DNA from: Pseudomonadota bacterium
GTDB lineage: Bacteria > Pseudomonadota > Gammaproteobacteria > Burkholderiales > SG8-39
Direction of reading: 5' to 3'
Length of the DNA: 64,000 nt
Assembly: GCA_021811085.1 (NCBI GenBank)
Contig: JAJZPQ010000012.1
Span: 19,429-83,428 of the forward strand
Shown piece after piece: positions 1 to 64,000 of the stretch. How positions within the stretch are numbered: position 1 is the stretch's first letter; every line of letters starts with the position of its first letter. The notes beneath the pieces were generated by a model. The model did not search any database. It was not told where the DNA came from and worked only from the letters and a program-made list of their open reading frames with translations. Both the position numbers and the translations under genes were made by a program.

Positions 1-498
1 CGGCGGCAGCTGCTCGCCATCGATCAGTTTCATCAAAGTCTGCGTGCCGTCGCGGATGCCGCCGTAAAAATCGTCCGCGAGAAAATGCGGCGCGATCACC
101 TCGCGGATCACGCGCTTCGCCACGACGTCGGGTATCGCGCCCTCCAGCCCGTAGCCGACTTCGATGCGCAGCTTATGGTCGTTCTTGGCGACGATCAGGA
201 TCACGCCGTCGTCGGCCTTGGCGCGGCCGATTTTCCACTGCTCGGCGACGCGTATCGAATACTGCTCTATGGTTTCGGGCTGAGTGCTGGGCAGCATCAG
301 CACTGCGATCTGGCTGCCCTTCTTCTGCTCGAACGCACGCAGTTCGCCTTCGAGCGACGCCAGCTGCGCCGCGTTCAGCGTGCCGGTTAGGTCCGTGACG
401 CGCGCCTTGAGCGGCGGCACGGCGACTTCGTCGGCGGCGCCCGCGGCGGATGCGAGCACCAGCGCGAGTATGCCGAATAGGCGTATCAGCGCACGCAT
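1..498 (-). CDS. TPM-domain (YgcG-like) secreted protein, C-terminus cut by window edge
   Basis: Reading from ATG at 498 gives 166 open codons running off the left edge. The protein starts with a signal peptide (MRALIRLFGILALVLASAAGA) and continues into a TPM fold with LTGTLNAAQLASLE, the GSQIAVLMLPS strand, IRVAEQWKIG, DDGVILIVAKNDHKLRIEVGYGLEG and a VIAPHFLADDFYGGI segment, all typical of YgcG/TPM proteins. It lies 25 bases downstream of lemA on the same strand, the usual LemA-TPM pairing. Related proteins are exported and often membrane anchored by a C-terminal helix or Gly-rich tail, which would lie outside the window. The biochemical role is not established. Confidence 0.85.
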   Translation of the reverse strand, partial: MRALIRLFGILALVLASAAGAADEVAVPPLKARVTDLTGTLNAAQLASLEGELRAFEQKKGSQIAVLMLPSTQPETIEQYSIRVAEQWKIGRAKADDGVILIVAKNDHKLRIEVGYGLEGAIPDVVAKRVIREVIAPHFLADDFYGGIRDGTQTLMKLIDGEQLPP

Positions 499-523
499 CA
501 GGCCCCTGAACCCGGCTGTTTAC

Positions 524-1162
524 TCACTTAACCGGCGCCGGCAAGGCATTGCCCGGCGCTGGCGCCGTGGCCGGTTTGTCGAAACTCACCGTGGGCGGCG
601 CCGCGATGGCCTTCTCGTTCTCGACCGCGAAATTGGGCTTCACCTCGTAGCTGAACATCTTCGCCGTCAGATTGTTCGGGAAGGTGCGGATCAGCGTGTT
701 GTATTCCTGCACCGCTTTGATGTAGCGGTTGCGCGCCACCGCAATGCGGTTTTCCGTCCCCTCGAGCTGCGCCTGCAGATCGCGGAAATTCGCATCCGAT
801 TTCAGCTGCGGATAGTTTTCCGAAACCACCAGCAGCCGCGACAGCGCGCTGGACAAGCCGGCTTGCGCCTGCTGAAACTTCGCGAACGCCGCAGGATCGT
901 TGATGAGTTCGGGCGTGGCCTGGATGCTGCCCACGCGCGCGCGCGCTTCGGTCACCTGGACCAGGATCGTCTGTTCCTGCGCCGCAAATCCCTTCACGGT
1001 GTTCACCAGATTCGGCACCAGGTCGGCGCGCCGCTGATACTGGTTCAGCACCTCGGACCAGCTCGCCTTGATCTGCTCGTCACCGCGCTGCATGTCGTTG
1101 TAGCCGCAGCCGGAAAGGCTCAGGGTGATCGCCGCCAGCACGATGGCCATGATTCTGCGCAT
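524..1162 (-). CDS. lemA: LemA family lipoprotein
   Basis: A 212-aa protein starting MRRIMAIVLAAITLSLSGCGYN, with a lipobox (LSGC) that predicts a lipid-anchored envelope protein. The family core is clear: NQYQRRADLVPNLVNTVKG, then long helices with ARARVGSIQA and LLVVSENYPQLKSD, and the NRYIKAVQEYNTLIRTFPNN segment. The track ORF reaches back to 1924, but that part is shadow of the glycosylase gene. I chose ATG 1162 because GAGGAG lies 7 bases upstream and the signal peptide starts there. The tail is Pro/Ala rich. It is paired with the TPM gene downstream; the function of LemA is not settled. Confidence 0.93.
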   Translation of the reverse strand: MRRIMAIVLAAITLSLSGCGYNDMQRGDEQIKASWSEVLNQYQRRADLVPNLVNTVKGFAAQEQTILVQVTEARARVGSIQATPELINDPAAFAKFQQAQAGLSSALSRLLVVSENYPQLKSDANFRDLQAQLEGTENRIAVARNRYIKAVQEYNTLIRTFPNNLTAKMFSYEVKPNFAVENEKAIAAPPTVSFDKPATAPAPGNALPAPVK

Positions 1163-1236
1163 ATGAATTCTCCTCGTAAGTTGCTGCTGCTTAACTGGGG
1201 GCGCGCACGCGAATTTCAAGGCAGCGGCGCGCGGCT

Positions 1237-1974
1237 TCAGGCTTTCAGGTCCAGCTCCGCCATGGTGCGGCGGGCAAAACAAAGGTCTTCCCAGGCTTTC
1301 GCCTTGTCCGGCAGATTGCGCAGCAGGTAAGCCGGATGATAGGTGGCGATCAGCGGCACGCCCTGATAGCGGTGCACGCGGCCGCGCAGCGAGGCAATGC
1401 TCGCATCGGTGGCGAGCAGCGTCTGGCAGGCGAAACGCCCCATCGCCAGTATCAGCCTGGGCCGCAGCAATTCGACCTGGCGCAGCAGCAGCGGCGCGCA
1501 CTGCTCGACCTCCGCATGCTCGGGGTTGCGGTTTCCCGGCGGCCGGCACTTCAACACGTTGGCGATGTAGACGTTCTCGCCGCGCTTCAAGTCTATGCCC
1601 GCGAGCATGCCGTCGAGCAGTTTGCCCGCCTGACCTACGAACGGCTCGCCGCGCGCATCCTCTTCCGCGCCCGGCGCCTCTCCCACCAGCAGCCAGTGCG
1701 CGCGTTCGTCGCCGACGCCGAACACGGTCTGGGTGCAGGTCTTGCGCAGTGCGCAGGCCGTGCACGCGGCGACTTCCGCTTTGAGTTCGCTCCAGTCCAT
1801 GCGTGCGATGCGCCCGGCGCGGTCTTGCGCGGGCTCGGCCGCTCGCGCTGCGGCTGCAGTCGCGGCCGCGCGCGGCGGCTCCGCCTCCTGCGGCGCGGCC
1901 ACATTCCCGCTCCGAAGCCGCCACAGCGGCATCAGGCCCATCTCTTCCAGGAACAACTCGCGGCGCGAACTCAT
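1237..1974 (-). CDS. Uracil-DNA glycosylase, family 4-like (Fe-S type)
   Basis: A 245-aa protein. After a variable N-terminus (MSSRRELFLEEMGLMPLWRL) and an Ala-rich linker comes the iron-sulfur UDG fold: cysteines in CTACALRKTC, the active-site GVGDERAHWLLVGEAPGAEED motif, FVGQAGKLLD, NVLKCRPPGNRNPE with a further ligand Cys, and the catalytic ATYHPAYLLR loop. The family removes uracil from deaminated DNA. ATG 1974 overlaps the rimI stop by 4 bases (ATGA), so the two are translationally coupled; the longer track ORF is discarded. The N-terminal extension resembles fusion-type UDGs seen beside rimI and tsaB in betaproteobacteria. Confidence 0.9.
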   Translation of the reverse strand: MSSRRELFLEEMGLMPLWRLRSGNVAAPQEAEPPRAAATAAAARAAEPAQDRAGRIARMDWSELKAEVAACTACALRKTCTQTVFGVGDERAHWLLVGEAPGAEEDARGEPFVGQAGKLLDGMLAGIDLKRGENVYIANVLKCRPPGNRNPEHAEVEQCAPLLLRQVELLRPRLILAMGRFACQTLLATDASIASLRGRVHRYQGVPLIATYHPAYLLRNLPDKAKAWEDLCFARRTMAELDLKA

Positions 1975-2432
1975 AGCGGCAGGCTGTAGATCAGCGCGTC
2001 CTCGCGCCCGGTTTGCGCGGGGTAGTAATCGCGCCTGCGGCCTATCAGTTGAAATCCATGACGCTCGTACAGCCGCAGCGCGGCGGTATTGGACGGCCGC
2101 ACCTCCAAAAATATCAGCCGCGCGCCGCGCTTCTGCGCGGCGGCGCACACCTGCTGCAGCAAGGATTTGCCGTAGCCCCGCCTGTGGCAGGCGCCGGCGA
2201 TCGACAGGTTGAGCAAATGCGCCTCATCGGCTGCCTGCATCAGCACCGCATAGCCGATCAATTCGCCGTCGCGCAGATAAATCCAGCAGGCGTAATGCGC
2301 GGCGAGCGAGTCGCGGAAATTGCCCAGCGTCCAGGGAAATGCGTAAATCGCGTTTTCGATCGCCAGCACTGCCGGCAGGTCGGCCTCGGTCATCGGTCGA
2401 AGTTCGAGTGCCGGCTTGAGCACGGCGCTCAT
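1971..2432 (-). CDS. rimI: Ribosomal protein S18 alanine N-acetyltransferase
   Basis: A 153-aa GNAT enzyme. It shows the N-terminal LRPMTEADLPAVLAIE strand-helix, the AFPWTLGNFRDSL segment characteristic of RimI, the acetyl-CoA pyrophosphate loop in HRRGYGKSLLQQV (Q/RxxGxG/A type), and the C-terminal FLEVRPSNTAALRLYERHGF motif. RimI acetylates the N-terminal alanine of ribosomal protein S18. It overlaps tsaB upstream and the UDG gene downstream by 4 bases each, giving a tightly coupled tsaB-rimI-udg operon, a common bacterial arrangement. Confidence 0.94.
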   Translation of the reverse strand: MSAVLKPALELRPMTEADLPAVLAIENAIYAFPWTLGNFRDSLAAHYACWIYLRDGELIGYAVLMQAADEAHLLNLSIAGACHRRGYGKSLLQQVCAAAQKRGARLIFLEVRPSNTAALRLYERHGFQLIGRRRDYYPAQTGREDALIYSLPL

Positions 2433-3100
2433 CGCTCGCTCGCCTTCAGCGCCACTTTGTCGCGCACATACAGCGGCACCGCCGCCGCCGCGTCCACGCC
2501 CTGCCCCGCTGCGAACACCGCGCGCGCGAGGCGCAGCATCGCGCTCGCATTCGGCACGGCCTCGGCATCGGTATGCTTGATCGAAGTCTCATAGCAGCGC
2601 GCCAGCGCCGCTCCGTGCACGCGGAACCCGCTGCCGCAGGCGAACCAGCCGCTGCCCTCGACTTCAGGCACGGCATCGGGCCGGTACAGTCCGGGTGCAT
2701 GCATTTCGATCCAGTTGCCGCCGCTCTTGCAATAGACCCCATGGTACACCTCGCCCATGCGCGCATCGAGGCAGGCGATCACCTTGTCGGCGCCGCAATT
2801 TTCCGCCAGCGCGAGCAGCGTGCCGATGCCGGCTACCGGCAGATTGCGCGCGAGCGCCAGACCTTGCGCGAGGCCGCAGGCAATGCGCAGTCCGGTAAAC
2901 GATCCGGGCCCGGCGCCGTAGGCGATGCCCCCGATCGCGCCCATGTCCAGTTGCGCTTCCTGCAGCAGTTCGCGCAATGCCGGCAAAGCGAGTTCGGAGT
3001 GCCTTTGTCCGGCATGAAAGCTGCGCTCGAACAGATGCGCGCCGCGCGCGACGGCGAGCGAACAGTATTCGGTGGACGTTTCCAGTGCGACGAGATTCAC
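2429..3100 (-). CDS. tsaB: tRNA threonylcarbamoyladenosine biosynthesis protein TsaB
   Basis: A 223-aa ASKHA-fold protein. It starts MNLVALETSTEYCSLAVARG (phosphate-1 loop), followed by FHAGQRHSELALP and the diagnostic AIAYGAGPGSFTGLRI-type segment (here GGIAYGAGPGSFTGLRIACG). The DARMGEVYHGVY stretch is also typical. TsaB is the partner of TsaD and TsaE in making t6A37 on ANN-decoding tRNAs; it lacks its own catalytic site. It is the first gene of the tsaB-rimI-udg group and is divergent from the Bug receptor gene at 3230. Confidence 0.95.
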   Translation of the reverse strand: MNLVALETSTEYCSLAVARGAHLFERSFHAGQRHSELALPALRELLQEAQLDMGAIGGIAYGAGPGSFTGLRIACGLAQGLALARNLPVAGIGTLLALAENCGADKVIACLDARMGEVYHGVYCKSGGNWIEMHAPGLYRPDAVPEVEGSGWFACGSGFRVHGAALARCYETSIKHTDAEAVPNASAMLRLARAVFAAGQGVDAAAAVPLYVRDKVALKASER

Positions 3101-3160
3101 GGCAGAGGGCGCAACTCAATGGCGCATTTTAGCGTATCCGCGACGAGGGTCTATTGGTCC

Positions 3161-3189
3161 TTGACACTGCGCTGCACGGCGCCCAAGAT
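3161..3189 (+). promoter_or_regulatory. Sigma70-type promoter of the Bug receptor gene
   Basis: A perfect TTGACA at 3161-3166 is followed by a 17-base spacer and CAAGAT at 3184-3189. It lies 41 bases before the receptor ATG in the tsaB/receptor divergent gap. The -35 is ideal; the -10 is weak. Confidence 0.45.
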
Positions 3190-3229
3190 GCGCCGAAACA
3201 ATAAAACTATAACTATCAACGAGGACAAT

Positions 3230-4201
3230 ATGAAACGATACGCATGCATGCTATTGCTGGCGCTGCTCGCCGGCCCCGCGCCGGCCGAGGACGCCTACCC
3301 CAACCGGCATATCACCATGATCGTGCCTTTTCCACCGGGCGGCATCGCCGACCTGACCGGCCGGCCGACCGCGTTCGCGATGGAAAAAGCGCTGAAGCAG
3401 CGCATCATCATCGAAAACAAATCCGGTGCGGGCGGCGCAATCGGCATGGCCTACCTGGCCAATGCCAAACCCGACGGCTACACCATCATGATGGCGTTGT
3501 CCTCGATCTCGATCCTGCCCGAGGCGGAAAAGCTGTTCGAGCGCAAGCCGCCCTACCAGATGAACCAGTTCGCGCCGATCGCGCTGATCTCGGCCGATCC
3601 GACCGTGCTCGTGGTGCGCGCCGACAGCCCGTGGAAAAGCGTGAAGGATCTGGTCGAGGATGCGAAAAAGCGCCCCGGCAAAATCACGTTCAGTTCATCC
3701 GGCATCTACGGCACGCTGCACATGGCCATGGAAATGTTCGCCCAGTCTGCGGGCGTACAACTCTGGCACGTGCCCTATACCGGCGGCGGACCGGCCATGA
3801 ACGCGCTGGTCGGCGGCCACGTGGACGCGCTCGCTTCGGGTCCGGCCGCGGTCATCGGCCAGATCAAGGGCGGCAAGCTGCGCGCGCTGGCCACCTGGGG
3901 CGACAAGCGCCTCGCTTCGCTGCCGGAAGTGCCCACCTTGAAGGAACTCGGCTACGACACCGAGTTCTACATCTGGTCGGGCCTGTTCGCTCCGGCGGGC
4001 ACGCCCGCGCCCGTGCTGGCGAAGCTGCGCGAAGCGGCGAAGAAGGCAGTGGACGATCCGGAATTCAAGGCGGTCATGGCCAAGATCGAGACGCCGATCT
4101 ACTATCTGGATGCGCCCGAGTTCCAGAAATTCTGGGATAAGGATGCGGCCATGCTCGCCGCCGCGGTCAAGCGCGTAGGCAAGGTCGAAGAAAAGAAATA
4201 G
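3230..4201 (+). CDS. Bug/TctC-family tripartite tricarboxylate transporter substrate-binding protein
   Basis: A 323-aa protein from ATG 3230 (GAGGAC just upstream). The signal peptide is MKRYACMLLLALLAGPAPAED. Next comes the family signature ITMIVPFPPGGIADLTGR, IIIENKSGAGGAIGMAYLA, AKPDGYTIMMA, the YTGGGPAMNALVGGHVDAL region and the SGLFAPAGTPAPVLAKLREA helix. These periplasmic receptors bind carboxylates, aromatic acids or related anions; many betaproteobacterial Bug proteins have no cognate TctAB beside them, as here. The neighbouring lactonase-like gene and tartrate-type dehydrogenases hint at a carboxylate ligand, but that is inference. The track ORF starts earlier at 2573, antisense to tsaB; that part is discarded. 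Confidence 0.93.
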   Translation: MKRYACMLLLALLAGPAPAEDAYPNRHITMIVPFPPGGIADLTGRPTAFAMEKALKQRIIIENKSGAGGAIGMAYLANAKPDGYTIMMALSSISILPEAEKLFERKPPYQMNQFAPIALISADPTVLVVRADSPWKSVKDLVEDAKKRPGKITFSSSGIYGTLHMAMEMFAQSAGVQLWHVPYTGGGPAMNALVGGHVDALASGPAAVIGQIKGGKLRALATWGDKRLASLPEVPTLKELGYDTEFYIWSGLFAPAGTPAPVLAKLREAAKKAVDDPEFKAVMAKIETPIYYLDAPEFQKFWDKDAAMLAAAVKRVGKVEEKK

Positions 4202-4224
4202 GCGCGCGGAAGGATTTGAGGAAG

Positions 4225-4253
4225 CGGGGTGGAACTGCGACAGTCCCACCCCG
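4225..4253. terminator. Hairpin between convergent genes, probable bidirectional terminator
   Basis: CGGGGTGG pairs with CCACCCCG, and an inner ACTG/CAGT stem closes a CGA loop, giving 12 paired bases with one A-C mismatch. It sits between the receptor stop (4201) and the convergent lactonase-like stop (4278). There is no clear T tract on either side, so the terminator role is inferred from position. Confidence 0.5.
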
Positions 4254-4277
4254 TCCTCGGCCCCTCCTCCCCCAGAT

Positions 4278-5078
4278 CTATAACTTCGGTTCTACGTCCA
4301 GGCGCACCGCTATGCCTTCCAGGCCCGGCCCGGCGACCGGATAGCGCTGCATTACCAGCGGGTCGTGCCCGGGGACGATCCAGCGCGGATCGTCGGCGAG
4401 CTCGCGCAGCCGGCGATAGCCCTCCACCATGGCGCCGACATTGTGCACGATCGGAAACGGCCGCACCTGCTCCATGTTGGCGTAGAGGTGGGTCGCATCC
4501 GAGGCAAGCACGATCCAGCCGATGCGCGTATGCACGCGCACCGACTGTATGCCCATGGTGTGGCCTCCGATGTGGTGCAGCGATAGCCCGGGTGCGAGCT
4601 CGGCATCGCCGTCGTAGAACTGCACCCTGCCTTTGTACACTTCGCGCACCATGCCCACCACCTCTTCCACTTCGTACGCGTGCGAAAAGATCGGCTGCGC
4701 CATGTGCCGCCCGGTCGCGTACTGCATCTCCTTGTCCTGCAGATGAAAGCGCGCCTTCGGAAACAAGGCGAAATTGCCGACGTGATCGTAGTGCAAATGG
4801 GTGATCACGACATCGCGCACTTCGGCCGCGTTCACGCCCAGGCGCTTCAAGCCGAGGTCGGGCGCCAGCAGCATCCTGCGCCCGCGGCGCTCGGCCGCAT
4901 GCAGCTCGAAACCGGTATCGACGACGAAGCTGCGTGAGGGGCTGCGCACGAGCCAGACGAAATAATCGAGCGGGCTGCCTTCCTCGTGCGGGTCGCCGCC
5001 GAGGAAATTGTCGGAGGCTTTGCGCGCCAGCGTCGCATAGCGGATGGCATAGACTTCGTAGTCGTCAGGCGCGTGCAT
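4278..5078 (-). CDS. N-acyl homoserine lactonase-like metallo-beta-lactamase-fold hydrolase
   Basis: A 266-aa enzyme from ATG 5078 (GGAG 8 bases upstream; the track start at 5111 lacks a site). The metal ligands are visible: THLHYDHVGNF (HxHxDH), HHIGGHTMG, an Asp in VLASDATHLY and the last His in IVPGHDP. This pattern and the length match the AttM/AiiB-type lactonase branch, which also contains hydrolases of unrelated lactones. Convergent with the Bug receptor gene. Whether it truly opens acyl-homoserine lactones cannot be told from sequence; a role in catabolism of another lactone or ester is equally possible. Confidence 0.82.
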   Translation of the reverse strand: MHAPDDYEVYAIRYATLARKASDNFLGGDPHEEGSPLDYFVWLVRSPSRSFVVDTGFELHAAERRGRRMLLAPDLGLKRLGVNAAEVRDVVITHLHYDHVGNFALFPKARFHLQDKEMQYATGRHMAQPIFSHAYEVEEVVGMVREVYKGRVQFYDGDAELAPGLSLHHIGGHTMGIQSVRVHTRIGWIVLASDATHLYANMEQVRPFPIVHNVGAMVEGYRRLRELADDPRWIVPGHDPLVMQRYPVAGPGLEGIAVRLDVEPKL

Positions 5079-5300
5079 CGACTTCTCCCCGGATTTTCTG
5101 CTCGCGCGCAAGTGTGCAAGCTGGCGCGCGCCGCGTCAAGCCGTGCGCAGCGGGGGTGCGCAGCGGGGGCAGCACCACGGTTCGAAATCCGCAAAACCAG
5201 GCGCGATAAAGTTAAAATCGAGCCAGGCCAGCTGCCACGGCCCGTTCCGATCGCAGCCGGCATGCCCGCTCCGCGCTCCAACATTTATTGAAAGGCAATC

Positions 5301-6359
5301 ATGAAAAAGCACAGCATCGCCGTCATCGCCGGTGACGGCATCGGCAAGGAAGTCATGCCCGAGGGCGTGCGCGCGCTCGACGCCGCGGCGCGCAAGTTCG
5401 GCCTTGCGCTCGCCTTCGATCATTTCGACTGGAGCTGCGACAACTACGACAAGCACGGCTGGTGGATGCCGCCCGACTGGAAAGACAGGATCGGCGGCCA
5501 CGACTGCATTTTCTTCGGCGCCACCGGCTGGCCGGCGAAGGTGCTCGATCACGTCTCGCTGTGGGATTCGCTGATCAAGTTCCGGCGCGAATTCGACCAG
5601 TACGTCAACCTGCGCCCGGTGCGGCTGATGCCCGGCGTGAGCTGCCCGCTCGCCGGACGCAAGGTCGGCGACATCGATTACTACGTGGTGCGCGAGAACA
5701 CCGAGGGCGAATACTCCTCCATGGGCGGGCGCCTGTTCGAAGGCACCGAGCGCGAGATGGCGCAGCAGGTATCGACGTTCACGCGCAAAGGCGTGGACCG
5801 CATCATGAAATTCGCGTTCGAGCTCGCAATGACGCGGCCGCGCAAGGAAATCACCTCCGCCACCAAATCGAACGGCATCTCCATCACCATGCCTTACTGG
5901 GACGAGCGCTTCGCCGCGATGGCGAAGAACTATCCGAAGCTGAAAACCAGCCAATACCACATCGACGGCCTCACGATCCAGATGGTGCTCAATCCGCAGC
6001 GCTTCAGCGTGATCGTCGGCTCCAACCTGTTCGGCGACATCCTGTCCGACCTGGGTCCTGCGACCGCAGGCACGATCGGCATCGCGCCCTCGGGCAACAT
6101 CAACCCGGAGCGCAAGTTTCCGTCGCTGTTCGAGCCGGTGCACGGCTCCGCGCCCGACATCTATGGCAAGAAAATCGCCAACCCCATCGGCCAGATCTGG
6201 TCGGGCGCGATGATGCTCGAGCACTTGGGCCACGCCGATGCCGGCGCCGCGATCCTGCGCGCGATCGAAAAGGTGCTGTTGGACGGGCCGCGCACGCCGG
6301 ACCTGGGCGGCAAGGCCAGCACCGAAGACGTGGGCAAAGCCGTTGCTGCGGCGATCTGA
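5301..6359 (+). CDS. Tartrate dehydrogenase/D-malate dehydrogenase-like decarboxylating dehydrogenase (copy 1)
   Basis: A 352-aa member of the isocitrate/isopropylmalate dehydrogenase superfamily. It has the IAVIAGDGIGKEVMPEGVR N-terminus, the DHVSLWDSLIKFRREFDQYVNLRP substrate segment (DHVSLW is typical of tartrate/D-malate enzymes, not LeuB), VVRENTEGEYSSMGG, metal Asp in SNLFGDILSDL, and the NAD loop in FEPVHGSAPDIYGKKIANP. The expected reaction is NAD-dependent oxidation and decarboxylation of D-malate or tartrate. It is followed after 2 bases by a paralogue of equal length, so the pair is probably co-translated. Exact substrate unknown. Confidence 0.88.
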   Translation: MKKHSIAVIAGDGIGKEVMPEGVRALDAAARKFGLALAFDHFDWSCDNYDKHGWWMPPDWKDRIGGHDCIFFGATGWPAKVLDHVSLWDSLIKFRREFDQYVNLRPVRLMPGVSCPLAGRKVGDIDYYVVRENTEGEYSSMGGRLFEGTEREMAQQVSTFTRKGVDRIMKFAFELAMTRPRKEITSATKSNGISITMPYWDERFAAMAKNYPKLKTSQYHIDGLTIQMVLNPQRFSVIVGSNLFGDILSDLGPATAGTIGIAPSGNINPERKFPSLFEPVHGSAPDIYGKKIANPIGQIWSGAMMLEHLGHADAGAAILRAIEKVLLDGPRTPDLGGKASTEDVGKAVAAAI

Positions 6360-6361
6360 TC

Positions 6362-7420
6362 ATGCGCACCTACAAGATAGCGGCCATCCCCGGCGATGGC
6401 ATCGGCAAGGAAGTCATCGCCGAAGGCGTCAAGGTCCTCAACGTCCTCGCGCGCCAGTCGAAGCGCTTCAGGTTCAGCTTCAAGCAATTCCCCTGGAGCA
6501 GCGACTATTACCTCAAGCACGGCTACTACATCCCGCCCGGCGGCCTGGAGGAGCTGAAAAAATACGATGCGATTTTCTTCGGCGCCGTCGGCAGCCCCAA
6601 GGTGCCTGACCACGTGTCGCTGTGGGGTCTGCGCCTGCCGATCTGCCAGGGCTTCGACCAGTACGCCAACGTGCGTCCGGCGCGCGTGCTGCCCGGCGTG
6701 CCCAGTCCGCTCAAGCACGCCGAGGACATCGACTGGGTGATCATCCGCGAGAACACCGAGGGCGAATATTCTGGCTCGGGCGGGCGCGTGCATCGCGGCC
6801 TGCCCGAGGAAATCGCCACCGAGACCTCGGTGTTCACGCGCACCGGGGTGGAACGCATTCACCGCTTCGCGTTCGAGCTCGCGGCCAAGCGTCCGCGCCG
6901 GCATCTGACGCTGGTGACCAAGTCCAATGCGCAGCGCCACGGCATGGTGCTGTGGGACGAAATATTCTACGAAGTGGCCAAGGAATATCCGCGCGTGAAG
7001 ACGCAACGCATCCTGGTCGATGCCGTGACCACGGTGATGACGCTCAAGCCGCAGACGCTGGACGTGATCGTCGCCACCAACCTGCACGCCGACATCCTGT
7101 CCGACCTAGCCGCCGCGCTTTCGGGCAGCCTGGGCATCGCCCCCACCGCCAACCTGAACCCCGAGCGCAAGTTCCCGTCGATGTTCGAACCGATCCACGG
7201 CTCGGCCTTCGACATCACCGGCAAAGGCATCGCCAACCCGATCGCCACGTTCTGGACCGCCGCGATGATGCTGGAGCATTTGGGCGAAGTACACGCTGCC
7301 GCGCGCCTGATGCGCGCGATCGCGGCGGTCACGGCCAAGCGGGTGTTTACGCCGGACCTCGGCGGCCGCGCGCGCACCGCCGACGTGACCCAGGCGGTGT
7401 GCAAATTTCTGCGACAATAG
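6362..7420 (+). CDS. Tartrate dehydrogenase/D-malate dehydrogenase-like enzyme (copy 2)
   Basis: A 352-aa paralogue of the preceding gene. It starts MRTYKIAAIPGDGIGKEVI, then KVPDHVSLWGLRLPICQGFDQYANVRP, IIRENTEGEYSGSGG, metal Asp in NLHADILSDLAAALSGSLGIAP and FEPIHGSAFDITGKGIANP. Copy 1 has the LWDSLIKFRREF helix where this one has LWGLRLPICQGF, so the substrate-facing helices differ. The two may form a heteromer or act on different hydroxy-acids. ATG 6362 is 2 bases after the copy 1 stop; the track ORF starting at 5462 is a fusion with shadow sequence. Confidence 0.88.
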   Translation: MRTYKIAAIPGDGIGKEVIAEGVKVLNVLARQSKRFRFSFKQFPWSSDYYLKHGYYIPPGGLEELKKYDAIFFGAVGSPKVPDHVSLWGLRLPICQGFDQYANVRPARVLPGVPSPLKHAEDIDWVIIRENTEGEYSGSGGRVHRGLPEEIATETSVFTRTGVERIHRFAFELAAKRPRRHLTLVTKSNAQRHGMVLWDEIFYEVAKEYPRVKTQRILVDAVTTVMTLKPQTLDVIVATNLHADILSDLAAALSGSLGIAPTANLNPERKFPSMFEPIHGSAFDITGKGIANPIATFWTAAMMLEHLGEVHAAARLMRAIAAVTAKRVFTPDLGGRARTADVTQAVCKFLRQ

Positions 7421-7451
7421 CCGGACCGGCGAAGCCGAAGGAGCCGCGACA

Positions 7452-7901
7452 ATGGATCTCAAGACGCCGAATCCGCTGCAGTCCGAACACCAGGAACTGC
7501 TGGTGGAACTCAAGCAGGCATTCAAGCTGGAGGGCAAGACCGGCAAAGCCACGCGGCTCGCGGCGCGGCTGCTCGATAGCCATTTCGCCAAAGAAAACGA
7601 ATTTGTGCTGCCCCCTCTGGGCCTGCTGCCCGCGCTGGCGCAGGGCACGATAGAGCCGGAAATGGCCGCCGCGATCAACATGGCGGCCAGGCTGCACGAT
7701 GAGTTGCCCAATCTGCGCGCCGAACAGCGCACTATCTTCGCCGCACTCGAAGAACTCATGGCCGCAGCCGAAGGCGAAGGCCACGCCGAACTGGTCGGGC
7801 TGGCCGAAAAATTGATGCTGAACGAAGAAATCAAGCAGCAGGTGTCCTACCCGACCGCGATCCTGATCGGCAAATACCTGCAGCTGAAGCTCAAACCCTG
7901 A
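7452..7901 (+). CDS. Hemerythrin HHE-domain-like protein
   Basis: A 149-aa helical protein. His and Glu residues spaced as in the HHE four-helix bundle are present: PLQSEHQELLVELKQA, LLDSHFAKENEFVLPPL and MAARLHDELPNL. The C-terminal half (NEEIKQQVSYPTAILIGKYLQ) has no further obvious ligand pair, so di-iron binding may be incomplete. AGGAGC precedes the ATG by about 8 bases. It lies between the dehydrogenase pair and an acyl-CoA synthetase, 31 and 13 bases away, so it is probably part of that operon. Function unknown. Confidence 0.7.
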   Translation: MDLKTPNPLQSEHQELLVELKQAFKLEGKTGKATRLAARLLDSHFAKENEFVLPPLGLLPALAQGTIEPEMAAAINMAARLHDELPNLRAEQRTIFAALEELMAAAEGEGHAELVGLAEKLMLNEEIKQQVSYPTAILIGKYLQLKLKP

Positions 7902-7914
7902 CGGAGGAGAAAAC

Positions 7915-9408
7915 GTGAACATCGCCAGCCACGTCGAGCGCATCGCGCGCACCGAGCCGGAGCGCCAAGCCATCGTTTTCGAGGGCAGGCACATCAGCTA
8001 CGGCGCGCTCGATGCCTGCGCCTGCGCCCTGGCCCATGCGCTCAGGGCCAACGGCGTGCAGCGCGGCGACCGCGTCGCGCTCTACCTGCCCAACATCCCG
8101 GCGTTCATGCTCGCCTATCTCGCCGGAGAGAAACTCGGCGCGATCGTGGTCTCGGTCAATTCGATCTTCAAATCCGAGGAGGTCAAGTACCTGCTCAACG
8201 ACTCCGGCTCCAAGGTCGTGTTTACCACGGCCGAACTCCTGCCCAACGTGCCGCGCCGCGAATGCCCCGCGCTGCAGAAGATCGTGATCTGCGAGGGCCA
8301 GGCGGCCCACGAAATCGTGCTCGGAGACTGGCTCGCTGCCGGTTCGCCTGCGTTCAAGACCGAGAACATGGCTGCGGACGACCCGGCGGTGCTGCTGTAT
8401 TCCTCGGGCACCACCGGTTTTCCCAAGGGCGTGACGCTCACCCACAACAACATCATCACCAACACCCGCGCCGCGGTGCACTGCTCCGGCCACGGCAGCA
8501 AGGACCGGCTGGCGATTTTCCTGCCGCTGTTCCACGTGTTCGCGCAGAACTACATCATGAACGCCGGCTTCGTCGCCGGCGCGACGCTGGTGCTGTTCCG
8601 CCGCTTCGTGCCTGACGTGGTGCTGGCCGAAATCGAGCGCCAGCGCGTCACCATGTTCTTCGGCGTACCCACGATCTACATCGCGCTGCTCGGCGCCAAC
8701 GTGCCCAAGGAGAAGCTCGCCTCGGTGCGCTACTTCTTTTCCGCGGCCGCGACCATGCCGCAGGAGATATCGCGGCGCTGGACCGAGACCTACGGTCACC
8801 CCGTGTACGAAGGTTACGGCCTCACCGAATGCTCGCCCTGCGCCGCCTACAACCACGTGTCCAAGCACAAGTTCGGCAGCGTCGGCACCGCGATCGAGGA
8901 TTTCGAAGTGAAGATCTTCGACGAGAACGACCGCGAAGTGCCGCGCGGCACCTGGGGCGAGATCGTGATGCGCGGCCCCGGCGTGATGAAGGAATACTGG
9001 GGCAAGCCCGCGGACACGGCACAGGCGCTGCGCGGCGGCTGGCTGCATTCGGGCGACATCGGCAGGATGGACGAGGAAGGCTATGTGTTCATCGTCGACC
9101 GCGTGAAGGACATGATCAACGTGTCCGGCTTCAAGGTGTGGCCGGCAGAGGTGGAGCATTACCTGTACCAGATTCCCGAGATCAGGGAAGTCGCGGTCTA
9201 CGGCCTGCCCGACGAGCTCAAGGGCGAGAGCGTGTGCGCCGCAGTGGTGCTCAAGGACGGCGCGCAGCTGCGCCCGGAAGACGTGATCGACTGGTGCAAG
9301 GAAAAGCTCGCCGCCTACAAGACCCCGGCGCGCGTCGACATCGTCAAGGAACTGCCCAAGAGCGCGACCGGCAAGATCCTGAAGCGCATGCTGCGCCAGC
9401 AAGCCTAG
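7915..9408 (+). CDS. AMP-forming long/medium-chain fatty acyl-CoA synthetase
   Basis: A 497-aa ANL-superfamily ligase starting with GTG at 7915; GGAGGAG ends 7 bases upstream, which fixes the start. The AMP-binding P-loop is LLYSSGTTGFPKGVTLTHNN, followed by YGLTECSPCAAYN, the hinge region HSGDIGRMDEEGYVFIVDRVKDMI, and the C-terminal catalytic Lys in LPKSATGKILKRML. The family adenylates a carboxylate and transfers it to CoA. Its place after the dehydrogenase pair suggests a carboxylic-acid catabolic operon, but the chain length cannot be read. The 503-aa antisense ORF opposite it is a GC-rich shadow. Confidence 0.92.
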   Translation: MNIASHVERIARTEPERQAIVFEGRHISYGALDACACALAHALRANGVQRGDRVALYLPNIPAFMLAYLAGEKLGAIVVSVNSIFKSEEVKYLLNDSGSKVVFTTAELLPNVPRRECPALQKIVICEGQAAHEIVLGDWLAAGSPAFKTENMAADDPAVLLYSSGTTGFPKGVTLTHNNIITNTRAAVHCSGHGSKDRLAIFLPLFHVFAQNYIMNAGFVAGATLVLFRRFVPDVVLAEIERQRVTMFFGVPTIYIALLGANVPKEKLASVRYFFSAAATMPQEISRRWTETYGHPVYEGYGLTECSPCAAYNHVSKHKFGSVGTAIEDFEVKIFDENDREVPRGTWGEIVMRGPGVMKEYWGKPADTAQALRGGWLHSGDIGRMDEEGYVFIVDRVKDMINVSGFKVWPAEVEHYLYQIPEIREVAVYGLPDELKGESVCAAVVLKDGAQLRPEDVIDWCKEKLAAYKTPARVDIVKELPKSATGKILKRMLRQQA

Positions 9409-9466
9409 TCAACTTGCCGCGCTGCGGCCCTGCCCTGCCGCTACCGCGCGGTCAGCCGAACCGCGT

Positions 9467-9568
9467 CTACTCCTTGTCGCGCGCGTCCTGATCCTCGAAC
9501 CAAAGCGCGTTCAGGATCGCCAGCAGCACGGCGAAGCCCAGACCCAGTACCCAGGTGAAATACCACAT
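9467..9568 (-). CDS. cydX: Cytochrome bd small subunit CydX
   Basis: A 33-codon gene absent from the ORF track: MWYFTWVLGLGFAVLLAILNALWFEDQDARDKE. It has the invariant N-terminal W-Y-F-x-W, a single membrane helix and the NALWFE end typical of CydX/YbgT. GAGG lies about 6 bases before the ATG, and it follows cydB after 19 bases. CydX binds CydA near haem b595 and is needed for stable, active bd oxidase in E. coli. Confidence 0.92.
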   Translation of the reverse strand: MWYFTWVLGLGFAVLLAILNALWFEDQDARDKE

Positions 9569-9587
9569 GCTTGCCTCCGTATCCGCT

Positions 9588-10718
9588 TCAGTAGAGCGAC
9601 TTGTCGTTGCCCACGATGTATTCGCGCGTCACCTTGCCCGCCATCACGTGATAGGCCCAGCCGGTATAGGCGAGGACGATGGGCGTGAAAATCACGGCGA
9701 CCCAGAACATCACGTTCAGCGTGGTGTAGCTCGAGCACGCGTCCCAGGCCGTCAGGCTCGCCGCGGGCGTCGATGAAGACGGCAGCACGAACGGAAACAG
9801 CGCCACCCCGGCGGTCAGGATCACGCTGAGGCAGGCGACCGAGGACGCGACGAAAGCGAGCAGCGTCCGGCGCGCGAGCACGATCACGCCGAGCGCGCCG
9901 GCGCAGCCCAGCGCCGGGATCAGCCACAGCAGCGGCAGTTTCTGGTAGTTGCCGAACCACGCGCCTTGCTCCCGCGCCACTACCTTCATCATCGGGCTGA
10001 GCGCCGAACCCACGTCGCCGATCGACTTGATCACGAAGCCGTCGATGCGCGACACCCAGAAGCCGGCGGCGCAGAACGCCACCAGCAGCACGAGCGCGAA
10101 CAGGCGCGCCGCCTTGAGCGCACGCTGCTGCAGCGGCCCCTCGGTGCGGTGCGCAAGGAACGTCGCGCCCTGCAGCGTCAGCAGCGACAGGCTCACCACG
10201 CCGAACAGGAGCGCCATCGGATTCAACAGCGCCCAGAACGACCCGGTGTAGAACGAGCGCATGCTGTCGTCGAAATAAAAAGGCACGCCCTGGAACAGGT
10301 TGCCGAACGCGACGCCGAACACCAGCGCCGGGACTGCGCTGCCGGCAAACAAGCCGTAATCCCAGGCCGAGCGCCAGCGTGCATCCTGCAGCTTGGAGCG
10401 GTAGTCGAAGCCGACCGGACGGAAAAACAGCGCGAACAGCACCAGCAGCAGCGCCCAGTACATCCCCGAGAACGCGGTGGCGTACACCACCGGCCAGGCC
10501 GCGAAAATCGCGCCGCCGGCGGTGATGAACCAGACCTGGTTGCCGTCCCAGTGCGGCGCGACCGTATTGATCATCACGCGCCGGTCGGTATCGTCCTTGC
10601 CCAGGAAAGGCAGCAGCGTGCCCACGCCCATGTCATGGCCGTCCATGACGGCGAAGCCGATCAAAAGCACGCCCACCAGCAGCCACCAGATGAGTTTCAG
10701 GGTCAGATAATCGAACAT
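9588..10718 (-). CDS. cydB: Cytochrome bd ubiquinol oxidase subunit II
   Basis: A 376-aa multi-span membrane protein. It begins MFDYLTLKLIWWLLVGVLLIGFAVMDGHDMGVG, with the conserved NTVAPHWDGNQVWFITAGGAIFAAWP stretch and FRPVGFDYRSK. The C-terminus (MFWVAVIFTPIVLAYTGWAYHVMAGKV) matches E. coli-type CydB. CydB is the structural partner of the haem-bearing CydA in the quinol:oxygen oxidoreductase used at low oxygen. It lies 12 bases after cydA, with GGAG before the start. Confidence 0.97.
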   Translation of the reverse strand: MFDYLTLKLIWWLLVGVLLIGFAVMDGHDMGVGTLLPFLGKDDTDRRVMINTVAPHWDGNQVWFITAGGAIFAAWPVVYATAFSGMYWALLLVLFALFFRPVGFDYRSKLQDARWRSAWDYGLFAGSAVPALVFGVAFGNLFQGVPFYFDDSMRSFYTGSFWALLNPMALLFGVVSLSLLTLQGATFLAHRTEGPLQQRALKAARLFALVLLVAFCAAGFWVSRIDGFVIKSIGDVGSALSPMMKVVAREQGAWFGNYQKLPLLWLIPALGCAGALGVIVLARRTLLAFVASSVACLSVILTAGVALFPFVLPSSSTPAASLTAWDACSSYTTLNVMFWVAVIFTPIVLAYTGWAYHVMAGKVTREYIVGNDKSLY

Positions 10719-10730
10719 GATCGTATCTCC

Positions 10731-12293
10731 TCAAGTCGGGGTGCCGCTGCGGCCGGCCGCAGCTGCGTAACCTTGCAGCGCTGTCGGTCCGAGCCGTGCA
10801 TATTTGAACATCAGGTAGAGCTCGGCCACGAGCAGCAGGGTGTAGAAGCCGACGAAGGCCGCAATCGAGCCCCAGATATTCGCCGCCGACAGCGACGAGG
10901 CCGAGATATGCGTCGGCAGCAGGCCGAACACCGTCCAGGGCTGGCGCCCGTACTCGGCGACGAACCAGCCCAGTTGCGATGCGATCCAGGGAAGCGGCAT
11001 GCCGTACAGCGCCCATTTCAGCAGCCAGGTCTTTTGGCGGAATTCGTTTTTCACCGCGAACCAGAACGAGAGCGCGAACAGCGCGAGGAAAGAAAACCCG
11101 AGGCCGACCATCAGGCGGAAGCCCCAGAACAAGGGCGCGACCTTGGGCACCGAGTCGAACACCGCGCGCTCGATCATCTCGGGCGTCGCCGCGCGCACGT
11201 TTTCCGTGTAGCGCCGCAGCAGCAGGCCGTAGCCCATGTCCTGTTGATGCGCCTTGAACAGCTCTCTGGCTGCGCTGTCGTGCGGATCGCGCCGCATCGC
11301 CTCGAGCGCGGCGACCGCCTCGATGCCCGACTTGATGCGCTCGCGGTTGTGCGCGCGGATTTCGCGGATGCCGGGCAGGCCGGTGTTGGCCGAGCGCGTG
11401 GCGATCAGGCCCAGCACGTACGGAACCTTGATCTCCCAGTCGTTGCTCTGCTCCGCCTCGTTGATCGACGCTACCAGCGTCAGTCCCGCCGGCGCCGGCT
11501 CGGACTCCCACATGGCTTCGATCGCCGCCAGTTTCGATTGTTGCGACGGCGTCATGGCGTAGCCGGACTCGTCGCCGAGCACGATCACGCAGGCGGCCGA
11601 CGCCAAGCCGAACGCGGCGGCGATGCGAAACGAGCGGCGCGCGAACTCGATGTGCATATTGCGCAGCAGGTACCACGACGAAATCCCGAGCACGAACACC
11701 GAGCCGGTGACATAGCCCGCGCCCACGGTGTGCACGAATTTGGCCTGCGCGGTCGGATTGAATACGAGCGCGGCGAAGTCCACCAGTTCCATGCGCATGG
11801 TGACCGGGTTGAAGGCCGAGCCGACCGGATCCTGCATCCAGCCGTTGGCGATCAGGATCAGCACCGCGGACAGATTGGTGCCCAGCGCCATCAGTGCGGT
11901 GACGGCGAGGTGCCCGGCCTTGGGCAGCCGGTTCCAGCCGAAGAAGAACAGTCCCACCATGGTGGACTCTAGGAAGAACGCCATCAGGCCCTCGATCGCG
12001 AGCGGCGCACCGAATATGTCGCCGACGTAATGCGAGTAATAGGCCCAGTTGGTGCCGAACTGGAACTCCATGGTGAGGCCGGTGGTGACGCCCAGGGCGA
12101 AATTGATGCCGAACAGCTTGCCCCAGAACTTGGTCATGTCGCGGTAGATTTCCTTGCCGCTCATGACGTAGGCCGACTCCATGATCACCAGCAGCCACGC
12201 CAGACCCAGCGTCAGCGGCACGAACAGGAAGTGATACATCGCGACGGCGGCGAATTGCGCGCGCGACAGCTCAACGACGGTCGGATCGATCAT
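10731..12293 (-). CDS. cydA: Cytochrome bd ubiquinol oxidase subunit I
   Basis: A 520-aa membrane protein carrying the haems. The N-terminal ELSRAQFAAVAMYHFLFVPLTLG contains the conserved haem b595 His, and METLDFAAL-type (here MELVDFAALVFNP) and KFVHTVGAGYVTG contain the b558 His. The long insert between the sixth and seventh helices, with GLPGIREIRAHNRERIKSG and a long region before MGYGLLLRRY, marks an L-type (long Q-loop) enzyme. The GRQPWTVFGLLPTH motif is present. AAGGAG precedes the start. It overlaps cydP by 23 bases upstream. Confidence 0.97.
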   Translation of the reverse strand: MIDPTVVELSRAQFAAVAMYHFLFVPLTLGLAWLLVIMESAYVMSGKEIYRDMTKFWGKLFGINFALGVTTGLTMEFQFGTNWAYYSHYVGDIFGAPLAIEGLMAFFLESTMVGLFFFGWNRLPKAGHLAVTALMALGTNLSAVLILIANGWMQDPVGSAFNPVTMRMELVDFAALVFNPTAQAKFVHTVGAGYVTGSVFVLGISSWYLLRNMHIEFARRSFRIAAAFGLASAACVIVLGDESGYAMTPSQQSKLAAIEAMWESEPAPAGLTLVASINEAEQSNDWEIKVPYVLGLIATRSANTGLPGIREIRAHNRERIKSGIEAVAALEAMRRDPHDSAARELFKAHQQDMGYGLLLRRYTENVRAATPEMIERAVFDSVPKVAPLFWGFRLMVGLGFSFLALFALSFWFAVKNEFRQKTWLLKWALYGMPLPWIASQLGWFVAEYGRQPWTVFGLLPTHISASSLSAANIWGSIAAFVGFYTLLLVAELYLMFKYARLGPTALQGYAAAAGRSGTPT

Positions 12294-12489
12294 ATGCCTG
12301 CTCCTTTAGATTGGATGGCGGCGCAGCCTGCGTCAGCCGCTCGCCCATGGCCGGCGCGTCGATTTCCACCCGGTAAGGCAGCACCAGCAGGTACCACAGC
12401 AGCGCGAGCAGCGCGAACTTGAGCGCAAGCACGATGCTCAGATGCAGTGCCAGCCTCGGCCGTTCCTGTCTGTTCTCTGGTAGCCCCAT
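12271..12489 (-). CDS. cydP: Putative cytochrome bd small subunit CydP
   Basis: A 72-aa protein, MGLPENRQERPRLALHLSIVLALKF... It has one membrane helix (LSIVLALKFALLALLWYLLVL) in which the K-F-x-L-L-x-L-L-W-Y pattern matches the CydP small proteins found before cydA in beta- and gammaproteobacteria. The gene overlaps cydA by 23 bases, so the two are coupled. The role in bd oxidase is inferred in the family from gene neighbourhood and remains less well tested than CydX. Confidence 0.8.
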   Translation of the reverse strand: MGLPENRQERPRLALHLSIVLALKFALLALLWYLLVLPYRVEIDAPAMGERLTQAAPPSNLKEQAYDRSDRR

Positions 12490-12592
12490 GGTCGGTATGC
12501 GCGTCGGGATCGACGCATAGCGCAGCAGCCCGTACGCATGCGCTTGGCGCCTGATTCAGGTTTTGATGCTGCGCTGCCGGAGGCGGCCCGGC

Positions 12593-12606
12593 TTGACTTT
12601 TGTCAC
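12593..12606 (-). promoter_or_regulatory. FNR/ANR-like box upstream of cydP-cydA-cydB-cydX
   Basis: Plus strand TTGACTTTTGTCAC, read toward the operon as GTGACAAAAGTCAA. It has a perfect TGAC/GTCA dyad with a 4-base gap and 8 of 10 matches to TTGAT-N4-ATCAA. It lies about 104 bases before the cydP start. Control of cytochrome bd by FNR-family proteins is established in several proteobacteria; here it is inference from sequence. Confidence 0.45.
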
Positions 12607-12658
12607 TGCAGGCGCAGAAAACCGCGACTGGCGCCGCGGCCAAGCATTGCGCTCGTGG

Positions 12659-13243
12659 TCATTGCATTCCGAGAACCGTCTTGATCGCGAGCGCGAGAGC
12701 GTCGAACTGGAACGGTTTGGACACGTAGCCGTCGGCGCCGCTGGTCATGCCGTGCAGCACGTCTTCCGGGCTTGCGTGGCCGGTGAGCAGGATCACCGGG
12801 ACCGAGCCGAGCTTGGGATGCTTGCGCAGTTTTTCCAGAATTTCGAAGCCGCTCATTCCCGGCAGCCCCACATCGAGGAGTATCAGATCGGGCGACGGCA
12901 GCTTCTGCAATTCGGCCAGTATGGCCTGACGATCGGATGCCGTGCGTACCTGATAGCCGTCCAGCGTGAGCTTCCGTGCCAGGATCTGCACCAGGGGCAC
13001 GTCGTCGTCTATGCACAGGATATAACGCTTGGCACCGGGCGCGAGAGGGGCGACCCGTGTCGCCGGACGCACGATGTTGATGCAATAGCCCGCCTGCTTC
13101 AGCTTGGCGGCTTCCTCGGTTACCGCCTTTCTCTGCGCTTCCGTGGCCTTGGCCAATGACGGTGCAGGTTTCGGCGGCGTCTTCGGCGCGCCTTCGAACA
13201 GTTGAGCGAACTCGAGGTCGTCATCTTCCGAGGTTGCGTTCAT
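12659..13243 (-). CDS. Response-regulator receiver protein with N-terminal extension
   Basis: A 194-aa protein. Residues 1-70 are charged and Ala/Pro rich (FAQLFEGAPKTPPKPAPS...) with no recognisable fold. Residues 73-194 form a receiver: acidic pair in ILCIDDDVPLVQ, phosphoacceptor Asp in LILLDVGLPGMSGFEIL, Thr in VILLTGHASPEDV and Lys in GYVSKPFQFD. No output domain follows, so it acts through protein contacts or as a phosphate relay. It lies 130 bases downstream of a second receiver-only gene on the same strand. Partner kinase not identifiable. Confidence 0.88.
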   Translation of the reverse strand: MNATSEDDDLEFAQLFEGAPKTPPKPAPSLAKATEAQRKAVTEEAAKLKQAGYCINIVRPATRVAPLAPGAKRYILCIDDDVPLVQILARKLTLDGYQVRTASDRQAILAELQKLPSPDLILLDVGLPGMSGFEILEKLRKHPKLGSVPVILLTGHASPEDVLHGMTSGADGYVSKPFQFDALALAIKTVLGMQ

Positions 13244-13372
13244 GTCGTTTCGGCGCTAGGCAATGCAAACATTTACATTTTCGCACGTCTGACCGATCGG
13301 CACCGCGCCGGCCCGGCGATGCGTGACGGTGCGCATCCGGATGGGTCATGTTCGCGGGCGCGCGTGCCCGTC

Positions 13373-13741
13373 TCATTGCTGCAATACACTGCGCAGCTCC
13401 CGCAAAAAACTCTCTTGCTGCATCGGTTTGATCAGGTAACGCGCCGCGCCTAGCGCTTTGCCGACCTGCTCGTCCTTCGCCAGCGTAAGATTGGCCGAAT
13501 AGAAAATGAATGGAATAGTCCTGAGCTCTGCGTCCTGCATCCAGGCATGGCACAAGAGGAAACCGTCCATTTTCGGCATCGCAACGTCGGAGACGATAGC
13601 ATCGGGCCGACAGCTCCGCGCTGCAGCCAGCGCGTCCACCCCGTTGCCCGCAACCGTCACGCGGTAGCCATTGAGCTCGAGCAGCAACTTGAGCAGCTCG
13701 CGATCCGGCTCGCTGTCGTCGACGATCAGTATGTGAGTCAC
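13373..13741 (-). CDS. Single-domain response regulator
   Basis: A 122-aa receiver-only protein. It starts MTHILIVDDSEPDRELLKLLL, with the phosphoacceptor Asp in AIVSDVAMPKMDGFLL, a Ser in FIFYSANLTLAKDEQ and the Lys in ARYLIKPMQQ. The ALGAARYLIKPMQQESF end is usual for receivers found with PAS/GGDEF kinases. It precedes the second receiver gene at 12659-13243 on the same strand and is probably co-expressed with it. No kinase is adjacent. Confidence 0.9.
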   Translation of the reverse strand: MTHILIVDDSEPDRELLKLLLELNGYRVTVAGNGVDALAAARSCRPDAIVSDVAMPKMDGFLLCHAWMQDAELRTIPFIFYSANLTLAKDEQVGKALGAARYLIKPMQQESFLRELRSVLQQ

Positions 13742-13915
13742 GGGACGATTATACTTTCAACAGGCGCATGAGCTTCATCGCGTCGCGGGCCGCATCCAGG
13801 CGATGCTGACATGAGGTACTATTCAATACAAGCCCTGCCGCATTACGTCCTCGAATCCACGCATCACCGACACCGCAGATTCCTATCACAAACCCGCAAC
13901 CAAGGAGCCAAGTCC

Positions 13916-14884
13916 ATGTCACGCTTCGCCCGTTTTGCCGCAATCGCCCTGTTCACCGCCCTGGCCGGCATCGGCAGCGCATCCGCCGCCGATTACCCCG
14001 CGCATTCGGTGAAATGGATCGTACCCTATCCGCCGGGAGGCACCACGGACGTGCTCGCGCGCATCATCGCGCAATGGTTGTCGGAGAAGATGGGACAGCA
14101 GTTCATCGTCGAGAACAAACCCGGCGCCGGCAACAACATCGGCACCGAGGCGGTCGTGAATGCACCGCCTGACGGCTACACCATGCTGCTGGTGAACCCG
14201 GCCAACGGCATCAACGCATCGCTCTATAAGAAGCTGCCGTTCAACTTCATCCGCGACATCGCGCCCGTGGCCGGCCTGATCCGCACACCCAATGTGATGG
14301 AGATAACGAACTCGCTGCCGGTGAAGACCGTGGCCGAGTTCATCGCCTACTGCAAGGCGAATCCGGGCAAGATCAATATGGCCTCCTCGGGCAGCGGCAC
14401 CTCGGTGCACCTCTCGGGCGAGCTGTTCAAACATATGACCGGCTGCGACATGACGCACGTGCCCTACAAGGGCGCCGGCCCCGCGATCACCGACCTGATT
14501 GCCGGCCAGGTGCAGGTGCTGTTCGACAACCTGCCCTCCTCCGCGCCGCACATCAAGGGTGGCCGCATCCGTGCGCTCGCCGTGACCTCGGCCAAGCGCG
14601 AACCGTCGATGCCCAACCTGCCCACCGTCGGCGAAACCGTGCCCGGCTACGAGGCCACCGCGTGGTTCGGCATCGGCATGCCCAAGGGCACGCCGCGCGC
14701 GATCATCGACAAGGTCAACGCCGAAGTGAACCGCGCGCTCGCCGATCCGAAAATGCACGAGCGCCTGGCCGAACTCGGCGGCGCCCCCATCCCCGGGACG
14801 CCCGACGATTTCGGCAAAGTCATCGCTGCCGAGACGGCGAAGTGGGCAATCGCCGTGAAGGCGTCCGGCGCTTCGGTGGATTGA
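13916..14884 (+). CDS. Bug/TctC-family substrate-binding protein (second copy)
   Basis: A 322-aa periplasmic receptor from ATG 13916 (AAGGAG 9 bases upstream; the track start at 13811 is upstream shadow). The signal peptide is MSRFARFAAIALFTALAGIGSASA. The family signature is KWIVPYPPGGTTDVLARIIA, IVENKPGAGNNIGTEAVVNA, PPDGYTMLLVNPAN, VPYKGAGPAITDLIAGQVQVLFDN and WFGIGMPKGTPRAIIDKVNAE. No TctA/TctB transporter genes are near. It is followed by a hairpin and an M20 carboxypeptidase, suggesting uptake of an amide- or peptide-like carboxylate; that is speculative. Confidence 0.93.
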   Translation: MSRFARFAAIALFTALAGIGSASAADYPAHSVKWIVPYPPGGTTDVLARIIAQWLSEKMGQQFIVENKPGAGNNIGTEAVVNAPPDGYTMLLVNPANGINASLYKKLPFNFIRDIAPVAGLIRTPNVMEITNSLPVKTVAEFIAYCKANPGKINMASSGSGTSVHLSGELFKHMTGCDMTHVPYKGAGPAITDLIAGQVQVLFDNLPSSAPHIKGGRIRALAVTSAKREPSMPNLPTVGETVPGYEATAWFGIGMPKGTPRAIIDKVNAEVNRALADPKMHERLAELGGAPIPGTPDDFGKVIAAETAKWAIAVKASGASVD

Positions 14885-14919
14885 GCGCACGAATATTCGC
14901 TCGCGCACGCGAGGTGAAT

Positions 14920-14954
14920 GGCTGGAGAGTGGCTTGCAGGGCCGTTCTCCAGCC
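14920..14954. terminator. Hairpin after second Bug gene, possible terminator
   Basis: A 9-bp perfect inverted repeat, GGCTGGAGA / TCTCCAGCC, with a 17-base loop, followed by TATTTGTAT. It starts 36 bases after the Bug stop. The loop is long and the T tract weak, so termination is only a likely role. Confidence 0.35.
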
Positions 14955-14999
14955 TATTTGTATCTGTACGTCCAACCGCTTCGTGCAGTTTGCCGGCGC

Positions 15000-15039
15000 A
15001 GTTCGAGTCCTCTTTGGGGAGCCGCCCAGGACTCGAACT
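15000..15039. repeat. 12-bp perfect inverted repeat with tRNA T-arm-like arms
   Basis: AGTTCGAGTCCT and AGGACTCGAACT are exact complements, separated by 16 bases (CTTTGGGGAGCCGCCC) that can form a small inner GGG/CCC stem. The arms read like a T-loop (GTTCGAGTCC), but no tRNA can be folded around either arm. It lies in the leader of the M20 peptidase gene, 67 bases before its ATG. Confidence 0.6.
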
Positions 15040-15106
15040 TCATTGGCCAGAAACAAATCCGGTCGGCATAACTTCTTTTCTTCTCCAAGTAAATCAAGGA
15101 AAACCC

Positions 15107-16237
15107 ATGCCACCCACACCCACCTCGACCGAGATTGCCGCCGGCATCCAGGCTTGGATACGCTGCGAATCGCCTTCGAGTTCGCCTGAAGGTATCGCCG
15201 CGATGGCAGCCATGGTGGAGCAACACGCCAGGGCTGCGGGGCTCGCGGCACAGGCGAGTTCACTGGGAGATGCGACCGGTCCGCTGCTGCACATCAGCAA
15301 CCGGGCCGCCGGCGATGCCCGCGCGGGCATCCTCATCCTCGCCCATCTGGATACCGTGCATCCGATCGGCACGCTGCGGCAGAACGCGTGCCGCATCGAG
15401 GGCGACAGGTTGTACGGCCCCGGCGGCTACGACATGAAGGGCGGCATTTACCTCGCGCTCACCGCGCTGGGCCAATTGTCCGCCCCCGGTTCCACCGCCT
15501 TGCCGGTCGATTTCTTGCTGTCGCCTGACGAAGAAACGGGCAGCTACCATTCGCGCGCAGCGATCGAACGCTACGCCAGGCAAGCCCGCTACGCGCTGGT
15601 GTGCGAGCCGGCGCGCGCCGACGGCGGAAAATGCGTCACCGCGCGCAAAGGCACGGGCTTGCTACGCCTGAAGGTCCAGGGCCGGCCCGCGCATGCAGGC
15701 GTGCAACACGAACAGGGCCGCAGCGCCATCCGCGAGATGGCGCACCAGGTGCTGGCGCTGGAGGCGATGACCGACTATGCGCGCGGCATCACCGTCAGCG
15801 TGGGCACGATCCAGGGGGGCGCAGTGAGCAACACCGTGCCGTCGCAGTGCGAGGCCATGGTGGACTTTCGCGTGCCCGACATGCAGGCCGCTGAAGACAT
15901 TCTCGCGAAGATGCGCGCCCTGAAGCCCGTGGGCCCGGACGTGACGCTGGACATCGACGTCGAACTCAACCGCCCGCCCATGGTCAGGACCGATGCAGTC
16001 GCCGGCTTGCTTGCGCGTGCGCGGACCTGGGCCGCCGAGGCCGGCTTCGCGCTGGAGGAGGCGCCCATGACCGGCGGCGGCAGCGATGCCAACTTCACTG
16101 CGGTATTGGGCATTCCGACGCTGGACGGCCTGGGGGTTGACGGCGACGGCGCGCACAGCCTGCACGAGTATCTTCTCGTCTCGACACTTGCGCTGCGGCT
16201 GAGGTTCTGGAACTTGTTGCTGAAACATCTGAACTGA
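15107..16237 (+). CDS. M20 family metallopeptidase (glutamate carboxypeptidase-like)
   Basis: A 376-aa protein from ATG 15107 (CAAGGA upstream; the earlier track start at 14918 is not supported). Metal-site motifs of the M20A/CPG2 type are in order: LAHLDTVHPIG, GPGGYDMKGGIYLA, catalytic Glu-Glu in LSPDEETGSYHS, and CEPARADG. The dimerisation (lid) domain spans roughly 180-290, with GRPAHAGVQHEQGRSAI, and the distal His is near DGDGAHSLHEY. Related enzymes remove C-terminal glutamate from folates or peptides. No signal peptide, so probably cytosolic. Substrate unknown. Confidence 0.88.
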   Translation: MPPTPTSTEIAAGIQAWIRCESPSSSPEGIAAMAAMVEQHARAAGLAAQASSLGDATGPLLHISNRAAGDARAGILILAHLDTVHPIGTLRQNACRIEGDRLYGPGGYDMKGGIYLALTALGQLSAPGSTALPVDFLLSPDEETGSYHSRAAIERYARQARYALVCEPARADGGKCVTARKGTGLLRLKVQGRPAHAGVQHEQGRSAIREMAHQVLALEAMTDYARGITVSVGTIQGGAVSNTVPSQCEAMVDFRVPDMQAAEDILAKMRALKPVGPDVTLDIDVELNRPPMVRTDAVAGLLARARTWAAEAGFALEEAPMTGGGSDANFTAVLGIPTLDGLGVDGDGAHSLHEYLLVSTLALRLRFWNLLLKHLN

Positions 16238-16302
16238 GCTCGCCAGTCTTGCACATCAAACGCGGTTGCTTCAGCTGCGGCCTTGGCGGATGCGATGATG
16301 GC

Positions 16303-18132
16303 TCAGCGGCGGTCCAGCACTTTTTCAAAATCGTCGTCGATTCCGAGTATATAGCGGGCTAGATCGTCCACTACCTCGTCAAGCGCCTTCGGCTCGACCT
16401 GGCAGCGGACTCGCCCAGGGCGCCGGACGTTGACCAGTTCGATCTCGACGGATAACTTATCGTAGTCTGCGCGGATGTGCACCTCGCAAGGAAGCGCGGC
16501 GGAAACCTCGAATGTCGCGCGCGTCACCTGCCCGAAATCGCTCTTTGCTTCGGTCTTGGCGTCGAAAGCGATGTTCAGCATCTTCAGAAACTCGACGCAG
16601 CGAGCAACGTCCGGCCCGAGCAGGGTCGCCTTCGCCGGGGTTGCAGGCTGGACCCGGAACTTGAAGAACAAGTGATGGCCGTGATCCTTCCCGTTGATCT
16701 TGCGTATGCGCAGATCGACAAATGCGTTGGATAGCTTTACGGCGGGCAGGCGCCCAAGGAAGACGTAATCGTACGGGCGCTCCGCCGTCGGCTGCACGAC
16801 GTTCAACTCATTGCCAACCTCGGCGAAGTAGTGCAAGGCGGCACGCATGCTTTGATCGAGATCGGCGTTGGCTTTGTCCTTCTTTACCGCCGCCGCATCC
16901 TCGGACGGGCGCATAGAGGATTTCTTCTTCAGCAGATCGAGTGCGCCCCGGCGCAATCCGGTGTCGGACGTGGCACCGCCCCTCTGGCCCGCGCTCTCGC
17001 GCTGGCGCATGAATGCTTCGATCCTGCGCGCGTCGGCTTCGCTCCTGCGGCGCAGTTCCTCCGCCTTCTTCCGGCGCTCCTCTTCCTCCGCCCGCAGCCG
17101 CGCCTGCTCCTCCGCCTCGAAGTTACGGGAGAAGGTTTCCAGGTCCAGAACGAATTCGCTATCCTTTTTCGAAGCGGGCGATGTTGCTTGCGCCCCCGGA
17201 GGAAGGACGACCGTATCCGCATCCTGCTGCTGTATGGTCTGCGTGCCGCGCGCGAGCACCATGGTCTTTTCGTCGTCGGCCGGAGCAGGCGCAGCGGACG
17301 GCTGCCCGATGCTGCGCAGATTGCGAAGGTCATTCGCCATTTCGCCCGCCCGCTGGTAGCGATCCTCCGGTTTCTTCGCCAGCGCCTTGCACAGGACGAC
17401 TTCGAATGCCGCGGGAATGGACGGGTCCAGTTGCGTGACCGGAGGATGCGGCTCCGCCGCGATTCGGTTGATCAGCGGGAAGATCGTGCTGTCGCCGGGC
17501 CGAACGAACGGCGCGCGCCCGGCCAGCATTTCGTACAGCACCACGCCGAGCGAAAAAATATCCGAGCGCGGATCGATCGGCAGGCCAAGCACCTGTTCGG
17601 GCGACATGTAACGGGGCGAGCCGATCATGGTACCGGTCTGCGTCATCGTAGACGCCGGCACGTAAGCCACGCCGAAGTCGGTGAGCTTGGCGTGCCCCGA
17701 CGCCGAAATCACTATGTTCGCCGGCTTGACATCGCGGTGCACAATACCCAGTTGCTGCGCACGATCGAGTGCGTCCGCAATCTGGGCTATCACGTCTGCT
17801 ATGGTCTGAAACGGCAGGCGCGGGGACTCGGCAAGAATCTGCTGCAGTGACCTGCCCTCCAGGAGTTCCATCGCCATGTAGGCGACGCCGTCCTGCTCGC
17901 CGACGTCGAAGATCGTCACGATGTTGGGATGGTTCAGCCGCCCGGCGGATTTCGCCTCGCGCAGGAATCGCTGGCGCACTTCGGCAACTACCTCCTCTGG
18001 CAGATTCGGATGCAGCGTCTTGATGGCGACTTCGCGATCGATGAGCGGATCATGAGCGCGATAGACCGTGCCCATGGCACCGTGGCCCAACTCACCGAGG
18101 ATGCGGTAGCGGCCGAGGGTAGTCTGAATCAT
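16303..18132 (-). CDS. Soluble Ser/Thr protein kinase with coiled-coil linker and unrecognised C-terminal domain
   Basis: A 609-aa protein. Residues 7-270 are a complete Hanks-type kinase: Gly loop GELGHGAMGTVYRA, Lys38 in VAIK, HRDVKPAN (Asp134), TDFG (Asp152) and SPRYMSPEQ activation segment. Residues about 340-385 are a charged helix (RLRAEEEERRKKAEELRRR), likely coiled coil. From about 420 to 609 there is a globular region (DYVFLGRLPAVKLSNAFVDLRIRK, FFKFRVQPATPAKATLLGPDVARCVEF) that I cannot assign. No membrane helix is visible, unlike PknB-type receptors. It lies 113 bases downstream of a cyclase-FHA gene, a natural partner because FHA domains bind phosphothreonine. Confidence 0.9.
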   Translation of the reverse strand: MIQTTLGRYRILGELGHGAMGTVYRAHDPLIDREVAIKTLHPNLPEEVVAEVRQRFLREAKSAGRLNHPNIVTIFDVGEQDGVAYMAMELLEGRSLQQILAESPRLPFQTIADVIAQIADALDRAQQLGIVHRDVKPANIVISASGHAKLTDFGVAYVPASTMTQTGTMIGSPRYMSPEQVLGLPIDPRSDIFSLGVVLYEMLAGRAPFVRPGDSTIFPLINRIAAEPHPPVTQLDPSIPAAFEVVLCKALAKKPEDRYQRAGEMANDLRNLRSIGQPSAAPAPADDEKTMVLARGTQTIQQQDADTVVLPPGAQATSPASKKDSEFVLDLETFSRNFEAEEQARLRAEEEERRKKAEELRRRSEADARRIEAFMRQRESAGQRGGATSDTGLRRGALDLLKKKSSMRPSEDAAAVKKDKANADLDQSMRAALHYFAEVGNELNVVQPTAERPYDYVFLGRLPAVKLSNAFVDLRIRKINGKDHGHHLFFKFRVQPATPAKATLLGPDVARCVEFLKMLNIAFDAKTEAKSDFGQVTRATFEVSAALPCEVHIRADYDKLSVEIELVNVRRPGRVRCQVEPKALDEVVDDLARYILGIDDDFEKVLDRR

Positions 18133-18244
18133 GGCTTTGCGCGAATTAAATGCACTCGAAGCTGCGTAGCATCCTTGAATCCCGCAGCGTTGGCAAGCGG
18201 TTCAAGCCGCGCCGGCACGCAGCGGCGGCGCCCGCATGCGCATT

Positions 18245-19129
18245 TTAACTGCAGAAATACTCTACGGCTTCCCCAGCCTCCGCTCGCGGTTGACCGACGC
18301 TGATCCATCCGTGCTTGCCAAGTCTGAATTCCTCACGCTGCAGCAAGATCTCGGCACCGCCCTCGGCCGTGACATAAGTTCCGTTCGTGCTCTGATCGGC
18401 AAGGACAAACCTGTCCAGGCGCCTCTCGATGATGCAGTGCTTGCGTGATGCCATATTATTGGCGATGACGAGGCTGCAATCCGGGTCGCGTCCCATGGTG
18501 ACCGAGTCGCGTTCACGCCGGCAGATGATTTCGCGGTCGCGGTACTTCAGACGCAGCACCAGTGGCCCCGGATTGGCATTCGTGCGCGCACTTACGGACA
18601 TCGTCTGGTCGTCGGCATGGCGCCAGATGAGTTCGCACAGTCCGACTTCTTCTGCCTTGCCCTTGACATGGATCGCGTACAAGGGTCGCTTGAAACTGCG
18701 AAATATCGGCCCGAGCCGGTCCGAGGCTTCGCGCGAAATGATGATCTGGCCCCTGGCTGCCTGTTCGACCAGCCGGGCGGCAAGGTTCACGGTGTCGCCG
18801 AAGATGTCGTTGTCGCGCTGGATTACGGTTCCGCAATGAAATCCGATCCGAACGCCGAGCTTCGTCGCTCCCACCGGCGGAAGCGCATCGATTGCATGCT
18901 GCATGCTGCCTGCGGCGCTGGCCGCCGCGTCAGGCGTCGAAAACACCGCCATAATTTCATCGCCGATTGTCTTCACCACGCGCCCGCCTGAAGATTCCAC
19001 GGCCTGCCGCAGCCGATCGATGCAAAGTGCGATCGCCTGCAAGGCGGTTTCGTCGCCTTCCGATTCGTACAGTTTGGTGCTGCCGCTAACGTCGGCGAAC
19101 AGAACCGTGACCTGTCTTGCCGGATCCAT
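18245..19129 (-). CDS. Class III adenylate cyclase with C-terminal FHA domain
   Basis: A 294-aa protein. Residues 5-180 form a class III cyclase: metal Asp13 in VLFADVSGSTKL, Lys53 and metal Asp57 in VVKTIGDEIMAVF, Asp108 in RDNDIFGDTVNLAARL, with Asn115 and Arg119 as the transition-state pair. Lys plus Asp at the base-recognition positions favours ATP over GTP. Residues 200-290 form an FHA domain (VTMGRDPDCSLVIANNMASRKHCIIER, LADQSTNGTYV) that should bind phosphothreonine. It precedes a Ser/Thr kinase gene on the same strand, so kinase-controlled cAMP synthesis is a reasonable inference. Confidence 0.9.
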   Translation of the reverse strand: MDPARQVTVLFADVSGSTKLYESEGDETALQAIALCIDRLRQAVESSGGRVVKTIGDEIMAVFSTPDAAASAAGSMQHAIDALPPVGATKLGVRIGFHCGTVIQRDNDIFGDTVNLAARLVEQAARGQIIISREASDRLGPIFRSFKRPLYAIHVKGKAEEVGLCELIWRHADDQTMSVSARTNANPGPLVLRLKYRDREIICRRERDSVTMGRDPDCSLVIANNMASRKHCIIERRLDRFVLADQSTNGTYVTAEGGAEILLQREEFRLGKHGWISVGQPRAEAGEAVEYFCS

Positions 19130-19450
19130 GGCACCCCATATTTACCGCGACATCAGGCGTTTGTGAAAACGCTCAAGGCTAGGTTGAATAAACTGGATGG
19201 AAACAAAAACATGCCAAATCTGGAAATAGTTTACCGCGTCGGCAAGACTCACGCACGATTATGGCGAATTGCCTTCAGACGCCCGGCCGATCACCCTCGG
19301 ACTGACTTATTCAGGTATATTCGGCGCCGGGCCGCGCGATCGTCATTCCGGCATCAAAAGCCGCCCGCGAGCGACGCGCAAACGTCATTGCGCGTGCCGA
19401 TAATTTTCTTGTCCGCAAACTAACCAGACCAAATTTCAGGAACAGCCTTC
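19130..19450. other. Intergenic gap of 321 bases, no gene supported
   Basis: This is the divergent gap between the cyclase-FHA gene and the old yellow enzyme gene. It contains an 86-codon track ORF (19163-19423) with no family resemblance and a basic, low-complexity composition; I do not call it. The base composition is more AT rich than around it, as expected of a promoter region, but I see no convincing -35/-10 pair. Confidence 0.5.
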
Positions 19451-20527
19451 ATGTCGCTACTCTTCTCCAAAACCACGCTTGGACCGCTCACGCTGCAAAA
19501 TCGCCTGGTCATGTGCCCGCTGACGCGCAATCGCGCGGCCGGCAATGTTCCGAACGAACTCATGGCGCAGTATTACGCGCAGCGGGCCAGTGTCGGCCTC
19601 ATCATCACCGAAGGTACCTCGCCCTCGCCCAACGGGCTGGGCTACCCGCGCATACCCGGAGTGTTTTCCGCGGAGCAGGTCGCGGGATGGAAGCGTATCA
19701 CTGAAGCCGTCCACGCGCAGGGCGCGAAGATATTCATGCAGCTCATGCATTGCGGGCGCATTGCGCACCCGCTCAACCTGCCCGCAGGCGCGCGCGTGCT
19801 CGCGCCCTCGGCGGTGGCGGCGGCCGGGGAAATGTACACCGATGCCGAGGGCATGAAGCCGAACGCGACGCCGCAGGCGATGAGCGCGGCGGACATCCAG
19901 GCGACCATGGAGGAATACGCGCAGGCGGCGAGGAATGCCGTGGCGGCAGGATGCGACGGCATCGAGCTGCACAGCGCGAACGGTTATCTGCTCGAGCAGT
20001 TCATCCGCCCGAATTCGAACCAACGCACAGACGCCTACGGCGGCGCGATCGAAAACCGCGCGCGCTTCGTGCTCGAGGTCGCCGATGCGGCGATCAAGGC
20101 CATCGGCCGCGACAAGGTCGGCATCCGCCTGTCGCCGTTCGGCGTGTTCAACGACATGCCCGCGTACGAGGCTATGGAGACCGATTATGCCTATCTCGCG
20201 CGCGAGCTCAGCGCGCGCGCGCTGCTCTACGTCCATCTCGTCGACCACTCGCCCATGGGCGCGCCGCCGGTGCCGGATTCGATCAAAGCGATGTTCCGCA
20301 GCGCATTCAAGGGCGCGCTGATCCTATCCGGCGGGTACGATGCCGCCCGCGCCGAAAGCGATCTGGCCGCGGGCAAATGCGACCTGGTCGCCGTGGGGCG
20401 GCCCATCCTCGCCAACCCCGATCTGGTCGCGCGCTGGAAAACCGGCGCGGCGACGAATGTGCCGGACTTCAGCAGCTTCTATACGCCCGGGCCCAAGGGC
20501 TACACCGACTACCCCGCGCTCGGCTGA
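19451..20527 (+). CDS. Old yellow enzyme family alkene reductase (NemA-like)
   Basis: A 358-aa FMN TIM-barrel protein. It shows PLTLQNRLVMCPLTRNRA, the FMN-contacting MQLMHCGRIAHP, the GCDGIELHSANGYLLEQFIRPNSNQRTDAYGG motif with the catalytic His-x-x-Asn pair and Tyr region, IENRARFVLEV, and the C-terminal phosphate-binding ALILSGGYDAARAESDL / DLVAVGRPILANPDLV. The NSNQRTDAYGGAIENR block is that of N-ethylmaleimide/xenobiotic reductases. It reduces activated C=C bonds or nitro compounds with NAD(P)H; the physiological substrate is unknown. Single transcription unit. Confidence 0.92.
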   Translation: MSLLFSKTTLGPLTLQNRLVMCPLTRNRAAGNVPNELMAQYYAQRASVGLIITEGTSPSPNGLGYPRIPGVFSAEQVAGWKRITEAVHAQGAKIFMQLMHCGRIAHPLNLPAGARVLAPSAVAAAGEMYTDAEGMKPNATPQAMSAADIQATMEEYAQAARNAVAAGCDGIELHSANGYLLEQFIRPNSNQRTDAYGGAIENRARFVLEVADAAIKAIGRDKVGIRLSPFGVFNDMPAYEAMETDYAYLARELSARALLYVHLVDHSPMGAPPVPDSIKAMFRSAFKGALILSGGYDAARAESDLAAGKCDLVAVGRPILANPDLVARWKTGAATNVPDFSSFYTPGPKGYTDYPALG

Positions 20528-20548
20528 GCACCACGGCTGCAGTCATCT

Positions 20549-20570
20549 CCCCGCCTCGGCCGAGGCGGGG
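20549..20570. terminator. Perfect 22-bp GC palindrome after the OYE gene, terminator-like
   Basis: CCCCGCCTCGG is followed at once by its exact complement CCGAGGCGGGG, with no spacer. It starts 22 bases after the stop codon at 20527. Neither side has a T tract. It may work as a terminator or mRNA 3' stabiliser, or bind a dimeric protein. Confidence 0.4.
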
Positions 20571-20609
20571 GGCGGCCGTGCAGCGCCGGGTCGGCTGAAT
20601 CGAATTAAA

Positions 20610-20623
20610 TTGACTCAAGTCAA
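20610..20623 (+). promoter_or_regulatory. FNR/ANR-like box upstream of bacteriohemerythrin
   Basis: TTGACTCAAGTCAA, a perfect TTGAC-N4-GTCAA dyad and an excellent match to the ANR/FNR pattern TTGAY-N4-RTCAA. It lies about 107 bases before the bacteriohemerythrin ATG at 20730. It is the best of five such boxes noticed in this window. Confidence 0.55.
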
Positions 20624-20729
20624 AAGCCGTACGCCTGAGGCGCGCAGAATTTTCTCTGCAGCTCAGTGGCGGCATGTCGGCGCCTAGCCGCAGCCGCATT
20701 TCCTCTGCACGAGTGACGGAGCGAAACTC

Positions 20730-21155
20730 ATGGCGCAATTCGCCTGGACCGATGACCTGACCACCGGCAGCAGCTTGATCGACGGCGACCACCGCAAGCT
20801 GGTCGAACTGGTCAACGCCTTTTTCCAAGCCATGCAGAGCGGCCAGGGCAACGCCCAGGTGAGCAAGGCGATGAAGCATCTGATCGCCTATACCGGGGAG
20901 CATTTTGCGCGCGAGGAAGCGGAAATGGCGCGCATCCAGTACGTCGCCGCGCTTGCGCACCGTGCCGAGCACACCAAGCTGATCAAGCAGCTGGTCGAGC
21001 TGAAGGAGATGCAGGATGCAGGCGGCAGGATGAACACGCCCGCCGTCGCCGACTTTCTCAGCCTATGGCTGCGCGAACATATCCTGGCCGCCGACATGAA
21101 ATTGGCCACTGCGCTGAAGCAGCGCAAGTCCGCGCCGGCACAGCAGCTGCACTAG
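20730..21155 (+). CDS. Bacteriohemerythrin
   Basis: A 141-aa four-helix bundle. All expected di-iron ligands are seen: His in LIDGDHRKLVELVN, His and Glu in GEHFAREEAEM, two His in AHRAEHTKLIKQL, and His plus Asp in LREHILAADMKL. Such proteins bind oxygen reversibly and serve as oxygen sensors, stores or carriers to oxidases. It is the second of three hemerythrin-like genes in the window. An FNR/ANR-like box upstream fits oxygen-regulated expression. Confidence 0.93.
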   Translation: MAQFAWTDDLTTGSSLIDGDHRKLVELVNAFFQAMQSGQGNAQVSKAMKHLIAYTGEHFAREEAEMARIQYVAALAHRAEHTKLIKQLVELKEMQDAGGRMNTPAVADFLSLWLREHILAADMKLATALKQRKSAPAQQLH

Positions 21156-21168
21156 CTCGCTGCAGCGC

Positions 21169-21486
21169 TCATCTGCGTCCGGAGCGCCGCTGGTCCCCGC
21201 CGCGCCCCTGGTGCGGGGCACGGTAGATGTCCTTGCCCGCATCCTGAATGTCCTGGCGCAACTGGCGCCGCTCCTCCGGGCTCATGCGGCCGCGCCCGCG
21301 CTCGCCTTCGCCCATCCCGCGCATATCGCGCTGCGGCATGGGCTGCTCCGCGCCGCGCTGCGGCGCCGGCTGGGAACGCTGGTCCTGGACCGGGAGCCTG
21401 AACCCCATTCCCTGCGCGAATGCCCCCGCCGGCAGCGCGAAGGCCGCGGCGAGCAGTACACAGGAAACGCTATTCAGGCATTTCAT
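21169..21486 (-). CDS. Small secreted protein divergent from an OmpR/EnvZ-like system
   Basis: A 105-aa protein from ATG 21486 (GGAGGGG upstream; the track start at 21618 is longer and lacks support). The signal peptide is MKCLNSVSCVLLAAAFALPAGAFA. The mature part is rich in Gln, Arg, Gly and Met (MPQRDMRGMGEGERGRG) and ends in a basic helix, MSPEERRQLRQDIQDAGKDI. I cannot assign a family. It is transcribed away from the response-regulator gene, and the shared 168-base gap holds direct repeats, so it may be a target of that system. Confidence 0.7.
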   Translation of the reverse strand: MKCLNSVSCVLLAAAFALPAGAFAQGMGFRLPVQDQRSQPAPQRGAEQPMPQRDMRGMGEGERGRGRMSPEERRQLRQDIQDAGKDIYRAPHQGRGGDQRRSGRR

Positions 21487-21566
21487 GCCCGGCCCCTCCA
21501 AATCATTGATCCGTGGACGCATACTAGCGCGCCAGCGTACTGAAAGTATGAGTGCCGGCATGCAAT

Positions 21567-21582
21567 TTGTAATAAATTGTAA
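21567..21582. promoter_or_regulatory. TTGTAA direct repeats, candidate response-regulator site
   Basis: TTGTAA-TAAA-TTGTAA: two identical hexamers with a 10-base period, the spacing typical of OmpR/PhoB-family tandem binding. They lie in the divergent gap between the secreted protein (21486) and the OmpR-like gene (21655). Confidence 0.4.
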
Positions 21583-21654
21583 GCTACAGCCGGCTTGACA
21601 CGGTTTCTTACCGATCACCCCCTAGCCCACTGCAGTTTTGATTACGATACGGCC

Positions 21655-22377
21655 ATGACTACAGCAAAAACGAAAATTCTGGTCGTCGACGATGACTTGC
21701 GCCTGCGCGATTTGCTCAACCGCTACCTAACCGGACAGGGCTTCGGCGTGCACGTCGCCCAGGACGCGGCGGCCATGGACAAGCTGCTCGCGCGCGAGCG
21801 TTTCGACTTGATCGTACTCGATTTGATGATGCCGGGCGAGGACGGGCTGTCGGTGTGCCGGCGCCTGCGCGGCGCCAAGGACATGATCCCGATCATCATG
21901 CTCACCGCCAAAGGCGATGACGTCGACCGCATCGTCGGCCTCGAAATGGGCGCAGACGATTACCTGGCCAAGCCGTTCAACCCGCGCGAGCTGGTCGCGC
22001 GCATCCATGCGGTGCTGCGCCGGCGTACCGCGCCCCCTCCGCCCGGCGCGCCCGCGCCCGAGGAAGGCGCCATGAGCTTCGGCCAGGTGACGGTCGATCT
22101 GGCCACGCGCTCGCTCACGCGCGAAGGCAATACCATTTCGCTCACCACCGGCGAATTTGCGCTGCTCAAGGTGCTGCTCGCGCATCCGCGCGTGCCGCTG
22201 TCGCGCGACAAACTGATGGAGCTCGCGCGCGGCCGCGAATACGAAGTGTTCGACCGCGCCATCGACGTGCAGATCTCGCGCCTGCGCAAGCTGGTCGAGC
22301 CCGATCCGGCGCATCCGGTGCACATCCAGACCGTTTGGGGTTTCGGCTACGTATTCGTACCGGACGGCAAGGCGTGA
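21655..22377 (+). CDS. ompR: OmpR-family response regulator
   Basis: A 240-aa protein from ATG 21655. The receiver occupies residues 1-120: LVVDDDLRLRDLLNRYLTGQGF, phosphoacceptor Asp in DLIVLDLMMPGEDGLSV, MLTAKGDDVDRIVGLEMGADDYLAKPFNPRELVARI. The winged-helix DNA-binding domain follows (LTTGEFALLKVLLAHPRVPLSRDKLMELARGREYEVFDRAIDVQISRLRKLVE, TVWGFGYVFVPDG). The length and the GREYEVFDRAIDVQISRLR recognition helix match OmpR proper. The kinase gene follows 67 bases later. Target genes unknown; a candidate operator lies in its own upstream gap. Confidence 0.9.
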   Translation: MTTAKTKILVVDDDLRLRDLLNRYLTGQGFGVHVAQDAAAMDKLLARERFDLIVLDLMMPGEDGLSVCRRLRGAKDMIPIIMLTAKGDDVDRIVGLEMGADDYLAKPFNPRELVARIHAVLRRRTAPPPPGAPAPEEGAMSFGQVTVDLATRSLTREGNTISLTTGEFALLKVLLAHPRVPLSRDKLMELARGREYEVFDRAIDVQISRLRKLVEPDPAHPVHIQTVWGFGYVFVPDGKA

Positions 22378-22444
22378 GTCCGACGGGCCGCCCCGAGGGC
22401 CGCATTTTCGAATTGGCCCTGGCGCGAAGCGACAAGGAAGTCCA

Positions 22445-23758
22445 ATGAAGTTGCTGCCGCGCACGCTCCTGTGGCGCTCGTTCCTGCTGATCAGCCTGCT
22501 GATGGTGATCTCGGCCGCAGCCTGGTTTCAGATCCTGCGCAGCTACGAGCGCGAACCGCGCGTGCGCCAACTCGCGCAAATGGTCGTCAGCGTGGTCAAC
22601 CTCACCCACGCTGCCCTGCTGTCGGCGGAGCCGGACAAACGGCGCGAGCTGCTGTCCGAGCTGTCCGAACGCGAAGGCATACGCGTCTATCCGGCCGACC
22701 CCGGCGACAAGCTTGCCCCGTCTCCCGACGTTCCGTTCGCGCACATGCTGCATGCGGAGGTCCGGCGGCGCCTGGGCGAGGACACCCGCTTCGCCTCCGG
22801 CCTGGGCGAACAGCGCGGCTTCTTCATCAGCTTTCACATCGACGACGACGAGTACTGGGTGATGCTGCCGCGCGAGCGCGTGGAGCGGCCGTTTCCATGG
22901 CAATGGCTGGGCTGGACCGTGCTTGCGCTGCTCCTGTCGCTCGTCGGCGCCTGGCTCATCGTATCGCGCATCAACCGCCCGCTGAAGGCGCTGGCCGCCG
23001 CAGCTTCCGATATCGGCAAGGGCAAGACGCCGGCGCCGCTGCCCGAATCCGGTCCGGCCGAAATCGAGACGCTCGCGCGCTCGTTCAACCAGATGTCGCA
23101 AAACCTCGCGCGCCTGGATGCCGACCGCGCGCTGATCCTCGCCGGCGTGTCACACGATCTGCGCACGCCGCTGTCGCGCCTGCGCCTGTCCACCGAAATG
23201 AGCACGAGCGAAGACAAGGCGGAAATGATCGAGGACATCGCGCAAATGGATTCCATCATCGGCCAGTTCCTCGACTTCGCCCGCGACGAAAGCGCGGAGC
23301 CGCTGGAGCCCACCGACCTCGCAGCCCTGGCGCGCGAAGTGGTGGAGCATCAGGAGCGGCTGGGCCATGCGCTGCAATCCAAGCTCGAACCGGTGCCGCA
23401 GCGACCGCTGCGCCGCCTGGGCATGAAACGCCTGATCTCCAACCTGGTAGACAACGCGCTCGCCTACGGCGAAAAGGAAATTTGCGTGGCCACGCGCAGC
23501 GAAGGCGGCAAGCTGATCCTGGAAGTGCTCGACCGCGGCCCCGGCATTCCGCAGGACGAAGCCGAGCGCCTCAAGCAGCCGTTCACGCGGCTGGAACAGG
23601 CGCGCAGCGGCAGCGGCGGCTCGGGGCTGGGACTGGCGATCGTCGATCGCATCGCGCGCCATCACGGCGGCAGCCTGGAACTGCTCGCGCGCGAAGGCGG
23701 CGGCCTGATCGCACGCGTCAGCCTGCCGCTGCGGCCGGAGCCGCAGCCAGGCGGATGA
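22445..23758 (+). CDS. envZ: EnvZ-like sensor histidine kinase
   Basis: A 437-aa membrane kinase. It has a first membrane helix (SFLLISLLMVISAAAWFQIL), a short periplasmic sensor (about residues 35-155), a second helix (WLGWTVLALLLSLVGAWLIV), then HAMP (SRINRPLKALAAAASDIGKGK). The phosphoacceptor is in LILAGVSHDLRTPLSRLRLSTEM, followed by N box NLVDNALAYGE, DRGPGIP and GSGLGLAIVDRIA. The architecture and SHDLRTPLSRLR box match EnvZ. It is co-transcribed with the OmpR-like gene. The signal is unknown; osmolarity is the family precedent only. Confidence 0.9.
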   Translation: MKLLPRTLLWRSFLLISLLMVISAAAWFQILRSYEREPRVRQLAQMVVSVVNLTHAALLSAEPDKRRELLSELSEREGIRVYPADPGDKLAPSPDVPFAHMLHAEVRRRLGEDTRFASGLGEQRGFFISFHIDDDEYWVMLPRERVERPFPWQWLGWTVLALLLSLVGAWLIVSRINRPLKALAAAASDIGKGKTPAPLPESGPAEIETLARSFNQMSQNLARLDADRALILAGVSHDLRTPLSRLRLSTEMSTSEDKAEMIEDIAQMDSIIGQFLDFARDESAEPLEPTDLAALAREVVEHQERLGHALQSKLEPVPQRPLRRLGMKRLISNLVDNALAYGEKEICVATRSEGGKLILEVLDRGPGIPQDEAERLKQPFTRLEQARSGSGGSGLGLAIVDRIARHHGGSLELLAREGGGLIARVSLPLRPEPQPGG

Positions 23759-23829
23759 CGCGCCAATTGTGTCAGCCTGCCCATGCGCGAGAAGACCGCA
23801 CAACCGGGCAGCTGACGCGGTCTTCCCGG

Positions 23830-24360
23830 TCAGCCTGCCTTTGCAGGAAAGCGCTGCAGCAGCTGATAAGTGACGCGCGCTTCTACGCGCACCGATCCGA
23901 CCAGTGCGAAATCCGCCGCTTCCCAGATGAGCGGAGCCCATGCCGGCGCCTCGGGCAGGCCCGCTGCGTCGCGCACCAGCGTCACATGCGACACGAAAGG
24001 CTTGGGATCGTAGCGTATCCCGGCCGCGCTGAGGCGTGCGCGCAGGTCTGCGACCAAAGCGCTGAGCGTCTGCGGCTCCTCGCTCGCGCCGCACCAGATG
24101 ATGCGGTTGTGCTTCCAGTAGCCGACGCGGTCGAGCGGCAGCCGGATCGGATCGAACTGCACCGAGGCGGCGAGTGCTTTGATTTCCGGCAGCAGGGCCG
24201 CTTCGGTGTCGCCGAGAAAAGCGAGCGTCAGATGCAGGTTCTCGCGCCGCATCGCGCGGCCCCGGCCGGCCGCCAGTTTGGCCCAGGCCGCGAGCCGGCC
24301 CTGCAGAGCGCCGTCCGGCCAGAGCGCGAAGAACAGCCGCTCGGTTGCGGCGCGCTCCAT
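23830..24360 (-). CDS. thpR: RNA 2',3'-cyclic phosphodiesterase
   Basis: A 176-aa 2H phosphoesterase. Both catalytic HxTx motifs are present: ENLHLTLAFLGD and KPFVSHVTLVRDA, with the N-terminal RLFFALWPDGALQGRLAAW typical of ThpR/LigT. The enzyme opens 2',3'-cyclic phosphates and can ligate tRNA halves in vitro. It lies 4 bases downstream of fabB on the same strand, so it is probably co-transcribed with the fatty-acid genes; a functional link is not evident. Confidence 0.92.
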   Translation of the reverse strand: MERAATERLFFALWPDGALQGRLAAWAKLAAGRGRAMRRENLHLTLAFLGDTEAALLPEIKALAASVQFDPIRLPLDRVGYWKHNRIIWCGASEEPQTLSALVADLRARLSAAGIRYDPKPFVSHVTLVRDAAGLPEAPAWAPLIWEAADFALVGSVRVEARVTYQLLQRFPAKAG

Positions 24361-24364
24361 CCGA

Positions 24365-25582
24365 TCAGTTCTTCAGGCGGCGGAATACCAGGCAGGCGTT
24401 GGTGCCGCCGAAGCCGAAGCTGTTCGACATCACTGTGTTCAGGCCAGCGTTGTCGACGCGCTCGCGCAGGATGGGCATGCCTTCGGCGGCGGGGTCGAGC
24501 GTCTCGATGTTGGCCGAGACGCAGGCGAAGTCGTGCTCGAGCATCAGCAGCGTATAGATCACCTCGGTGACGCCGGCGGCGCCCTGCGCGTGCCCGGTGA
24601 GCGACTTGGTCGAACTGATCAGCGGCAGCCTGTCCCCAAACACCGCGCGCACCGCTTCGAGCTCTTTGGGATCGCCGACCGGGGTGCTGGTGCCGTGGGT
24701 ATTGAGGTAATCGACCGGCGTATCCACGCCGGCCAGCGCCATGCGCATGCAGCGTACCGCGCCCTCGCCGGACGGCTGCACCATGTCGTAGCCGTCCGAG
24801 GTCGCGCCATAGCCGACGAGCTCGGCGTAGATTTTTGCGCCGCGCGCGCGCGCGTGTTCGAGTTCCTCCAGCACCACCACGCCGCCGCCGCCGGAGACCA
24901 CGAAACCGTCGCGGTCCGCATCGTAGGCCCGCGATGCCCTGGCCGGAGTGGCGTTGTACTTCGACGACAAGGCGCCCATGGCGTCGAACAGCATGCTCAG
25001 GTAGGGATGCACCTCTTCCCCGCCGCCGGCGAACACGATGTCCTGCTTGTCCCACTGAATCTGCTCGAAAGCGTTGCCGATGCAGTGCGCGCTGGTGGAA
25101 CAGGCCGAACTGATCGAATAGTTCATGCCTTTGATGCGGAACGGCGTCGCAAGGCAGGCCGAAGTGGTGCTCGACATACAGCGCGGCACCATGTAGGGAC
25201 CGATGCGTTTTACGCCCTTGGTCCGCATCAGGTCGGCCGCCTCGACCTGGTTCTGCGGTGAGCCGCCTCCCGAACCGACGATCAGCCCGGTGCGCTCGTG
25301 CGAAACCATGCTCTCGGGCAGGCCCGAATCCGCGATCGCCTGCGCCATTGCGATATAGGTGAACGCCGCTGCGTCGCCCATGAAGCGCAACAGCTTGCGG
25401 TCGATCAATTCCTCGCGCTTCACCCTGACCGGGCCGTACACCTGCGAGCGAAAGCCGAGCGCCTTGTATTCCTCGCTGAACTCGATGCCGCTGCGGCCTT
25501 CGCGCAGCGAGGCCAGCACCTCGCCCTTGTTGGTGCCGATGCTGGAGACGATGCCCATTCCGGTGACGACGACGCGACGCAT
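24365..25582 (-). CDS. fabB: 3-oxoacyl-[ACP] synthase I
   Basis: A 405-aa condensing enzyme from ATG 25582. Motifs: [18 protein letters not shown], active-site Cys in [17 protein letters not shown], His in [16 protein letters not shown], Lys/His in [15 protein letters not shown], and the C-terminal [14 protein letters not shown]. The length and [23 protein letters not shown]-like block match FabB more than FabF. Together with fabA upstream (10-base gap) it forms the anaerobic route to unsaturated fatty acids. Confidence 0.96.
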
Positions 25583-25592
25583 GGCGCTACCC

Positions 25593-26108
25593 TCAGAATC
25601 CGTCGGTGGAGGTGAACAGCCCCACCTGCAGGTCCTTGCCTGCATAGATATCGCGACCGTCGACCTCCATCGCGGCGTCGGCGATACCCATCACCAGTTT
25701 GCGCAAAATCACGCGCTTCATGCTGATGCGGTAGGTAATCTTCTTGGCGCTGGGCAACACCTGGCCGCTGAACTTCACTTCGCCGCAGCCCAGCGCCCGT
25801 CCGCGCCCCTTGCCTCCCATCCAGCCCAGGTAAAAACCTATCAGCTGCCACATGGCATCCAGCCCGAGGCAGCCCGGCATCACCGGATCGCCCTGGAAAT
25901 GGCAGGCGAAAAACCAGAGTTCCGGGCGCACGTCGAGTTCGGCGACGATTTCGCCCTTGCCGTAGGCGCCGCCTTTTTCGCTGATGTAGATGATGCGGTC
26001 GAACATCAGCATCGGCGGCAGCGGCAACTGCGCGTTGCCGGCGCCGAACATCTCCCCGCGGCCGCAGGCGAGCAGCTGTTCGTAGCTGAAACTGGATTTC
26101 TTGGTCAA
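25593..26108 (-). CDS. fabA: 3-hydroxydecanoyl-[ACP] dehydratase/isomerase
   Basis: A hot-dog-fold enzyme with [22 protein letters not shown], the active-site His in [25 protein letters not shown] and the partner Asp there, then [18 protein letters not shown]. FabA introduces the cis double bond at C10. Two starts are possible. TTG at 26108 gives 171 aa, almost the E. coli length (172), with AGGATAAGAG upstream. ATG at 26132 gives 179 aa but has no ribosome site. I prefer the TTG start. It precedes fabB by 10 bases. Confidence 0.93.
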
Positions 26109-26199
26109 AGCGCTCTTATCCTCAAAAAACATCGGGGCGGTGCGGGTGGCTGGCTCGGAGCCGAGCATAAGTATAAAGGCTTTTCAGATGCAACCCGAA

Positions 26200-26676
26200 T
26201 TAGACCGCCCAATTGAGCAGGACCACGGCCTGCGCCGCGATGCCTTCGCCGCGTCCGGTGAAGCCGAGGCGTTCGGTGGTCGTCGCCTTGACGTTGATCT
26301 GGCCGCGCGACAGGCCGAGATCCGCGGCGATGTGGTTCACCATATCCGGAATATGCGGCGCCATGCGCGGCGCCTGGGCAATGATCGTGGCGTCGATATT
26401 GACGATGCGGTAGCCCGCCTCCTGCACCTTCGTGCTGACCTCGCGCAGCAGCCCGCGGCTGTCGGCGTTCTTGTAGCGCGCGTCGCTGTCCGGAAAATGC
26501 ATGCCGATATCGCCCATGGCCGCGGCCCCGAGCAGCGCATCGCACAGCGCGTGCAGCAGCACATCCGCATCGGAATGCCCTTCGAGGCCTTTATCGTAGG
26601 GAATCAGCACGCCGCCGATGATCAGCTTGCGCCCCGCCACCAGGGCGTGAACGTCGAATCCCTGCCCTACTCGCAT
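26200..26676 (-). CDS. ispF: 2-C-methyl-D-erythritol 2,4-cyclodiphosphate synthase
   Basis: A 158-aa enzyme from ATG 26676. It begins [23 protein letters not shown], with metal ligands Asp and His in DVHAL, then [51 protein letters not shown] and [24 protein letters not shown]. It carries out the fifth MEP-pathway step to isoprenoids. It overlaps ispD by 10 bases, so the two are translationally coupled. Confidence 0.96.
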
Positions 26677-27374
26677 GCTTGCGCCCCCCGGCTGGTGAGG
26701 ATGGTTTGCGCCAACTGCAGGTCCTCGGGATAAGTCACTTTCAAATTCGTGCTGTAGCCCTGCACCAGCTTCGGTTTCAGCCCCAGGGCCTCGACCGCGC
26801 CGGCCTCGTCGCTCAATTTGGCTGTTCGGCCCAGGGCCTCGAGCAGCAAACCATGGCGAAACATCTGCGGCGTCTGCGCCTGCCACAACTGCTCGCGCGC
26901 TTCGGTGCGCTGGATCCGGCCGGTCGCATCGGCGCGCTTCAGCGTATCGGCGACCGGCACGCCAAGTATACCGCCGACCTCGTCGCCGGCGAGCGCATCC
27001 AGCATGCGCTGCAATTCGCGCAGCGCGAGGCAGGGCCGCGCCGCGTCGTGCACCAGCACCCAATCATCGGGCTCCAGCGTGGACGAAGCCGCGACCAGGC
27101 CGTTCAATACGCTGTCGTGCCGCGTCGCGCCGCCGCAGTACAACGGCGCGACGCGCTCGCCGAATTCACCCCAGGGATGGCGTTTGAATTCCTGATCCGC
27201 CGGTGCGAGCACCACGAACACGGTGACGATCCGGGGATCCGCAAGCAGCGCCTTGACACTGTGGTAGAGCATGGGGCGGCCGAGCAGCTCCAGGTATTGC
27301 TTGGGCTTCGCCTGCGCCATGCGTTCGCCCGCGCCCGCCGCCGGAATCAGACCGAAAAACTGCTCGGACGTCAT
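26667..27374 (-). CDS. ispD: 2-C-methyl-D-erythritol 4-phosphate cytidylyltransferase
   Basis: A 235-aa enzyme from ATG 27374. Motifs: [31 protein letters not shown] (CTP loop with conserved Arg and Lys), [31 protein letters not shown], and [13 protein letters not shown]. It makes CDP-ME from MEP and CTP. The track shows a 1134-codon ORF ending here, but codons upstream of 27374 are antisense to mfd and are a shadow. Divergent from mfd, with a 126-base gap. Confidence 0.96.
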
Positions 27375-27407
27375 TGTTTTTCCGTAATAAATAGCTGCCG
27401 AAGCCGT

Positions 27408-27413
27408 TATAAT
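27408..27413 (+). promoter_or_regulatory. Perfect -10 hexamer upstream of mfd
   Basis: TATAAT occurs in the AT-rich part of the ispD/mfd gap, 87 bases before the mfd start. I find no -35 near TTGACA at 16-18 bases upstream, so assignment as the mfd promoter is tentative. Confidence 0.3.
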
Positions 27414-27500
27414 ACAGCTTAGTGAAACTATGATGTCAGCCGAATCGCCTGCCCCGGTGGCGCACCGCACTGAGTCGCGCCCGCGGGTTTCTTTTTTTCT

Positions 27501-30500
27501 ATGACCAGCCCCCCGACCCAAACACTGCACAGGCGCCGCTATACCCAGCTGCATGGCTCCGCCGATGCTTTGGCCGTCGCGCGCCTGGCGCAGCAGGCGA
27601 AGCCCCTGATCGTGCTGTGCGCCTCCGCCTTGGAGGCGCAGCGGCTGCGCGAGGAGATTCCCTATTTCGCGCCCGATTTGGCGGTGAACCTGCTGCCCGA
27701 CTGGGAAACGCTGCCCTACGACAGCTTTTCGCCGCACCATGACCTGATTTCCGAGCGCCTCGCCACGCTGTATGCGATCACGCGCGGCAGCTGCGATCTC
27801 ACGCTGATTCCGGCGAGCACGGCACTCTACCGCCTGGCGCCGCCGTCCTATCTCGCCGCCTATACCTTCTTTCTCAAGCAAGACGAGAAGTTCAGCCTGC
27901 CGCAGCTGCGCACGCAGCTGACCCTGGCCGGCTACAGCCACGTGACCCAGGTGGTCGCCCCGGGCGAATACTGCGTGCGCGGCGGGCTCATCGACCTGTT
28001 TCCCATGGGCAGCGCCCTGCCCTATCGCATCGACCTGCTGGACGAGGAGATCGAGTCGATCCGCACCTTCGACGTCGATACCCAGCGCACGATATACAAG
28101 GTCAACGAAGTGCGTCTGCTGCCGGCGCGCGAGTTTCCGCTGGACGAAGCCGGCCGCACGCGCTTTCGCGCGCGCTTTCGCGAAACCTTCGAGGGCGATC
28201 CGTCGCGCAGCAATATCTACAAGGACGTCAGCAACGGCATCGCGCCGGCCGGCATCGAATACTATCTGCCGCTGTTTTTCGAGAGCACCGCGACGATTTT
28301 CGATTACCTGCCCGCTGAGGCCACGCTGTGCCTGCATCACGACGTCGCGGCCAGCATAGACGCATTCTGGAAAGATACCCAGTCGCGCTACAAGCTGCTC
28401 AGCGGCGACCGTTCGCAGCCGCTGCTGTCCCCGGTCGACATGTTCCTGCCGGCCGAGGAATTCTTCATCGCCGCCAGGAATTTCGCGCGCATCGATATCA
28501 GCGCGCCGCACGAGAGCGCCGCGGCCGAAGGCGAACTGCGCGCCGCCGCGCTGCCGCCGCTTGCGGTCGAGCGCCGCGCCGCCGATCCGCTCGCCAAGCT
28601 GAAGGACTTCCTCGCGACCACGCCGGCGCGCGCGCTGCTGCTCGCGGAATCGCCGGGCCGGCGCGAGACCATGAGTCAGTACCTGGCCGAGTACAGGCTC
28701 ACGCCCGAGCCCTGCGCGAGCTTCGCCGAATTCCTCGCCTCGAGCGCGCGCTGCATGCTCGGCACGGGTCCGCTGTACAACGGCTTCGCGCTCGCTGCCG
28801 AGAACCTCTGCATCGTCACCGAGGCCGAGCTCTATGCCGGCACCGTGCGCGCAGGCAAACGCGCCGAAGTGCGTGCGACTTCGGTCGAGGGCATGGTGCG
28901 CGATCTGTCGGAGCTGCGCATCGGCGACCCGGTGGTGCACGCCCAGCACGGCATCGGCCGCTACCTCGGCCTGGCCAATCTCGACCTGGGCGAAGGCGAG
29001 ACCGAGTTCCTGCATCTGGAGTATGCGGGAGCCGACAAGCTCTACGTGCCGGTGGCGCAGCTGCACCTGATCAGCCGCTACAGCGGCGTGGCGCCGGAGC
29101 AGGCACCGCTGCACAAGCTCGGCAGCGGCGACTGGGACCGCGCCAAGAAAAAAGCGGCGCAGCAGATCCGCGATACCGCCGCCGAATTGCTGAATCTGTA
29201 CGCGCGCCGCGCGGCCAGGCAGGGACACCAGTTCGAGGTGAAGCAGCACGATCTGGATGCGTTTGCCGAAGGCTTCGGTTTCGAGGAGACCACGGACCAG
29301 GCGGCTGCGATACGCGCCGTGGTCGACGACATGTGCTCGGGCAAGCCGATGGACCGCCTGATCTGCGGCGACGTGGGCTTCGGCAAGACCGAGGTCGCGC
29401 TGCGCGCGGCCTTCGTCGCGGTCTGCGGCGGCAAGCAGGTTGCCGTGCTCACCCCGACCACCCTGCTTGCCGAACAGCACTTCCAGACGTTTTCCGACCG
29501 CTTCGCGCAGATCGCGGACCAGTGGCCGATCAAGGTGGCCCAGCTGTCGCGCTTTCGCACGGCGAAGGAGCAGACGCAAAACGTGAAAGGTCTCGCCGAC
29601 GGCTCGGTCGACATCGCCATCGGCACGCACAAGCTGCTGCAACGCGACATCAAGTTTGCCCGCCTGGGCCTGGTGATCATCGACGAGGAGCACCGCTTCG
29701 GCGTGCGCCAGAAGGAGGCGCTCAAGGCGCTGAGCGCCGAGGTGGACGTACTCACGCTGACCGCCACGCCGATCCCGCGCACGCTGGCGATGTCGCTCGA
29801 AGGCCTGCGCGAATTCTCGGTCATCGCCACCGCGCCGCAGAAGCGCCTCGCGATCAAGACTTTCGTCAGCCGCGAGAGCGCGGGCGTGATCCGCGAAGCG
29901 GTGCTGCGCGAATTGAAGCGCGGCGGGCAGATCTATTTCCTGCACAACGAAGTGCAGACCATAGAGAACATGCACGCCAAGCTCGCCAAGCTGCTGCCCG
30001 AGGCGCGCATCGTGGTGGCGCACGGGCAAATGCGCGAGCGCGAGCTCGAGCGCGCGATGCGCGAGTTCCACCAGCAGCGCTACAACCTGCTGCTATGCAC
30101 CACCATCATCGAAACCGGCATCGACATCCCGACCGCCAACACCATGCTGATCAACCGCGCCGACAAATTCGGCCTGGCGCAGCTGCACCAGTTGCGCGGC
30201 CGCGTCGGACGCTCGCATCACCAGGCCTATGCCTACCTGCTCACCCACGGCGAGGAGACGCTCTCGGCGCAGGCGAAGAAGCGCCTCGAGGCGATACAGA
30301 TGATGGACGAGCTCGGCTCCGGATTCTTTCTCGCCATGCACGACCTCGAAATCCGCGGCGCGGGCGAGGTCCTGGGCGAATCGCAGTCCGGCGAAATGCA
30401 GGAAATCGGCTTCAACCTGTATACCGACATGCTCAACCACGCGGTGCGCTCGCTCAAGGCGGGACGCGAACCGGACCTGTCCGCGCCGCTCGCGATCACC

Positions 30501-30980
30501 ACCGAGATCAATCTGCATCTGCCGGCGCTGCTGCCCAACGACTATTGCAGCGACGTGCACGAGCGGCTGACGCTGTACAAGCGCTTCGCCAACTGCGAGA
30601 CCGCGGATGAACTCGATGCGATGCAGGAAGAACTCATCGACCGCTTCGGCCCTGCGCCCGAAGCGGCGCAGGCGCTCGTGGAATCGCACCGCCTGCGCAT
30701 CGCCGCGCGCGAACTGGGCGTGGCGCGCATCGATGCCAGCAGCGACGCGATCGCGCTGCAGTTCGTCGAACGGCCGCCGCTGGACGGGGCGCGCTTCATG
30801 CAGCTGCTGCAGCGGCAGCGCCACTGGAAACTGTCGGGGCCGAGCAAACTCAGGGTGCAGACACCCAGCGAAGGCTTGGCGGCACGCGCGCGCGCAGTGA
30901 AAGAATCGCTGAAGATCCTGCACGGCGCCATGCCGCCTGCACCGAGCGACACAGCCGCCGCGGTGGCGGACAGAGCATGA
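27501..30980 (+). CDS. mfd: Transcription-repair coupling factor
   Basis: A 1159-aa protein, close to E. coli Mfd (1148). The N-terminal UvrB-homology region shows LLPDWETLPYDSFSPHHDLISERLATLY and GEYCVRGGLIDLFPMGS. The RNA-polymerase-interacting domain follows (LRIGDPVVHAQHGIGRYLGL). The helicase motor has Walker A GDVGFGKTEVALRAAF, DEEHRFG, TATPIPRTL, and motif VI region QLHQLRGRVGRSHHQAYAYLL. A C-terminal autoinhibitory domain ends the protein. Mfd removes stalled RNA polymerase and recruits UvrA. Its stop overlaps the serB start (ATGA). Confidence 0.97.
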   Translation: MTSPPTQTLHRRRYTQLHGSADALAVARLAQQAKPLIVLCASALEAQRLREEIPYFAPDLAVNLLPDWETLPYDSFSPHHDLISERLATLYAITRGSCDLTLIPASTALYRLAPPSYLAAYTFFLKQDEKFSLPQLRTQLTLAGYSHVTQVVAPGEYCVRGGLIDLFPMGSALPYRIDLLDEEIESIRTFDVDTQRTIYKVNEVRLLPAREFPLDEAGRTRFRARFRETFEGDPSRSNIYKDVSNGIAPAGIEYYLPLFFESTATIFDYLPAEATLCLHHDVAASIDAFWKDTQSRYKLLSGDRSQPLLSPVDMFLPAEEFFIAARNFARIDISAPHESAAAEGELRAAALPPLAVERRAADPLAKLKDFLATTPARALLLAESPGRRETMSQYLAEYRLTPEPCASFAEFLASSARCMLGTGPLYNGFALAAENLCIVTEAELYAGTVRAGKRAEVRATSVEGMVRDLSELRIGDPVVHAQHGIGRYLGLANLDLGEGETEFLHLEYAGADKLYVPVAQLHLISRYSGVAPEQAPLHKLGSGDWDRAKKKAAQQIRDTAAELLNLYARRAARQGHQFEVKQHDLDAFAEGFGFEETTDQAAAIRAVVDDMCSGKPMDRLICGDVGFGKTEVALRAAFVAVCGGKQVAVLTPTTLLAEQHFQTFSDRFAQIADQWPIKVAQLSRFRTAKEQTQNVKGLADGSVDIAIGTHKLLQRDIKFARLGLVIIDEEHRFGVRQKEALKALSAEVDVLTLTATPIPRTLAMSLEGLREFSVIATAPQKRLAIKTFVSRESAGVIREAVLRELKRGGQIYFLHNEVQTIENMHAKLAKLLPEARIVVAHGQMRERELERAMREFHQQRYNLLLCTTIIETGIDIPTANTMLINRADKFGLAQLHQLRGRVGRSHHQAYAYLLTHGEETLSAQAKKRLEAIQMMDELGSGFFLAMHDLEIRGAGEVLGESQSGEMQEIGFNLYTDMLNHAVRSLKAGREPDLSAPLAITTEINLHLPALLPNDYCSDVHERLTLYKRFANCETADELDAMQEELIDRFGPAPEAAQALVESHRLRIAARELGVARIDASSDAIALQFVERPPLDGARFMQLLQRQRHWKLSGPSKLRVQTPSEGLAARARAVKESLKILHGAMPPAPSDTAAAVADRA

Positions 30981-31807
30981 ATCTGATCATCCAGGGCGCA
31001 GCCGTCGCCGACCATGATCTGCAGCAGATCGCGCAATTGTCCGGCACGCAGCAGTTCGAGCGCCTGGGACCCGCGGCCTGGAAACTGCGCGACGCGCGGC
31101 CGCATCCCGGCATCGCCGGGTTCTGCGCCCGCGCGGGCCTGGACTTCGGTTTCGTGCCGGAGAACAGAAGACTGGCCGACATGCGGCTGCTCGCGATCGA
31201 CATGGACTCCACGCTGATTACCATCGAGTGCATCGACGAAGTCGCCGACCTCGCCGGCGTCAAGTCCGAAGTCGCTGCGATCACCGCCGCAGCCATGGCG
31301 GGCGAACTCGATTATGCGCAAAGCCTGCGCCGCCGCGTCGGCCTGCTGCAGGGCCTGGACGAGACGGCGCTCGCGCGTGTGTACGCAGAACGCCTGCGGC
31401 TCTCGCCCGGCGCCGAGACTCTGCTTGCGGCCGTGCACAGTGCCGGAATCAAGACGCTGCTGGTATCGGGCGGCTTCAGCTTTTTCACCGAGCGCCTGAA
31501 GTCCCGGCTCGGACTGGACTACAGCGCCTCCAACGTGATCGAGATCGAGAGCGGCCGCCTCACCGGCAAGGTGATCGGAGACATCGTGGATGCAGAAGGT
31601 AAGGCGGCGGCATTGCGCGCGCGGCGCGATGCATTGGGCATAGCGCGCAGCGCGGTCATCGCCATCGGCGACGGCGCCAACGATCTCGCGATGATGGCCG
31701 AAGCCGGCGTGTCCATCGCCTACCGCGCGAAACCGGTGGCGCGCAGCCAGGCCGATTACGCGCTGGACCACTGCGGCCTGGACGGCGTGCTCAATTTGTT
31801 TGCCTGA
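30977..31807 (+). CDS. serB: Phosphoserine phosphatase
   Basis: A 276-aa HAD enzyme. Nucleophile motif AIDMDSTLITIECIDEVAD (DxDxT), motif II Ser in LLVSGGFSFFTERLK, motif III Lys in DAEGKAAAL, and motif IV AIGDGANDLAMMAEAG. The first 65 residues form the small N-terminal domain seen in proteobacterial SerB. It makes L-serine from phosphoserine, supplying substrate for CysE encoded 4 kb away. It overlaps mfd by 4 bases. Confidence 0.95.
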   Translation: MNLIIQGAAVADHDLQQIAQLSGTQQFERLGPAAWKLRDARPHPGIAGFCARAGLDFGFVPENRRLADMRLLAIDMDSTLITIECIDEVADLAGVKSEVAAITAAAMAGELDYAQSLRRRVGLLQGLDETALARVYAERLRLSPGAETLLAAVHSAGIKTLLVSGGFSFFTERLKSRLGLDYSASNVIEIESGRLTGKVIGDIVDAEGKAAALRARRDALGIARSAVIAIGDGANDLAMMAEAGVSIAYRAKPVARSQADYALDHCGLDGVLNLFA

Positions 31808-31849
31808 GCCGACGCGGGCGAAACCGCGAGTGCTGCTGGCTGTCGCCGC

Positions 31850-32269
31850 CTAGGTCAAGCCTTTCTGCTTGAACAGCGCGACAAACTTCGAGTCGGTATC
31901 CATCATGTGATAGCGCCACCAGATCTGCAGAAATTGCAGCAATTCCTTGGCCAGCGCCGCTCTGGATGCGGCCGGCGCCTGTTCAAAAGCATCGACAAAG
32001 GCAGTGACCTTTTCGATGAGCGCATCGTGCTCCTGCTTGTGTTCCTCCGCGTCCGCATAGTGGAACTGAGCGAAATATTTCTCTTCCATGCTGAAATGCG
32101 TCGCGGTGTAGACGATCAGCTCATCCATGATTTCGCCGATTACATCGGCGCCTCTGCCTTCCATCGTGGCGTCATACAGCCGATTGATGATTTCTATCAG
32201 TCTCTGGTGCTGCCGATCGACTACGGCAACGCCCAATTTGAGACTGTCATTCCACTCGATCAGAGGCAT
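31850..32269 (-). CDS. Bacteriohemerythrin (third hemerythrin-like protein)
   Basis: A 139-aa protein with a full ligand set: His in VVDRQHQRLIEIINRLYDA, His/Glu in THFSMEEKYFAQFHY, two His in EEHKQEHDALIEKV, and His plus Asp in WWRYHMMDTDSKF. The start motif IEWNDSLKLGVAVVD is the classic bacteriohemerythrin opening. Stand-alone, without a fused signalling domain. It is convergent with serB. Likely oxygen binding or sensing. Confidence 0.93.
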   Translation of the reverse strand: MPLIEWNDSLKLGVAVVDRQHQRLIEIINRLYDATMEGRGADVIGEIMDELIVYTATHFSMEEKYFAQFHYADAEEHKQEHDALIEKVTAFVDAFEQAPAASRAALAKELLQFLQIWWRYHMMDTDSKFVALFKQKGLT

Positions 32270-32382
32270 GCTGGATATGCCGGCGCGTTACCAAGGTAGA
32301 TACGATTTTAGTTCATCGATCGACTGACGGCTCGCATTTCAGTCTAGCGCTCTTGGCAGTACCGCTGGCGCGGCGGTGAAAC

Positions 32383-33750
32383 TCAGAATGCGCCTGGGTC
32401 GCCCGGGAACACCACTGGCGATTCGTAGCCGTCGGCCGACACGGCGGAGACGCCGAAGAACCAATCGTCGATGACGACGTTGTTCAAGGTCAGCCGGTCC
32501 GGTTGCGCCGCATCGGCCGCGACGTAGCGGCTGTATTTCCATTGCGGCTCGGTGGTATCGCGCCACCACACGCGATAGCCCGCCGCATCCGGCTGTGGCT
32601 GCCAGCTCAGCGTGGTGTTCGGCGTTACCGCGCCGGCGATGCGGACCCCCTTGGGTGGCGCAGGCGCGTTGGCCAGAGCGGCCAGCGTAACGAGGTTCAG
32701 TCGCGTCACTTGAGCCAGATAGTCGAAATCGACGAACTCTATCGTGTCGCCGTAGCGCACGCCGTTTTCGACGCGCAGGTCCTGATGCTGGCGTGTATAG
32801 TCCTCGTGCGCCTCGGTCAGGCGCACCGAGGGGAAGCCTAGATCGAGAAACGCCACCTGGTCCCCGCCGCGACCGTAGCGATCGGTGCGGTAGACCATTT
32901 TTACCCGCAGATTGGTCAGATAACGATGCGCCAGCGTGGCCATGAAGCGCGCGATGTTGCGCGACGGCGAATCGACCTCGCCGCCGTTGTAGCGCCGGCG
33001 GTTGGCCTGTGCCGGCGTCTCGAGCGCCTTGGTGCCTTCGGAGAACACGCGCACCGTGGTGTTGTCGCGCACGCCGTCTTCGCCATGGGTGTTGCCGATA
33101 ATGTCGTTGTTGAGGTCGGCTTCCACCTGCCAGCCTTGCTTGCGTGCGTACTCGGCCAGCACCTTGCCGCCATACAGGCCCTGCTCTTCGCCCGACAGCG
33201 CGGCGTAGACCAGCGTGGCGCGAAAGTGCTGTTTCGACAATACCCGCGCCGCCTCCATCACTGCCGCCACGCCCGATGCATCGTCGTTGGCGCCGGGTGC
33301 GTCGCCGGTGGAATTCATGATGTCGGAGACGCGCGAATCGAGGTGGCCGGTTATCAGGATCACCCGGTTCGCATCGCCGCTGCCGCGCTGGATCGCGACA
33401 ATGTCCATCACTTCGGTTGGCTGCGGCAGGCGCGGACCGCTGAAGGTCTGCGACGGCGTGACGACCTCGAGGCAGCCGCCGCATTGCGACGACAAATCGG
33501 CGAAGCGCCCCTGCGCCCAGCGCCGCGCCGCGCCGATGCCGCGCGCGTCGGAACGCACATCCGACAACGTGTGGCGGGTGCCGAAACTCACCAGCGTACT
33601 TATCGTCGACTTCAGTTCAGCCGCATTCACTGCCGCGGCGACTGCGTGCAGCAGCGGCTGCCCGGCGGCGGCTTCGCCCGCCGCTGCATTTTGCAGCGGC
33701 AGGATACAGGCGGCTGCCAGCATGCCGATGTGCAAGTACGCGTTACGCAT
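32383..33750 (-). CDS. Secreted M28 family zinc aminopeptidase
   Basis: A 455-aa protein. The signal peptide is MRNAYLHIGMLAAACILPLQNAAA. The M28 catalytic domain has its metal ligands in order: ILITGHLDSRVSD, PGANDDASGVAAVMEAARVL, LSGEEQGLYGGK and EADLNNDIIGNTHG, with a later His in TEAHEDYTRQHQD. Residues about 370-455 (PPKGVRIAGAVTPNTTLSWQPQPDAAGYRVWWRDTTEP) look like a fibronectin-type III-like domain. The product is probably periplasmic or extracellular and hydrolyses peptides. It lies 154 bases downstream of iscA, where hscB would be expected in a full isc operon. Confidence 0.9.
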   Translation of the reverse strand: MRNAYLHIGMLAAACILPLQNAAAGEAAAGQPLLHAVAAAVNAAELKSTISTLVSFGTRHTLSDVRSDARGIGAARRWAQGRFADLSSQCGGCLEVVTPSQTFSGPRLPQPTEVMDIVAIQRGSGDANRVILITGHLDSRVSDIMNSTGDAPGANDDASGVAAVMEAARVLSKQHFRATLVYAALSGEEQGLYGGKVLAEYARKQGWQVEADLNNDIIGNTHGEDGVRDNTTVRVFSEGTKALETPAQANRRRYNGGEVDSPSRNIARFMATLAHRYLTNLRVKMVYRTDRYGRGGDQVAFLDLGFPSVRLTEAHEDYTRQHQDLRVENGVRYGDTIEFVDFDYLAQVTRLNLVTLAALANAPAPPKGVRIAGAVTPNTTLSWQPQPDAAGYRVWWRDTTEPQWKYSRYVAADAAQPDRLTLNNVVIDDWFFGVSAVSADGYESPVVFPGDPGAF

Positions 33751-33903
33751 CCTTTCCCCCTGTGTGTCGCCGCCCGCCCGGCGTCCGGGTTCAGACCGGC
33801 TAGCTGGAAATGATCCTGCTGGGAGTCGATTATGCGCGAATCAGGATCGCTCAGCGACGACGAATGCGCGAGCGCGCCCGGAGACCCGCGGCCTTCAATA
33901 AGC

Positions 33904-34227
33904 CTAAACGTTAAAGCTCTCGCCGCAGCCGCACTGGTCTTTCACGTTCGGATTCTTGAACTTGAAGCTTTCGTTCAAACCTTCGCGCGCGAAATCGAGC
34001 TCGGTGCCTTCCAGGAAGGGCAGGCTCTTCGGATCCACGATCACCTTCACCCCGTGGCTTTCGAACAGCGCGTCCTCCGGATTGATGGCGTCCGCATACT
34101 CCAGCTGGTAGGCCATGCCGGAGCAACCGGTGGTGCGCACGCCCAGGCGCAGGCCTACGCCCTTGCCGCGTTTGGCGATGAAGTTGGAAACGTGTTTTGC
34201 CGCTTTTTCAGTCAGGGTAACAGGCAT
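33904..34227 (-). CDS. iscA: A-type iron-sulfur carrier protein IscA
   Basis: A 107-aa HesB/IscA protein: [46 protein letters not shown], then [28 protein letters not shown] and CGCGESFNV. The three cluster-binding Cys (TTGCSG and CGCGESF) are intact. The FLEGTELDF and [12 protein letters not shown] blocks match IscA. It directly follows the iscU remnant and is the last gene of the surviving isc locus: no hscB, hscA or fdx follows. It could serve as an acceptor carrier for the SUF system. Confidence 0.92.
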
Positions 34228-34234
34228 GGCAACC

Positions 34235-34369
34235 TCAGTCAGCGCGTTGCACCGCGGCGGCAGCGTTTTCGTCCGCAGCCAATCCGTGCTTCGCTTTGTA
34301 ATCGGCGATGGCCGATTCGATCGCGTCCTCGGCCAGGATGGAACAATGAATTTTCACCGGCGGCAGCGC
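34235..34369 (-). pseudogene. iscU: iscU remnant (C-terminal 44 codons or so)
   Basis: In the frame ending TGA at 34235 the sequence reads [17 protein letters not shown], then [27 protein letters not shown]. This is the C-terminus of IscU, including the LPPVK motif recognised by HscA and the third cluster Cys. About 95 N-terminal codons, with the first two scaffold cysteines, are missing. Its 5' end abuts iscS codons in another frame at about 34368, so it cannot be translated as a fusion and has no start of its own. The remnant is too short to bind a cluster. Confidence 0.88.
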
Positions 34370-34421
34370 GCGGATCGACCGGCGTGGCCGCCGGGTAATC
34401 GAGGCAAATCGGTAATTTCAT
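34368..34421 (-). pseudogene. iscS: iscS remnant (first 18 codons)
   Basis: ATG at 34421 opens MKLPICLDYPAATPVDPR, the exact N-terminus expected of cysteine desulfurase IscS (E. coli MKLPIYLDYSATTPVDPR). The match ends there and the next bases belong to iscU in a shifted frame. The frame continues as a nonsense tail to 34239. The PLP lysine and catalytic Cys regions are gone. It lies 30 bases after iscR, the normal position of iscS. Confidence 0.88.
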
Positions 34422-34451
34422 CGGCTTACTGTGCAATCGAATCGGTAGGGT

Positions 34452-34928
34452 TCAGGCCGGCAGCGCGGCAACCTTGCGCGCTGCCGGACGCCGGTCCATC
34501 AGCACGGTCACATTGCCGCCTTTCGCGAGTTGCTCGTTCACGAGGTCCTGCAGCGTGACCGAGTTCAGGTATTCGTACAATTTGTCATTCAGCGTAGCCC
34601 ACAGGTTATGCGTCATGCAGCGCTTGTCTTCCTGGCAGTTTTCCATGCCACCGCATTGGGTCGCGTCCAGCGGCTCATCCACGGCGAGGATGATATCCGC
34701 GACCGATACCTTTTCGGCCGGGCGCGCGAGACAGTAGCCGCCGCCGGGACCGCGCACGCTTTCGACCAGCGCATGCCGGCGCAGCTTGCCGAACAGCTGT
34801 TCCAGGTAGGACAGCGAAATGCTCTGGCGTGCACCGATGCCGGCCAGAGTCACTGGCCCCTGCTGATGGCGCAAAGCCAAGTCCAGCATCGCGGTCACGG
34901 CAAATCGGCCTTTGGTGGTCAGTCGCAT
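34452..34928 (-). CDS. iscR: Rrf2-family Fe-S cluster-responsive regulator IscR
   Basis: A 158-aa protein. It has the winged helix MRLTTKGRFAVTAMLDLALRHQQGPVTL, ISLSYLEQLFGKLRRHALVESVRGPGGGYCLAR. The [2Fe-2S] site has three cysteines in TQCGGMENCQEDKRCMTHNLW, spaced as in E. coli Cys92/98/104, followed by the ligand His. The C-terminus (LQDLVNEQLAKG) is typical. Holo-IscR represses isc-type promoters through type 1 sites. Two such sites lie over its own promoter. IscS and IscU are missing downstream, but the regulator looks intact. Confidence 0.96.
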   Translation of the reverse strand: MRLTTKGRFAVTAMLDLALRHQQGPVTLAGIGARQSISLSYLEQLFGKLRRHALVESVRGPGGGYCLARPAEKVSVADIILAVDEPLDATQCGGMENCQEDKRCMTHNLWATLNDKLYEYLNSVTLQDLVNEQLAKGGNVTVLMDRRPAARKVAALPA

Positions 34929-34944
34929 AATGGTCTCCGGCTTA

Positions 34945-34969
34945 ATACCCGATAAGGTAAGTCAAGTAT
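34945..34969 (-). promoter_or_regulatory. IscR type 1-like site B, iscR promoter
   Basis: Toward iscR the 25 bases start ATACTTGACT and end TATCGGGTAT. They match 20 of 25 positions of the E. coli type 1 consensus, with both outer arms intact. The site starts at the second base of the -10 hexamer. Confidence 0.7.
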
Positions 34970-34994
34970 AGCCAAACTTGACTAAATCGATCAA
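34965..34994 (-). promoter_or_regulatory. iscR promoter
   Basis: Read toward iscR: -35 TTGATC (34994-34989), an 18-base spacer, -10 TATACT (34970-34965). The -10 ends 36 bases before the iscR ATG. Two IscR-like sites overlap it, one over the -35 and one starting inside the -10, which predicts autorepression. Confidence 0.65.
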
Positions 34995-34998
34995 CTAT
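34974..34998 (-). promoter_or_regulatory. IscR type 1-like site A, iscR promoter
   Basis: Toward iscR the 25 bases start ATAGTTGATC and end AGTCAAGTTT; 22 of 25 positions match the type 1 consensus. The site covers the -35 and begins 29 bases upstream of site B. Its edge touches the cysE stop codon. Confidence 0.7.
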
Positions 34999-35756
34999 TA
35001 TTTATCCCCCGCGGCGCGCAGCCTGCCCGGAGCAAAACGCTCGGTGACGGCACGGTCGTCTTCCGCTCGCCCCTTGAGCGCCTCGATGTCTTGCTGCAGT
35101 CGCTCCAGGCGATGGTCTTGCTCCATCGAATGATCGAGCAGGCCCTGCAACGCCTTCGCCAGCGGATCGTCGGCCGCCTTGGCCGTAACGGCGTAGGCCG
35201 AAAAACCCAATTTGGCCGCTTTTTCCTCGCGCGACTTGTCCTGTTCGTCGAGTATGAAGCGCGCCGGGATGCCGACTGCCGAGGCGCCCGGCGGTACGTC
35301 CTTGACCACCACCGCGTTGGAACCGATTTTCGCCCCCTCGCCGACTATGATGGGCCCCAGCACTTTGGCGCCGGCGCCGATGACCACGCGGTTCCTGAGC
35401 GTCGGATGGCGCTTGCCCTTGTTCCAGGAGGTGCCGCCCAGCGTCACACCGTGATAAAGCGTGACGTCGTCTCCGATCTCTGCCGTCTCACCGATCACCA
35501 CACCCATGCCGTGGTCGATGAAAAAGCGCCGGCCTATGGTGGCGCCGGGATGAATCTCGATCCCGGTCAGGAAGCGCCCGATATGCGATACCAGCCGCCC
35601 CAGCCAGCGCAGGTTCCTGTGCCAGAGCCAATTGGCGACGCGGTGTATGCGCAGCGCATGGAAGCCCGGATAGCAGGTCAGGACTTCCCAGGTGGAACGC
35701 GCGGCAGGGTCGCGGTCGAATACGCTGGCGATGTCTTCACGGATGCTGTTGAACAT
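34998..35756 (-). CDS. cysE: Serine O-acetyltransferase
   Basis: A 252-aa protein from ATG 35756 (the track start at 35825 is upstream of the family N-terminus). It starts [39 protein letters not shown], then left-handed beta-helix repeats: [44 protein letters not shown] and [33 protein letters not shown]. It makes O-acetylserine, the carbon acceptor for cysteine synthesis. A gene order of cysE before iscR is known in other betaproteobacteria and soil bacteria. Here an IscR-like site covers its promoter, suggesting that cysteine supply is tied to cluster demand. Confidence 0.95.
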
Positions 35757-35891
35757 AAGCGTGCCTGGGAACCCCCAGTCTCCTGTTCGATTGAGCTCGG
35801 ATACGATGTTAATCTGTTTTATCAACTATCAACTTCAACGTACTGTTTTAAAATAAAACAGTTCAACCTAATCGCTGCGCTCACATGATAC

Positions 35892-35920
35892 ATTTTACTA
35901 ATCCCTAGTTTTTTAGTCAA
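35892..35920 (-). promoter_or_regulatory. cysE promoter
   Basis: Read toward cysE: -35 TTGACT (35920-35915), a 17-base spacer, -10 TAAAAT (35897-35892). The -35 overlaps the trmJ stop. The leader to the cysE ATG is about 130 bases and AT rich, with a TGTTTTA...TAAAACA inverted repeat near 35845-35861. Confidence 0.6.
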
Positions 35921-35924
35921 GTAT
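35900..35924 (-). promoter_or_regulatory. IscR type 1-like site over the cysE promoter
   Basis: Toward cysE the 25 bases start ATACTTGACTAAAA (14 of 14 consensus positions) and end CTAGGGATT, for 20 of 25 overall. The site begins 4 bases upstream of the -35, the same register as in the suf promoter. No second site lies 28 bases downstream. Confidence 0.6.
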
Positions 35925-36639
35925 TTTTGTCGAACGAATTCAGCATACCGCGCAGGATGTTCACCTCTTCCTGTTCCAGCCGCGTGCGGCCGAACAGCCG
36001 GCGCAGACGCGGCATCAGACGCTTGGGATTGGCCGGGTCGAGAAAACCGCTCGCGAGCAGGCTTTGCTCCAGATGGATATACAGATTCTCCACGTCTTCA
36101 TGCCTAGCCGGCGCCGCTTCGGCCGCGGGCAGTGGCTGCCCGGCCAGCGCCGCCACACGCGCCTCGTAGGCCAGGACTTGCACCGCTGCGGCCAGATTGA
36201 GCGAGGAATAGCCCGGCTCGGCGGGGATGTGCGCAGCCGCGCTGCATTGCAGTATCTCCTCATTGGTCAGGCCGGACATTTCGGTGCCGAACACCAGGGC
36301 GACCTCGCCCGCCTGCGCCGCTGCGACCAGGCTATGCGCCGCGCTGCGCGCATCGGCCGATACGTAGGCGAGTTCGCGCCGGCGCGCGCTCACCGCCAGC
36401 GCATACACCGTGCCCTGCAAGGCTTCGCTGAGACTCGCGCACACGCGGGCACGATGCAGCACGTCCACCGCCCCGCTCGCCCTCGCCTCGGCCTCGGCAT
36501 CTATCGGCTTTTTCGGACTGACCAGGTAGAGCGAGCAAAGGCCCATGGTTTTCATCGCGCGCGCCGCCGCGCCTATGTTGCCCGGGTGCGTCGTGCGCGA
36601 CAACACCACACGAATTCGCGACAGCAGCTCTGCGCTCAT
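35917..36639 (-). CDS. trmJ: tRNA (cytidine/uridine-2'-O-)-methyltransferase TrmJ
   Basis: A 240-aa SPOUT methyltransferase: SRIRVVLSRTTHPGNIGAAARAMKTMGLCSLYLVSPK, the FGTEMSGLTNEEILQCSAAAHIPAEPGYSSLNLAAAVQVLAYE trefoil-knot region, and the C-terminal extension HEDVENLYIHLEQSLLASGFLDPANPKRLMPRLRRLF that marks TrmJ. It methylates ribose at position 32 in several tRNAs. In E. coli trmJ (formerly yfhQ) lies next to suhB and iscR; the same order suhB-trmJ-cysE-iscR is seen here with cysE inserted. Confidence 0.95.
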   Translation of the reverse strand: MSAELLSRIRVVLSRTTHPGNIGAAARAMKTMGLCSLYLVSPKKPIDAEAEARASGAVDVLHRARVCASLSEALQGTVYALAVSARRRELAYVSADARSAAHSLVAAAQAGEVALVFGTEMSGLTNEEILQCSAAAHIPAEPGYSSLNLAAAVQVLAYEARVAALAGQPLPAAEAAPARHEDVENLYIHLEQSLLASGFLDPANPKRLMPRLRRLFGRTRLEQEEVNILRGMLNSFDKNT

Positions 36640-36689
36640 ATTAAAATCGGACCTTGCGCGCAGGCCGCGAACCTAAGACCCCACATCAC

Positions 36690-37475
36690 ATGCATCCCAT
36701 GCTCAATATCGCGGTGAAAGCCGCGCGGCGCGCCGGCGCCATCATTAACCGCGCCGCGCAGGACCTGGACGCCCTGACTGTTTCGACCAAGCGCCACAAT
36801 GATTTCGTCACCGAAGTCGACCAGGCGGCGGAACAGGCGGTAATCCAGGTGCTGTTGAAAGCGTTTCCGGACCACGCGATTCTAGCAGAGGAGTCCGGCG
36901 CGCAAGGCAAGTCGGACTATGTCTGGATCATAGACCCGCTGGACGGCACCACCAATTTCATACACGGTTTCCCCCAGTATTGCGTTTCGATCGGGCTGCA
37001 GCACAAGGGCATCTTGACCCAGGCCGTGATCTACGACCCCGGGCGCAACGAACTTTTCACCGCCACGCGCGGCCACGGCGCCTACCTCAACGACCGGCGC
37101 ATGCGCGTCTCCAAGCGCGCGCAGCTCGACGATGCGCTGATCGGCACCGGCTATCCTTTCCGCGAGATGGCGCACATCGACGCGTACCTGCCCGCATTGC
37201 GCAAGATCATGGGGCAGACCGCGGGCGTGCGCCGCGCCGGCGCCGCCGCGCTCGATCTAGCCTATGTCGCCGCCGGCCGGCTGGACGGTTTCTGGGAAAT
37301 GGGGCTCGCCCCCTGGGACATGGCCGCCGGCTGCCTGTTGATCCTGGAAGCGGGCGGCCTGGTGAGCGATTTCAACGGCGACAGCAATTACCTCGACAGC
37401 GGCAACGTCGTCACCGGCACGCCCAAAGTGTTTGCGCCGCTGTTGCAGATCATCTCCGCGCAGCATAAGCAATAA
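36690..37475 (+). CDS. suhB: Inositol-1-monophosphatase SuhB
   Basis: A 261-aa enzyme from ATG 36690. Metal-site motifs: [47 protein letters not shown], and [15 protein letters not shown]. The E. coli homologue hydrolyses inositol phosphates and also works in rRNA antitermination. Divergent from trmJ with a 50-base gap and followed after 7 bases by a TPR glycosyltransferase gene. Confidence 0.95.
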
Positions 37476-37482
37476 GGGTCCC

Positions 37483-39510
37483 ATGCAATTGTTGCGCTCG
37501 CTGCAGACGTGGTTAGGCGACAGCGCCGCGGAGCTGGAGGCGGCGATCAGGCTGCACGAAAGCGGTGATCTTGCCGGTGCCGAGCAGCGCTATCGCACGA
37601 TCCTGCGCTCCGACGCACGCGATGCCGATGCCACGCACCTGCTCGGCCTTATCGCGCACCAGCGCGGCGAGCATGCGCAGGCGGTCGCCCAAATCAATGC
37701 GGCCATCGCGCTAAAAGGCGACAAAGCCATCTACCACTTCAATCTGGGCAATGCGCTGGCTGCGCTCGATCGGCCGCAGGAGGCGGCAGAAAGCTTTCGC
37801 GCGGCGCTCAAACTGGATCCGGCCCACATTGCCGCCCGCAGCAATCTCGCCCACGCGCTCACGCAGGCGGGCCGCCACGCCGAAGCCGCGGCTGAATTGC
37901 GCCGGCTGCTGGAACTGCAGCCTACGGCCGCGGTGCGCAACGCGCTCGCAAGCGCGCTGATCCGCTGCGCCGACGCCGATCCGGCCGCGGCAGAGCGTTA
38001 CGATGAGGCCGCCGCCTTGCTGCGCGAGGCGTGGCAGGAAGCAGACGATCCGGACGAGGCCAGGCTCGCACTCGCCTACTGCCTGCAGCAGCGCAAGCAC
38101 TGGACCGAGGCTGCGGGGCACTATGAGGCGGTGCTGGCGCTCAAACCGGCTATACCGGGCGCGCACAACAACCTCGCGAACTGCTACAACCAGCTTGGGC
38201 GCATGGCCGAAGCGATACTGCACTACCGCGAAACTTACCGGCTGGCGCCGGATTTTCCCGCGGCGCTCGCGAGCGTGCTCGCCTGCCTCAACTACGACCC
38301 GGAGTGTACGCCCGAACAATCGGCGGCCGAGCACCGGCGCTGGGCCGAACGGGTGGCGGCGGTGCATTACCCAAGACCTATGCGCTTCGAGCGCAACCGC
38401 GCGCCGCAAAGGCCCCTGCGCGTAGGCTACGTTTCGCCAGATCTGCGCCGCCATCCGGTAAGCGCGATTTTCGAACCCATATTGGCGGCGCATGAGCGCA
38501 GCCGCATCGAGTCGAGCTGTTACTACAATTTTGCCGGCGAGGACGTCGTCACCCTGCGCCTCAAGTCGCTCGCGGGACGCTGGCGCAATATCGTGAGCAT
38601 GGACGACGACGCGCTGTGCGCACAGATACGCGCCGATGGTATCGACATCCTGGTCGATCTGGCCGGCCACACCACGCACAATCGCCTGCTCGCCTTCGCC
38701 AGAAAACCGGCGCCGATCCAGGTGAGCTGGCTGGGCTATTTCAACACCACCGGCCTCGCCACCATGGATTATTTCCTCAGCGATCCCTGGTCCTCGCCCG
38801 CGGGGCAGGAGCGCTATTACGTAGAGCGCCTGCTGCGCCTGCCGCACACGCGCTTTTGCTATCTGCCGCCGGAATACATGCCCGCGGTCGGCCCGCTGCC
38901 CGCGCACAGACTGGGGCAGGTGACTTTCGGCTGCCTCAACAATCTCGCCAAGCTCAACGACAAAGTGCTGGCGCTGTGGAGCGAGGTGCTGCGCGCCGTC
39001 CCGCATTCCAGGCTGCTGGTGCAAGCGGCAGCGCTGGACGACGCGCCCAACCGCGCGCGCTTTGGCGAGTTGTGCGCGCGTCACGGCATCGCACCTTCGC
39101 GACTGGAATTGCGCGGCTTCGTCCCAGTCGACCAAGCCCCGGCGAGCTACGCCGAAATCGATATCGCGCTGGATCCCTTCCCCTTTTGCGGCGGCATGAC
39201 CAGTCTGGAAGCCTTATGGCTGGGCGTGCCGGTGATCACCCTCGCAGGCGAGACCGTCGCCAGCCGCCAGAGCGCGAGCATGCTGATGAATCTGGGCCTG
39301 CCCGAACTGATCGCCCAAGATGGCGCAGAGTACGTGAGCGCCGCGGCGCAACTCGCGCTGGACCTGCCGCGTCTGGCGGGACTGCGCGCGGAGCTGCGCC
39401 AGCGCTACGCTGCGTCGCCGCTGATGGACTACCCGGGTTTCGCGCGCGCGCTTGAAGCGGCTTACAGAAACATGTGGCTCGATTGGATTGCACAGGACGC
39501 CGCACCATAG
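37483..39510 (+). CDS. GT41 (OGT/SPINDLY-like) TPR glycosyltransferase
   Basis: A 675-aa protein from ATG 37483. Residues 15-290 form about seven TPR repeats (GDLAGAEQRYRTILRSDA, KAIYHFNLGNALAALDRPQEAAESFRAAL, NNLANCYNQLGRMAEAILHYRET). Residues 310-660 form the O-GlcNAc-transferase catalytic region: RPLRVGYVSPDLRRHPVSAIFEPIL, DGIDILVDLAGHTTHNRLLAFARKPAPIQVSWLGYFNTTGL, MDYFLSDPWSSPAGQERYY, LDPFPFCGGMTSLEALWLGVPVITLAG. Bacterial members modify proteins such as flagellin or adhesins, but no such partner is visible. It lies 7 bases after suhB; its stop codon lies inside the first IscR-like site of the suf promoter. Confidence 0.9.
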   Translation: MQLLRSLQTWLGDSAAELEAAIRLHESGDLAGAEQRYRTILRSDARDADATHLLGLIAHQRGEHAQAVAQINAAIALKGDKAIYHFNLGNALAALDRPQEAAESFRAALKLDPAHIAARSNLAHALTQAGRHAEAAAELRRLLELQPTAAVRNALASALIRCADADPAAAERYDEAAALLREAWQEADDPDEARLALAYCLQQRKHWTEAAGHYEAVLALKPAIPGAHNNLANCYNQLGRMAEAILHYRETYRLAPDFPAALASVLACLNYDPECTPEQSAAEHRRWAERVAAVHYPRPMRFERNRAPQRPLRVGYVSPDLRRHPVSAIFEPILAAHERSRIESSCYYNFAGEDVVTLRLKSLAGRWRNIVSMDDDALCAQIRADGIDILVDLAGHTTHNRLLAFARKPAPIQVSWLGYFNTTGLATMDYFLSDPWSSPAGQERYYVERLLRLPHTRFCYLPPEYMPAVGPLPAHRLGQVTFGCLNNLAKLNDKVLALWSEVLRAVPHSRLLVQAAALDDAPNRARFGELCARHGIAPSRLELRGFVPVDQAPASYAEIDIALDPFPFCGGMTSLEALWLGVPVITLAGETVASRQSASMLMNLGLPELIAQDGAEYVSAAAQLALDLPRLAGLRAELRQRYAASPLMDYPGFARALEAAYRNMWLDWIAQDAAP

Positions 39511-39531
39511 TTGACTGATTCGGTCGGGTAT
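39507..39531 (+). promoter_or_regulatory. IscR type 1-like site 1, suf promoter
   Basis: The 25 bases start ATAGTTGACTG and end GGTCGGGTAT. They match 24 of 25 positions of the E. coli type 1 consensus, the best of five sites in the window. The site covers the -35 and spacer of the suf promoter, so holo-IscR binding should block transcription. Confidence 0.82.
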
Positions 39532-39539
39532 TGTATAGT
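39511..39539 (+). promoter_or_regulatory. suf operon promoter
   Basis: -35 TTGACT (39511-39516), a 17-base spacer, -10 TATAGT (39534-39539). It starts right at the end of the glycosyltransferase gene and lies about 150 bases before sufB. The leader is AT rich. Two IscR-like sites cover it. Confidence 0.75.
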
Positions 39540-39559
39540 TGATCAAATTACTCGTGTAT
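39535..39559 (+). promoter_or_regulatory. IscR type 1-like site 2, suf promoter
   Basis: The 25 bases start ATAGTTGATCAAA and end CTCGTGTAT; 21 of 25 positions match. The site begins at the second base of the -10 and 28 bases after site 1, the same layout as at the iscR promoter. Confidence 0.65.
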
Positions 39560-39690
39560 TCCTTGAACAATGCTTAGCCATCTGATATTTAATGAGTTTT
39601 TGATATGGAATCGGCCTTCGGAACAGTAGTAGCCGTGTCGGCTGGGCATTTCCCGGCCGCAGGATGCACAATCATGCTTGTGGAAGCGCG

Positions 39691-41127
39691 ATGAGCACAA
39701 CACTGCAAAATCTGGTCAACCAGCCCTACCCCCACGGTTTCGTCACCGATATCGAATCCGATGTCGCGCCCAAGGGGCTGAGCGAGGACACGATCCGGCT
39801 GATTTCGGCGAAAAAGAACGAGCCCGAGTGGCTGCTTGAATTCAGGCTCCATGCCTACCGCCAATGGCTCAAGATGGAAGAGCCGCAATGGCCCAACGTG
39901 AAGTACCCGAAAATCGACTTCCAGGCGATCAGCTATTACTCGGCGCCCAAGCCGAAGAAGGCGCTCGCCAGCATGGACGAGATCGATCCCGAATTGCTGC
40001 GCACGTTCGAGAAGCTCGGCGTGCCGATGAACGAGCGTGCGAAGCTCGCCGGCGTCGCGGTCGACGTGATTTTCGACAGTGTATCGGTCGCGACCACCTA
40101 CAAGGCGAAGCTGGCGGAGGTCGGCATCATCTTCTGTTCGATCTCGGAGGCGGTGCACCAGCATCCCGAACTCGTGCGCCAGTACCTCGGCAGCGTGGTG
40201 CCGGTCGGCGACAATTACTACGCCGCGCTCAACTCGGCAGTATTCACCGACGGCTCGTTCTGTTTCATTCCCAAGGGCGTCAAATGCCCGATGGACTTGT
40301 CGACTTATTTCCGCATCAATACCCAGGAATCGGGCCAGTTTGAGCGCACGCTGATCGTGGCCGAGGCGGGCGCGTCGGTGTCCTATCTCGAAGGCTGCAC
40401 CGCGCCCAAGTTCGACACCAACCAGTTGCATGCCGCGGTGGTGGAACTGGTCGCGCTCGATGACGCCGACATCAAGTATTCCACGGTGCAGAACTGGTAC
40501 GCGGGCGACGAGAACGGCCTGGGCGGCATATTCAACTTCGTCACCAAGCGCGGCCTGTGCAAGGGCGTGAATTCGCGCATCTCCTGGACCCAGGTCGAAA
40601 CCGGCTCGGCGATCACCTGGAAATATCCAAGCTGCATTCTGCGCGGCGAGAACTCAATCGGCGAATTCTATTCGGTGGCGCTCACCAATCATCACCAGCA
40701 GGCCGACACCGGCACCAAGATGGTCCATCTGGGCAAGAACACGCGCAGCACCATCGTCAGCAAGGGCATCTCGGCCGGACATTCGAATAACAGCTACCGC
40801 GGCCTCGTGCGCATCGCGCCCACCGCCGCCGGCGCGCGCAATTATTCGCAGTGCGATTCGATGCTGATCGGCGAGCACTGCGGCGCCAACACCTTTCCCT
40901 ATATCCAGGTGAACAACCCCAGCGCCAAGGTCGAGCACGAAGCCTCGACCTCGAAGATCGGCGAGGATCAGCTGTTCTATTTCGCCCAGCGCGGCATCGG
41001 CGCCGAGGAGGCGGTGTCGATGATCATCAACGGGTTCTGCAAGGACGTGTTTCAACAATTGCCGATGGAGTTCGCGGTCGAGGCGACCAAGCTGCTCGGC
41101 CTCAAGCTCGAAGGAAGCGTAGGATGA
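39691..41127 (+). CDS. sufB: Fe-S cluster scaffold component SufB
   Basis: A 478-aa protein from ATG 39691 (GGAAG upstream). Family blocks: [85 protein letters not shown]-type segment (here [22 protein letters not shown]), [11 protein letters not shown], and the C-terminal [33 protein letters not shown] with the Cys used with SufD His as the cluster site. First gene of sufBCDSU-nfu. It is a soluble component of the SufBC2D complex. It overlaps sufC by 4 bases. Confidence 0.97.
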
Positions 41128-41918
41128 TCTATCAGGACAGCAAGACTCTGCTCGCGGTGCGCGATTTGCACGCGAGCGTCAACGGCACCGAAATCCTCAA
41201 GGGCATGGAACTCACGGTCCGGAGCGGCGAGGTGCACGCGATCATGGGGCCAAACGGCTCGGGCAAGAGCACGTTCGCCAAGGTGCTGGCCGGCCATCCG
41301 GCCTACGTCGTCACCGGCGGCGAGGTCGAGTTCGACGGCCGCAGCCTGTTCGAACTCGCGCCCGAGGCGCGCGCGCGCGCAGGCGTGTTCCTCGGCTTCC
41401 AGTACCCGATCGAGATCCCCGGTGTGGCCAACAGCCAGTTCCTGCGGCTCGCCTACAACACGGTGCAGGCCGAGCGCGGCAAGGACGAGCTCGATCCGCT
41501 CGAATTCGACGATTTCGTACGCGAGAAAATGAAACTGCTCGAAATGAATCCGGACTTCCTCGGCCGCAGCGTCAATGAAGGCTTTTCCGGCGGCGAGAAA
41601 AAGCGCAACGAGATCCTGCAGATGGCACTGCTCGAGCCCAAGCTTGCAATCCTCGACGAAACCGATTCCGGTCTGGACATCGACGCGCTCAGGATCGTCG
41701 CCGGCGGCGTCAATCAGCTTTCCAACAAGGACAATGCGATCGTGCTGGTCACGCACTACCAGCGCCTGCTCAATTACATCGCGCCGGACTACGTGCACGT
41801 GATGGAAGCGGGCCGCATCATCAAGACCGGCGGCAAGGAACTCGCGCTCGAACTCGAAGCCCGCGGCTACGACTGGGTCGGCGCCGAAGCCGAGGCGAAC
41901 GCCCGCGCCAGCGCATGA
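41124..41918 (+). CDS. sufC: SUF system ATPase SufC
   Basis: A 264-aa ABC-type ATPase from ATG 41124. Walker A is [18 protein letters not shown], then [20 protein letters not shown] (typical SufC), signature [23 protein letters not shown], Walker [20 protein letters not shown], and the H-loop in [13 protein letters not shown]. It drives conformational change of SufBC2D rather than transport. It is coupled by ATGA overlaps to sufB and sufD. Confidence 0.97.
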
Positions 41919-43201
41919 ATACCGCCACCGGCTATTTAGACGGCCTGCTGCAAGGGCAGCCGCCCGCGAGCGCGCTCTCCTGGCTGAACCAGCTGCGAGC
42001 GAACGCGGTCGATCGGGTCGCCGCGCTGACCGTGCCGACCACGCGCGACGAGGACTGGCGCTTCACCGACATCTCGCCGCTGACCAAGTTTAGTTTCCAG
42101 CCGGCGCAGGAGGCGCAGCCGCTCGCGCCGGCCGCAATCGAACCATGGGCAATCGGCGAAGCCGCAGCGCGGCTGGTGTTCGTCGACGGCATCTACGCAC
42201 CCCAGCATTCGTTCAACCGCAGCGGCATCGCGGTAGAAAATCTTGGCGCAGGGTTCACCAGCCACGCCGCGGCAGTGCAGGCGCAGCTCGGGCGCCTCGC
42301 TGCATTCGAGCGCAACGCTTTCGCCGCGCTCAATACCGCCTTCCTCCACGACGGGGCGCTGATCGTCGTGCCGCGCGAACTGGCGCTGGCGGCACCGGTG
42401 CACCTGCTGTTCATCGCGACGCGCAAGCACGCGGCGAGCTACCCGCGCTGTCTGATCGTTGCGGAACCCGGCAGCAAGCTCACGCTGGTCGAGGATTACG
42501 TCGCGCTGCAGGACGAAGCCTATTTCACCAACGCGGTGACCGAAATTGCGCTGGGCGCCAATGCGCAGGTGCAGCATGTGCGCGTGCAGCGCGACGGCGC
42601 CGAGGCCTTCCATATCGCGAACTGCGCGGTGTCGCTGGCGCGATCGAGCCGCTATCATGCGGTCAGCGTCGCGCTGGGCGCGCGCATCTCGCGCCACAAC
42701 CTCGGCGTGCTGCTCGCGGCCGAAGGCGCCGAGTGCAGCATCGACGGACTCGCGCTGATCGGCGGCCGGCAATTGGCCGATACGCATACGCTGATCGACC
42801 ATGCCCTGCCCCAATGTTCGAGCCGCCAGCTGCATAAATGCATCGTCGACGGCGCGGCGCATGCCGTGTTCAACGGCAACATCATGGTGCGCGCCGGGGC
42901 GCAGCGCACCGATTCCGCGCAATCGAGCCGCAACCTGCTCCTCAGCGGCAAAGCGCGCGTGGACACCAAACCGCAGCTGGAGATCTTCGCCGACGACGTG
43001 AAATGCGCGCACGGCGCGACCGTGGGCCAGCTCGACGTGGACGAAGTGTTCTATCTCAAAAGCCGCGGCCTGTCAGAGACCGCGGCGCGCAATCTGCTCA
43101 CCTACGCCTTCGGCGCCGAAGTCATCGAACGCATCCCCGTGGCCTCGCTTCGGCAGCGCCTGGAAGCCTCGGTGCTGGCGCAGACGGAGCAGCGGCCGTG
43201 A
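41915..43201 (+). CDS. sufD: Fe-S cluster assembly protein SufD
   Basis: A 428-aa protein. The N-terminal helical part ([28 protein letters not shown]) is followed by the beta-helix core: [73 protein letters not shown], and [33 protein letters not shown], which contains the conserved Cys-x-His. It pairs with SufB. The stop overlaps the GTG start of sufS. Confidence 0.95.
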
Positions 43202-44457
43202 GCGCGCGCCAAGGCGCGCTCGCGACCGCCGGCGCAGCGGTGCTCGACATCGCGCGCATCCGCGCCGATTTCCCCATTCTCAACACCAGCCCCGGCGGCA
43301 AGCCGCTCGTCTATCTGGACAACGCGGCCTCGAGCCAGATGCCGCAGCAGGTGATCGAGCGCCTGGTGCGCTACCAGAGCACCCAGCACGCGAACATACA
43401 CCGCGCGGTGCACACGCTGTCGGAGATCGCCACCGCCGAATACGAGGAAGCGCGGCGCAAGCTGGCGCGCTTCGTCAATGCGCGCGAGGAGCGCGAAGTC
43501 ATTTTCACCAGCGGCACCACGGAATCGATCAACCTCGCGATGCACGGCTGGGGGCGCAAATTCATCGGCGCCGGCGACGAAATCATCCTGACCACGCTGG
43601 AGCATCACTCGAACATCGTGCCCTGGCAAATGCTGGCCGAGGAGAAAGGCGCGAACATCCGCGTCGTGCCGATCGACGACGCGGGCGAACTGCAGCTCGG
43701 CGCGTACGAGAAGCTGTTCAACGAGCGCACCCGGCTGGTCGGCGTGGCGCATGTATCCAATGCCCTTGGCACGGTCAATCCGGTCAAGCGCATGATCGCC
43801 TATGCACACGCGCGCGGCGTCCCGGTGCTGGTCGACGGCGCGCAGGCGGCGCCGCACATGAAAGTCGACGTGCGGGATCTCGACTGCGATTTCTACGCAT
43901 TTTCCGGACACAAGCTGTGCGGACCGACTGGCATCGGCGTCCTCTACGGCAAGGCGGCCCTGCTCGAGTCCATGCAACCGTTCAAGGGCGGCGGCGACAT
44001 GATCCTGTCGGTGACGTTCGAGAAAACCCTCTACAACGTGATCCCGCAGAAATTCGAGGCCGGCACCCCGCCGATCGCGGCCGCGATCGGCCTCGGCGCC
44101 GCCGTCGATTACCTCACCGGCATAGGTATGGACGCGATCGCCGCACATGAGCGCGCCTTGCTCGATTACGCGACGCAAAAGCTGGTGCGCTTGCCGGGCC
44201 TGCGCATCATCGGCACCGCCGCCGACAAGGCCGCGGTGCTTTCGTTCACGCTGGCCGGAGTGCACCCGCACGACGTGGGCACGCTGCTCAACGAAGACGG
44301 GGTCGCGGTACGCACCGGCCATCATTGCGCGCAGCCGGTGATGCAGCGTTTCAAGGTGCCGGCGACCTCGCGCGCCTCCTTTGCGTTCTACAACACCATG
44401 GCCGAAGTCGATGCGCTCGCTGCAGGCATCGCCAAGGTGCAAAAAGTTTTTTCCTGA
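43198..44457 (+). CDS. sufS: Cysteine desulfurase SufS
   Basis: A 419-aa group II desulfurase starting with GTG at 43198, overlapping the sufD TGA (GTGA). The track start at 42838 is shadow. Motifs: FPILNTSPGGKPLVYLDNAASSQMPQ, TSGTTESINLA, ILTTLEHHSNIVPWQ, DGAQAAPHMKVDV, PLP Lys in YAFSGHKLCGPTGIGVLYG and catalytic Cys in VRTGHHCAQPVMQRF. It supplies sulfur to SufU/SufBC2D. It is the only complete cysteine desulfurase in the window, since iscS is deleted. Confidence 0.96.
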   Translation: MSARQGALATAGAAVLDIARIRADFPILNTSPGGKPLVYLDNAASSQMPQQVIERLVRYQSTQHANIHRAVHTLSEIATAEYEEARRKLARFVNAREEREVIFTSGTTESINLAMHGWGRKFIGAGDEIILTTLEHHSNIVPWQMLAEEKGANIRVVPIDDAGELQLGAYEKLFNERTRLVGVAHVSNALGTVNPVKRMIAYAHARGVPVLVDGAQAAPHMKVDVRDLDCDFYAFSGHKLCGPTGIGVLYGKAALLESMQPFKGGGDMILSVTFEKTLYNVIPQKFEAGTPPIAAAIGLGAAVDYLTGIGMDAIAAHERALLDYATQKLVRLPGLRIIGTAADKAAVLSFTLAGVHPHDVGTLLNEDGVAVRTGHHCAQPVMQRFKVPATSRASFAFYNTMAEVDALAAGIAKVQKVFS

Positions 44458-44470
44458 AGGTATTTTACTG

Positions 44471-44959
44471 ATGTCCGACCCGAAATCGCTGTATCAGGAA
44501 GTGATCCTCGATCACAACCGCAAACCGCGCAATTGGGGTGCGCTGGCGCAGGCGAGCCACAAGGCCGAAGGCCACAACCCGCTGTGCGGCGACCATCTGC
44601 ACGTGGAACTGAATGTCGAGGCCGACCGCATCGCCGCAATCGCGTTCGAAGGCGAATCCTGCGCGATCTGCAAGGCGTCGGCATCGATGATGACGACGAA
44701 CGTCAAGGGCAAGACGGTGCAGGATGCGGAAACCCTGATCCAGGAGTTTCGCGACATGGCGACCGGCCAGCTCGACACCGAAACACAGGCGCACCATCTC
44801 GGTCGGCTCACCGTGTTCGCCGGCGTGCGCGATCTGCCCACGCGCGTCAAATGCGCGATCCTGCCCTGGCACACGCTGCATGCGGCGCTGCACTCGGTCG
44901 CGGATACTTCGACCGAATCCGACAATGACCCGATGCACGCGCCGATCGGCGATGCGTAA
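44471..44959 (+). CDS. sufU: SufU-type zinc-dependent sulfur transfer protein
   Basis: A 162-aa protein from ATG 44471. It has the IscU-like fold with LYQEVILDHNRKPRNWG, first Cys and Asp in HNPLCGDHLHVELNV, second Cys in FEGESCAICKASASMM and third in RVKCAILPWHTLHAAL. The insertion between the second and third Cys (VQDAETLIQEFRDMATG...) and absence of the LPPVK motif identify SufU rather than IscU. SufU takes persulfide from SufS. It sits 13 bases after sufS, replacing the SufE partner of E. coli. Confidence 0.94.
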   Translation: MSDPKSLYQEVILDHNRKPRNWGALAQASHKAEGHNPLCGDHLHVELNVEADRIAAIAFEGESCAICKASASMMTTNVKGKTVQDAETLIQEFRDMATGQLDTETQAHHLGRLTVFAGVRDLPTRVKCAILPWHTLHAALHSVADTSTESDNDPMHAPIGDA

Positions 44960-44971
44960 ACGAAGCTTGCC

Positions 44972-45535
44972 ATGCCGAAAATAGCCGACATCGAAGACAC
45001 GCCGAATCCGAACGCGAAGAAGTTCATCCTCAAGGAGCCGCTCACCTGGGGCATCGCGCGCTCCTACGACAATGCGCGCGAGGCCGAGGAAGATCTACTG
45101 GCGGCGTCGATATTCGACATCGAGCACGTGACCAACGTGTTCTACGTCGACCACTGGCTCACGGTCACCCAGGACGGCCGCGCCGACTGGCCGGAACTGC
45201 TGCGCCGGGTCGCAGAGCGGGTCCGCGCAGCACCGGCGGCGAGCGAGCAATCCGCTCAGCTCGCCTCCGCGGCCGCCGCGGTCCCGATGAGCGAAATGAG
45301 CGCCGACGATCAGCAACGCCTCTATATGATCAACGGACTTCTGGACGAGCAGATCCGCCCCTACCTGCAAGGCGACGGCGGCGACCTGCACGTACTCGCG
45401 CTCGAAGGCAACCGGCTGACCGTGCATTACCAGGGGGCCTGCGGCAGCTGCCCCAGCTCCCTGTCGGGTACGCTGGTCGGCATCGAGCATCTGCTGCGGA
45501 CGATAGAACCCGATATCGAAGTGGTGGCAGTCTAG
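44972..45535 (+). CDS. NifU-like (Nfu) Fe-S carrier protein
   Basis: A 187-aa protein. The N-terminal Nfu_N domain begins IEDTPNPNAKKFILKEPLTWG and continues through AASIFDIEHVTNVFYVDHWLTVTQDGRADW. A flexible Ala/Ser linker runs over about 85-115, then the NifU C-terminal domain IRPYLQGDGGDLHVLALEGNRLTVHYQGACGSCPSSL with the CxxC cluster pair. It is the probable carrier that passes clusters from SufBC2D to targets. Last gene of the suf operon, 12 bases after sufU. Confidence 0.93.
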   Translation: MPKIADIEDTPNPNAKKFILKEPLTWGIARSYDNAREAEEDLLAASIFDIEHVTNVFYVDHWLTVTQDGRADWPELLRRVAERVRAAPAASEQSAQLASAAAAVPMSEMSADDQQRLYMINGLLDEQIRPYLQGDGGDLHVLALEGNRLTVHYQGACGSCPSSLSGTLVGIEHLLRTIEPDIEVVAV

Positions 45536-45632
45536 TCGGCTGTCACCTGCAGCATTCCTTGCGCCCCGTAGGCCAGCGCCATCCGGCGAAGTGCAGCGCG
45601 CCGGATCGCCGCACGCCCGATTTCAGTGTTCC

Positions 45633-45646
45633 TTGATCAAAGTCAC
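45633..45646. promoter_or_regulatory. Weak FNR-like box upstream of dnaK-like gene
   Basis: TTGATCAAAGTCAC: perfect left half, 3 of 5 in the right half (8 of 10 overall). It is 80 bases before the dnaK start. Listed because it resembles four other boxes in the window; alone it would not be called. Confidence 0.25.
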
Positions 45647-45726
45647 ACTGCTCGGACATCGGAATCGCTTCAATGTATCTGTGCCGGCACGCGCGGTTGC
45701 GCGCATACGGCCGGCAAGGAGCGTTT

Positions 45727-47622
45727 ATGGCCATCATCGGCATCGATCTCGGCACCTCGAATTCCGCCGCTGCGGTACTGCGCGGCGGGCGTCCGGTCAT
45801 CATTCCCAGCGCCGAAGGCATCAGCATCGGCGGCAAGGCCTTCCCCAGCTACGTTGCGTTGACGGCGGACGGCCAGATGCTGGTGGGCGAGCCGGCGCGG
45901 CGACAGGCCGCGGCTAACCCGGAAGGCACGGCCAGCGCGTTCAAGCGCAGGATGGGCCGGCGCGAAAGCATACGCCTGAGGGAGCGCGAGTATTCGCCGG
46001 AGCAGCTCTCGGCCTTCCTGCTGCAGAAAATCAAACGCGACGCGGAAGCTTTCCTGGGCGAGCCGGTGCAGAAAGCGGTCGTCACCGTGCCTGCGTATTT
46101 CGACGACAACCAGCGCGCCGCCACCAAGGACGCCTGCCGCATCGCCGGCCTGGAAGTAGTGCGCCTGGTCAACGAACCGACTGCGGCCTCGCTCGCCTAC
46201 GGCCTCGACCGCCTGGGCGAGGAACTGCGCATCGTGGTGATCGACCTCGGGGGCGGAACCCTGGATGTCACCATCATGGAATTCGGCAAAGGCGTGTTCG
46301 AGGTCAAAGCCACCAGCGGCGACACTCAACTCGGCGGCACCGACATGAATCAGCGCATTTTCGAGCACCTCGCCGAACGCTTCCAGATGTCTACCGGCAT
46401 CGATGTGCGCAACGACCGCAAGGCCGCCGCGCGCCTGATCGAAGCCGCCGAAGCCGCCAAGATCGAACTCACCACCAGCATGAGCACCCATATCAGCCTG
46501 CCCTATCTCGCTGCGGCGCAGGGCGAGCCGCGCCATCTGGAACTGGACCTCAATCGCACCGAACTCGAGCGCCTGGTGCGGCCGGTGATCGAGCGTTGCC
46601 GCGCCCCGGTGGAACAGGCCCTGCACGATGCCGGCATCGCCCCGCGCGACGTGGGGCGCGTGGTGTTCGTCGGCGGACCGACGCGTATGCCCGTGGTGCG
46701 CGCGTATTTCGAGGAGCTGTTCGGACGCAAGGCGGAGATGGGCGTGGACCCGATGGAATGCGTCGCCGCCGGCGCCGCGATTCAGGCCGGCGTGCTCGCG
46801 GGCGAAGTCGGCGGCATCGTGCTCGTGGACGTGACGCCGCTCACGCTGGGTGTGGAAACGCTGGGCGGCATCGCCACCGCGCTGATCGCGCGCAACACGC
46901 CGATCCCGGTCAAGCGCAGCGAGACGTTCACCACCGCTGCCGACATGCAGACCAGCGTCACCATCCATGTGTTCCAGGGCGAGCGGCCGATGGCGGGAGA
47001 CAACACCAGCCTGGGCGAATTCAATCTGGACGGTCTGCCGCCGGCGCCGCGCGGTATTCCCAAGATCGAAGTGAGCTTCGACATTGACTCCAACGGCATA
47101 CTCAGCGTTTCCGCACGCGATACGGCCAGCGGCAAATCGCAGTCCATCAGCATCAGCGGTTCCACCCGGCTGTCCGAGGAGGATAAGAAGCGCATGGTGC
47201 AGGACGCCGAGCGCTACGCCGACGCGGACAAGAAGCGGCGCGAGGATGCGGAAAAACTCAATGCCGCCGACGCCGCCTGCTACGAGGCCGAGAAAATGCT
47301 GGCGAACTTCGCCGACAAACTCACCGATGAGCTGAAGCGGCGCATCGAGAGCGCCGCGCGCGAGACCAAGGAGGCGCTGCTCAAGAAAGACGTGGCGCTC
47401 GCCAGCGAACGCGCCGAAGCGCTGAAGAAACTGCTGAAAGAGGCAGGAGCAGTGCTCTATGCGCAATCGGGACAGGCGCCGAAAAGCGGTCCGTATGCGG
47501 AAACGCGCTGGGATGGGCCGCAGCCACAGCCGAATGTGGGCGAGCCCGGCGGGCAGGCGCGCCCCAGCGGCTCCGGGCCGCGCGGCAAGGTGGTGGATGC
47601 CGAATACGAAGAGCACAAGTAA
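45727..47622 (+). CDS. dnaK: Hsp70 chaperone, DnaK-like (second copy type)
   Basis: A 631-aa protein from ATG 45727 (AAGGAG upstream). ATPase motifs: [103 protein letters not shown]. The substrate domain starts at [15 protein letters not shown], and the lid ends ...[12 protein letters not shown]. The [13 protein letters not shown] opening differs from canonical DnaK (GTTNS), typical of accessory DnaK2-type chaperones. It follows the suf operon and is paired with dnaJ. It is not HscA by its C-terminus. Confidence 0.92.
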
Positions 47623-47645
47623 GGCCGCGAACCGGGAGCGCCGCC

Positions 47646-48752
47646 ATTTCCGCAACTGCCCAGCGCGACTATTACGAGGTGCTAGGCGTCTCCAAAAACG
47701 CCGACGAGAAGGCGATCAAGGACGCTTTCCGCAATCTCGCCCTGAAATATCACCCGGACAGGAATAAGGAGCCAGGTGCGGAGGAGCGCTTCAAAGGCAT
47801 CGCCGAGGCCTATGCGGTTCTGTCCGACCCGAAGAAGCGCGCCGAATACGATGCGCGCGGATTCGCCGGTGTGGCCGGCTTCAGCAAGGAGGATTTGTTC
47901 GGCGGCATCAATTTCGAGGATATCTTCGGCGGCCTCAATTTCGATTTTGGAGGGTTCAGTCCGTTCGAAGGTTTTTTCCGCCGCCGCAGGGGTCCGCCGC
48001 GCGGCGCCAACATCGAAGTGGATCTTTTCGTTCCGCTGGAAAAAGTGGCCAGCGGCGGCGAGGAGAAGGTTCGTCTCGGTCGTCCGGCCGCCTGCGCGGC
48101 CTGCCATGGCACGGGCGCCGAAGGCGGGACCGCAGCGCGCACCTGCAAGCAATGCGGCGGCAGCGGCCGCATCACCCGCAGCCAGCAGGAAAAAAAAGAG
48201 CATGTCCTGATACAGCAGATCAGCACCTGCCCTGCCTGCCGCGGTCGCGGCAGCATCATCGACCGCCCCTGCCCGAAATGCGGCGGCAGCGGCGAAGTGG
48301 AGAAAGAAGAGGAACTCACGGTCAAAATCCCCCAAGGCGTAGAGGAAGGCATGGCGCTGCGCATTCCGGGCAAAGGGATGCCGAGCCCGGAGGCAGGCGG
48401 CACGACCGGAGATCTGTTCGTGGTCGTGCGCTCGCGGCGCGATCCGCGCTTTGAGCGCGCCGGGGCCGACCTGCTGCGCGAGGAAACCATCTCGCTCACC
48501 GATGCGGTGCTGGGCGCCACGCTGGAGGTGCCGACGCTGAGCGGTTCGGCCAGCGTCGGCATACCGCCCGGAACTCAGCCCGGCGCGGTATTGCGGCTCA
48601 AGGGAAAAGGTCTGCCCGAATTCGGCAATGCGCGCCATGGCGAACTGTACTTGCGCATTGAAGTCCGGGTGCCGGAGCGGCTTACGCGCGAAGAGCGCGA
48701 ACTGTACGAGCGGCTGCGCGCGCTCCAGCGTTCGAAGCCCGCAGCAGCATAG
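47646..48752 (+). CDS. dnaJ: DnaJ co-chaperone with probable ATT start
   Basis: J domain: [18 protein letters not shown]...[19 protein letters not shown] (HPD present); Gly/Phe-rich segment [20 protein letters not shown]; four CxxCxGxG zinc motifs ([32 protein letters not shown]); C-terminal client domains with [15 protein letters not shown]. The track starts at GTG 47679, which would remove RDYYE of the J-domain first helix. No ATG, GTG or TTG lies in frame between the dnaK stop and 47679. ATT at 47646 has GGGAG 7 bases upstream and gives [16 protein letters not shown], 368 aa. Confidence 0.9.
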
Positions 48753-48784
48753 AAACCGCGCCGCTTGCTCGATCCGGATGGGCG

Positions 48785-49591
48785 CTAGGTCCCGCCGCTG
48801 GTGGCCATGGTGTAGAGCGTAAGCGCGATCTCGATCACGATCAGGACCACGATGGACCATTCGAGCCGCAGCGAACGCTTGCTGTGCAGCAGTTCGGCCA
48901 CGGTCTGCACCGTGCGCGAAATCAGGTTCAGCTTGCGCTCCAGCGCCGCATAGCGTTCGCGGATTTCGAACTCGCCCTCCATGCGCAGATACAGGCCTTC
49001 CAGACTCGGGTGTTCCCACAGCGTGTCCGGCTTTTCGCTGATTTCCACGCGGCCGACCATCATCTGCTCGGACAGCAGCATCGCGCCTATATGCCTGAGC
49101 AATTCGGAAGAATTCGCGAGAATGCGGCCGTCGCGCTCGAGGTTGCGCGCGAGCGGCTCGATACGGTCGAAATTCTGCGCCACGCGCGATTCGTACATCG
49201 CGAGCGCCACGCTCTGGCTCAGCACCGAGGCCACCAACTGCAAGCGCTCGACGGACATAGCCTCAAAATAAACCGCATCGCCCTGCATGCCCTCGCGCAC
49301 CTGCGGATCGATGCGCACCGCAACGTCTTCGGTTTCCGGCTTGTCGTAGCGGTTCCAGACCAGCGCCAGCACCTGTTCGAGGAATGCGGCCTGCGCGGCG
49401 GGCGTGACATCGAACAAGACCACGGCGCCGTAACGGAACAATACGGCCGCGCCGCCGCCGCTGACCGGCACCGTCAGCGGATTGCGCGCAAGGGCTTCGC
49501 CGGCGAAACGGCTGCGCAGGTCGATGCGCTCGCCGAGCAGCAAAGCTCTGGCGCTAAAGCTGGTGCTGGAAAGAACGGTCGAAGCATCCAT
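48785..49591 (-). CDS. RMD1/YagE (DUF155) family membrane-anchored protein
   Basis: A 268-aa protein from ATG 49591 (the track start at 49702 is upstream shadow). It shows the family features ALLLGERIDLRSRF, GGGAAVLFRYGAVVLFDV, SVERLQLVASVLSQSVALAMYESRV, and a C-terminal helix WSIVVLIVIEIALTLYTMAT that would anchor the protein. Eukaryotic relatives (RMD1, RMND1) are mitochondrial; the bacterial function is unknown. Convergent with dnaJ, 32 bases apart. Confidence 0.85.
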   Translation of the reverse strand: MDASTVLSSTSFSARALLLGERIDLRSRFAGEALARNPLTVPVSGGGAAVLFRYGAVVLFDVTPAAQAAFLEQVLALVWNRYDKPETEDVAVRIDPQVREGMQGDAVYFEAMSVERLQLVASVLSQSVALAMYESRVAQNFDRIEPLARNLERDGRILANSSELLRHIGAMLLSEQMMVGRVEISEKPDTLWEHPSLEGLYLRMEGEFEIRERYAALERKLNLISRTVQTVAELLHSKRSLRLEWSIVVLIVIEIALTLYTMATSGGT

Positions 49592-49637
49592 GCGCCAAGC
49601 CCCGGCTGCCGCTAGCCCTGCCCTTGCGCCGAGCCGG

Positions 49638-49877
49638 CTATTGCTCCGGAGTGTTCGGCCGCATTTCGCCCTTGCGCACCCAGACGCCGCGCTCCTCGCC
49701 ATGCAGCAACTCGTCCCCGCTCAGGACATAAGTGCCTATGGGGTAGGCGGTATCGTTGAAGTAGCAGGTGCCCGCTTCGAGTTCCATGTCGAGCGAAAGC
49801 TCTTCGTACCCGTCCAGAATCGGCGAGGTCCTGCGCTCAGGATCGGGAGCGCCTACCTGAACCACTTGCTTGGCCAT
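49638..49877 (-). CDS. Small hypothetical protein
   Basis: A 79-aa acidic protein from ATG 49877, with AAGGAG 8 bases upstream. The start at 49901 in the track lacks such a site. It reads MAKQVVQVGAPDPERRTSPILDG and later LEAGTCYFNDTAYPIGTYVLSGDELLHGEERGVWVRKGEMRPN. No signal peptide or membrane segment. I do not recognise the family. It is 46 bases upstream of the RMD1-like gene on the same strand, so co-transcription is likely. Confidence 0.6.
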   Translation of the reverse strand: MAKQVVQVGAPDPERRTSPILDGYEELSLDMELEAGTCYFNDTAYPIGTYVLSGDELLHGEERGVWVRKGEMRPNTPEQ

Positions 49878-50077
49878 GCGCTGCTCCTTATTCGAGGTCA
49901 AAGCCTTGCGGCGGACAACACCAGCTTACCCACCGCGGAAGCGATGGTCTTGATAAGAATCAAAGCTGAGACCTGCCTGGAATTCAATATAGATCGCGTT
50001 GGAGCGCGTGCAATGGCCGACCCGGGAACATCAAGCAGCACACTGAACGACGCCGATGTTCGCGGCGGCTTGGCGGC

Positions 50078-50353
50078 ATGATCCCGATTCAGGAACTGCT
50101 CAGCCGCATCCGCTGGGACCCCGCATTCGAACACGCTAAAATCGTCGTCGGCTATTACGACCGCGTCGATAAGCAGATCGTGAAAGTGCCGCTGGCGCGC
50201 ATCGAGTTCGCAAGCGACTGCCGTAGCTCGTTCGAGGCGATCGCGGCGGACGGCTTGGTGCATTCGGTGCCCTACCACCGCGTGCGCGAGGTGTATCGAG
50301 ACGGCGAGCTGATCTGGCACCGGCCCGAGCCGCCGCTGCCGCACCACCACTGA
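50078..50353 (+). CDS. DUF504 family protein
   Basis: A 91-aa protein, MIPIQELLSRIRWDPAFEHAKIVVGYYDRV... The opening IPIQELLSRIRWDP and the segments VGYYDRVDKQIVKVPLARIEF and VPYHRVREVYRDGELIWHR match DUF504. Archaeal and bacterial relatives are sometimes found with RNA-processing genes; the function is unknown. The His-rich end (PPLPHHH) is unusual. Confidence 0.8.
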   Translation: MIPIQELLSRIRWDPAFEHAKIVVGYYDRVDKQIVKVPLARIEFASDCRSSFEAIAADGLVHSVPYHRVREVYRDGELIWHRPEPPLPHHH

Positions 50354-50410
50354 AGAACACGGGCGCCGCGGGGGCGAGAAAACGGCGGGAATGCGCGCTC
50401 CAACTGTTCG

Positions 50411-50416
50411 TATAAT
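50411..50416 (+). promoter_or_regulatory. Perfect -10 hexamer before the frameshifted gene
   Basis: TATAAT in a local AT-rich stretch, 43 bases before ATG 50459. No -35 hexamer is seen at the usual distance. Confidence 0.3.
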
Positions 50417-50458
50417 ATTTCGATTGGGAGTAACCAGGTTCGACCGAATAGGTCAGGA

Positions 50459-50940
50459 ATGACTGCCACCGCTGATTGGCAAGAGCTTGCCTACGCGCTG
50501 CGCGAGCTGCATCGCGCGCTGATGGAACGCGCGCGACGGGATTACGAGCGGGAGCATGGCGTCGCGCTCAGCCCGGTCGAGCAGCTGGCCTGCTCACGAC
50601 GGACCCGTTCTTCGAATGGTTGCGCGGACTGTCGGAGCTGATGGTGGATATCGATCTCGTGCGCGACGCGGATCCGCCGGTTTTGGCGGAGATGTCGACT
50701 GCCGTGCGTGCAGCCGTCGAGCATTTCATCGCGGCACCGAGCCTGCCCGCATCAGGCGACACCTTTGCGCAGCGCTACTGGCCCTACTTGCACGACGATC
50801 CCCATGTCGCGATGGCGCACGCAGGCGTGAAACGCGCGCTGGCTTCGTGGCCGCGTCCGCCGCAAACGGATGCGGCCAGCCTGCTGCACGAGCGGCATCG
50901 GCTGGCCGAAAAAGCCCGCCATCGCAGCGGCCGTCGCTGA
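50459..50940 (+). pseudogene. Conserved-looking small gene broken by a one-base frameshift
   Basis: ATG 50459 opens MTATADWQELAYALRELHRALMERARRDYE and runs to SPVEQLA at about 50590. The coherent protein then continues in another frame: LLTTDPFFEWLRGLSELMVDIDLVRD, AVRAAVEHFIAAPSLPASGDTFAQRYWPYLHDDPHVAMAH and a charged end at the TGA at 50940. Adding one C to GCC TG (GCC CTG) near 50590 would restore a 160-aa helical protein. The shift is at a short C run, so sequencing error and true mutation are both possible. I do not recognise the function. Confidence 0.72.
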
Positions 50941-51135
50941 GCCCCCCGCACCTTGGAGCGTTAATTTCGCCCTATGTGTGCTGGCGCACCGCGGCGCGAC
51001 CGTTGACGGCCTATGCTCATTCCGTGACTCAGCATGCAAGAGTCGATCTGGTCCCCTGCAGCGCCAACCGGTGCGGCAGTTGCTGCGTCAACCAAGGTGT
51101 CTTTTGATGATCAATTACTTAACTGGGGTAACACG

Positions 51136-51525
51136 ATGAAATTCGCGCAAATATTGGCGGTATTCGCGGCGCTCACGCTGTCGATCGGGAACGTTATGGC
51201 GGTTCCGCCGGGCAAGACGGTGGAGTTTGCCAGCCCCATGGGCAAGGTGACATTCGATGGCAAGGCACATGCGGACAAAGGCTTGAAATGCGCCGACTGC
51301 CACAGCAAGCCCAAGCTGTTCGAAATGAAAAAAGGCGGCGACAAGATCAACATGGCTGCAATGAACGACGGCAAGTTCTGCGGCACCTGCCATGACGGCA
51401 ACAAGGCTTTCAGCGTCAAGGCGCCGGACAGTTGCGTGAAATGCCACAAGAAGGATGACGCAGGCGCGGCCGGCGGCGGCGGCGGCGGCGGAACCGGGGG
51501 CAAAGGCGACGCGCCGAAGAATTAA
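51136..51525 (+). CDS. Small periplasmic triheme cytochrome (c7-type)
   Basis: A 129-aa protein from ATG 51136. The signal peptide is MKFAQILAVFAALTLSIGNVMA. Three haem c motifs follow: CADCH, CGTCH and CVKCH. Extra His residues (HADKGLKCADCH) could provide distal ligands, as in c7 cytochromes. The C-terminus is a flexible Gly-rich tail (GGGGGGGTGGKGDAPKN). It probably shuttles electrons in the periplasm. Partner unknown; followed by a clear terminator, so it is monocistronic. Confidence 0.9.
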   Translation: MKFAQILAVFAALTLSIGNVMAVPPGKTVEFASPMGKVTFDGKAHADKGLKCADCHSKPKLFEMKKGGDKINMAAMNDGKFCGTCHDGNKAFSVKAPDSCVKCHKKDDAGAAGGGGGGGTGGKGDAPKN

Positions 51526-51544
51526 TAGCGGCGAACAGCAAAAC

Positions 51545-51576
51545 AAGGGCGGCAGCGCATGCCGCCCTTCATTTTT
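51545..51576 (+). terminator. Rho-independent terminator after the triheme cytochrome
   Basis: AAGGGCGGCA pairs perfectly with TGCCGCCCTT around a GCGCA loop, and CATTTTT follows. It starts 19 bases after the cytochrome stop. It may also serve the convergent mgtA transcript. Confidence 0.85.
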
Positions 51577-51617
51577 GCATTCTCAGGCGCCCGCCCGCGC
51601 AACGCGCGCAGCCACCG

Positions 51618-54227
51618 TCATTCGCCGAACCGGCGAATGAACCAGGTCTTCACCAGCTGCGTCAGAATCGCATAGCCCAGCAGCATGATGGCCAGATACA
51701 GCCAGTACAGCGGCGGGAGCGAAACAAACCCGAGCGTGTCCGCCACGGGTGAAACCGTCAGCCAGGCGCCGACCGCGACGATAATCAGGGACGTAAGGAT
51801 CAGCGGCCAACTGGCCCGGCTTTGAATGAACGGGATCTTGTTGGTGCGAATGATGTGGATGATCAAGGTTTGGGTGAAGATCGACTCCACAAACCAGCCC
51901 GTATGGAATAAAGCCGGATCGTTCCAGGAGTTGAAGATATACAGCATCATGAAGAACGTCAGGTAATCGAAGATCGAGCTGATCGGGCCGATAAACAAGA
52001 TAAAGCGCAGGATCTTGTCTATCGTCCACTGGCGCGGTTTGATCAGCCACTCCTTATCCACTTCATCGGTGGGAATCGTGGTCTGCGAGAAGTCGTAGAG
52101 GAGGTTGTTGATCAGCACCTGGATCGGCAGCATCGGCAGGAACGGCAGAAACGCGCTGGCGCCGACTACGCTGAACATATTGCCGAAGTTCGAGCTCGCC
52201 GCCATCTTGATGTATTTCACGATGTTGCCGAACACCCGCCGGCCTTCCAGCACCCCCTGCTCCAGCACCAGCAAACTGTTTTCGAGCAGGATGATGTCGG
52301 ACGACTCCTTGGCGATATCGACCGCGCTGTCCACCGAGATGCCCACATCGGCGGCCTTCAGCGCCGGGGCGTCGTTGATGCCGTCGCCGAGGAACCCCAG
52401 CACGTGTCCGGTGCTCTGGAGCGCGCGGATGATGCGCTCCTTGTGCGCCGGGGCCAGTCGCGCAAACACGCTGGTTGCGTTGGCGGCTGCGGCCAATTCG
52501 GCCTCGCTCATCGCCTCGACCTGGGAGCCAAGCAGGAGATTCTCCACCGGCATGCCCACCTCCTTGCAGATATAGGCGGTGATAATCTCATTGTCGCCGG
52601 TCAGAACCTTGACGTGCACGCTCAGCAATTGAAGCCGCTTCAGGGCCTCGCTGGCGCTGTCCTTCGGCGGGTCGAGGAACGCGAGGAAGCCCAGCAGGAT
52701 CAGGTCCGACTCATCCTTGACCGAGTACACCGGCTCATCTGACGAGCCCGGCATTTGCTTGTAAGCCAAGGCAATTACACGAAAGCCCTGGCCGTTCAGA
52801 TCGTCCGCCAACTGCCGGCGTTTGGCGTCGTGTTCGGGCAGAACTTCGATGATCTCGCCTTTGACCTCCACCCGCGTGCACTGGCTCAGCACCTCCTCCA
52901 CCGCGCCCTTGCATATCAGCGTGTTCAATCCGGTTTCGTCTTCCACCACCACCGACATCCGGCGCCGCACGAAGTCGAAGGGGATCTCGTCGATCTTGCG
53001 GTACTTTTCGCTCGCCTTCAGGCGTTGTTCCAGTTCCTCATGGTCGAGGATCGCTGCGTCGAGCAGGTTCTTCAACCCGGTATGGTGGTAGCTGTTCAGG
53101 TAGCCGTAGTGCAGCACCTTCTCGCTCGGGTCGCCGTTCGCGTCCAGGTGTTTTTCCAGAATGATCTTGCCCTGGGTCAGCGTGCCGGTTTTGTCGGTGC
53201 ACAGCACGTCCATCGCCCCGAAGTTCTGGATCGCGTTCAGCCGTTTGACGATCACTTTCCTGCGGGACATGGCGAGCGCGCCCTTGGACAGATTGACGGT
53301 CACAATCATCGGCAGCATCTCGGGGGTCAGCCCGACGGCTACGGCCATGGCGAACAGAAACGCCTCCATCCAGTCGTGCTTGGACAGGCCGTTGATGAGG
53401 AACACCGCCGGAACCATCACAGCGATGAAATAAATCATCAACCAAGTGAACTTGTTGATGCCCTTGTCGAAGCTGGTCAACTGGCGCTGCCCGACGATAC
53501 TGGCGGCCAGGGATCCAAAGTAGGTCCGGTCGCCGGTATGGATGACTACGGCAGTCGCGGATCCGCTCTCGACGTTGGAGCCGAGAAAGCAGATATTGGG
53601 CAGCTCCAGCGGATTGTGAACGTCCGCAGATGCAGGCGCTGCCTTCTTCTCCAGCGGCAGGGCTTCGCCGGTAAGGGCCATTTGATTCAGGAACAGGTCT
53701 TTGGCGGAGAGCACACGCACATCGGCCGGGACCATATCGCCAGAGCCGAGCCGGATGATGTCGCCGGGCACCAACAGCTTGAGCCGGACTTCTTCTTCCT
53801 TGCCGCCGCGCACCAGGGTCGCGGTGTTGCTGACCATGGCCTGCAGCTTCTCCGCCGCGTGATCGGCACGCATCTCCTGGAAGAAGCGCAACACCACCCC
53901 CAATATCACCATCACGAAAATGACCGCTGTTGCGCGGTGGTCACCGGTGAGATAGGAGAGCAGGCCCAGCGCCGCGAGCAGCAGGACCAACGGATTCTTG
54001 ATATTGCCGAGAAGGCGCATCAGCGCCGATTGACGCTTCTCCCGCGCAATCTCGTTCGTCCCGATCTGCTTCAGGCGAGTAGCGGCTTCCGTCTGGCTCA
54101 GGCCGCCCAGCTCCGATCCAAGTTCCTTCAGGACCGTATCGGTGTCGGCACGCGCCTTTTCCAATAGCTGGGCGGAATCATGCGCCCCGCTCCGGCCGGG
54201 AATATCAGTCGGGCGCGTGAAGTTCAC
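51618..54227 (-). CDS. mgtA: Magnesium-translocating P-type ATPase
   Basis: An 869-aa P3B ATPase. N-terminal cytosolic part (GLSQTEAATRLKQIGTNEIAREKRQS), actuator loop LVPGDIIRLGSGDMVPADVRVLSAKDLFLNQMALTGEALP, phosphorylation site MDVLCTDKTGTLTQGKIILEKHLD, hinge FLGDGINDAPALKAADVGISVDSAVDIAKESSDIILLE, and VLINNLLYDFSQTTIPTDEVD in the C-terminal membrane part, as in MgtA/MgtB. It imports magnesium. No MgtC or PhoP site was recognised. Two small envelope-protein genes lie upstream on the same strand. Confidence 0.95.
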   Translation of the reverse strand: MNFTRPTDIPGRSGAHDSAQLLEKARADTDTVLKELGSELGGLSQTEAATRLKQIGTNEIAREKRQSALMRLLGNIKNPLVLLLAALGLLSYLTGDHRATAVIFVMVILGVVLRFFQEMRADHAAEKLQAMVSNTATLVRGGKEEEVRLKLLVPGDIIRLGSGDMVPADVRVLSAKDLFLNQMALTGEALPLEKKAAPASADVHNPLELPNICFLGSNVESGSATAVVIHTGDRTYFGSLAASIVGQRQLTSFDKGINKFTWLMIYFIAVMVPAVFLINGLSKHDWMEAFLFAMAVAVGLTPEMLPMIVTVNLSKGALAMSRRKVIVKRLNAIQNFGAMDVLCTDKTGTLTQGKIILEKHLDANGDPSEKVLHYGYLNSYHHTGLKNLLDAAILDHEELEQRLKASEKYRKIDEIPFDFVRRRMSVVVEDETGLNTLICKGAVEEVLSQCTRVEVKGEIIEVLPEHDAKRRQLADDLNGQGFRVIALAYKQMPGSSDEPVYSVKDESDLILLGFLAFLDPPKDSASEALKRLQLLSVHVKVLTGDNEIITAYICKEVGMPVENLLLGSQVEAMSEAELAAAANATSVFARLAPAHKERIIRALQSTGHVLGFLGDGINDAPALKAADVGISVDSAVDIAKESSDIILLENSLLVLEQGVLEGRRVFGNIVKYIKMAASSNFGNMFSVVGASAFLPFLPMLPIQVLINNLLYDFSQTTIPTDEVDKEWLIKPRQWTIDKILRFILFIGPISSIFDYLTFFMMLYIFNSWNDPALFHTGWFVESIFTQTLIIHIIRTNKIPFIQSRASWPLILTSLIIVAVGAWLTVSPVADTLGFVSLPPLYWLYLAIMLLGYAILTQLVKTWFIRRFGE

Positions 54228-54260
54228 TTCTGATCGTCGCCGTGGCGCGTACTGCGTCGA

Positions 54261-54467
54261 CTACTGCTTGTCCTTCTTCTCGCCCTTCGCCGCATCCTGG
54301 ATGCTCTCACCGACTTTTTCGATCTGCTGTCCGGCCTTCTCTACCGCCTTGTCGACCTCCTTGCCGGCGTGCTCGGCCGGGCCTTCCTGCTTCTGGCAAC
54401 CGGATAGCCCTACAAGCAACGCAGCCAAGACCAAGGCTGCACTGACGGTCCTACCGACGTTCATCAT
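54261..54467 (-). CDS. Small lipoprotein
   Basis: A 68-aa protein, MMNVGRTVSAALVLAALLVGLSGCQKQEG, with a clear lipobox (LSGC). The mature part is a single charged amphipathic helix (GKEVDKAVEKAGQQIEKVGESIQDAAKGEKKDKQ). Strong GGAGG precedes the start. Such short coiled lipoproteins are common envelope-stress or cell-wall spacers. It lies 33 bases upstream of mgtA. Confidence 0.78.
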   Translation of the reverse strand: MMNVGRTVSAALVLAALLVGLSGCQKQEGPAEHAGKEVDKAVEKAGQQIEKVGESIQDAAKGEKKDKQ

Positions 54468-54500
54468 CTTTACCTCCTTGTGGATTGAGGCGTCCTTGTC

Positions 54501-55112
54501 TTACTTGCCGAAGTCTGCCTTCGCCTCGTTCAGACAATTGGCTTTCGTGTCGCCGGCAAAGGCATCGCACTTTTCCTTGGCCACGGCGTAATCGGCATTG
54601 CGCTTGTCCGAGGCCGCGTTCTTGCGCGCATCAGCACCCTGTTCGCGCGCCTTGCTGTTTGCCTTGGCCGAGGTCGCGGCGGCTGTGTCGTTCGCATTGG
54701 CGCTCTTCATCTGCGCCTTCGCGTCGGCCTTGGCGGCTACCGCGTCCGCCTTCGCTTCTTTGACGCAGACGTCCTTGACATTGCCGGCCGCGTCATCGCA
54801 TTTTTCCCTGGCCACCGCGTAATCGGCGTCCGCCCTGGCGACGCGCACTTGGTAGCGGGCGTTCACCGAGGGCTTGTACCTTGCATCGAGTTCCGCCTTC
54901 TCGACATTGGCTTTGCCGCTGGCCTCGGCCTTGCATATGTCCTTCGCATTGCCGGACAAGGATCCGCAGGCCGCCTTGGCGGACCTGTACTCGGCCGCAA
55001 TGCCCTCCTTCGCGGATTTGTATTCGTCTTTCGACAAGGTTTGCGCCATCGCACCGGCGCTGAAGGCGAAGCCGATCGCAATTGCAATCGCATTGATGTT
55101 GAACTTGTTCAC
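54501..55112 (-). CDS. Secreted repeat protein with paired cysteines
   Basis: A 203-aa protein from GTG 55112 (AAGGA upstream; the track start at 55337 is longer). The signal peptide is VNKFNINAIAIAIGFAFSAGAMA. The mature part is Ala/Lys rich and contains three similar units: EYRSAKAACGSLSGNAKDICKAEA, DYAVAREKCDDAAGNVKDVCVKEAKA and DYAVAKEKCDAFAGDTKANCLNEAKA. Each has two Cys 9-10 residues apart, suggesting a disulfide per unit in a helical hairpin. Exported, function unknown. It is 33 bases upstream of the small lipoprotein gene. Confidence 0.8.
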   Translation of the reverse strand: MNKFNINAIAIAIGFAFSAGAMAQTLSKDEYKSAKEGIAAEYRSAKAACGSLSGNAKDICKAEASGKANVEKAELDARYKPSVNARYQVRVARADADYAVAREKCDDAAGNVKDVCVKEAKADAVAAKADAKAQMKSANANDTAAATSAKANSKAREQGADARKNAASDKRNADYAVAKEKCDAFAGDTKANCLNEAKADFGK

Positions 55113-55349
55113 AGTCGTTCCTTTATCTGCCGGATCAATGTGCACCGCGATGGCCGCACCGCCCGCCATCGCACCCCGGAAAACCACCGCGCTGCAAGCA
55201 CCGCTTGCCCCTTGTGTCCGCCGCATAATTGTCGGACATCTTCCTCGGCGCGTATGTCTGCCAGCGCACGTAACGGGGAAAATCAACGCGGGGTCTCGCC
55301 GGCATCGGTGCGATGCGCACGTCCTGATCGCAACCAACCGATGTAACCC

Positions 55350-56192
55350 CTACAGTTCAAAAGTCGTGCCTTCTTTTCCGGGCGTGATCTGATAGCCAGG
55401 CTTCGTCTCTTCAATCGCCTGCGCAATCAGACGGTCGAGGTCGGTGTCGGTGTGGTCGGGGTCGTGGTGAAACGGCACGAGTTGCTTCACCTCGGTCAGC
55501 GTTCCAAAGTCCAGCGTTTGATTGAGCGAGCTATGTCCCCAGCCGCAGTGGCCGGTGTACTCGGCGGCGCTGTATTGCCCGTCGTGAATCAGCAAATCCG
55601 CGCCCGCAGCGAGCGCCCCGCCCGATGTCCACTCGCGCGGGAGAGAGGGAAAGCGCAGCACGCCAAGCGCGGGCTCGTGATCGGGCAGGTAGGTCAATAT
55701 GGCCCCCTCCGGCGCTGCAATGCGGTACCCCACCGTGGGACCGGGGTGACACACCAGCGCGGAACAGACGTGGAATTCCCCGATGTCTATCTCTCTGGAG
55801 GAGATATCGTGAAACGTCAGCTTGCACGGCAGTTCGGACAGATTCACCGGAAACAGCGGCGGCGAAAGATAGCGCATGAGGCGTGCCTGCAATCGCAACG
55901 TGGCGCTGCCCGGACCCCAGATATGCACTTCGACGTCGGGCCGGTAGAGCGGGGCGAAAAATCCCAGCCCCTGAATGTGATCCATATGCAGATGCGTCAG
56001 CAGTATATCGACGCGGCGCAAGGATTCCGGAATAGTTGCTGCCAGAGGACGGATACCCGTGCCTGCGTCGAGCACCAGCACCGTGCCCTCGCGTCCGACG
56101 ACGCCGACGCAGGAGGTATTTCCGCCGTAGCGCGCCATCTCCGCGCCGGGCGTGGCGAGCGAGCCGCGTGTACCCCACAGGGTGACCCGCAT
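55350..56192 (-). CDS. Metallo-beta-lactamase-fold hydrolase (cyclic-nucleotide phosphodiesterase/PhnP-like)
   Basis: A 280-aa protein. It starts VTLWGTRGSLATPGAEMARYGGNTSCVGV, then VLVLDAGTGIRPL and the metal motif ILLTHLHMDHIQGLGFFAPLY. A His is in SALVCHPGPTVGYRI, an Asp in DLLIHDGQYSAAEY, then HCGWGHSS and PFHHDPDHTDTD at the C-terminus. This pattern is seen in hydrolases next to PAS or cyclase signalling genes. It follows the PAS gene by 1 base, so the two work together. Substrate unknown; cyclic nucleotide is a guess. Confidence 0.85.
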   Translation of the reverse strand: MRVTLWGTRGSLATPGAEMARYGGNTSCVGVVGREGTVLVLDAGTGIRPLAATIPESLRRVDILLTHLHMDHIQGLGFFAPLYRPDVEVHIWGPGSATLRLQARLMRYLSPPLFPVNLSELPCKLTFHDISSREIDIGEFHVCSALVCHPGPTVGYRIAAPEGAILTYLPDHEPALGVLRFPSLPREWTSGGALAAGADLLIHDGQYSAAEYTGHCGWGHSSLNQTLDFGTLTEVKQLVPFHHDPDHTDTDLDRLIAQAIEETKPGYQITPGKEGTTFEL

Positions 56193-56193
56193 T

Positions 56194-56583
56194 TCAAATT
56201 TCCCAGAATATCATCTGCGCGCCGAGGAACTGGCGTTCCTCGCCGAGGAGCGGAAATGCGGTGATGTTCACATTCAGCCACTCGCGGTGCCCGCAGCGCA
56301 TCCACACCGTCCGCGAGTAGGGTTTGCGCTCGGACAGCGCCATCATCATGGGCCGGTCTTCCTGCGCAATGGGCTGGTGCGCCTCGTCGGCAAGGGCGAA
56401 GCGCGCACTCCATACGTCGGCGGGCAGCTCGCCCGTTTCGTCGAAGCGCTGATCCAGAATCACCTCGGCCGGCTCATTGTAGTAAATGAGCGTTCCATCG
56501 GTGTCCACGATGAGGATGGGCGTGGCGAGGCTGCTGGCCAATTGCCGGGCCAATATGATTTGTATGGGCTTGGGAGATGACAT
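56194..56583 (-). CDS. Stand-alone PAS-domain protein
   Basis: A 129-aa protein from ATG 56583 (GAGGGA upstream; track start 56940 is shadow). It has one PAS domain: SSLATPILIVDTDGTLIYYNEPAEVILDQRF, RPMMMALSERKPYSRTVWMRCGHREWLNVNITAFPLLGEERQFLGAQMIFWE. No kinase, GGDEF or DNA-binding output is attached. It is 1 base upstream of the MBL hydrolase gene, so the PAS unit may sense a signal for that enzyme or share its ligand. Confidence 0.85.
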   Translation of the reverse strand: MSSPKPIQIILARQLASSLATPILIVDTDGTLIYYNEPAEVILDQRFDETGELPADVWSARFALADEAHQPIAQEDRPMMMALSERKPYSRTVWMRCGHREWLNVNITAFPLLGEERQFLGAQMIFWEI

Positions 56584-56707
56584 GGCGTTGTCCCTCGAGA
56601 GCCAATGGAGCCTTGCGCCGGTAGCGTCAGGCAGATGCTCCACAGCAACTGCCATCGTGCCTTGCGCCCCAATTGCTTGTCGGTGTGTTACCGCGCATAG
56701 TGCGGTC

Positions 56708-58783
56708 TCAGTAGCGCGAATCCGCCGGCTTCTTGTCCTTGGGCCAATCCTTGACCTTGTCCGGGTAATCCGGGCGCGGCTGGTGCGTGAAATACTCCGC
56801 GACATCCACGGCCTCCTGCTCCGACAGCCCGCCTTGCCCCAGCGGGAATTTCTCCTGGAACCCGACCGGCATATTGCGTTTGACAAAGGCCGCCGCGGTA
56901 TAGGTGCGCGCCATGCCGGCGCCGATGTTGAACGAATCATCGCCCCACAGCGCCGGGTAGATGACGCGGCCGTCGGCCTGCTTCAGTCCTTCGCCGTCCT
57001 TGCCGTGGCACACCGCGCACTGCGCCGAGTACACCTGTTTGCCGTTTTCCAAATTGGGCTTGATCGCCATATCCACCTTGCCCACGCCGCGCCCGGCGAC
57101 TTTGTCCTGCGGCTTGGTTTCCTTTTTCATCCAATCGAAATACGCCACCATGGCTTTCATGTCGGCTGAATCCGCAGGCAGCGGCTTGCCGTGCATGGAG
57201 CGCCGGAAGCAGCCATTGATGCGGTCCTCGAGCGTAATGACCCGGCCGGCGCGCGGGGCGTAGCTGGGGAAGAAGGCCGATATGCCGACAAAGGGCGATC
57301 CATCCGCGACGGTACCCGCGTTGAGATGGCAGCTGGTGCAGTTCAGGGAGTTGCCGACGTACTGCGGCAGGAGCGCCTTGGTCTCCAGATGCAGGCGCAT
57401 GCCGCGAACCAGCTGCCCGGCATTGGCGCTGGCGAGCATGTCCGCCAGACGCGGCGTCTCGAATTTGGAGGAATCGGCGGTCTTGGGATCGAGCTGTGCG
57501 CGCATCTTCTTCACCTGAGACGCGCTCACCGGTTCGGCGCCATTGTCCCAACTGCTGCGCACGAAGCTCAGGATTTCAGCCAGTTCCTGATCCGACAGCC
57601 GGGCAAAGGCCGGCATGGTGTAGACGCGCGGATGCGCGGCGGTTTCCGCCGTTTTCCAGCCGGTCAGAGCGATATGCAGCAAGGTGGCCGGATCGGCGGC
57701 CGGAACGGTCGGGTTCCGCTCCAGCGCGGGAAAGACCCCTTTTACCCCTGCGCCGTCCTGGCGATGGCAATCGACACAGAATTGCACATAACCCAGACCG
57801 CCGCGGGTCGTAAACAGATTGGCGGGAATCGCCGCAGCAACGGCGCGCACCGGCACCGCCGGCATGGGCAGATCGTGCTCGCCCGGCGGCAGCGAATTCA
57901 AATAGGTGGCGATGGCCGTCAAGTCGGCATCGGCAAAGTGCTGGGTGCTGAGATGAATTACCTCCGCCATATTGCCGGAGACCGTGGCAAAGCGATTTTG
58001 TCCCGTTTTCAGCAGCAGGGCGGTGTCCTCCACCGCCCATAAATTGCGCAGGCTGAGCGCGCGCCACGCTTCCACCGTTTCGCCGGCGAGATAGTATTTG
58101 CCATTGGAGCCTGCGTCGCTCATGGCCTTCTCCTGGAACGCAATACCGCGCGGCGTATGGCAGGAACCGCAATGCGCCAAGCCTTGCACCAGATAGGCGC
58201 CCCGGTTCCAGACGGCATCCTTGCCCGCGTCAGGCGTGAAAGGCGCATCGTCCAGGAACGCCCAATTCCAGAACGACAAGCCCCAACGCATGCTGAACGG
58301 CCAGCGCATCTGCGCCGGCTTGTTGGGCTGATTGACCGGTGCCACACCCTGCATCAGATAGGCATACAAGGCGCGCATGTCGTCTTCGCTTATCCTGGCG
58401 TAGGAGGGATACGGCATGGCCGGGTACAGGTTGTGCCCGTCCGCGGCCACGCCCCTGCGCATGGCCTGATCAAATTGCGCAAAGGTATATTTGCCGATGC
58501 CGGTTTTGGCGTCCGGGGTAATGTTGGTCGAATAAACCGTGCCCAGGGGCGTCGTAAGCTCGCGTCCGCCCGCCATCGCCGGCCCGGCCGTATGGCAGGC
58601 GACGCAATCGCCTAATTGCGCCACATATTGGCCGCGCTCGATCAACGCTGATCCCTTAGCGGAAGACGCAGGAGCCGGTACAGCGATATTGGTATTGACC
58701 GGTGCCAGGTCAGCGGCCAGAGCGCTATGGCCGAAAGACAGCGACACGCCAAGAATGGCGAGAGGCAATCGGGCGAGATCCAT
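56708..58783 (-). CDS. Five-heme fusion cytochrome: alcohol-dehydrogenase-type triheme c plus TsdA-like diheme domain
   Basis: A 691-aa exported protein (signal peptide to about residue 23, FGHSALAAD). Haem motifs CVACH (60-64), CGSCH (205-209) and CVDCH (336-340) are spaced as in the triheme subunit of PQQ alcohol/aldehyde dehydrogenases. Residues about 445-670 resemble thiosulfate dehydrogenase TsdA: CTSCH (482-486), FFPSYAPRAGRVITLEDRINGCFRRSM with Cys525 where TsdA has its haem-ligand Cys, and CAVCH (589-593). Met638 in KRNMP is a possible distal ligand. Single continuous frame. It may oxidise thiosulfate or pass electrons between a dehydrogenase and c cytochromes. Confidence 0.88.
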   Translation of the reverse strand: MDLARLPLAILGVSLSFGHSALAADLAPVNTNIAVPAPASSAKGSALIERGQYVAQLGDCVACHTAGPAMAGGRELTTPLGTVYSTNITPDAKTGIGKYTFAQFDQAMRRGVAADGHNLYPAMPYPSYARISEDDMRALYAYLMQGVAPVNQPNKPAQMRWPFSMRWGLSFWNWAFLDDAPFTPDAGKDAVWNRGAYLVQGLAHCGSCHTPRGIAFQEKAMSDAGSNGKYYLAGETVEAWRALSLRNLWAVEDTALLLKTGQNRFATVSGNMAEVIHLSTQHFADADLTAIATYLNSLPPGEHDLPMPAVPVRAVAAAIPANLFTTRGGLGYVQFCVDCHRQDGAGVKGVFPALERNPTVPAADPATLLHIALTGWKTAETAAHPRVYTMPAFARLSDQELAEILSFVRSSWDNGAEPVSASQVKKMRAQLDPKTADSSKFETPRLADMLASANAGQLVRGMRLHLETKALLPQYVGNSLNCTSCHLNAGTVADGSPFVGISAFFPSYAPRAGRVITLEDRINGCFRRSMHGKPLPADSADMKAMVAYFDWMKKETKPQDKVAGRGVGKVDMAIKPNLENGKQVYSAQCAVCHGKDGEGLKQADGRVIYPALWGDDSFNIGAGMARTYTAAAFVKRNMPVGFQEKFPLGQGGLSEQEAVDVAEYFTHQPRPDYPDKVKDWPKDKKPADSRY

Positions 58784-58868
58784 GGCAGAACTCCTTCAAT
58801 CGAAAAGCGCGCGGCAGCTTCCCTACCGGGATGCGATTTGAATGTACCCAACTGACTTGTCGTGCTTA

Positions 58869-58882
58869 TTGACCGTTATCAC
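58869..58882. promoter_or_regulatory. FNR/ANR-like box between the five-heme cytochrome and the RlpA-like gene
   Basis: TTGACCGTTATCAC, TTGAC-N4-ATCAC, 8 of 10 matches to the FNR pattern. It is 86 bases before the cytochrome ATG and 142 before the divergent RlpA-like ATG, so it could serve either. Confidence 0.4.
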
Positions 58883-59023
58883 GATTTTGTACGGCTGTTG
58901 CCCTGGCTGGCAGACACAATCGGCCACGTACTGCCCACGGGAATGCCGCTGCGGCGCCGCGCCGCGCTCGCTCCGATTTTTTTCGCGGCGGGCCGGTGTA
59001 CCTGCAGCATGCTAGATTGCGCC

Positions 59024-59698
59024 ATGCGACGACTCGCGTTAGTTCTTGTTTGCTCGGTGGCCATCGCACTGTCCGGCGGCTGCGCGGTGATCACAGTGCC
59101 TTATCACGCAGCCAAAGGCGTGGTGGAAGGAAGCGTCTGGGTCGTAAAAAAAACCTATGTCGTCGTCGCCGGCACGACAAAAGTGATCTACAAAATCGGC
59201 GAATATACCTTCGAAGTAGTCAAAGCACCGATCGACTGGGCATTGACCCACGACGAAATCCAGAGCATCGATGGTCTTCCGGTCAAGGAAGCCATACGGC
59301 AGGACCGCGTAAAAACCGCGCCCTATGTGGTCGGCGGAACCCGGTACGTACCCATGTCGGTCGAGAAGGCAAAGAATTACAAAGAGGAAGGACTGGCATC
59401 GTGGTATGGCTACGAGAGCGGCAGAATGACCGCAAATGGCGAAGCGTTCAATCCCGGCGGCTTATCCGCGGCGCATAAGTACCTGCCCCTCCCCATGTTT
59501 GCAAAAGTCACAAACCTTGAAAACGGGAAATCGGTCATCGTTCGGGTGAATGACCGCGGACCGTTTCCGAGTGCGCACAATGCAAAGTCGGGACAGAGGA
59601 TCATCGATCTCAGCATGGGAGCCGCCAAGAAGCTTGGGTTTTACGCCCAAGGCACGGCGAAGGTTCGGGTTGAGGCGCTACAAGTGAAAGAGGAATGA
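59024..59698 (+). CDS. RlpA-like double-psi beta-barrel lipoprotein
   Basis: A 224-aa protein from ATG 59024. It has a signal peptide with lipobox-like LSGGC (MRRLALVLVCSVAIALSGGCAV). The RlpA domain is at about residues 125-215: GLASWYGYESGRMTANGEAFNPGGLSAAHKYLPLPMFAKVTNLENGKSVIVRVNDRGPF, then IIDLSMGAAKKLGF. The conserved Asp-Arg-Gly and the His in SAAHKYLP are present, as in septal-ring lytic transglycosylases. There is no SPOR domain, and the N-terminal 100 residues (VVKKTYVVVAGTTKVIYKIGEY) are unusual. Confidence 0.85.
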   Translation: MRRLALVLVCSVAIALSGGCAVITVPYHAAKGVVEGSVWVVKKTYVVVAGTTKVIYKIGEYTFEVVKAPIDWALTHDEIQSIDGLPVKEAIRQDRVKTAPYVVGGTRYVPMSVEKAKNYKEEGLASWYGYESGRMTANGEAFNPGGLSAAHKYLPLPMFAKVTNLENGKSVIVRVNDRGPFPSAHNAKSGQRIIDLSMGAAKKLGFYAQGTAKVRVEALQVKEE

Positions 59699-59795
59699 GC
59701 AGACGCGTGAGCCTAGCCGCGCCATGCGACGCGGCGGTACGCGCTCCCTTGCCGCAATCGCAATTGGGGTCCGGTTCGCCTCGGCCTCAATTCCG

Positions 59796-60269
59796 CTAAT
59801 TTGCGACCGCCTTCTTTCGCATTGAGGCAGGCTTCCCCTGCAGCCCGCCCAGCCGCGCGTTCGCTTCCGTCTTGCCGATGCCCCGCACCGCGGCCATGGC
59901 CGCCAACTTTCTGCGGCGCGGCCGCGACGCACCATGTTCCCACTTGTATACGGTGTGACCGGTCACGCCCACCAGCTTCCCGAAGGCCTCAGCCGAGAGG
60001 CCAAGCCGCTTGCGCTGCGCCTTCACGCTCGCCGCCGAATAGCGGATGTTCTCGACGGCGCCTTCGGCGGTCGGGGCCGCGCCACCCTGGGGGGCCTGAA
60101 GTTGAAGGCGGACGATTTCAGCGCGGGCCTTCGCGTTCTGCCGTTTCAGCTCGGCAATATCCCGGCGAAACTGGGATGAGGCTTTGTGCAGGGACCTGGT
60201 CAGACTCCGCGCCTCTCGCCGAGCGAGCCGCGTGATTTCCTGCCTCAGTGCTACAGCGAAATTTGACAT
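59796..60269 (-). CDS. XRE-type helix-turn-helix regulator
   Basis: A 157-aa protein. The first 60 residues are a basic, probably coiled-coil region (EARSLTRSLHKASSQFRRDIAELKRQNAKARAEIVRLQ). Residues about 78-125 form an XRE HTH: VKAQRKRLGLSAEAFGKLVGVTGHTVYKWEHGASRPRRRKLAAMAAVRG. The C-terminus is basic. No signal-binding domain is visible. It lies 60 bases downstream of rubrerythrin on the same strand. Target unknown. Confidence 0.82.
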   Translation of the reverse strand: MSNFAVALRQEITRLARREARSLTRSLHKASSQFRRDIAELKRQNAKARAEIVRLQLQAPQGGAAPTAEGAVENIRYSAASVKAQRKRLGLSAEAFGKLVGVTGHTVYKWEHGASRPRRRKLAAMAAVRGIGKTEANARLGGLQGKPASMRKKAVAN

Positions 60270-60329
60270 GTGATTGCTCTCTTTTTGGCATTGTTCGGAT
60301 TCAATACGGTTCAGCAGGCCACGATCGGG

Positions 60330-60908
60330 CTACCAGTTCTCGCCCAGCAGCTCGAAATACGACTGCGGATGCAGGCACGCCGGGCACAGCTTCGGGGCCT
60401 CCGGCCCCTCATGCAGGTAACCGCAGTTGCGGCAGCGCCAGGTCACGGTGCCGTTTCGCTTGAACACGCGTCCTTGCTCGAGGTTGTTCGCGAGATCGCG
60501 GTAGCGCTTCTCGTGCTGCTTCTCCGCGATGGCGATGCGTTCAAAAGCGAGCGCCACATCCTTGAAGCCTTCCTCGCGCGCCACTCCGGCGAAATCCGGG
60601 TACAGGCTTGTCCATTCGTGTTCTTCGCCGGCGGCAGCGGCCTTGAGATTCTCGAGCGTCGTGCCAACCACTCCTGTCGGGAAAGTCGCCGTGACTTCGA
60701 CGTCACCGCCAGCAAGGAAATTGAAGAAACGTTGGGCGTGCTCCTTTTCCTGCGCTGCAGTCTCCTCGAAAATGTCCGCGATTTGCATCAGCCCATCTCT
60801 TCGCGCGGCACCCGCGAAGAACGTGTACCTATTCCTCGCCTGCGATTCGCCGGCAAAGGCCGCGAGCAGATTCTTTTCAGTCCGGGTCCCCTTGATATTG
60901 CTTGCCAT
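60330..60908 (-). CDS. Rubrerythrin
   Basis: A 192-aa protein. The N-terminal di-iron bundle shows ligands in AAFAGESQARNRYTFFAG and EETAAQEKEHAQRFFNFL, and in AAGEEHEWTSLYP and AIAEKQHEKRYRDL. The C-terminal rubredoxin-like domain has CRNCGYLHEGPEAPKLCPACLHPQSYFE (two CxxC pairs). The enzyme reduces hydrogen peroxide using electrons from NADH via rubredoxin-type partners. An FNR-like box lies 61 bases upstream. Confidence 0.95.
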   Translation of the reverse strand: MASNIKGTRTEKNLLAAFAGESQARNRYTFFAGAARRDGLMQIADIFEETAAQEKEHAQRFFNFLAGGDVEVTATFPTGVVGTTLENLKAAAAGEEHEWTSLYPDFAGVAREEGFKDVALAFERIAIAEKQHEKRYRDLANNLEQGRVFKRNGTVTWRCRNCGYLHEGPEAPKLCPACLHPQSYFELLGENW

Positions 60909-60968
60909 GTCTCGCCTCGGTCAGTCGTCGTTTATGCAGTTTTGTATCAGGACAATTTCAGGAGGTTG

Positions 60969-60982
60969 TTGATTTTTGTCAT
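60969..60982 (-). promoter_or_regulatory. FNR/ANR-like box upstream of rubrerythrin
   Basis: Toward rubrerythrin: ATGACAAAAATCAA, with a perfect ATCAA half and 8 of 10 overall. It is 12 of 14 identical to the cyd box (GTGACAAAAGTCAA) in the same orientation relative to its gene. It lies 61 bases before the ATG. Confidence 0.45.
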
Positions 60983-61110
60983 GGGGGTAGCACTTGACCG
61001 GGCGCTAAGCAATCGCCGCTACGGGTTACCTCGGGCAGCCGTTTCGAATGTCGCCCAATCCCCGGACGGAAGAGCCCGCAACGACTCATCGTTCGTCGAT
61101 GCGCCGACGG

Positions 61111-61602
61111 TCAACTGCAAGGCCGCTCAATGGAGACGGAACCCATGACCGTCACATTCAGGTCCTTCAGCGCCCGGTTTCCGCTGCTGTTGGCCAGCAG
61201 CGTATTCCCAGCGGAGGTTTCGGCCAATTGCGCCTTGCAGTTGGCGCGGATGTTCACCCTGCCCACCACACTGACCGTCGTTCGAAGGCAATACCAGGCA
61301 TTCGGGTTCAACAACTCGATGGTGGATTCGCCCATCACATTGACGATCGGGTTGATCAGTACCAGGACCGGGGAACTGGTGGGCTCGGTATCACCAATGT
61401 TGGTCCCTATTCCAAACACCTTGACCGCCGGACCCAAGGTCTTGAATTGCGGAGTCTTCCCGAAAGGATGATCGCCCCAGGCTTTTAGGCAAGCCGCAAT
61501 CGGCCCGTCAAGCTCTTGCGCCGTGACAGACATCGGGCTGGACAGCGCCAGGCCGACTGCCAAAAGCGCGACGACAGGAATGGTCTTCTTCGATGATTTC
61601 AT
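61111..61602 (-). CDS. Secreted hypothetical protein
   Basis: A 163-aa protein from ATG 61602. The signal peptide is [28 protein letters not shown]. The mature part ([38 protein letters not shown]) carries four Cys: AACLKAW, WYCLRTT, RANCKAQ and the last PCS. Beta-rich segments follow ([59 protein letters not shown]), recalling a repetitive beta structure. I do not recognise the family. The 676-codon track ORF extends upstream through an exporter remnant in the same frame; only the last 163 codons are the gene. Confidence 0.7.
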
Positions 61603-61883
61603 GTTGACGTATCTCCAGGCGTGATTGAAGGTTCTCTCCAACACCAGGCGGCAGATGGAAATCGCTGCATCCGCCGGTTTCCGGCGTGTTGGAATTCCTG
61701 CGTTTTGACGCAATGTCGGTTGGCTGGGTTGCCGGACCAGGGCTTCACGCCAACTAAAATAAGCGTTCGGCTTTGCTCGCATCATGAGTTTGGTCAACAA
61801 ACAGTCATCTGAACCAACGCACAGCCCCAAGCCAGCCGCCGGACCGGATTCGTCACACATTGCGCAGGCCGCGCAGCGTCTGC

Positions 61884-62551
61884 TCAGCTCAGCTGGGTGG
61901 TAATCGCTTTGCGGAAGCGCACCAATGCACCGACAAAGAAGAGCGCGCCGATGACAGCAGTGGCGAGAAATTGCGGCCAGACTATGTCCAGTCCCGCGCC
62001 GCGATACAGGATCGCCTGCGCAAAGCTGACGAAATGCGTGGTCGGCGCAAACAGCATGATGTACTGCACGATGGCCGGCATGCTTTCGCGCGGCGTGGAT
62101 GCGCCGGAGAGGATCTGCAGCGGCAGCAGAACCAGGATCAGCAACAGCCCGAATTGCGGCATCGAGCGCGCCACCGTCGCGAGCAGGATGCCCAGCGAAG
62201 TGGACGAAAACAGGTAGATGACCGTGCCGCACAGAAACAAAGACAGCGAACCCGCGATGGGCACGCCGAGCGCGCCCTTCACCACGAGGTACAGCGACAG
62301 TGCGGCGGCCACCAGCACCACCAGCCCGTTGGCCCAGATCTTGGCCAGCATGATCTCGAGCCGCGTTATCGGCATGACCAACAGATGTTCGATGGTGCCG
62401 TGCTCGCGCTCGCGGATCAGCGCGGCTCCGGCCAGTACCATGCTCAGCATGGTGATGTTGTTGATGATTTCCATCACCGAAGCGAACCAGCTGCTGGTCA
62501 GGTTCGGATTGAATTGCATGCGCGTAACCAGATCGACGGGCAACGGCGTGA
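61884..62551 (-). pseudogene. ABC-2 type permease remnant (YhhJ-like, C-terminal half)
   Basis: The frame reads ...[76 protein letters not shown], then four further membrane helices to the stop at 61884. This is the C-terminal half of a YhhJ-type ABC-2 permease; about 150 N-terminal residues are missing. The upstream edge abuts ATPase sequence in another frame near 62550. A TTG start at 62570 could in principle give a 228-aa fragment with at least four helices, but a half-permease is unlikely to work. Confidence 0.8.
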
Positions 62552-62554
62552 CGC

Positions 62555-63108
62555 TGCGACAGCGGATCAATGCCGGTCGTCGGCTCGTCGAGGATCAGCA
62601 GGTCCGGGTCGTGGATCAACGCGCAGCACAGGCCGAGTTTCTGCCTCATGCCGCCGGAGAGCTTGCCGGCGGGCCGGTCGGCGAAGGGCGCGAGCCCGGT
62701 TGCCTGCAGCAGTTCGGCGATACGCGCAGCGCGTTCGGCACGCGCGTGACCGAACAGGCGCCCGAAGAAATCGACGTTCTCGAACACCGACAGCGTGGCA
62801 TACAGGTTCTGCCCCAGTCCCTGGGGCATGTAGGCGATGCGTGGACACACGGCGCGGCGATGCGCCGCATCGGCCATGTCGCCGTCGAGCACGTTCACGC
62901 TGCCGGTCTGGACCGCGCGCGCCCCGGCGACGAGGCCGAGCAGGCTCGACTTGCCCACCCCGTCCGGCCCGATGAAGCCGACCACGCAGCCGGCCGGAAG
63001 ATCGAGATCCACTGCACTGAGGGCCTCTACCGCAGCATAGCGGTGCGTCACGCCGCGCAGCCGCGCCACCGGTTGCCGCGGCGACTGTCGTTCCAGTGAA
63101 ATGCTCAC
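62555..63108 (-). pseudogene. ABC ATPase remnant (first nucleotide-binding domain of an RbbA-type exporter)
   Basis: GTG at 63108 overlaps the hlyD TGA (GTGA). The frame has Walker [19 protein letters not shown], the Q-loop region [30 protein letters not shown], signature [20 protein letters not shown] and Walker [16 protein letters not shown]. The family match stops there. The H-loop, the second nucleotide-binding domain and the membrane part expected of RbbA/YhiH are missing, and sequence continues as permease in another frame. A frame without a stop runs on, but it encodes no recognisable protein. Confidence 0.82.
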
Positions 63109-64000
63109 TGCGGCAGCTTGACCTGCAGCTGGCTCGGCCATTGCGCATCGGCGCCCAGCCGCACGTAGGCCACACCGGGCAATCCGGTCTTTACCCGGGC
63201 CGGAAAGCGCTGCAGCAGTTCCGGTGCCACGCGCGCCTTCACGCGGAATACCAGCTTCTGGCGCTCGGTGCTGGTCTCCACGGTCTTCGGCGTGAACTGC
63301 GCCTCCGAGGCGACGAAGCTCACGCTCGCAGGAATGACGTACTGCGGCGCCGCGTCGAGCACCAGCCGCGCTTCGGCGCCGATCGCAAGCTTGCCGGCCG
63401 TGGATTCCGGCAAAAAGAAATTCATGTAGACGTCGCTGAGATCGATCAGCGTCAGCACCTTGCCGCCGCTTGCGAGCACTTCGCCCGGCTGCGCGACGCG
63501 GTGCTGGATGCGCCCGGCGCGCGGCGCCTTCAGGCTGGCGTCGGCGATTTCCACCTGCAGCCGTTCCACGGCGGCGCGCGCGGCCTCGATCGCCGATTCG
63601 GCTTCGGTCACCTGCGAATGCGCCGCGACGATGCCGGATTCCGCCTCGAACACCTGCGACTGCGCCGCCAAGCCGGCTTGGGCGCTTTCCCGCCTGCTGC
63701 GGTCCGAATCGAGCTTCTGCGACGTGATGAAGCCGCGCGCCACCAGATCCTGCGAGCGCTTGAGTTCGGTCTCGGCCAGCGCCAATTCGGATTTGCGCTG
63801 CGCGACGACGGCCTCGGCGCTCGCGCGCATGCTTTGGCGCTGGCGCACGATCGCAATCGCCGTGGCGCGCGCGTTCTCGCTGCGCCTCACCTGCGCCTCG
63901 GCCTGGCGCAGTTCCGACGCGAGGCTGTCGGTGTCCATGCGCGCGACCGTCTGTCCCGCCTGCACCATATCGCCTTCATCGACCAGGATCTCGCGCACGC
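63105..64000 (-). CDS. HlyD-family membrane fusion protein, N-terminus beyond window edge
   Basis: At least 297 aa, open to the right edge. It has the biotinyl-lipoyl half [23 protein letters not shown], a long alpha-hairpin ([36 protein letters not shown]...[16 protein letters not shown]), the second lipoyl half [32 protein letters not shown] and a beta-barrel domain. This resembles YhiI-type adaptors found before RbbA and YhhJ. The signal-anchor lies outside the window. Its partner ATPase and permease are the deleted remnants downstream, so the adaptor may be orphaned. Confidence 0.88.

Follow-up and report, generated by a model that had tools for sequence, protein, structure and literature searches.

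An accessory dnaJ gene with a conserved AUU start codon

We describe an accessory dnaJ gene that is almost certainly translated from a genuine AUU start codon, a start that would keep DnaJ output low and probably sensitive to IF3. The gene lies at positions 47646–48752 of the forward strand of the window, i.e., the whole stretch of 64,000 nucleotides analyzed here, which is taken from a draft genome of 4.48 Mb in 148 contigs. Its 368 codons specify a J domain, a G/F region, a zinc region with four CxxCxGxG motifs (PF00684) and the DnaJ C-terminal domain (PF01556), the same domain architecture as in canonical bacterial DnaJ (TIGR02349), which differs in that nearly all of its genes start with ATG. 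The window gene is an accessory, second DnaJ rather than the housekeeping copy. The genome also carries a canonical dnaJ, which is 46% identical to it, and the window protein scores 364.2 bits against the bacterial DnaJ equivalog model TIGR02349, below the cut-off of 377.2, and 348.7 against the looser subfamily model NF008035, above the cut-off of 338.

Directly upstream, dnaK (45727–47622, forward strand, 631 aa) starts with ATG preceded by AAGGAG and ends with a TAA at 47620–47622, which is located 23 bases 5′ of the dnaJ ATT and in a different frame. The dnaJ frame itself is open from an in-frame stop within dnaK, 318 bases 5′ of the ATT. A scan of this frame from that stop to the GTG at 47679–47681 revealed no ATG, GTG or TTG, in agreement with the sequence-only reading, which had claimed that none occurs between the dnaK stop and this first in-frame GTG. 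Likewise, the 60 bases preceding the codons for the DYY residues of the J domain contain no ATG in any frame. The same reading had placed the start at the ATT at 47646–47648, with a GGGAG seven bases upstream, and both this assignment and its gene coordinates proved correct: the Shine-Dalgarno sequence occupies 47634–47638 (aligned spacing 5).

The first in-frame GTG lies within helix I of the J domain, inside the RDYYEV motif. When the protein is read from the ATT at 47646, including its first 15 residues, PF00226 (DnaJ domain) matches residues 8–69 over profile positions 1–63 of 63, so that the J-domain N-terminus is indeed encoded 5′ of the GTG, and a complete J domain is obtained only with translation from ATT. 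Since this domain begins at residue 8, a GTG start would cut it.

ATT or ATC is conserved at the start of orthologous genes

To define the orthologs, genome contigs and several related groups were scanned, which yielded 52 distinct loci with at least 50% identity. The aligned start codon is ATT in 26 and ATC in seven of these, the window gene included, so that ATT or ATC is found in 32 other orthologous loci, and the remaining 19 carry ATG, GTG or TTG. As the sole candidate start, ATT/ATC thus occurs at 33 of the 52 loci, compared with none of 73 paralogs, a difference beyond what chance would give. Two loci counted as ATT, L041 and L060, have a GTG upstream in frame (L060 also an ATG), but this GTG belongs to an AAGGTG Shine-Dalgarno sequence; in L156, where our script picked a GTG, translation more probably starts at an ATG four codons upstream. 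Besides many assembled genomes, the ATT carriers include the cultured strains Nitrosomonas sp. Nm33, N. communis Nm44 and Nm132.

The DYY residues, which are encoded 5′ of the GTG position, are invariant in all 33 ATT/ATC genes, and both synonymous codons are used for D and for each Y. Of the 33 genes, 25 have an in-frame stop 18–60 bases 5′ of the DYY codons, and we therefore rejected a start farther upstream. The only near-cognate codons common to all 33 are the ATT/ATC, at the expected Shine-Dalgarno distance. The GTG is not conserved; in five of the 33 genes the codon is GTC, GTA or ACG. Because the DYY codons vary only synonymously, in-frame stops lie upstream and the GTG is not conserved, translation must start at ATT/ATC. 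An untranslated upstream stretch followed by initiation at GTG 47679 has in its favor that no conventional start codon precedes this GTG in frame; it would lose J-domain positions 1–4 and is refuted by the codon pattern, which leaves it extremely improbable.

An alignment with relatives had been named by the sequence-only reading as a check on its start codon, and ATT is found there too. An ATG misread as ATT is conceivable in a draft assembly of this kind, but the same codon was recovered independently in more than 30 genomes, among them the three Nitrosomonas isolates, so that a sequencing or assembly error can be dismissed. Altogether, conservation in relatives, synonymous variation downstream, in-frame stops upstream and the conserved Shine-Dalgarno spacing make it nearly certain, at the level of comparative sequence analysis, that ATT is the true and conserved dnaJ start.

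In 22 of the 33 orthologs another ATT or ATC codon immediately precedes the start, giving the tandem forms ATC-ATT, ATT-ATT and ATC-ATC (in L006, L035, L044, L046, L047, L093 and others). If the second codon of such a pair is the dnaJ start, the first one is untranslated leader.

As controls we inspected other genes of these bacteria. In the same or related genomes, 71 of 73 paralogous dnaJ/cbpA genes start with ATG, the other two having TTG and GTG, and all nine partner dnaK genes with a readable start use ATG. The start codon of infC could be read in 21 genomes of this clade and is ATA or ATC in all of them, with ATC in the window genome. Thus, near-cognate starts work in these bacteria, and they are not a general habit of chaperone genes. 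Wherever it could be read in L179 and L157–L178, the infC start is never ATG.

Evolution of the start codon

On a tree of 46 rows, whose gammaproteobacterial outgroups carry ATG, the ATT/ATC state requires six changes. This pattern reads as one gain from ATG ancestors in a betaproteobacterial clade and about five losses. Of these, three led to ATG (L090, L043 and, as a single event, the group L091/L053/L110), one to GTG (L049) and one to TTG (L036). A switch from AUG to AUU has been recorded only once among 61,358 ancestral AUG starts in closely related genome groups, and ordinary non-AUG starts tend to return to AUG (PMC5622118).

Among the 33 ATT/ATC genes, ATT is observed 26 times versus 6.8 times predicted from the Ile codons inside the same genes. 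At the third base of the start codon T reaches a frequency of 0.60, which exceeds the value of each of the 81 four-fold columns examined (maximum 0.41). By these measures AUU is preferred over AUC at the dnaJ start. The retention of T plus C at the third base shows no excess over simulated neutral drift (P=0.39–0.54), and changes between purine and pyrimidine number five at this position versus an average of 5.5 at four-fold sites, i.e., they occur at the neutral rate. Since third-base changes to G proceed at about this rate, we do not claim selection against ATG as proven; judged from the alignment, active selection against AUG is likely.

The neutral rate is also what would be expected if the AUU, although the true start, had no regulatory role and were a tolerated relic. 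In this view, the accessory gene is non-essential and requires no more than low expression, and its strong Shine-Dalgarno sequence compensates for the codon. We consider this main rival unlikely. Most lineages have kept ATT/ATC, so that a drift to AUG does not appear to be favored at this start, unlike at ordinary non-AUG starts (PMC5622118), and the strong over-representation of T relative to both Ile codon usage and four-fold sites likewise speaks against a mere relic. Further observations that would suit a relic are given below with the distribution of the gene and its Shine-Dalgarno context.

Distribution and gene neighborhood

The dnaJ ortholog has a patchy distribution, being present in about 23 of 158 genomes of the family and absent from all 13 genomes of the same genus that were examined; most of the listed carriers also have a second, canonical dnaJ. 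Such patchiness would fit a dispensable gene whose start codon is a tolerated relic. In the window, the dnaK-dnaJ pair directly follows a suf iron-sulfur cluster (39664–48752 in total). The sufD beside the pair has copies of 83–88% identity in genomes of the same genus from which this dnaJ is missing, which suggests that the dnaK-dnaJ pair was gained in this lineage. The same identity values led us to reject a mis-binned contig. No dnaJ orthologs were found in a search of plasmids. Further downstream, at 51139–51525, lies the gene of a small protein that is predicted to be secreted and carries three CxxCH heme-binding motifs; this gene adjoins that of a P-type cation ATPase on the opposite strand.

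The gene upstream of dnaJ is dnaK in the window, L035, L038, L042 and most outgroups, and a LonB-like AAA_32 protease gene in most Gallionellaceae; in Nitrosomonas it is unrelated, or no gene is close. These differences indicate that the start codon belongs to this dnaJ and not to one operon. The sequence-only reading had also suggested a control of DnaJ synthesis from a dnaK-dnaJ message. Such an arrangement is not general: many ATT/ATC relatives have the LonB-like protease or an unrelated gene in place of dnaK, and since ATT/ATC is kept next to other upstream genes, a device that sets the DnaK:DnaJ ratio cannot be the common reason for it.

The close spacing of dnaK and dnaJ in the window raises the possibility that DnaJ is made mainly by ribosomes that terminate on dnaK and reinitiate, which would ease the need for a cognate start. 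The TAA of the upstream protease gene even overlaps the dnaJ ATT in L107 and L052 (ATTAA). However, the upstream gene varies among the groups, and Nitrosomonas L047, L048 and L050 either have no close same-strand upstream gene or have one that ends at least 120 bases away, and still use ATT with a Shine-Dalgarno sequence. Reinitiation as the main route is therefore improbable; coupling to the translation of dnaK may contribute to dnaJ expression in the window but cannot be general.

In L044 and other Gallionellaceae, dnaJ is located between the genes of the LonB-like AAA_32 protease and a protein-isoaspartate methyltransferase, and at other loci it lies beside hsp20, a neighborhood of protein repair.

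Shine-Dalgarno strength and RNA structure at the start

The median anti-Shine-Dalgarno pairing energy is −6.6 kcal/mol for members with ATT/ATC versus −3.1 kcal/mol for those with ATG/GTG/TTG (P=3e-4, kinship ignored). A phylogenetically independent test of this contrast comprised only five independent pairs and lacked power. The paralogs, with a median of −2.8 kcal/mol, also pair more weakly than the ATT/ATC members. A stronger Shine-Dalgarno sequence in ATT/ATC members is what compensation of a relic start would produce as well. In six species, the RNA fold at the start did not stand out from that of shuffled sequence (z −0.35 to 1.19), and with these values we do not claim a thermometer-like hairpin at the dnaJ start.

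Discussion

AUU and AUC are among the start codons against which IF3 discriminates. From the behavior of such starts, and given the ATA/ATC starts of infC in the same genomes, low DnaJ output and dependence on IF3, as proposed by the sequence-only reading, are plausible. In our model, the good Shine-Dalgarno sequence would place the ribosome on the dnaJ start, where the ordinary initiator tRNA would initiate on the near-cognate AUU. IF3 would destabilize this near-cognate initiation and thereby keep DnaJ output low, and output would increase under a shortage of IF3 or with an IF3 that discriminates less. The AUU start would have arisen once from ATG in the betaproteobacterial lineage and would have persisted while the gene spread horizontally and its upstream neighbor changed. 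More tentatively, the betaproteobacterial accessory dnaJ may represent a clade-wide IF3-gated chaperone, in which AUU/AUC, often as tandem AUY-AUY, has been selected so that synthesis tracks the ratio of IF3 to 30S; this broader version is possible, and we hold it with less confidence than the reading of a genuine, probably IF3-sensitive start.

To our knowledge, very few bacterial genes have a conserved AUU/AUC start, and on the comparative data this dnaJ extends the short list of genes with conserved near-cognate starts. A literature search, which covered few subscription papers, retrieved none that pairs dnaJ with an AUU/ATT start. The IF3 gene infC, which is autoregulated by IF3 through an AUU, AUC or AUA start, shares with the window dnaJ the near-cognate start class and the Shine-Dalgarno sequence; infC encodes the discriminating factor itself, resulting in a feedback loop, whereas DnaJ does not. 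Repression of non-canonical starts by IF3 has been worked out for the ATT of infC and the GTC of Streptomyces sigR (PMC5472188). Like dnaJ, sigR is a stress-response gene that combines a conserved near-cognate start with a strong Shine-Dalgarno sequence, and its start lets a partner be in excess (PMC5472188). It differs in that the codon is GTC instead of ATT, that conservation is within one genus (32 of 34 species), and that its repression by IF3 is experimental, compared with a predicted one for dnaJ. The pncA gene of Borrelia burgdorferi (bbe22) also has an AUU start, which was mis-annotated for years, with databases listing a truncated protein that misses the needed N-terminus; in contrast to dnaJ, this concerns a single organism and not a chaperone, and cross-family conservation is not described (PMC13398362).

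Automatic annotation restricted to ATG, GTG and TTG would cut short the J domain in this accessory dnaJ family. With a chaperone AUU/AUC start kept in about thirty species of several families, and ATG-starting relatives as natural controls, the dnaJ group is a good test case for a regulatory role of near-cognate starts. If the idea of an IF3-gated chaperone holds true, it would provide a link, beyond infC itself, between the state of the ribosome and protein quality control.

Follow-up and report, generated by a model that had tools for sequence, protein, structure and literature searches.

A predicted five-haem protein joining an alcohol-dehydrogenase-type triheme cytochrome to a complete TsdA recurs in Proteobacteria

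Many heterotrophs produce or use tetrathionate, and to our knowledge little is known of how TsdA enzymes are coupled to respiration other than through TsdB. One gene in the 64,000-nucleotide stretch of DNA analysed here (the window) raises the question of whether a TsdA may carry its electron partner within the same polypeptide. Public records label genes of this kind merely 'c-type cytochrome' or 'cytochrome C'. The minus strand from 58783 to 56708 is occupied by one ORF of 691 aa, starting with ATG at 58783, ending with the stop at 56708 and preceded by AAGGAG 7 bases upstream of the ATG. The original prediction had described this uninterrupted frame and left its strand unstated; the frame is confirmed. 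The most hydrophobic 19-mer of the protein (residues 6–24) lies near its N-terminus, and five CXXCH motifs are found at residues 60, 205, 336, 482 and 589. The features of the gene are as follows.

56708..58783, minus strand: five-haem fusion gene (signal peptide, ADH-type triheme cytochrome and TsdA), 691 aa
58791..58796, minus strand: Shine-Dalgarno sequence AAGGAG before the ATG at 58783
58715..58783, minus strand: predicted Sec signal peptide, residues 1–23 (…HSALA/AD), from the sequence itself
57485..58660, minus strand: ADH-subunit-II-type triheme module, residues 42–433, with CXXCH at 60, 205 and 336 and M123, M272 and M390
56747..57430, minus strand: TsdA diheme catalytic module, residues 452–679, with CXXCH at 482 and 589, C525, R511/R521/S529 and N637-M638
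57209..57223, minus strand: RINGC motif, residues 521–525, with the putative catalytic Cys525
56825..56866, minus strand: residues 640–653 (…VGFQEKFPLGQGGL…), the segment past the haem-2 Met

The C-terminal half belongs to the SoxA/TsdA sequence family. Residues 452–679 match TsdA of Allochromatium vinosum (4wqc, E 3.7e-53) and TsdBA of Marichromatium purpuratum (5lo9, E 1.7e-35), and Pfam SoxA-TsdA_cyt-c (PF21342) matches residues 481–549 with 55.2 bits against a cut-off of 27. This match, together with the TsdA residues described below, rules out that the C-terminal part is a plain cytochrome c, the outcome that would have spoken against the proposed TsdA-like diheme module. The cysteine ligand expected at Cys525 is found as well: it aligns with the cysteine haem ligand (catalytic Cys) of A. 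vinosum TsdA (RIGDC/RINGC). Counted along the alignment, Arg511, Arg521, Ser529, Cys525, Gly623 and Arg626 correspond to Arg109, Arg119, Ser127, Cys123, Gly221 and Arg224 of that enzyme, and all six are invariant among 43 aligned fusion homologues. In A. vinosum TsdA Cys123, Arg109, Arg119, Ser127, the nearby Arg224 and the backbone of Gly221 (precursor numbering) bind substrate or ligate haem (PMC4423706), and substitution of the Cys ligand nearly abolishes the activity of Campylobacter jejuni TsdA (PMC5146829). By alignment, haem 1 of the fusion would have an axial Cys ligand and a substrate site of the Arg/Arg/Ser type.

The second haem of this half has a conserved Met ligand, M638, also invariant in the 43 fusions. 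Where A. vinosum has Lys208, which ligates haem 2 in its oxidised state, the fusion has Asn637; the engineered variant K208N (4wqc) has Asn there too. Identity to the A. vinosum enzyme (4v2k, 4wq7) is ~41% over the whole TsdA half with identical catalytic residues, but the latter is free-standing. A closely related arrangement is known from TsdBA of M. purpuratum, in which an N-terminal electron-accepting cytochrome likewise precedes a C-terminal TsdA with a Cys-ligated catalytic haem and Asn-Met at haem 2. There, however, the acceptor is the diheme TsdB, whereas the fusion has a triheme ADH-type arm of ~390 aa with three CXXCH motifs. The TsdA half also forms a subfamily separate from that of M. 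purpuratum TsdBA, with an insert past the haem-2 Met: segment 640–653 exceeds that of the aligned lone TsdAs by ~7 residues and occurs in every aligned fusion.

The N-terminal half is of a different type, a triheme cytochrome normally used by the dehydrogenases of vinegar bacteria. Residues 42–433 match the cytochrome subunit of membrane-bound quinoprotein ADH (8gy2_B, E 5.8e-97), and further matches are found among the cytochrome subunits of glucose and fructose dehydrogenases (8hdd_B, E 7e-87; 7w2j_C, E 3e-76). The similarity is full-length, the three CXXCH motifs and the candidate Met ligands M123, M272 and M390 follow the order of the ADH/FDH family, and the three Met residues are invariant in the 43 fusions. 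The proposal that these haems are spaced as in cytochrome subunits of PQQ dehydrogenases is thereby supported, and the two halves are placed in two distinct families. ADH subunit II reduces ubiquinone (PMC9171043), and by analogy a contact of the arm with quinone is plausible. The similarity ends at residue 439 of 478 in 8gy2_B and 453 of 486 in 7w2j_C, where TsdA comes next. In the alignments nothing in the fusion corresponds to the C-terminal tail of the ADH/FDH subunits (~33–39 residues), which is hydrophobic in FDH. Since TsdA, the presumed catalytic half, starts in place of this tail, the contact with membrane and quinone is not assured. A Trp/Phe-rich hydrophobic segment of the arm, PFSMRWGLSFWNWAFL, with invariant W167, W172 and F176, could touch the membrane. 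The ADH/FDH cytochromes also differ in serving a PQQ or FAD large subunit: as originally predicted, no PQQ, GMC, FAD or Mo dehydrogenase large subunit was found among the window ORFs scanned, and the annotated plasmid records show no dehydrogenase large subunit next to the fusion.

Predicted structures agree with these assignments. AlphaFold models calculated on the fusion family, without haem, are of moderate confidence only (pLDDT 65.8, pTM 0.56), and the same holds for the TsdA half (pLDDT 67.4, pTM 0.63). In a Foldseek search the full model has its best match in 8gy2_B (E 2.5e-25), followed by other ADH/FDH-type subunits and TsdA 4wqc (1.7e-13), and the TsdA half alone retrieves only TsdA/TsdBA at E <= 1e-3. 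With five of five haem motifs, the Met ligand candidates and the TsdA active-site residues invariant in the 43 aligned homologues, it is confirmed at the level of sequence that one predicted protein joins an ADH-subunit-II-type triheme cytochrome to a complete TsdA.

The same architecture occurs elsewhere, much too often for chance. Species genomes and a plasmid collection, scanned in one pass, contain another 63 fusions of full or almost full length, 57 of them in genome contigs and 6 on plasmids, from alpha-, beta- and gammaproteobacteria. The hosts of the former include Rhodoferax, Zoogloea, Azospira, Pseudomonas, Cupriavidus, Delftia, Massilia, Tepidiphilus, Methylobacter and Rhodopseudomonas, with the complete chromosome of Pseudomonas protegens FD6 (L035) among them; the plasmids are those of Ideonella, Rhizobium, C. 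metallidurans (pMOL30), Thioclava (two) and Burkholderia. In an even sample of the phylum 5 of 399 genomes carry the fusion, the window genome included (4 further), i.e. ~1% of the sampled Pseudomonadota species, and none was added by an even sample of the class. In a sister species of the window genome, a C-terminal piece with 82% identity lies at the end of a contig. In L100 an ADH-type triheme cytochrome sits within a stop-to-stop frame of 712 aa that has ~290 additional residues at the N-terminus and might be another fusion or just a long frame.

Two Paracoccus plasmids carry the halves as separate genes with a 4-bp overlap. In quick trees, calculated without bootstrap and containing some long branches, TsdA sequences from fusions and from the split pairs form one group (support 98), but the split arm groups with other ADH cytochromes (97), apart from the fused arms, which form a group of their own (98). 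This leaves two readings, a twofold origin of the pairing or an exchange of the arm, and either one points to functional coupling of the two halves.

In the window the gene is preceded, on the opposite strand, by an RlpA-like gene and followed by genes for a small PAS-domain protein and a metallo-beta-lactamase-fold protein; no sulfur gene adjoins it there. Elsewhere, genes for a two-component system of the type that senses tetrathionate or thiosulfate recur beside the fusion. A TtrS-type kinase with a PhnD-like sensor domain is found near the fusion in 19 of 65 loci and a TtrR-type regulator in 20 of 65 (~30%). Such loci span Alphaproteobacteria to beta- and gammaproteobacteria; the window fusion itself has no adjacent TtrSR. 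These recurrent neighbours and the split pair of Paracoccus lend weight to the original idea of a fused electron-transfer module. The TtrA/B/C/S/R matches score below the NCBIfam equivalog cut-offs, therefore the genes are named Ttr-type here. As TtrS homologues also include the thiosulfate sensor ThsS (PMC5408782), the signal sensed by the TtrSR-type pair is not proven. Two loci that group with the window protein (L013 and L014; the TsdA half of L013 is 93% identical) have ttrB-ttrC-ttrA-type genes beside the fusion as well, and loci of the Zoogloea/Azospira type have the order ttrSR-fusion-tsdB-tsdA.

A close parallel is the locus ttrRS-ttrBCA-tsdBA of Vibrio parahaemolyticus, where TtrRS controls both the reductive ttrBCA and the oxidative tsdBA, whose product oxidises thiosulfate (PMC11293645). 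TtrSR-type sensing combined with a Tsd enzyme is common to both, and in L013 and L014 so are the ttrBCA-type genes; the difference is that tsdBA is swapped for the ADH-arm fusion. The Vibrio TtrR box GTGG-N4-CCAC is absent upstream of the window gene, although this is the Vibrio consensus and may not be that of the present group. Matches to GTGGCCTGCCAC in some relatives are trivial, since they fall within the coding region, where the first haem motif is encoded.

Several further arrangements were observed. Downstream of the fusion, at ~0.7–1 kb, the loci L020, L023, L024, L026-L030, L051, L061, L064 and L069 carry genes for a TsdB-like diheme cytochrome and for another TsdA, a lone one, so that ttrSR-linked clusters with fusion and tsdB-tsdA hold two TsdA enzymes with different electron partners. 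In seven Pseudomonas loci (L031, L032, L035, L037-L039 and L063) a gene for an ArsR-rhodanese regulator is located ~215 bp upstream of the fusion; this is another sulfur-related neighbour, and persulfide-responsive control is possible there. The window genome has a ttrSR and ttrBCA-type cluster for tetrathionate respiration near an end of contig C14 (L090:5806-13370), as well as two lone TsdAs (L091, L092) and a probable SoxA-like protein (C104); all of these lie on contigs other than that of the fusion.

Leaving the direction of catalysis aside, the protein is quite probably a bidirectional periplasmic five-haem thiosulfate/tetrathionate oxidoreductase in which a covalent ADH-type arm takes the place of TsdB. 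The TsdA half would interconvert two thiosulfate and tetrathionate plus two electrons at the His/Cys-ligated haem (CXXCH 482–486, Cys525). Electrons would pass via the His/Met haem 2 (CXXCH 589–593, Met638) into the attached triheme arm, which, being of the ADH/FDH/gluconate-dehydrogenase type, would replace TsdB and connect the protein with either the quinone or the cytochrome c pool. How electrons travel, where the respiratory chain is contacted and which way catalysis runs are what we infer from these comparisons.

TsdA enzymes run in both directions. For the fusion we lean slightly to thiosulfate oxidation in vivo, at about even chances, since TsdB and those ADH-type arms that have been characterised accept electrons, the sole tested Tsd enzyme from a ttrRS-ttrBCA neighbourhood is the oxidative one and many hosts are aerobes. 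The same enzyme could instead serve chiefly to reduce tetrathionate with electrons from quinol (or cytochrome c), as a single-chain alternative to TtrBCA with the route quinol, triheme arm, TsdA haem 2, haem 1 and tetrathionate; we put the chances of this somewhat below even. The TtrSR-type genes adjoining ~30% of the loci argue for it, as does the Zoogloea/Azospira-type order, in which the fusion stands where Vibrio has ttrBCA (PMC11293645). The neighbourhood is nevertheless not decisive, because in L013 and L014 the fusion stands in the place of tsdBA, and TtrBCA-type genes are already present in these two loci and in the window genome. Asn-Met at haem 2 resembles Asn254/Met255 of the reductase-adapted TsdA of C. 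jejuni (PMC5146829), an unfused tetrathionate reductase compared here without direct alignment. As a marker of a reductase this pair was rejected, since M. purpuratum TsdBA and lone TsdAs have it too, and it says nothing on direction. Transfer from ubiquinol to tetrathionate would be downhill if the arm contacts quinone. Against reduction stands the aerobic life of many hosts; for Pseudomonas, Massilia, Cupriavidus and Delftia, aerobes all, we know of no tetrathionate respiration.

A direct thiosulfate:ubiquinone oxidoreductase, whose ADH-type arm would reduce quinone as in alcohol dehydrogenase, would have a functional (not sequence) analogue in the archaeal DoxDA. It is consistent with the ubiquinone-reducing activity of the arm family (PMC9171043), with the strong similarity across ~390 residues and with the aromatic segment that could reach the membrane. 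We regard it as rather unlikely: the C-terminal tail of the ADH/FDH subunits is absent and, at +198 mV for the thiosulfate/tetrathionate couple (PMC9562282), oxidation with ubiquinone as acceptor would be uphill under standard conditions, unless tetrathionate is very low. The broader proposal is of one polypeptide, soluble or peripheral, that directly connects the ubiquinone pool with thiosulfate/tetrathionate (as quinol:tetrathionate reductase or thiosulfate:quinone reductase), is switched by a TtrSR-type system and is partly spread by plasmids across Proteobacteria; we regard it as doubtful. If true, it would constitute a cofactor-simple alternative to the molybdenum enzyme TtrABC and to TsdA/TsdB.

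It is improbable that the protein is an electron-transfer cytochrome only, i.e. a five-haem periplasmic shuttle or a subunit of an unlinked dehydrogenase with a non-catalytic TsdA half. Multihaem shuttles are common and the lack of an adjoining sulfur gene in the window would fit, but the TsdA catalytic residues are invariant in all 43 fusions, and conservation is highest in the TsdA half (mean identity to the window protein 80%, against 68–76% for the arm domains). An assembly or frameshift artefact merging two adjacent genes is refuted, despite the 148-contig draft from which the window comes and a chimera-like case among the relatives, because the fusion recurs with a conserved junction in 63 other copies from independent assemblies, including isolates, a complete chromosome and plasmids. 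The chimera-like case is a Magnetospirillum MAG (L072:6825-8687), where a fusion-type TsdA half is in frame with a protoglobin-MCP chemoreceptor; the joined gene is likely an assembly chimera, since a cytoplasmic receptor would not receive haem c.

Searches of open-access papers gave no description of an ADH-type/TsdA fusion. As far as these go, TsdA with an ADH-type arm is undescribed; the parts and the N-terminal fusion of an acceptor to TsdA (TsdBA) are already known. A conserved fusion names the electron partner of TsdA without guesswork, and offers one purifiable protein in which the whole path from substrate through five haems to the redox pool could be measured. The putative oxidoreductase also illustrates how a modular arm otherwise employed in sugar and alcohol oxidation may be reused for inorganic sulfur, and annotators gain a way to recognise the gene behind its uninformative label.

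Two other genes of the window deserve mention. A small triheme c7-type cytochrome is encoded on the plus strand at 51034-51525, ~5 kb from the fusion; it matches the NCBIfam 'nanowire' triheme domain TIGR04257 with 72 bits (cut-off 40) and is a possible periplasmic electron carrier. On the minus strand at 45673-47655, antisense to dnaK (HSP70, plus strand), a 661-aa frame matches Pfam PF10712 'NAD-specific glutamate dehydrogenase' with E 1e-105; this family appears to rest on antisense-of-dnaK frames.
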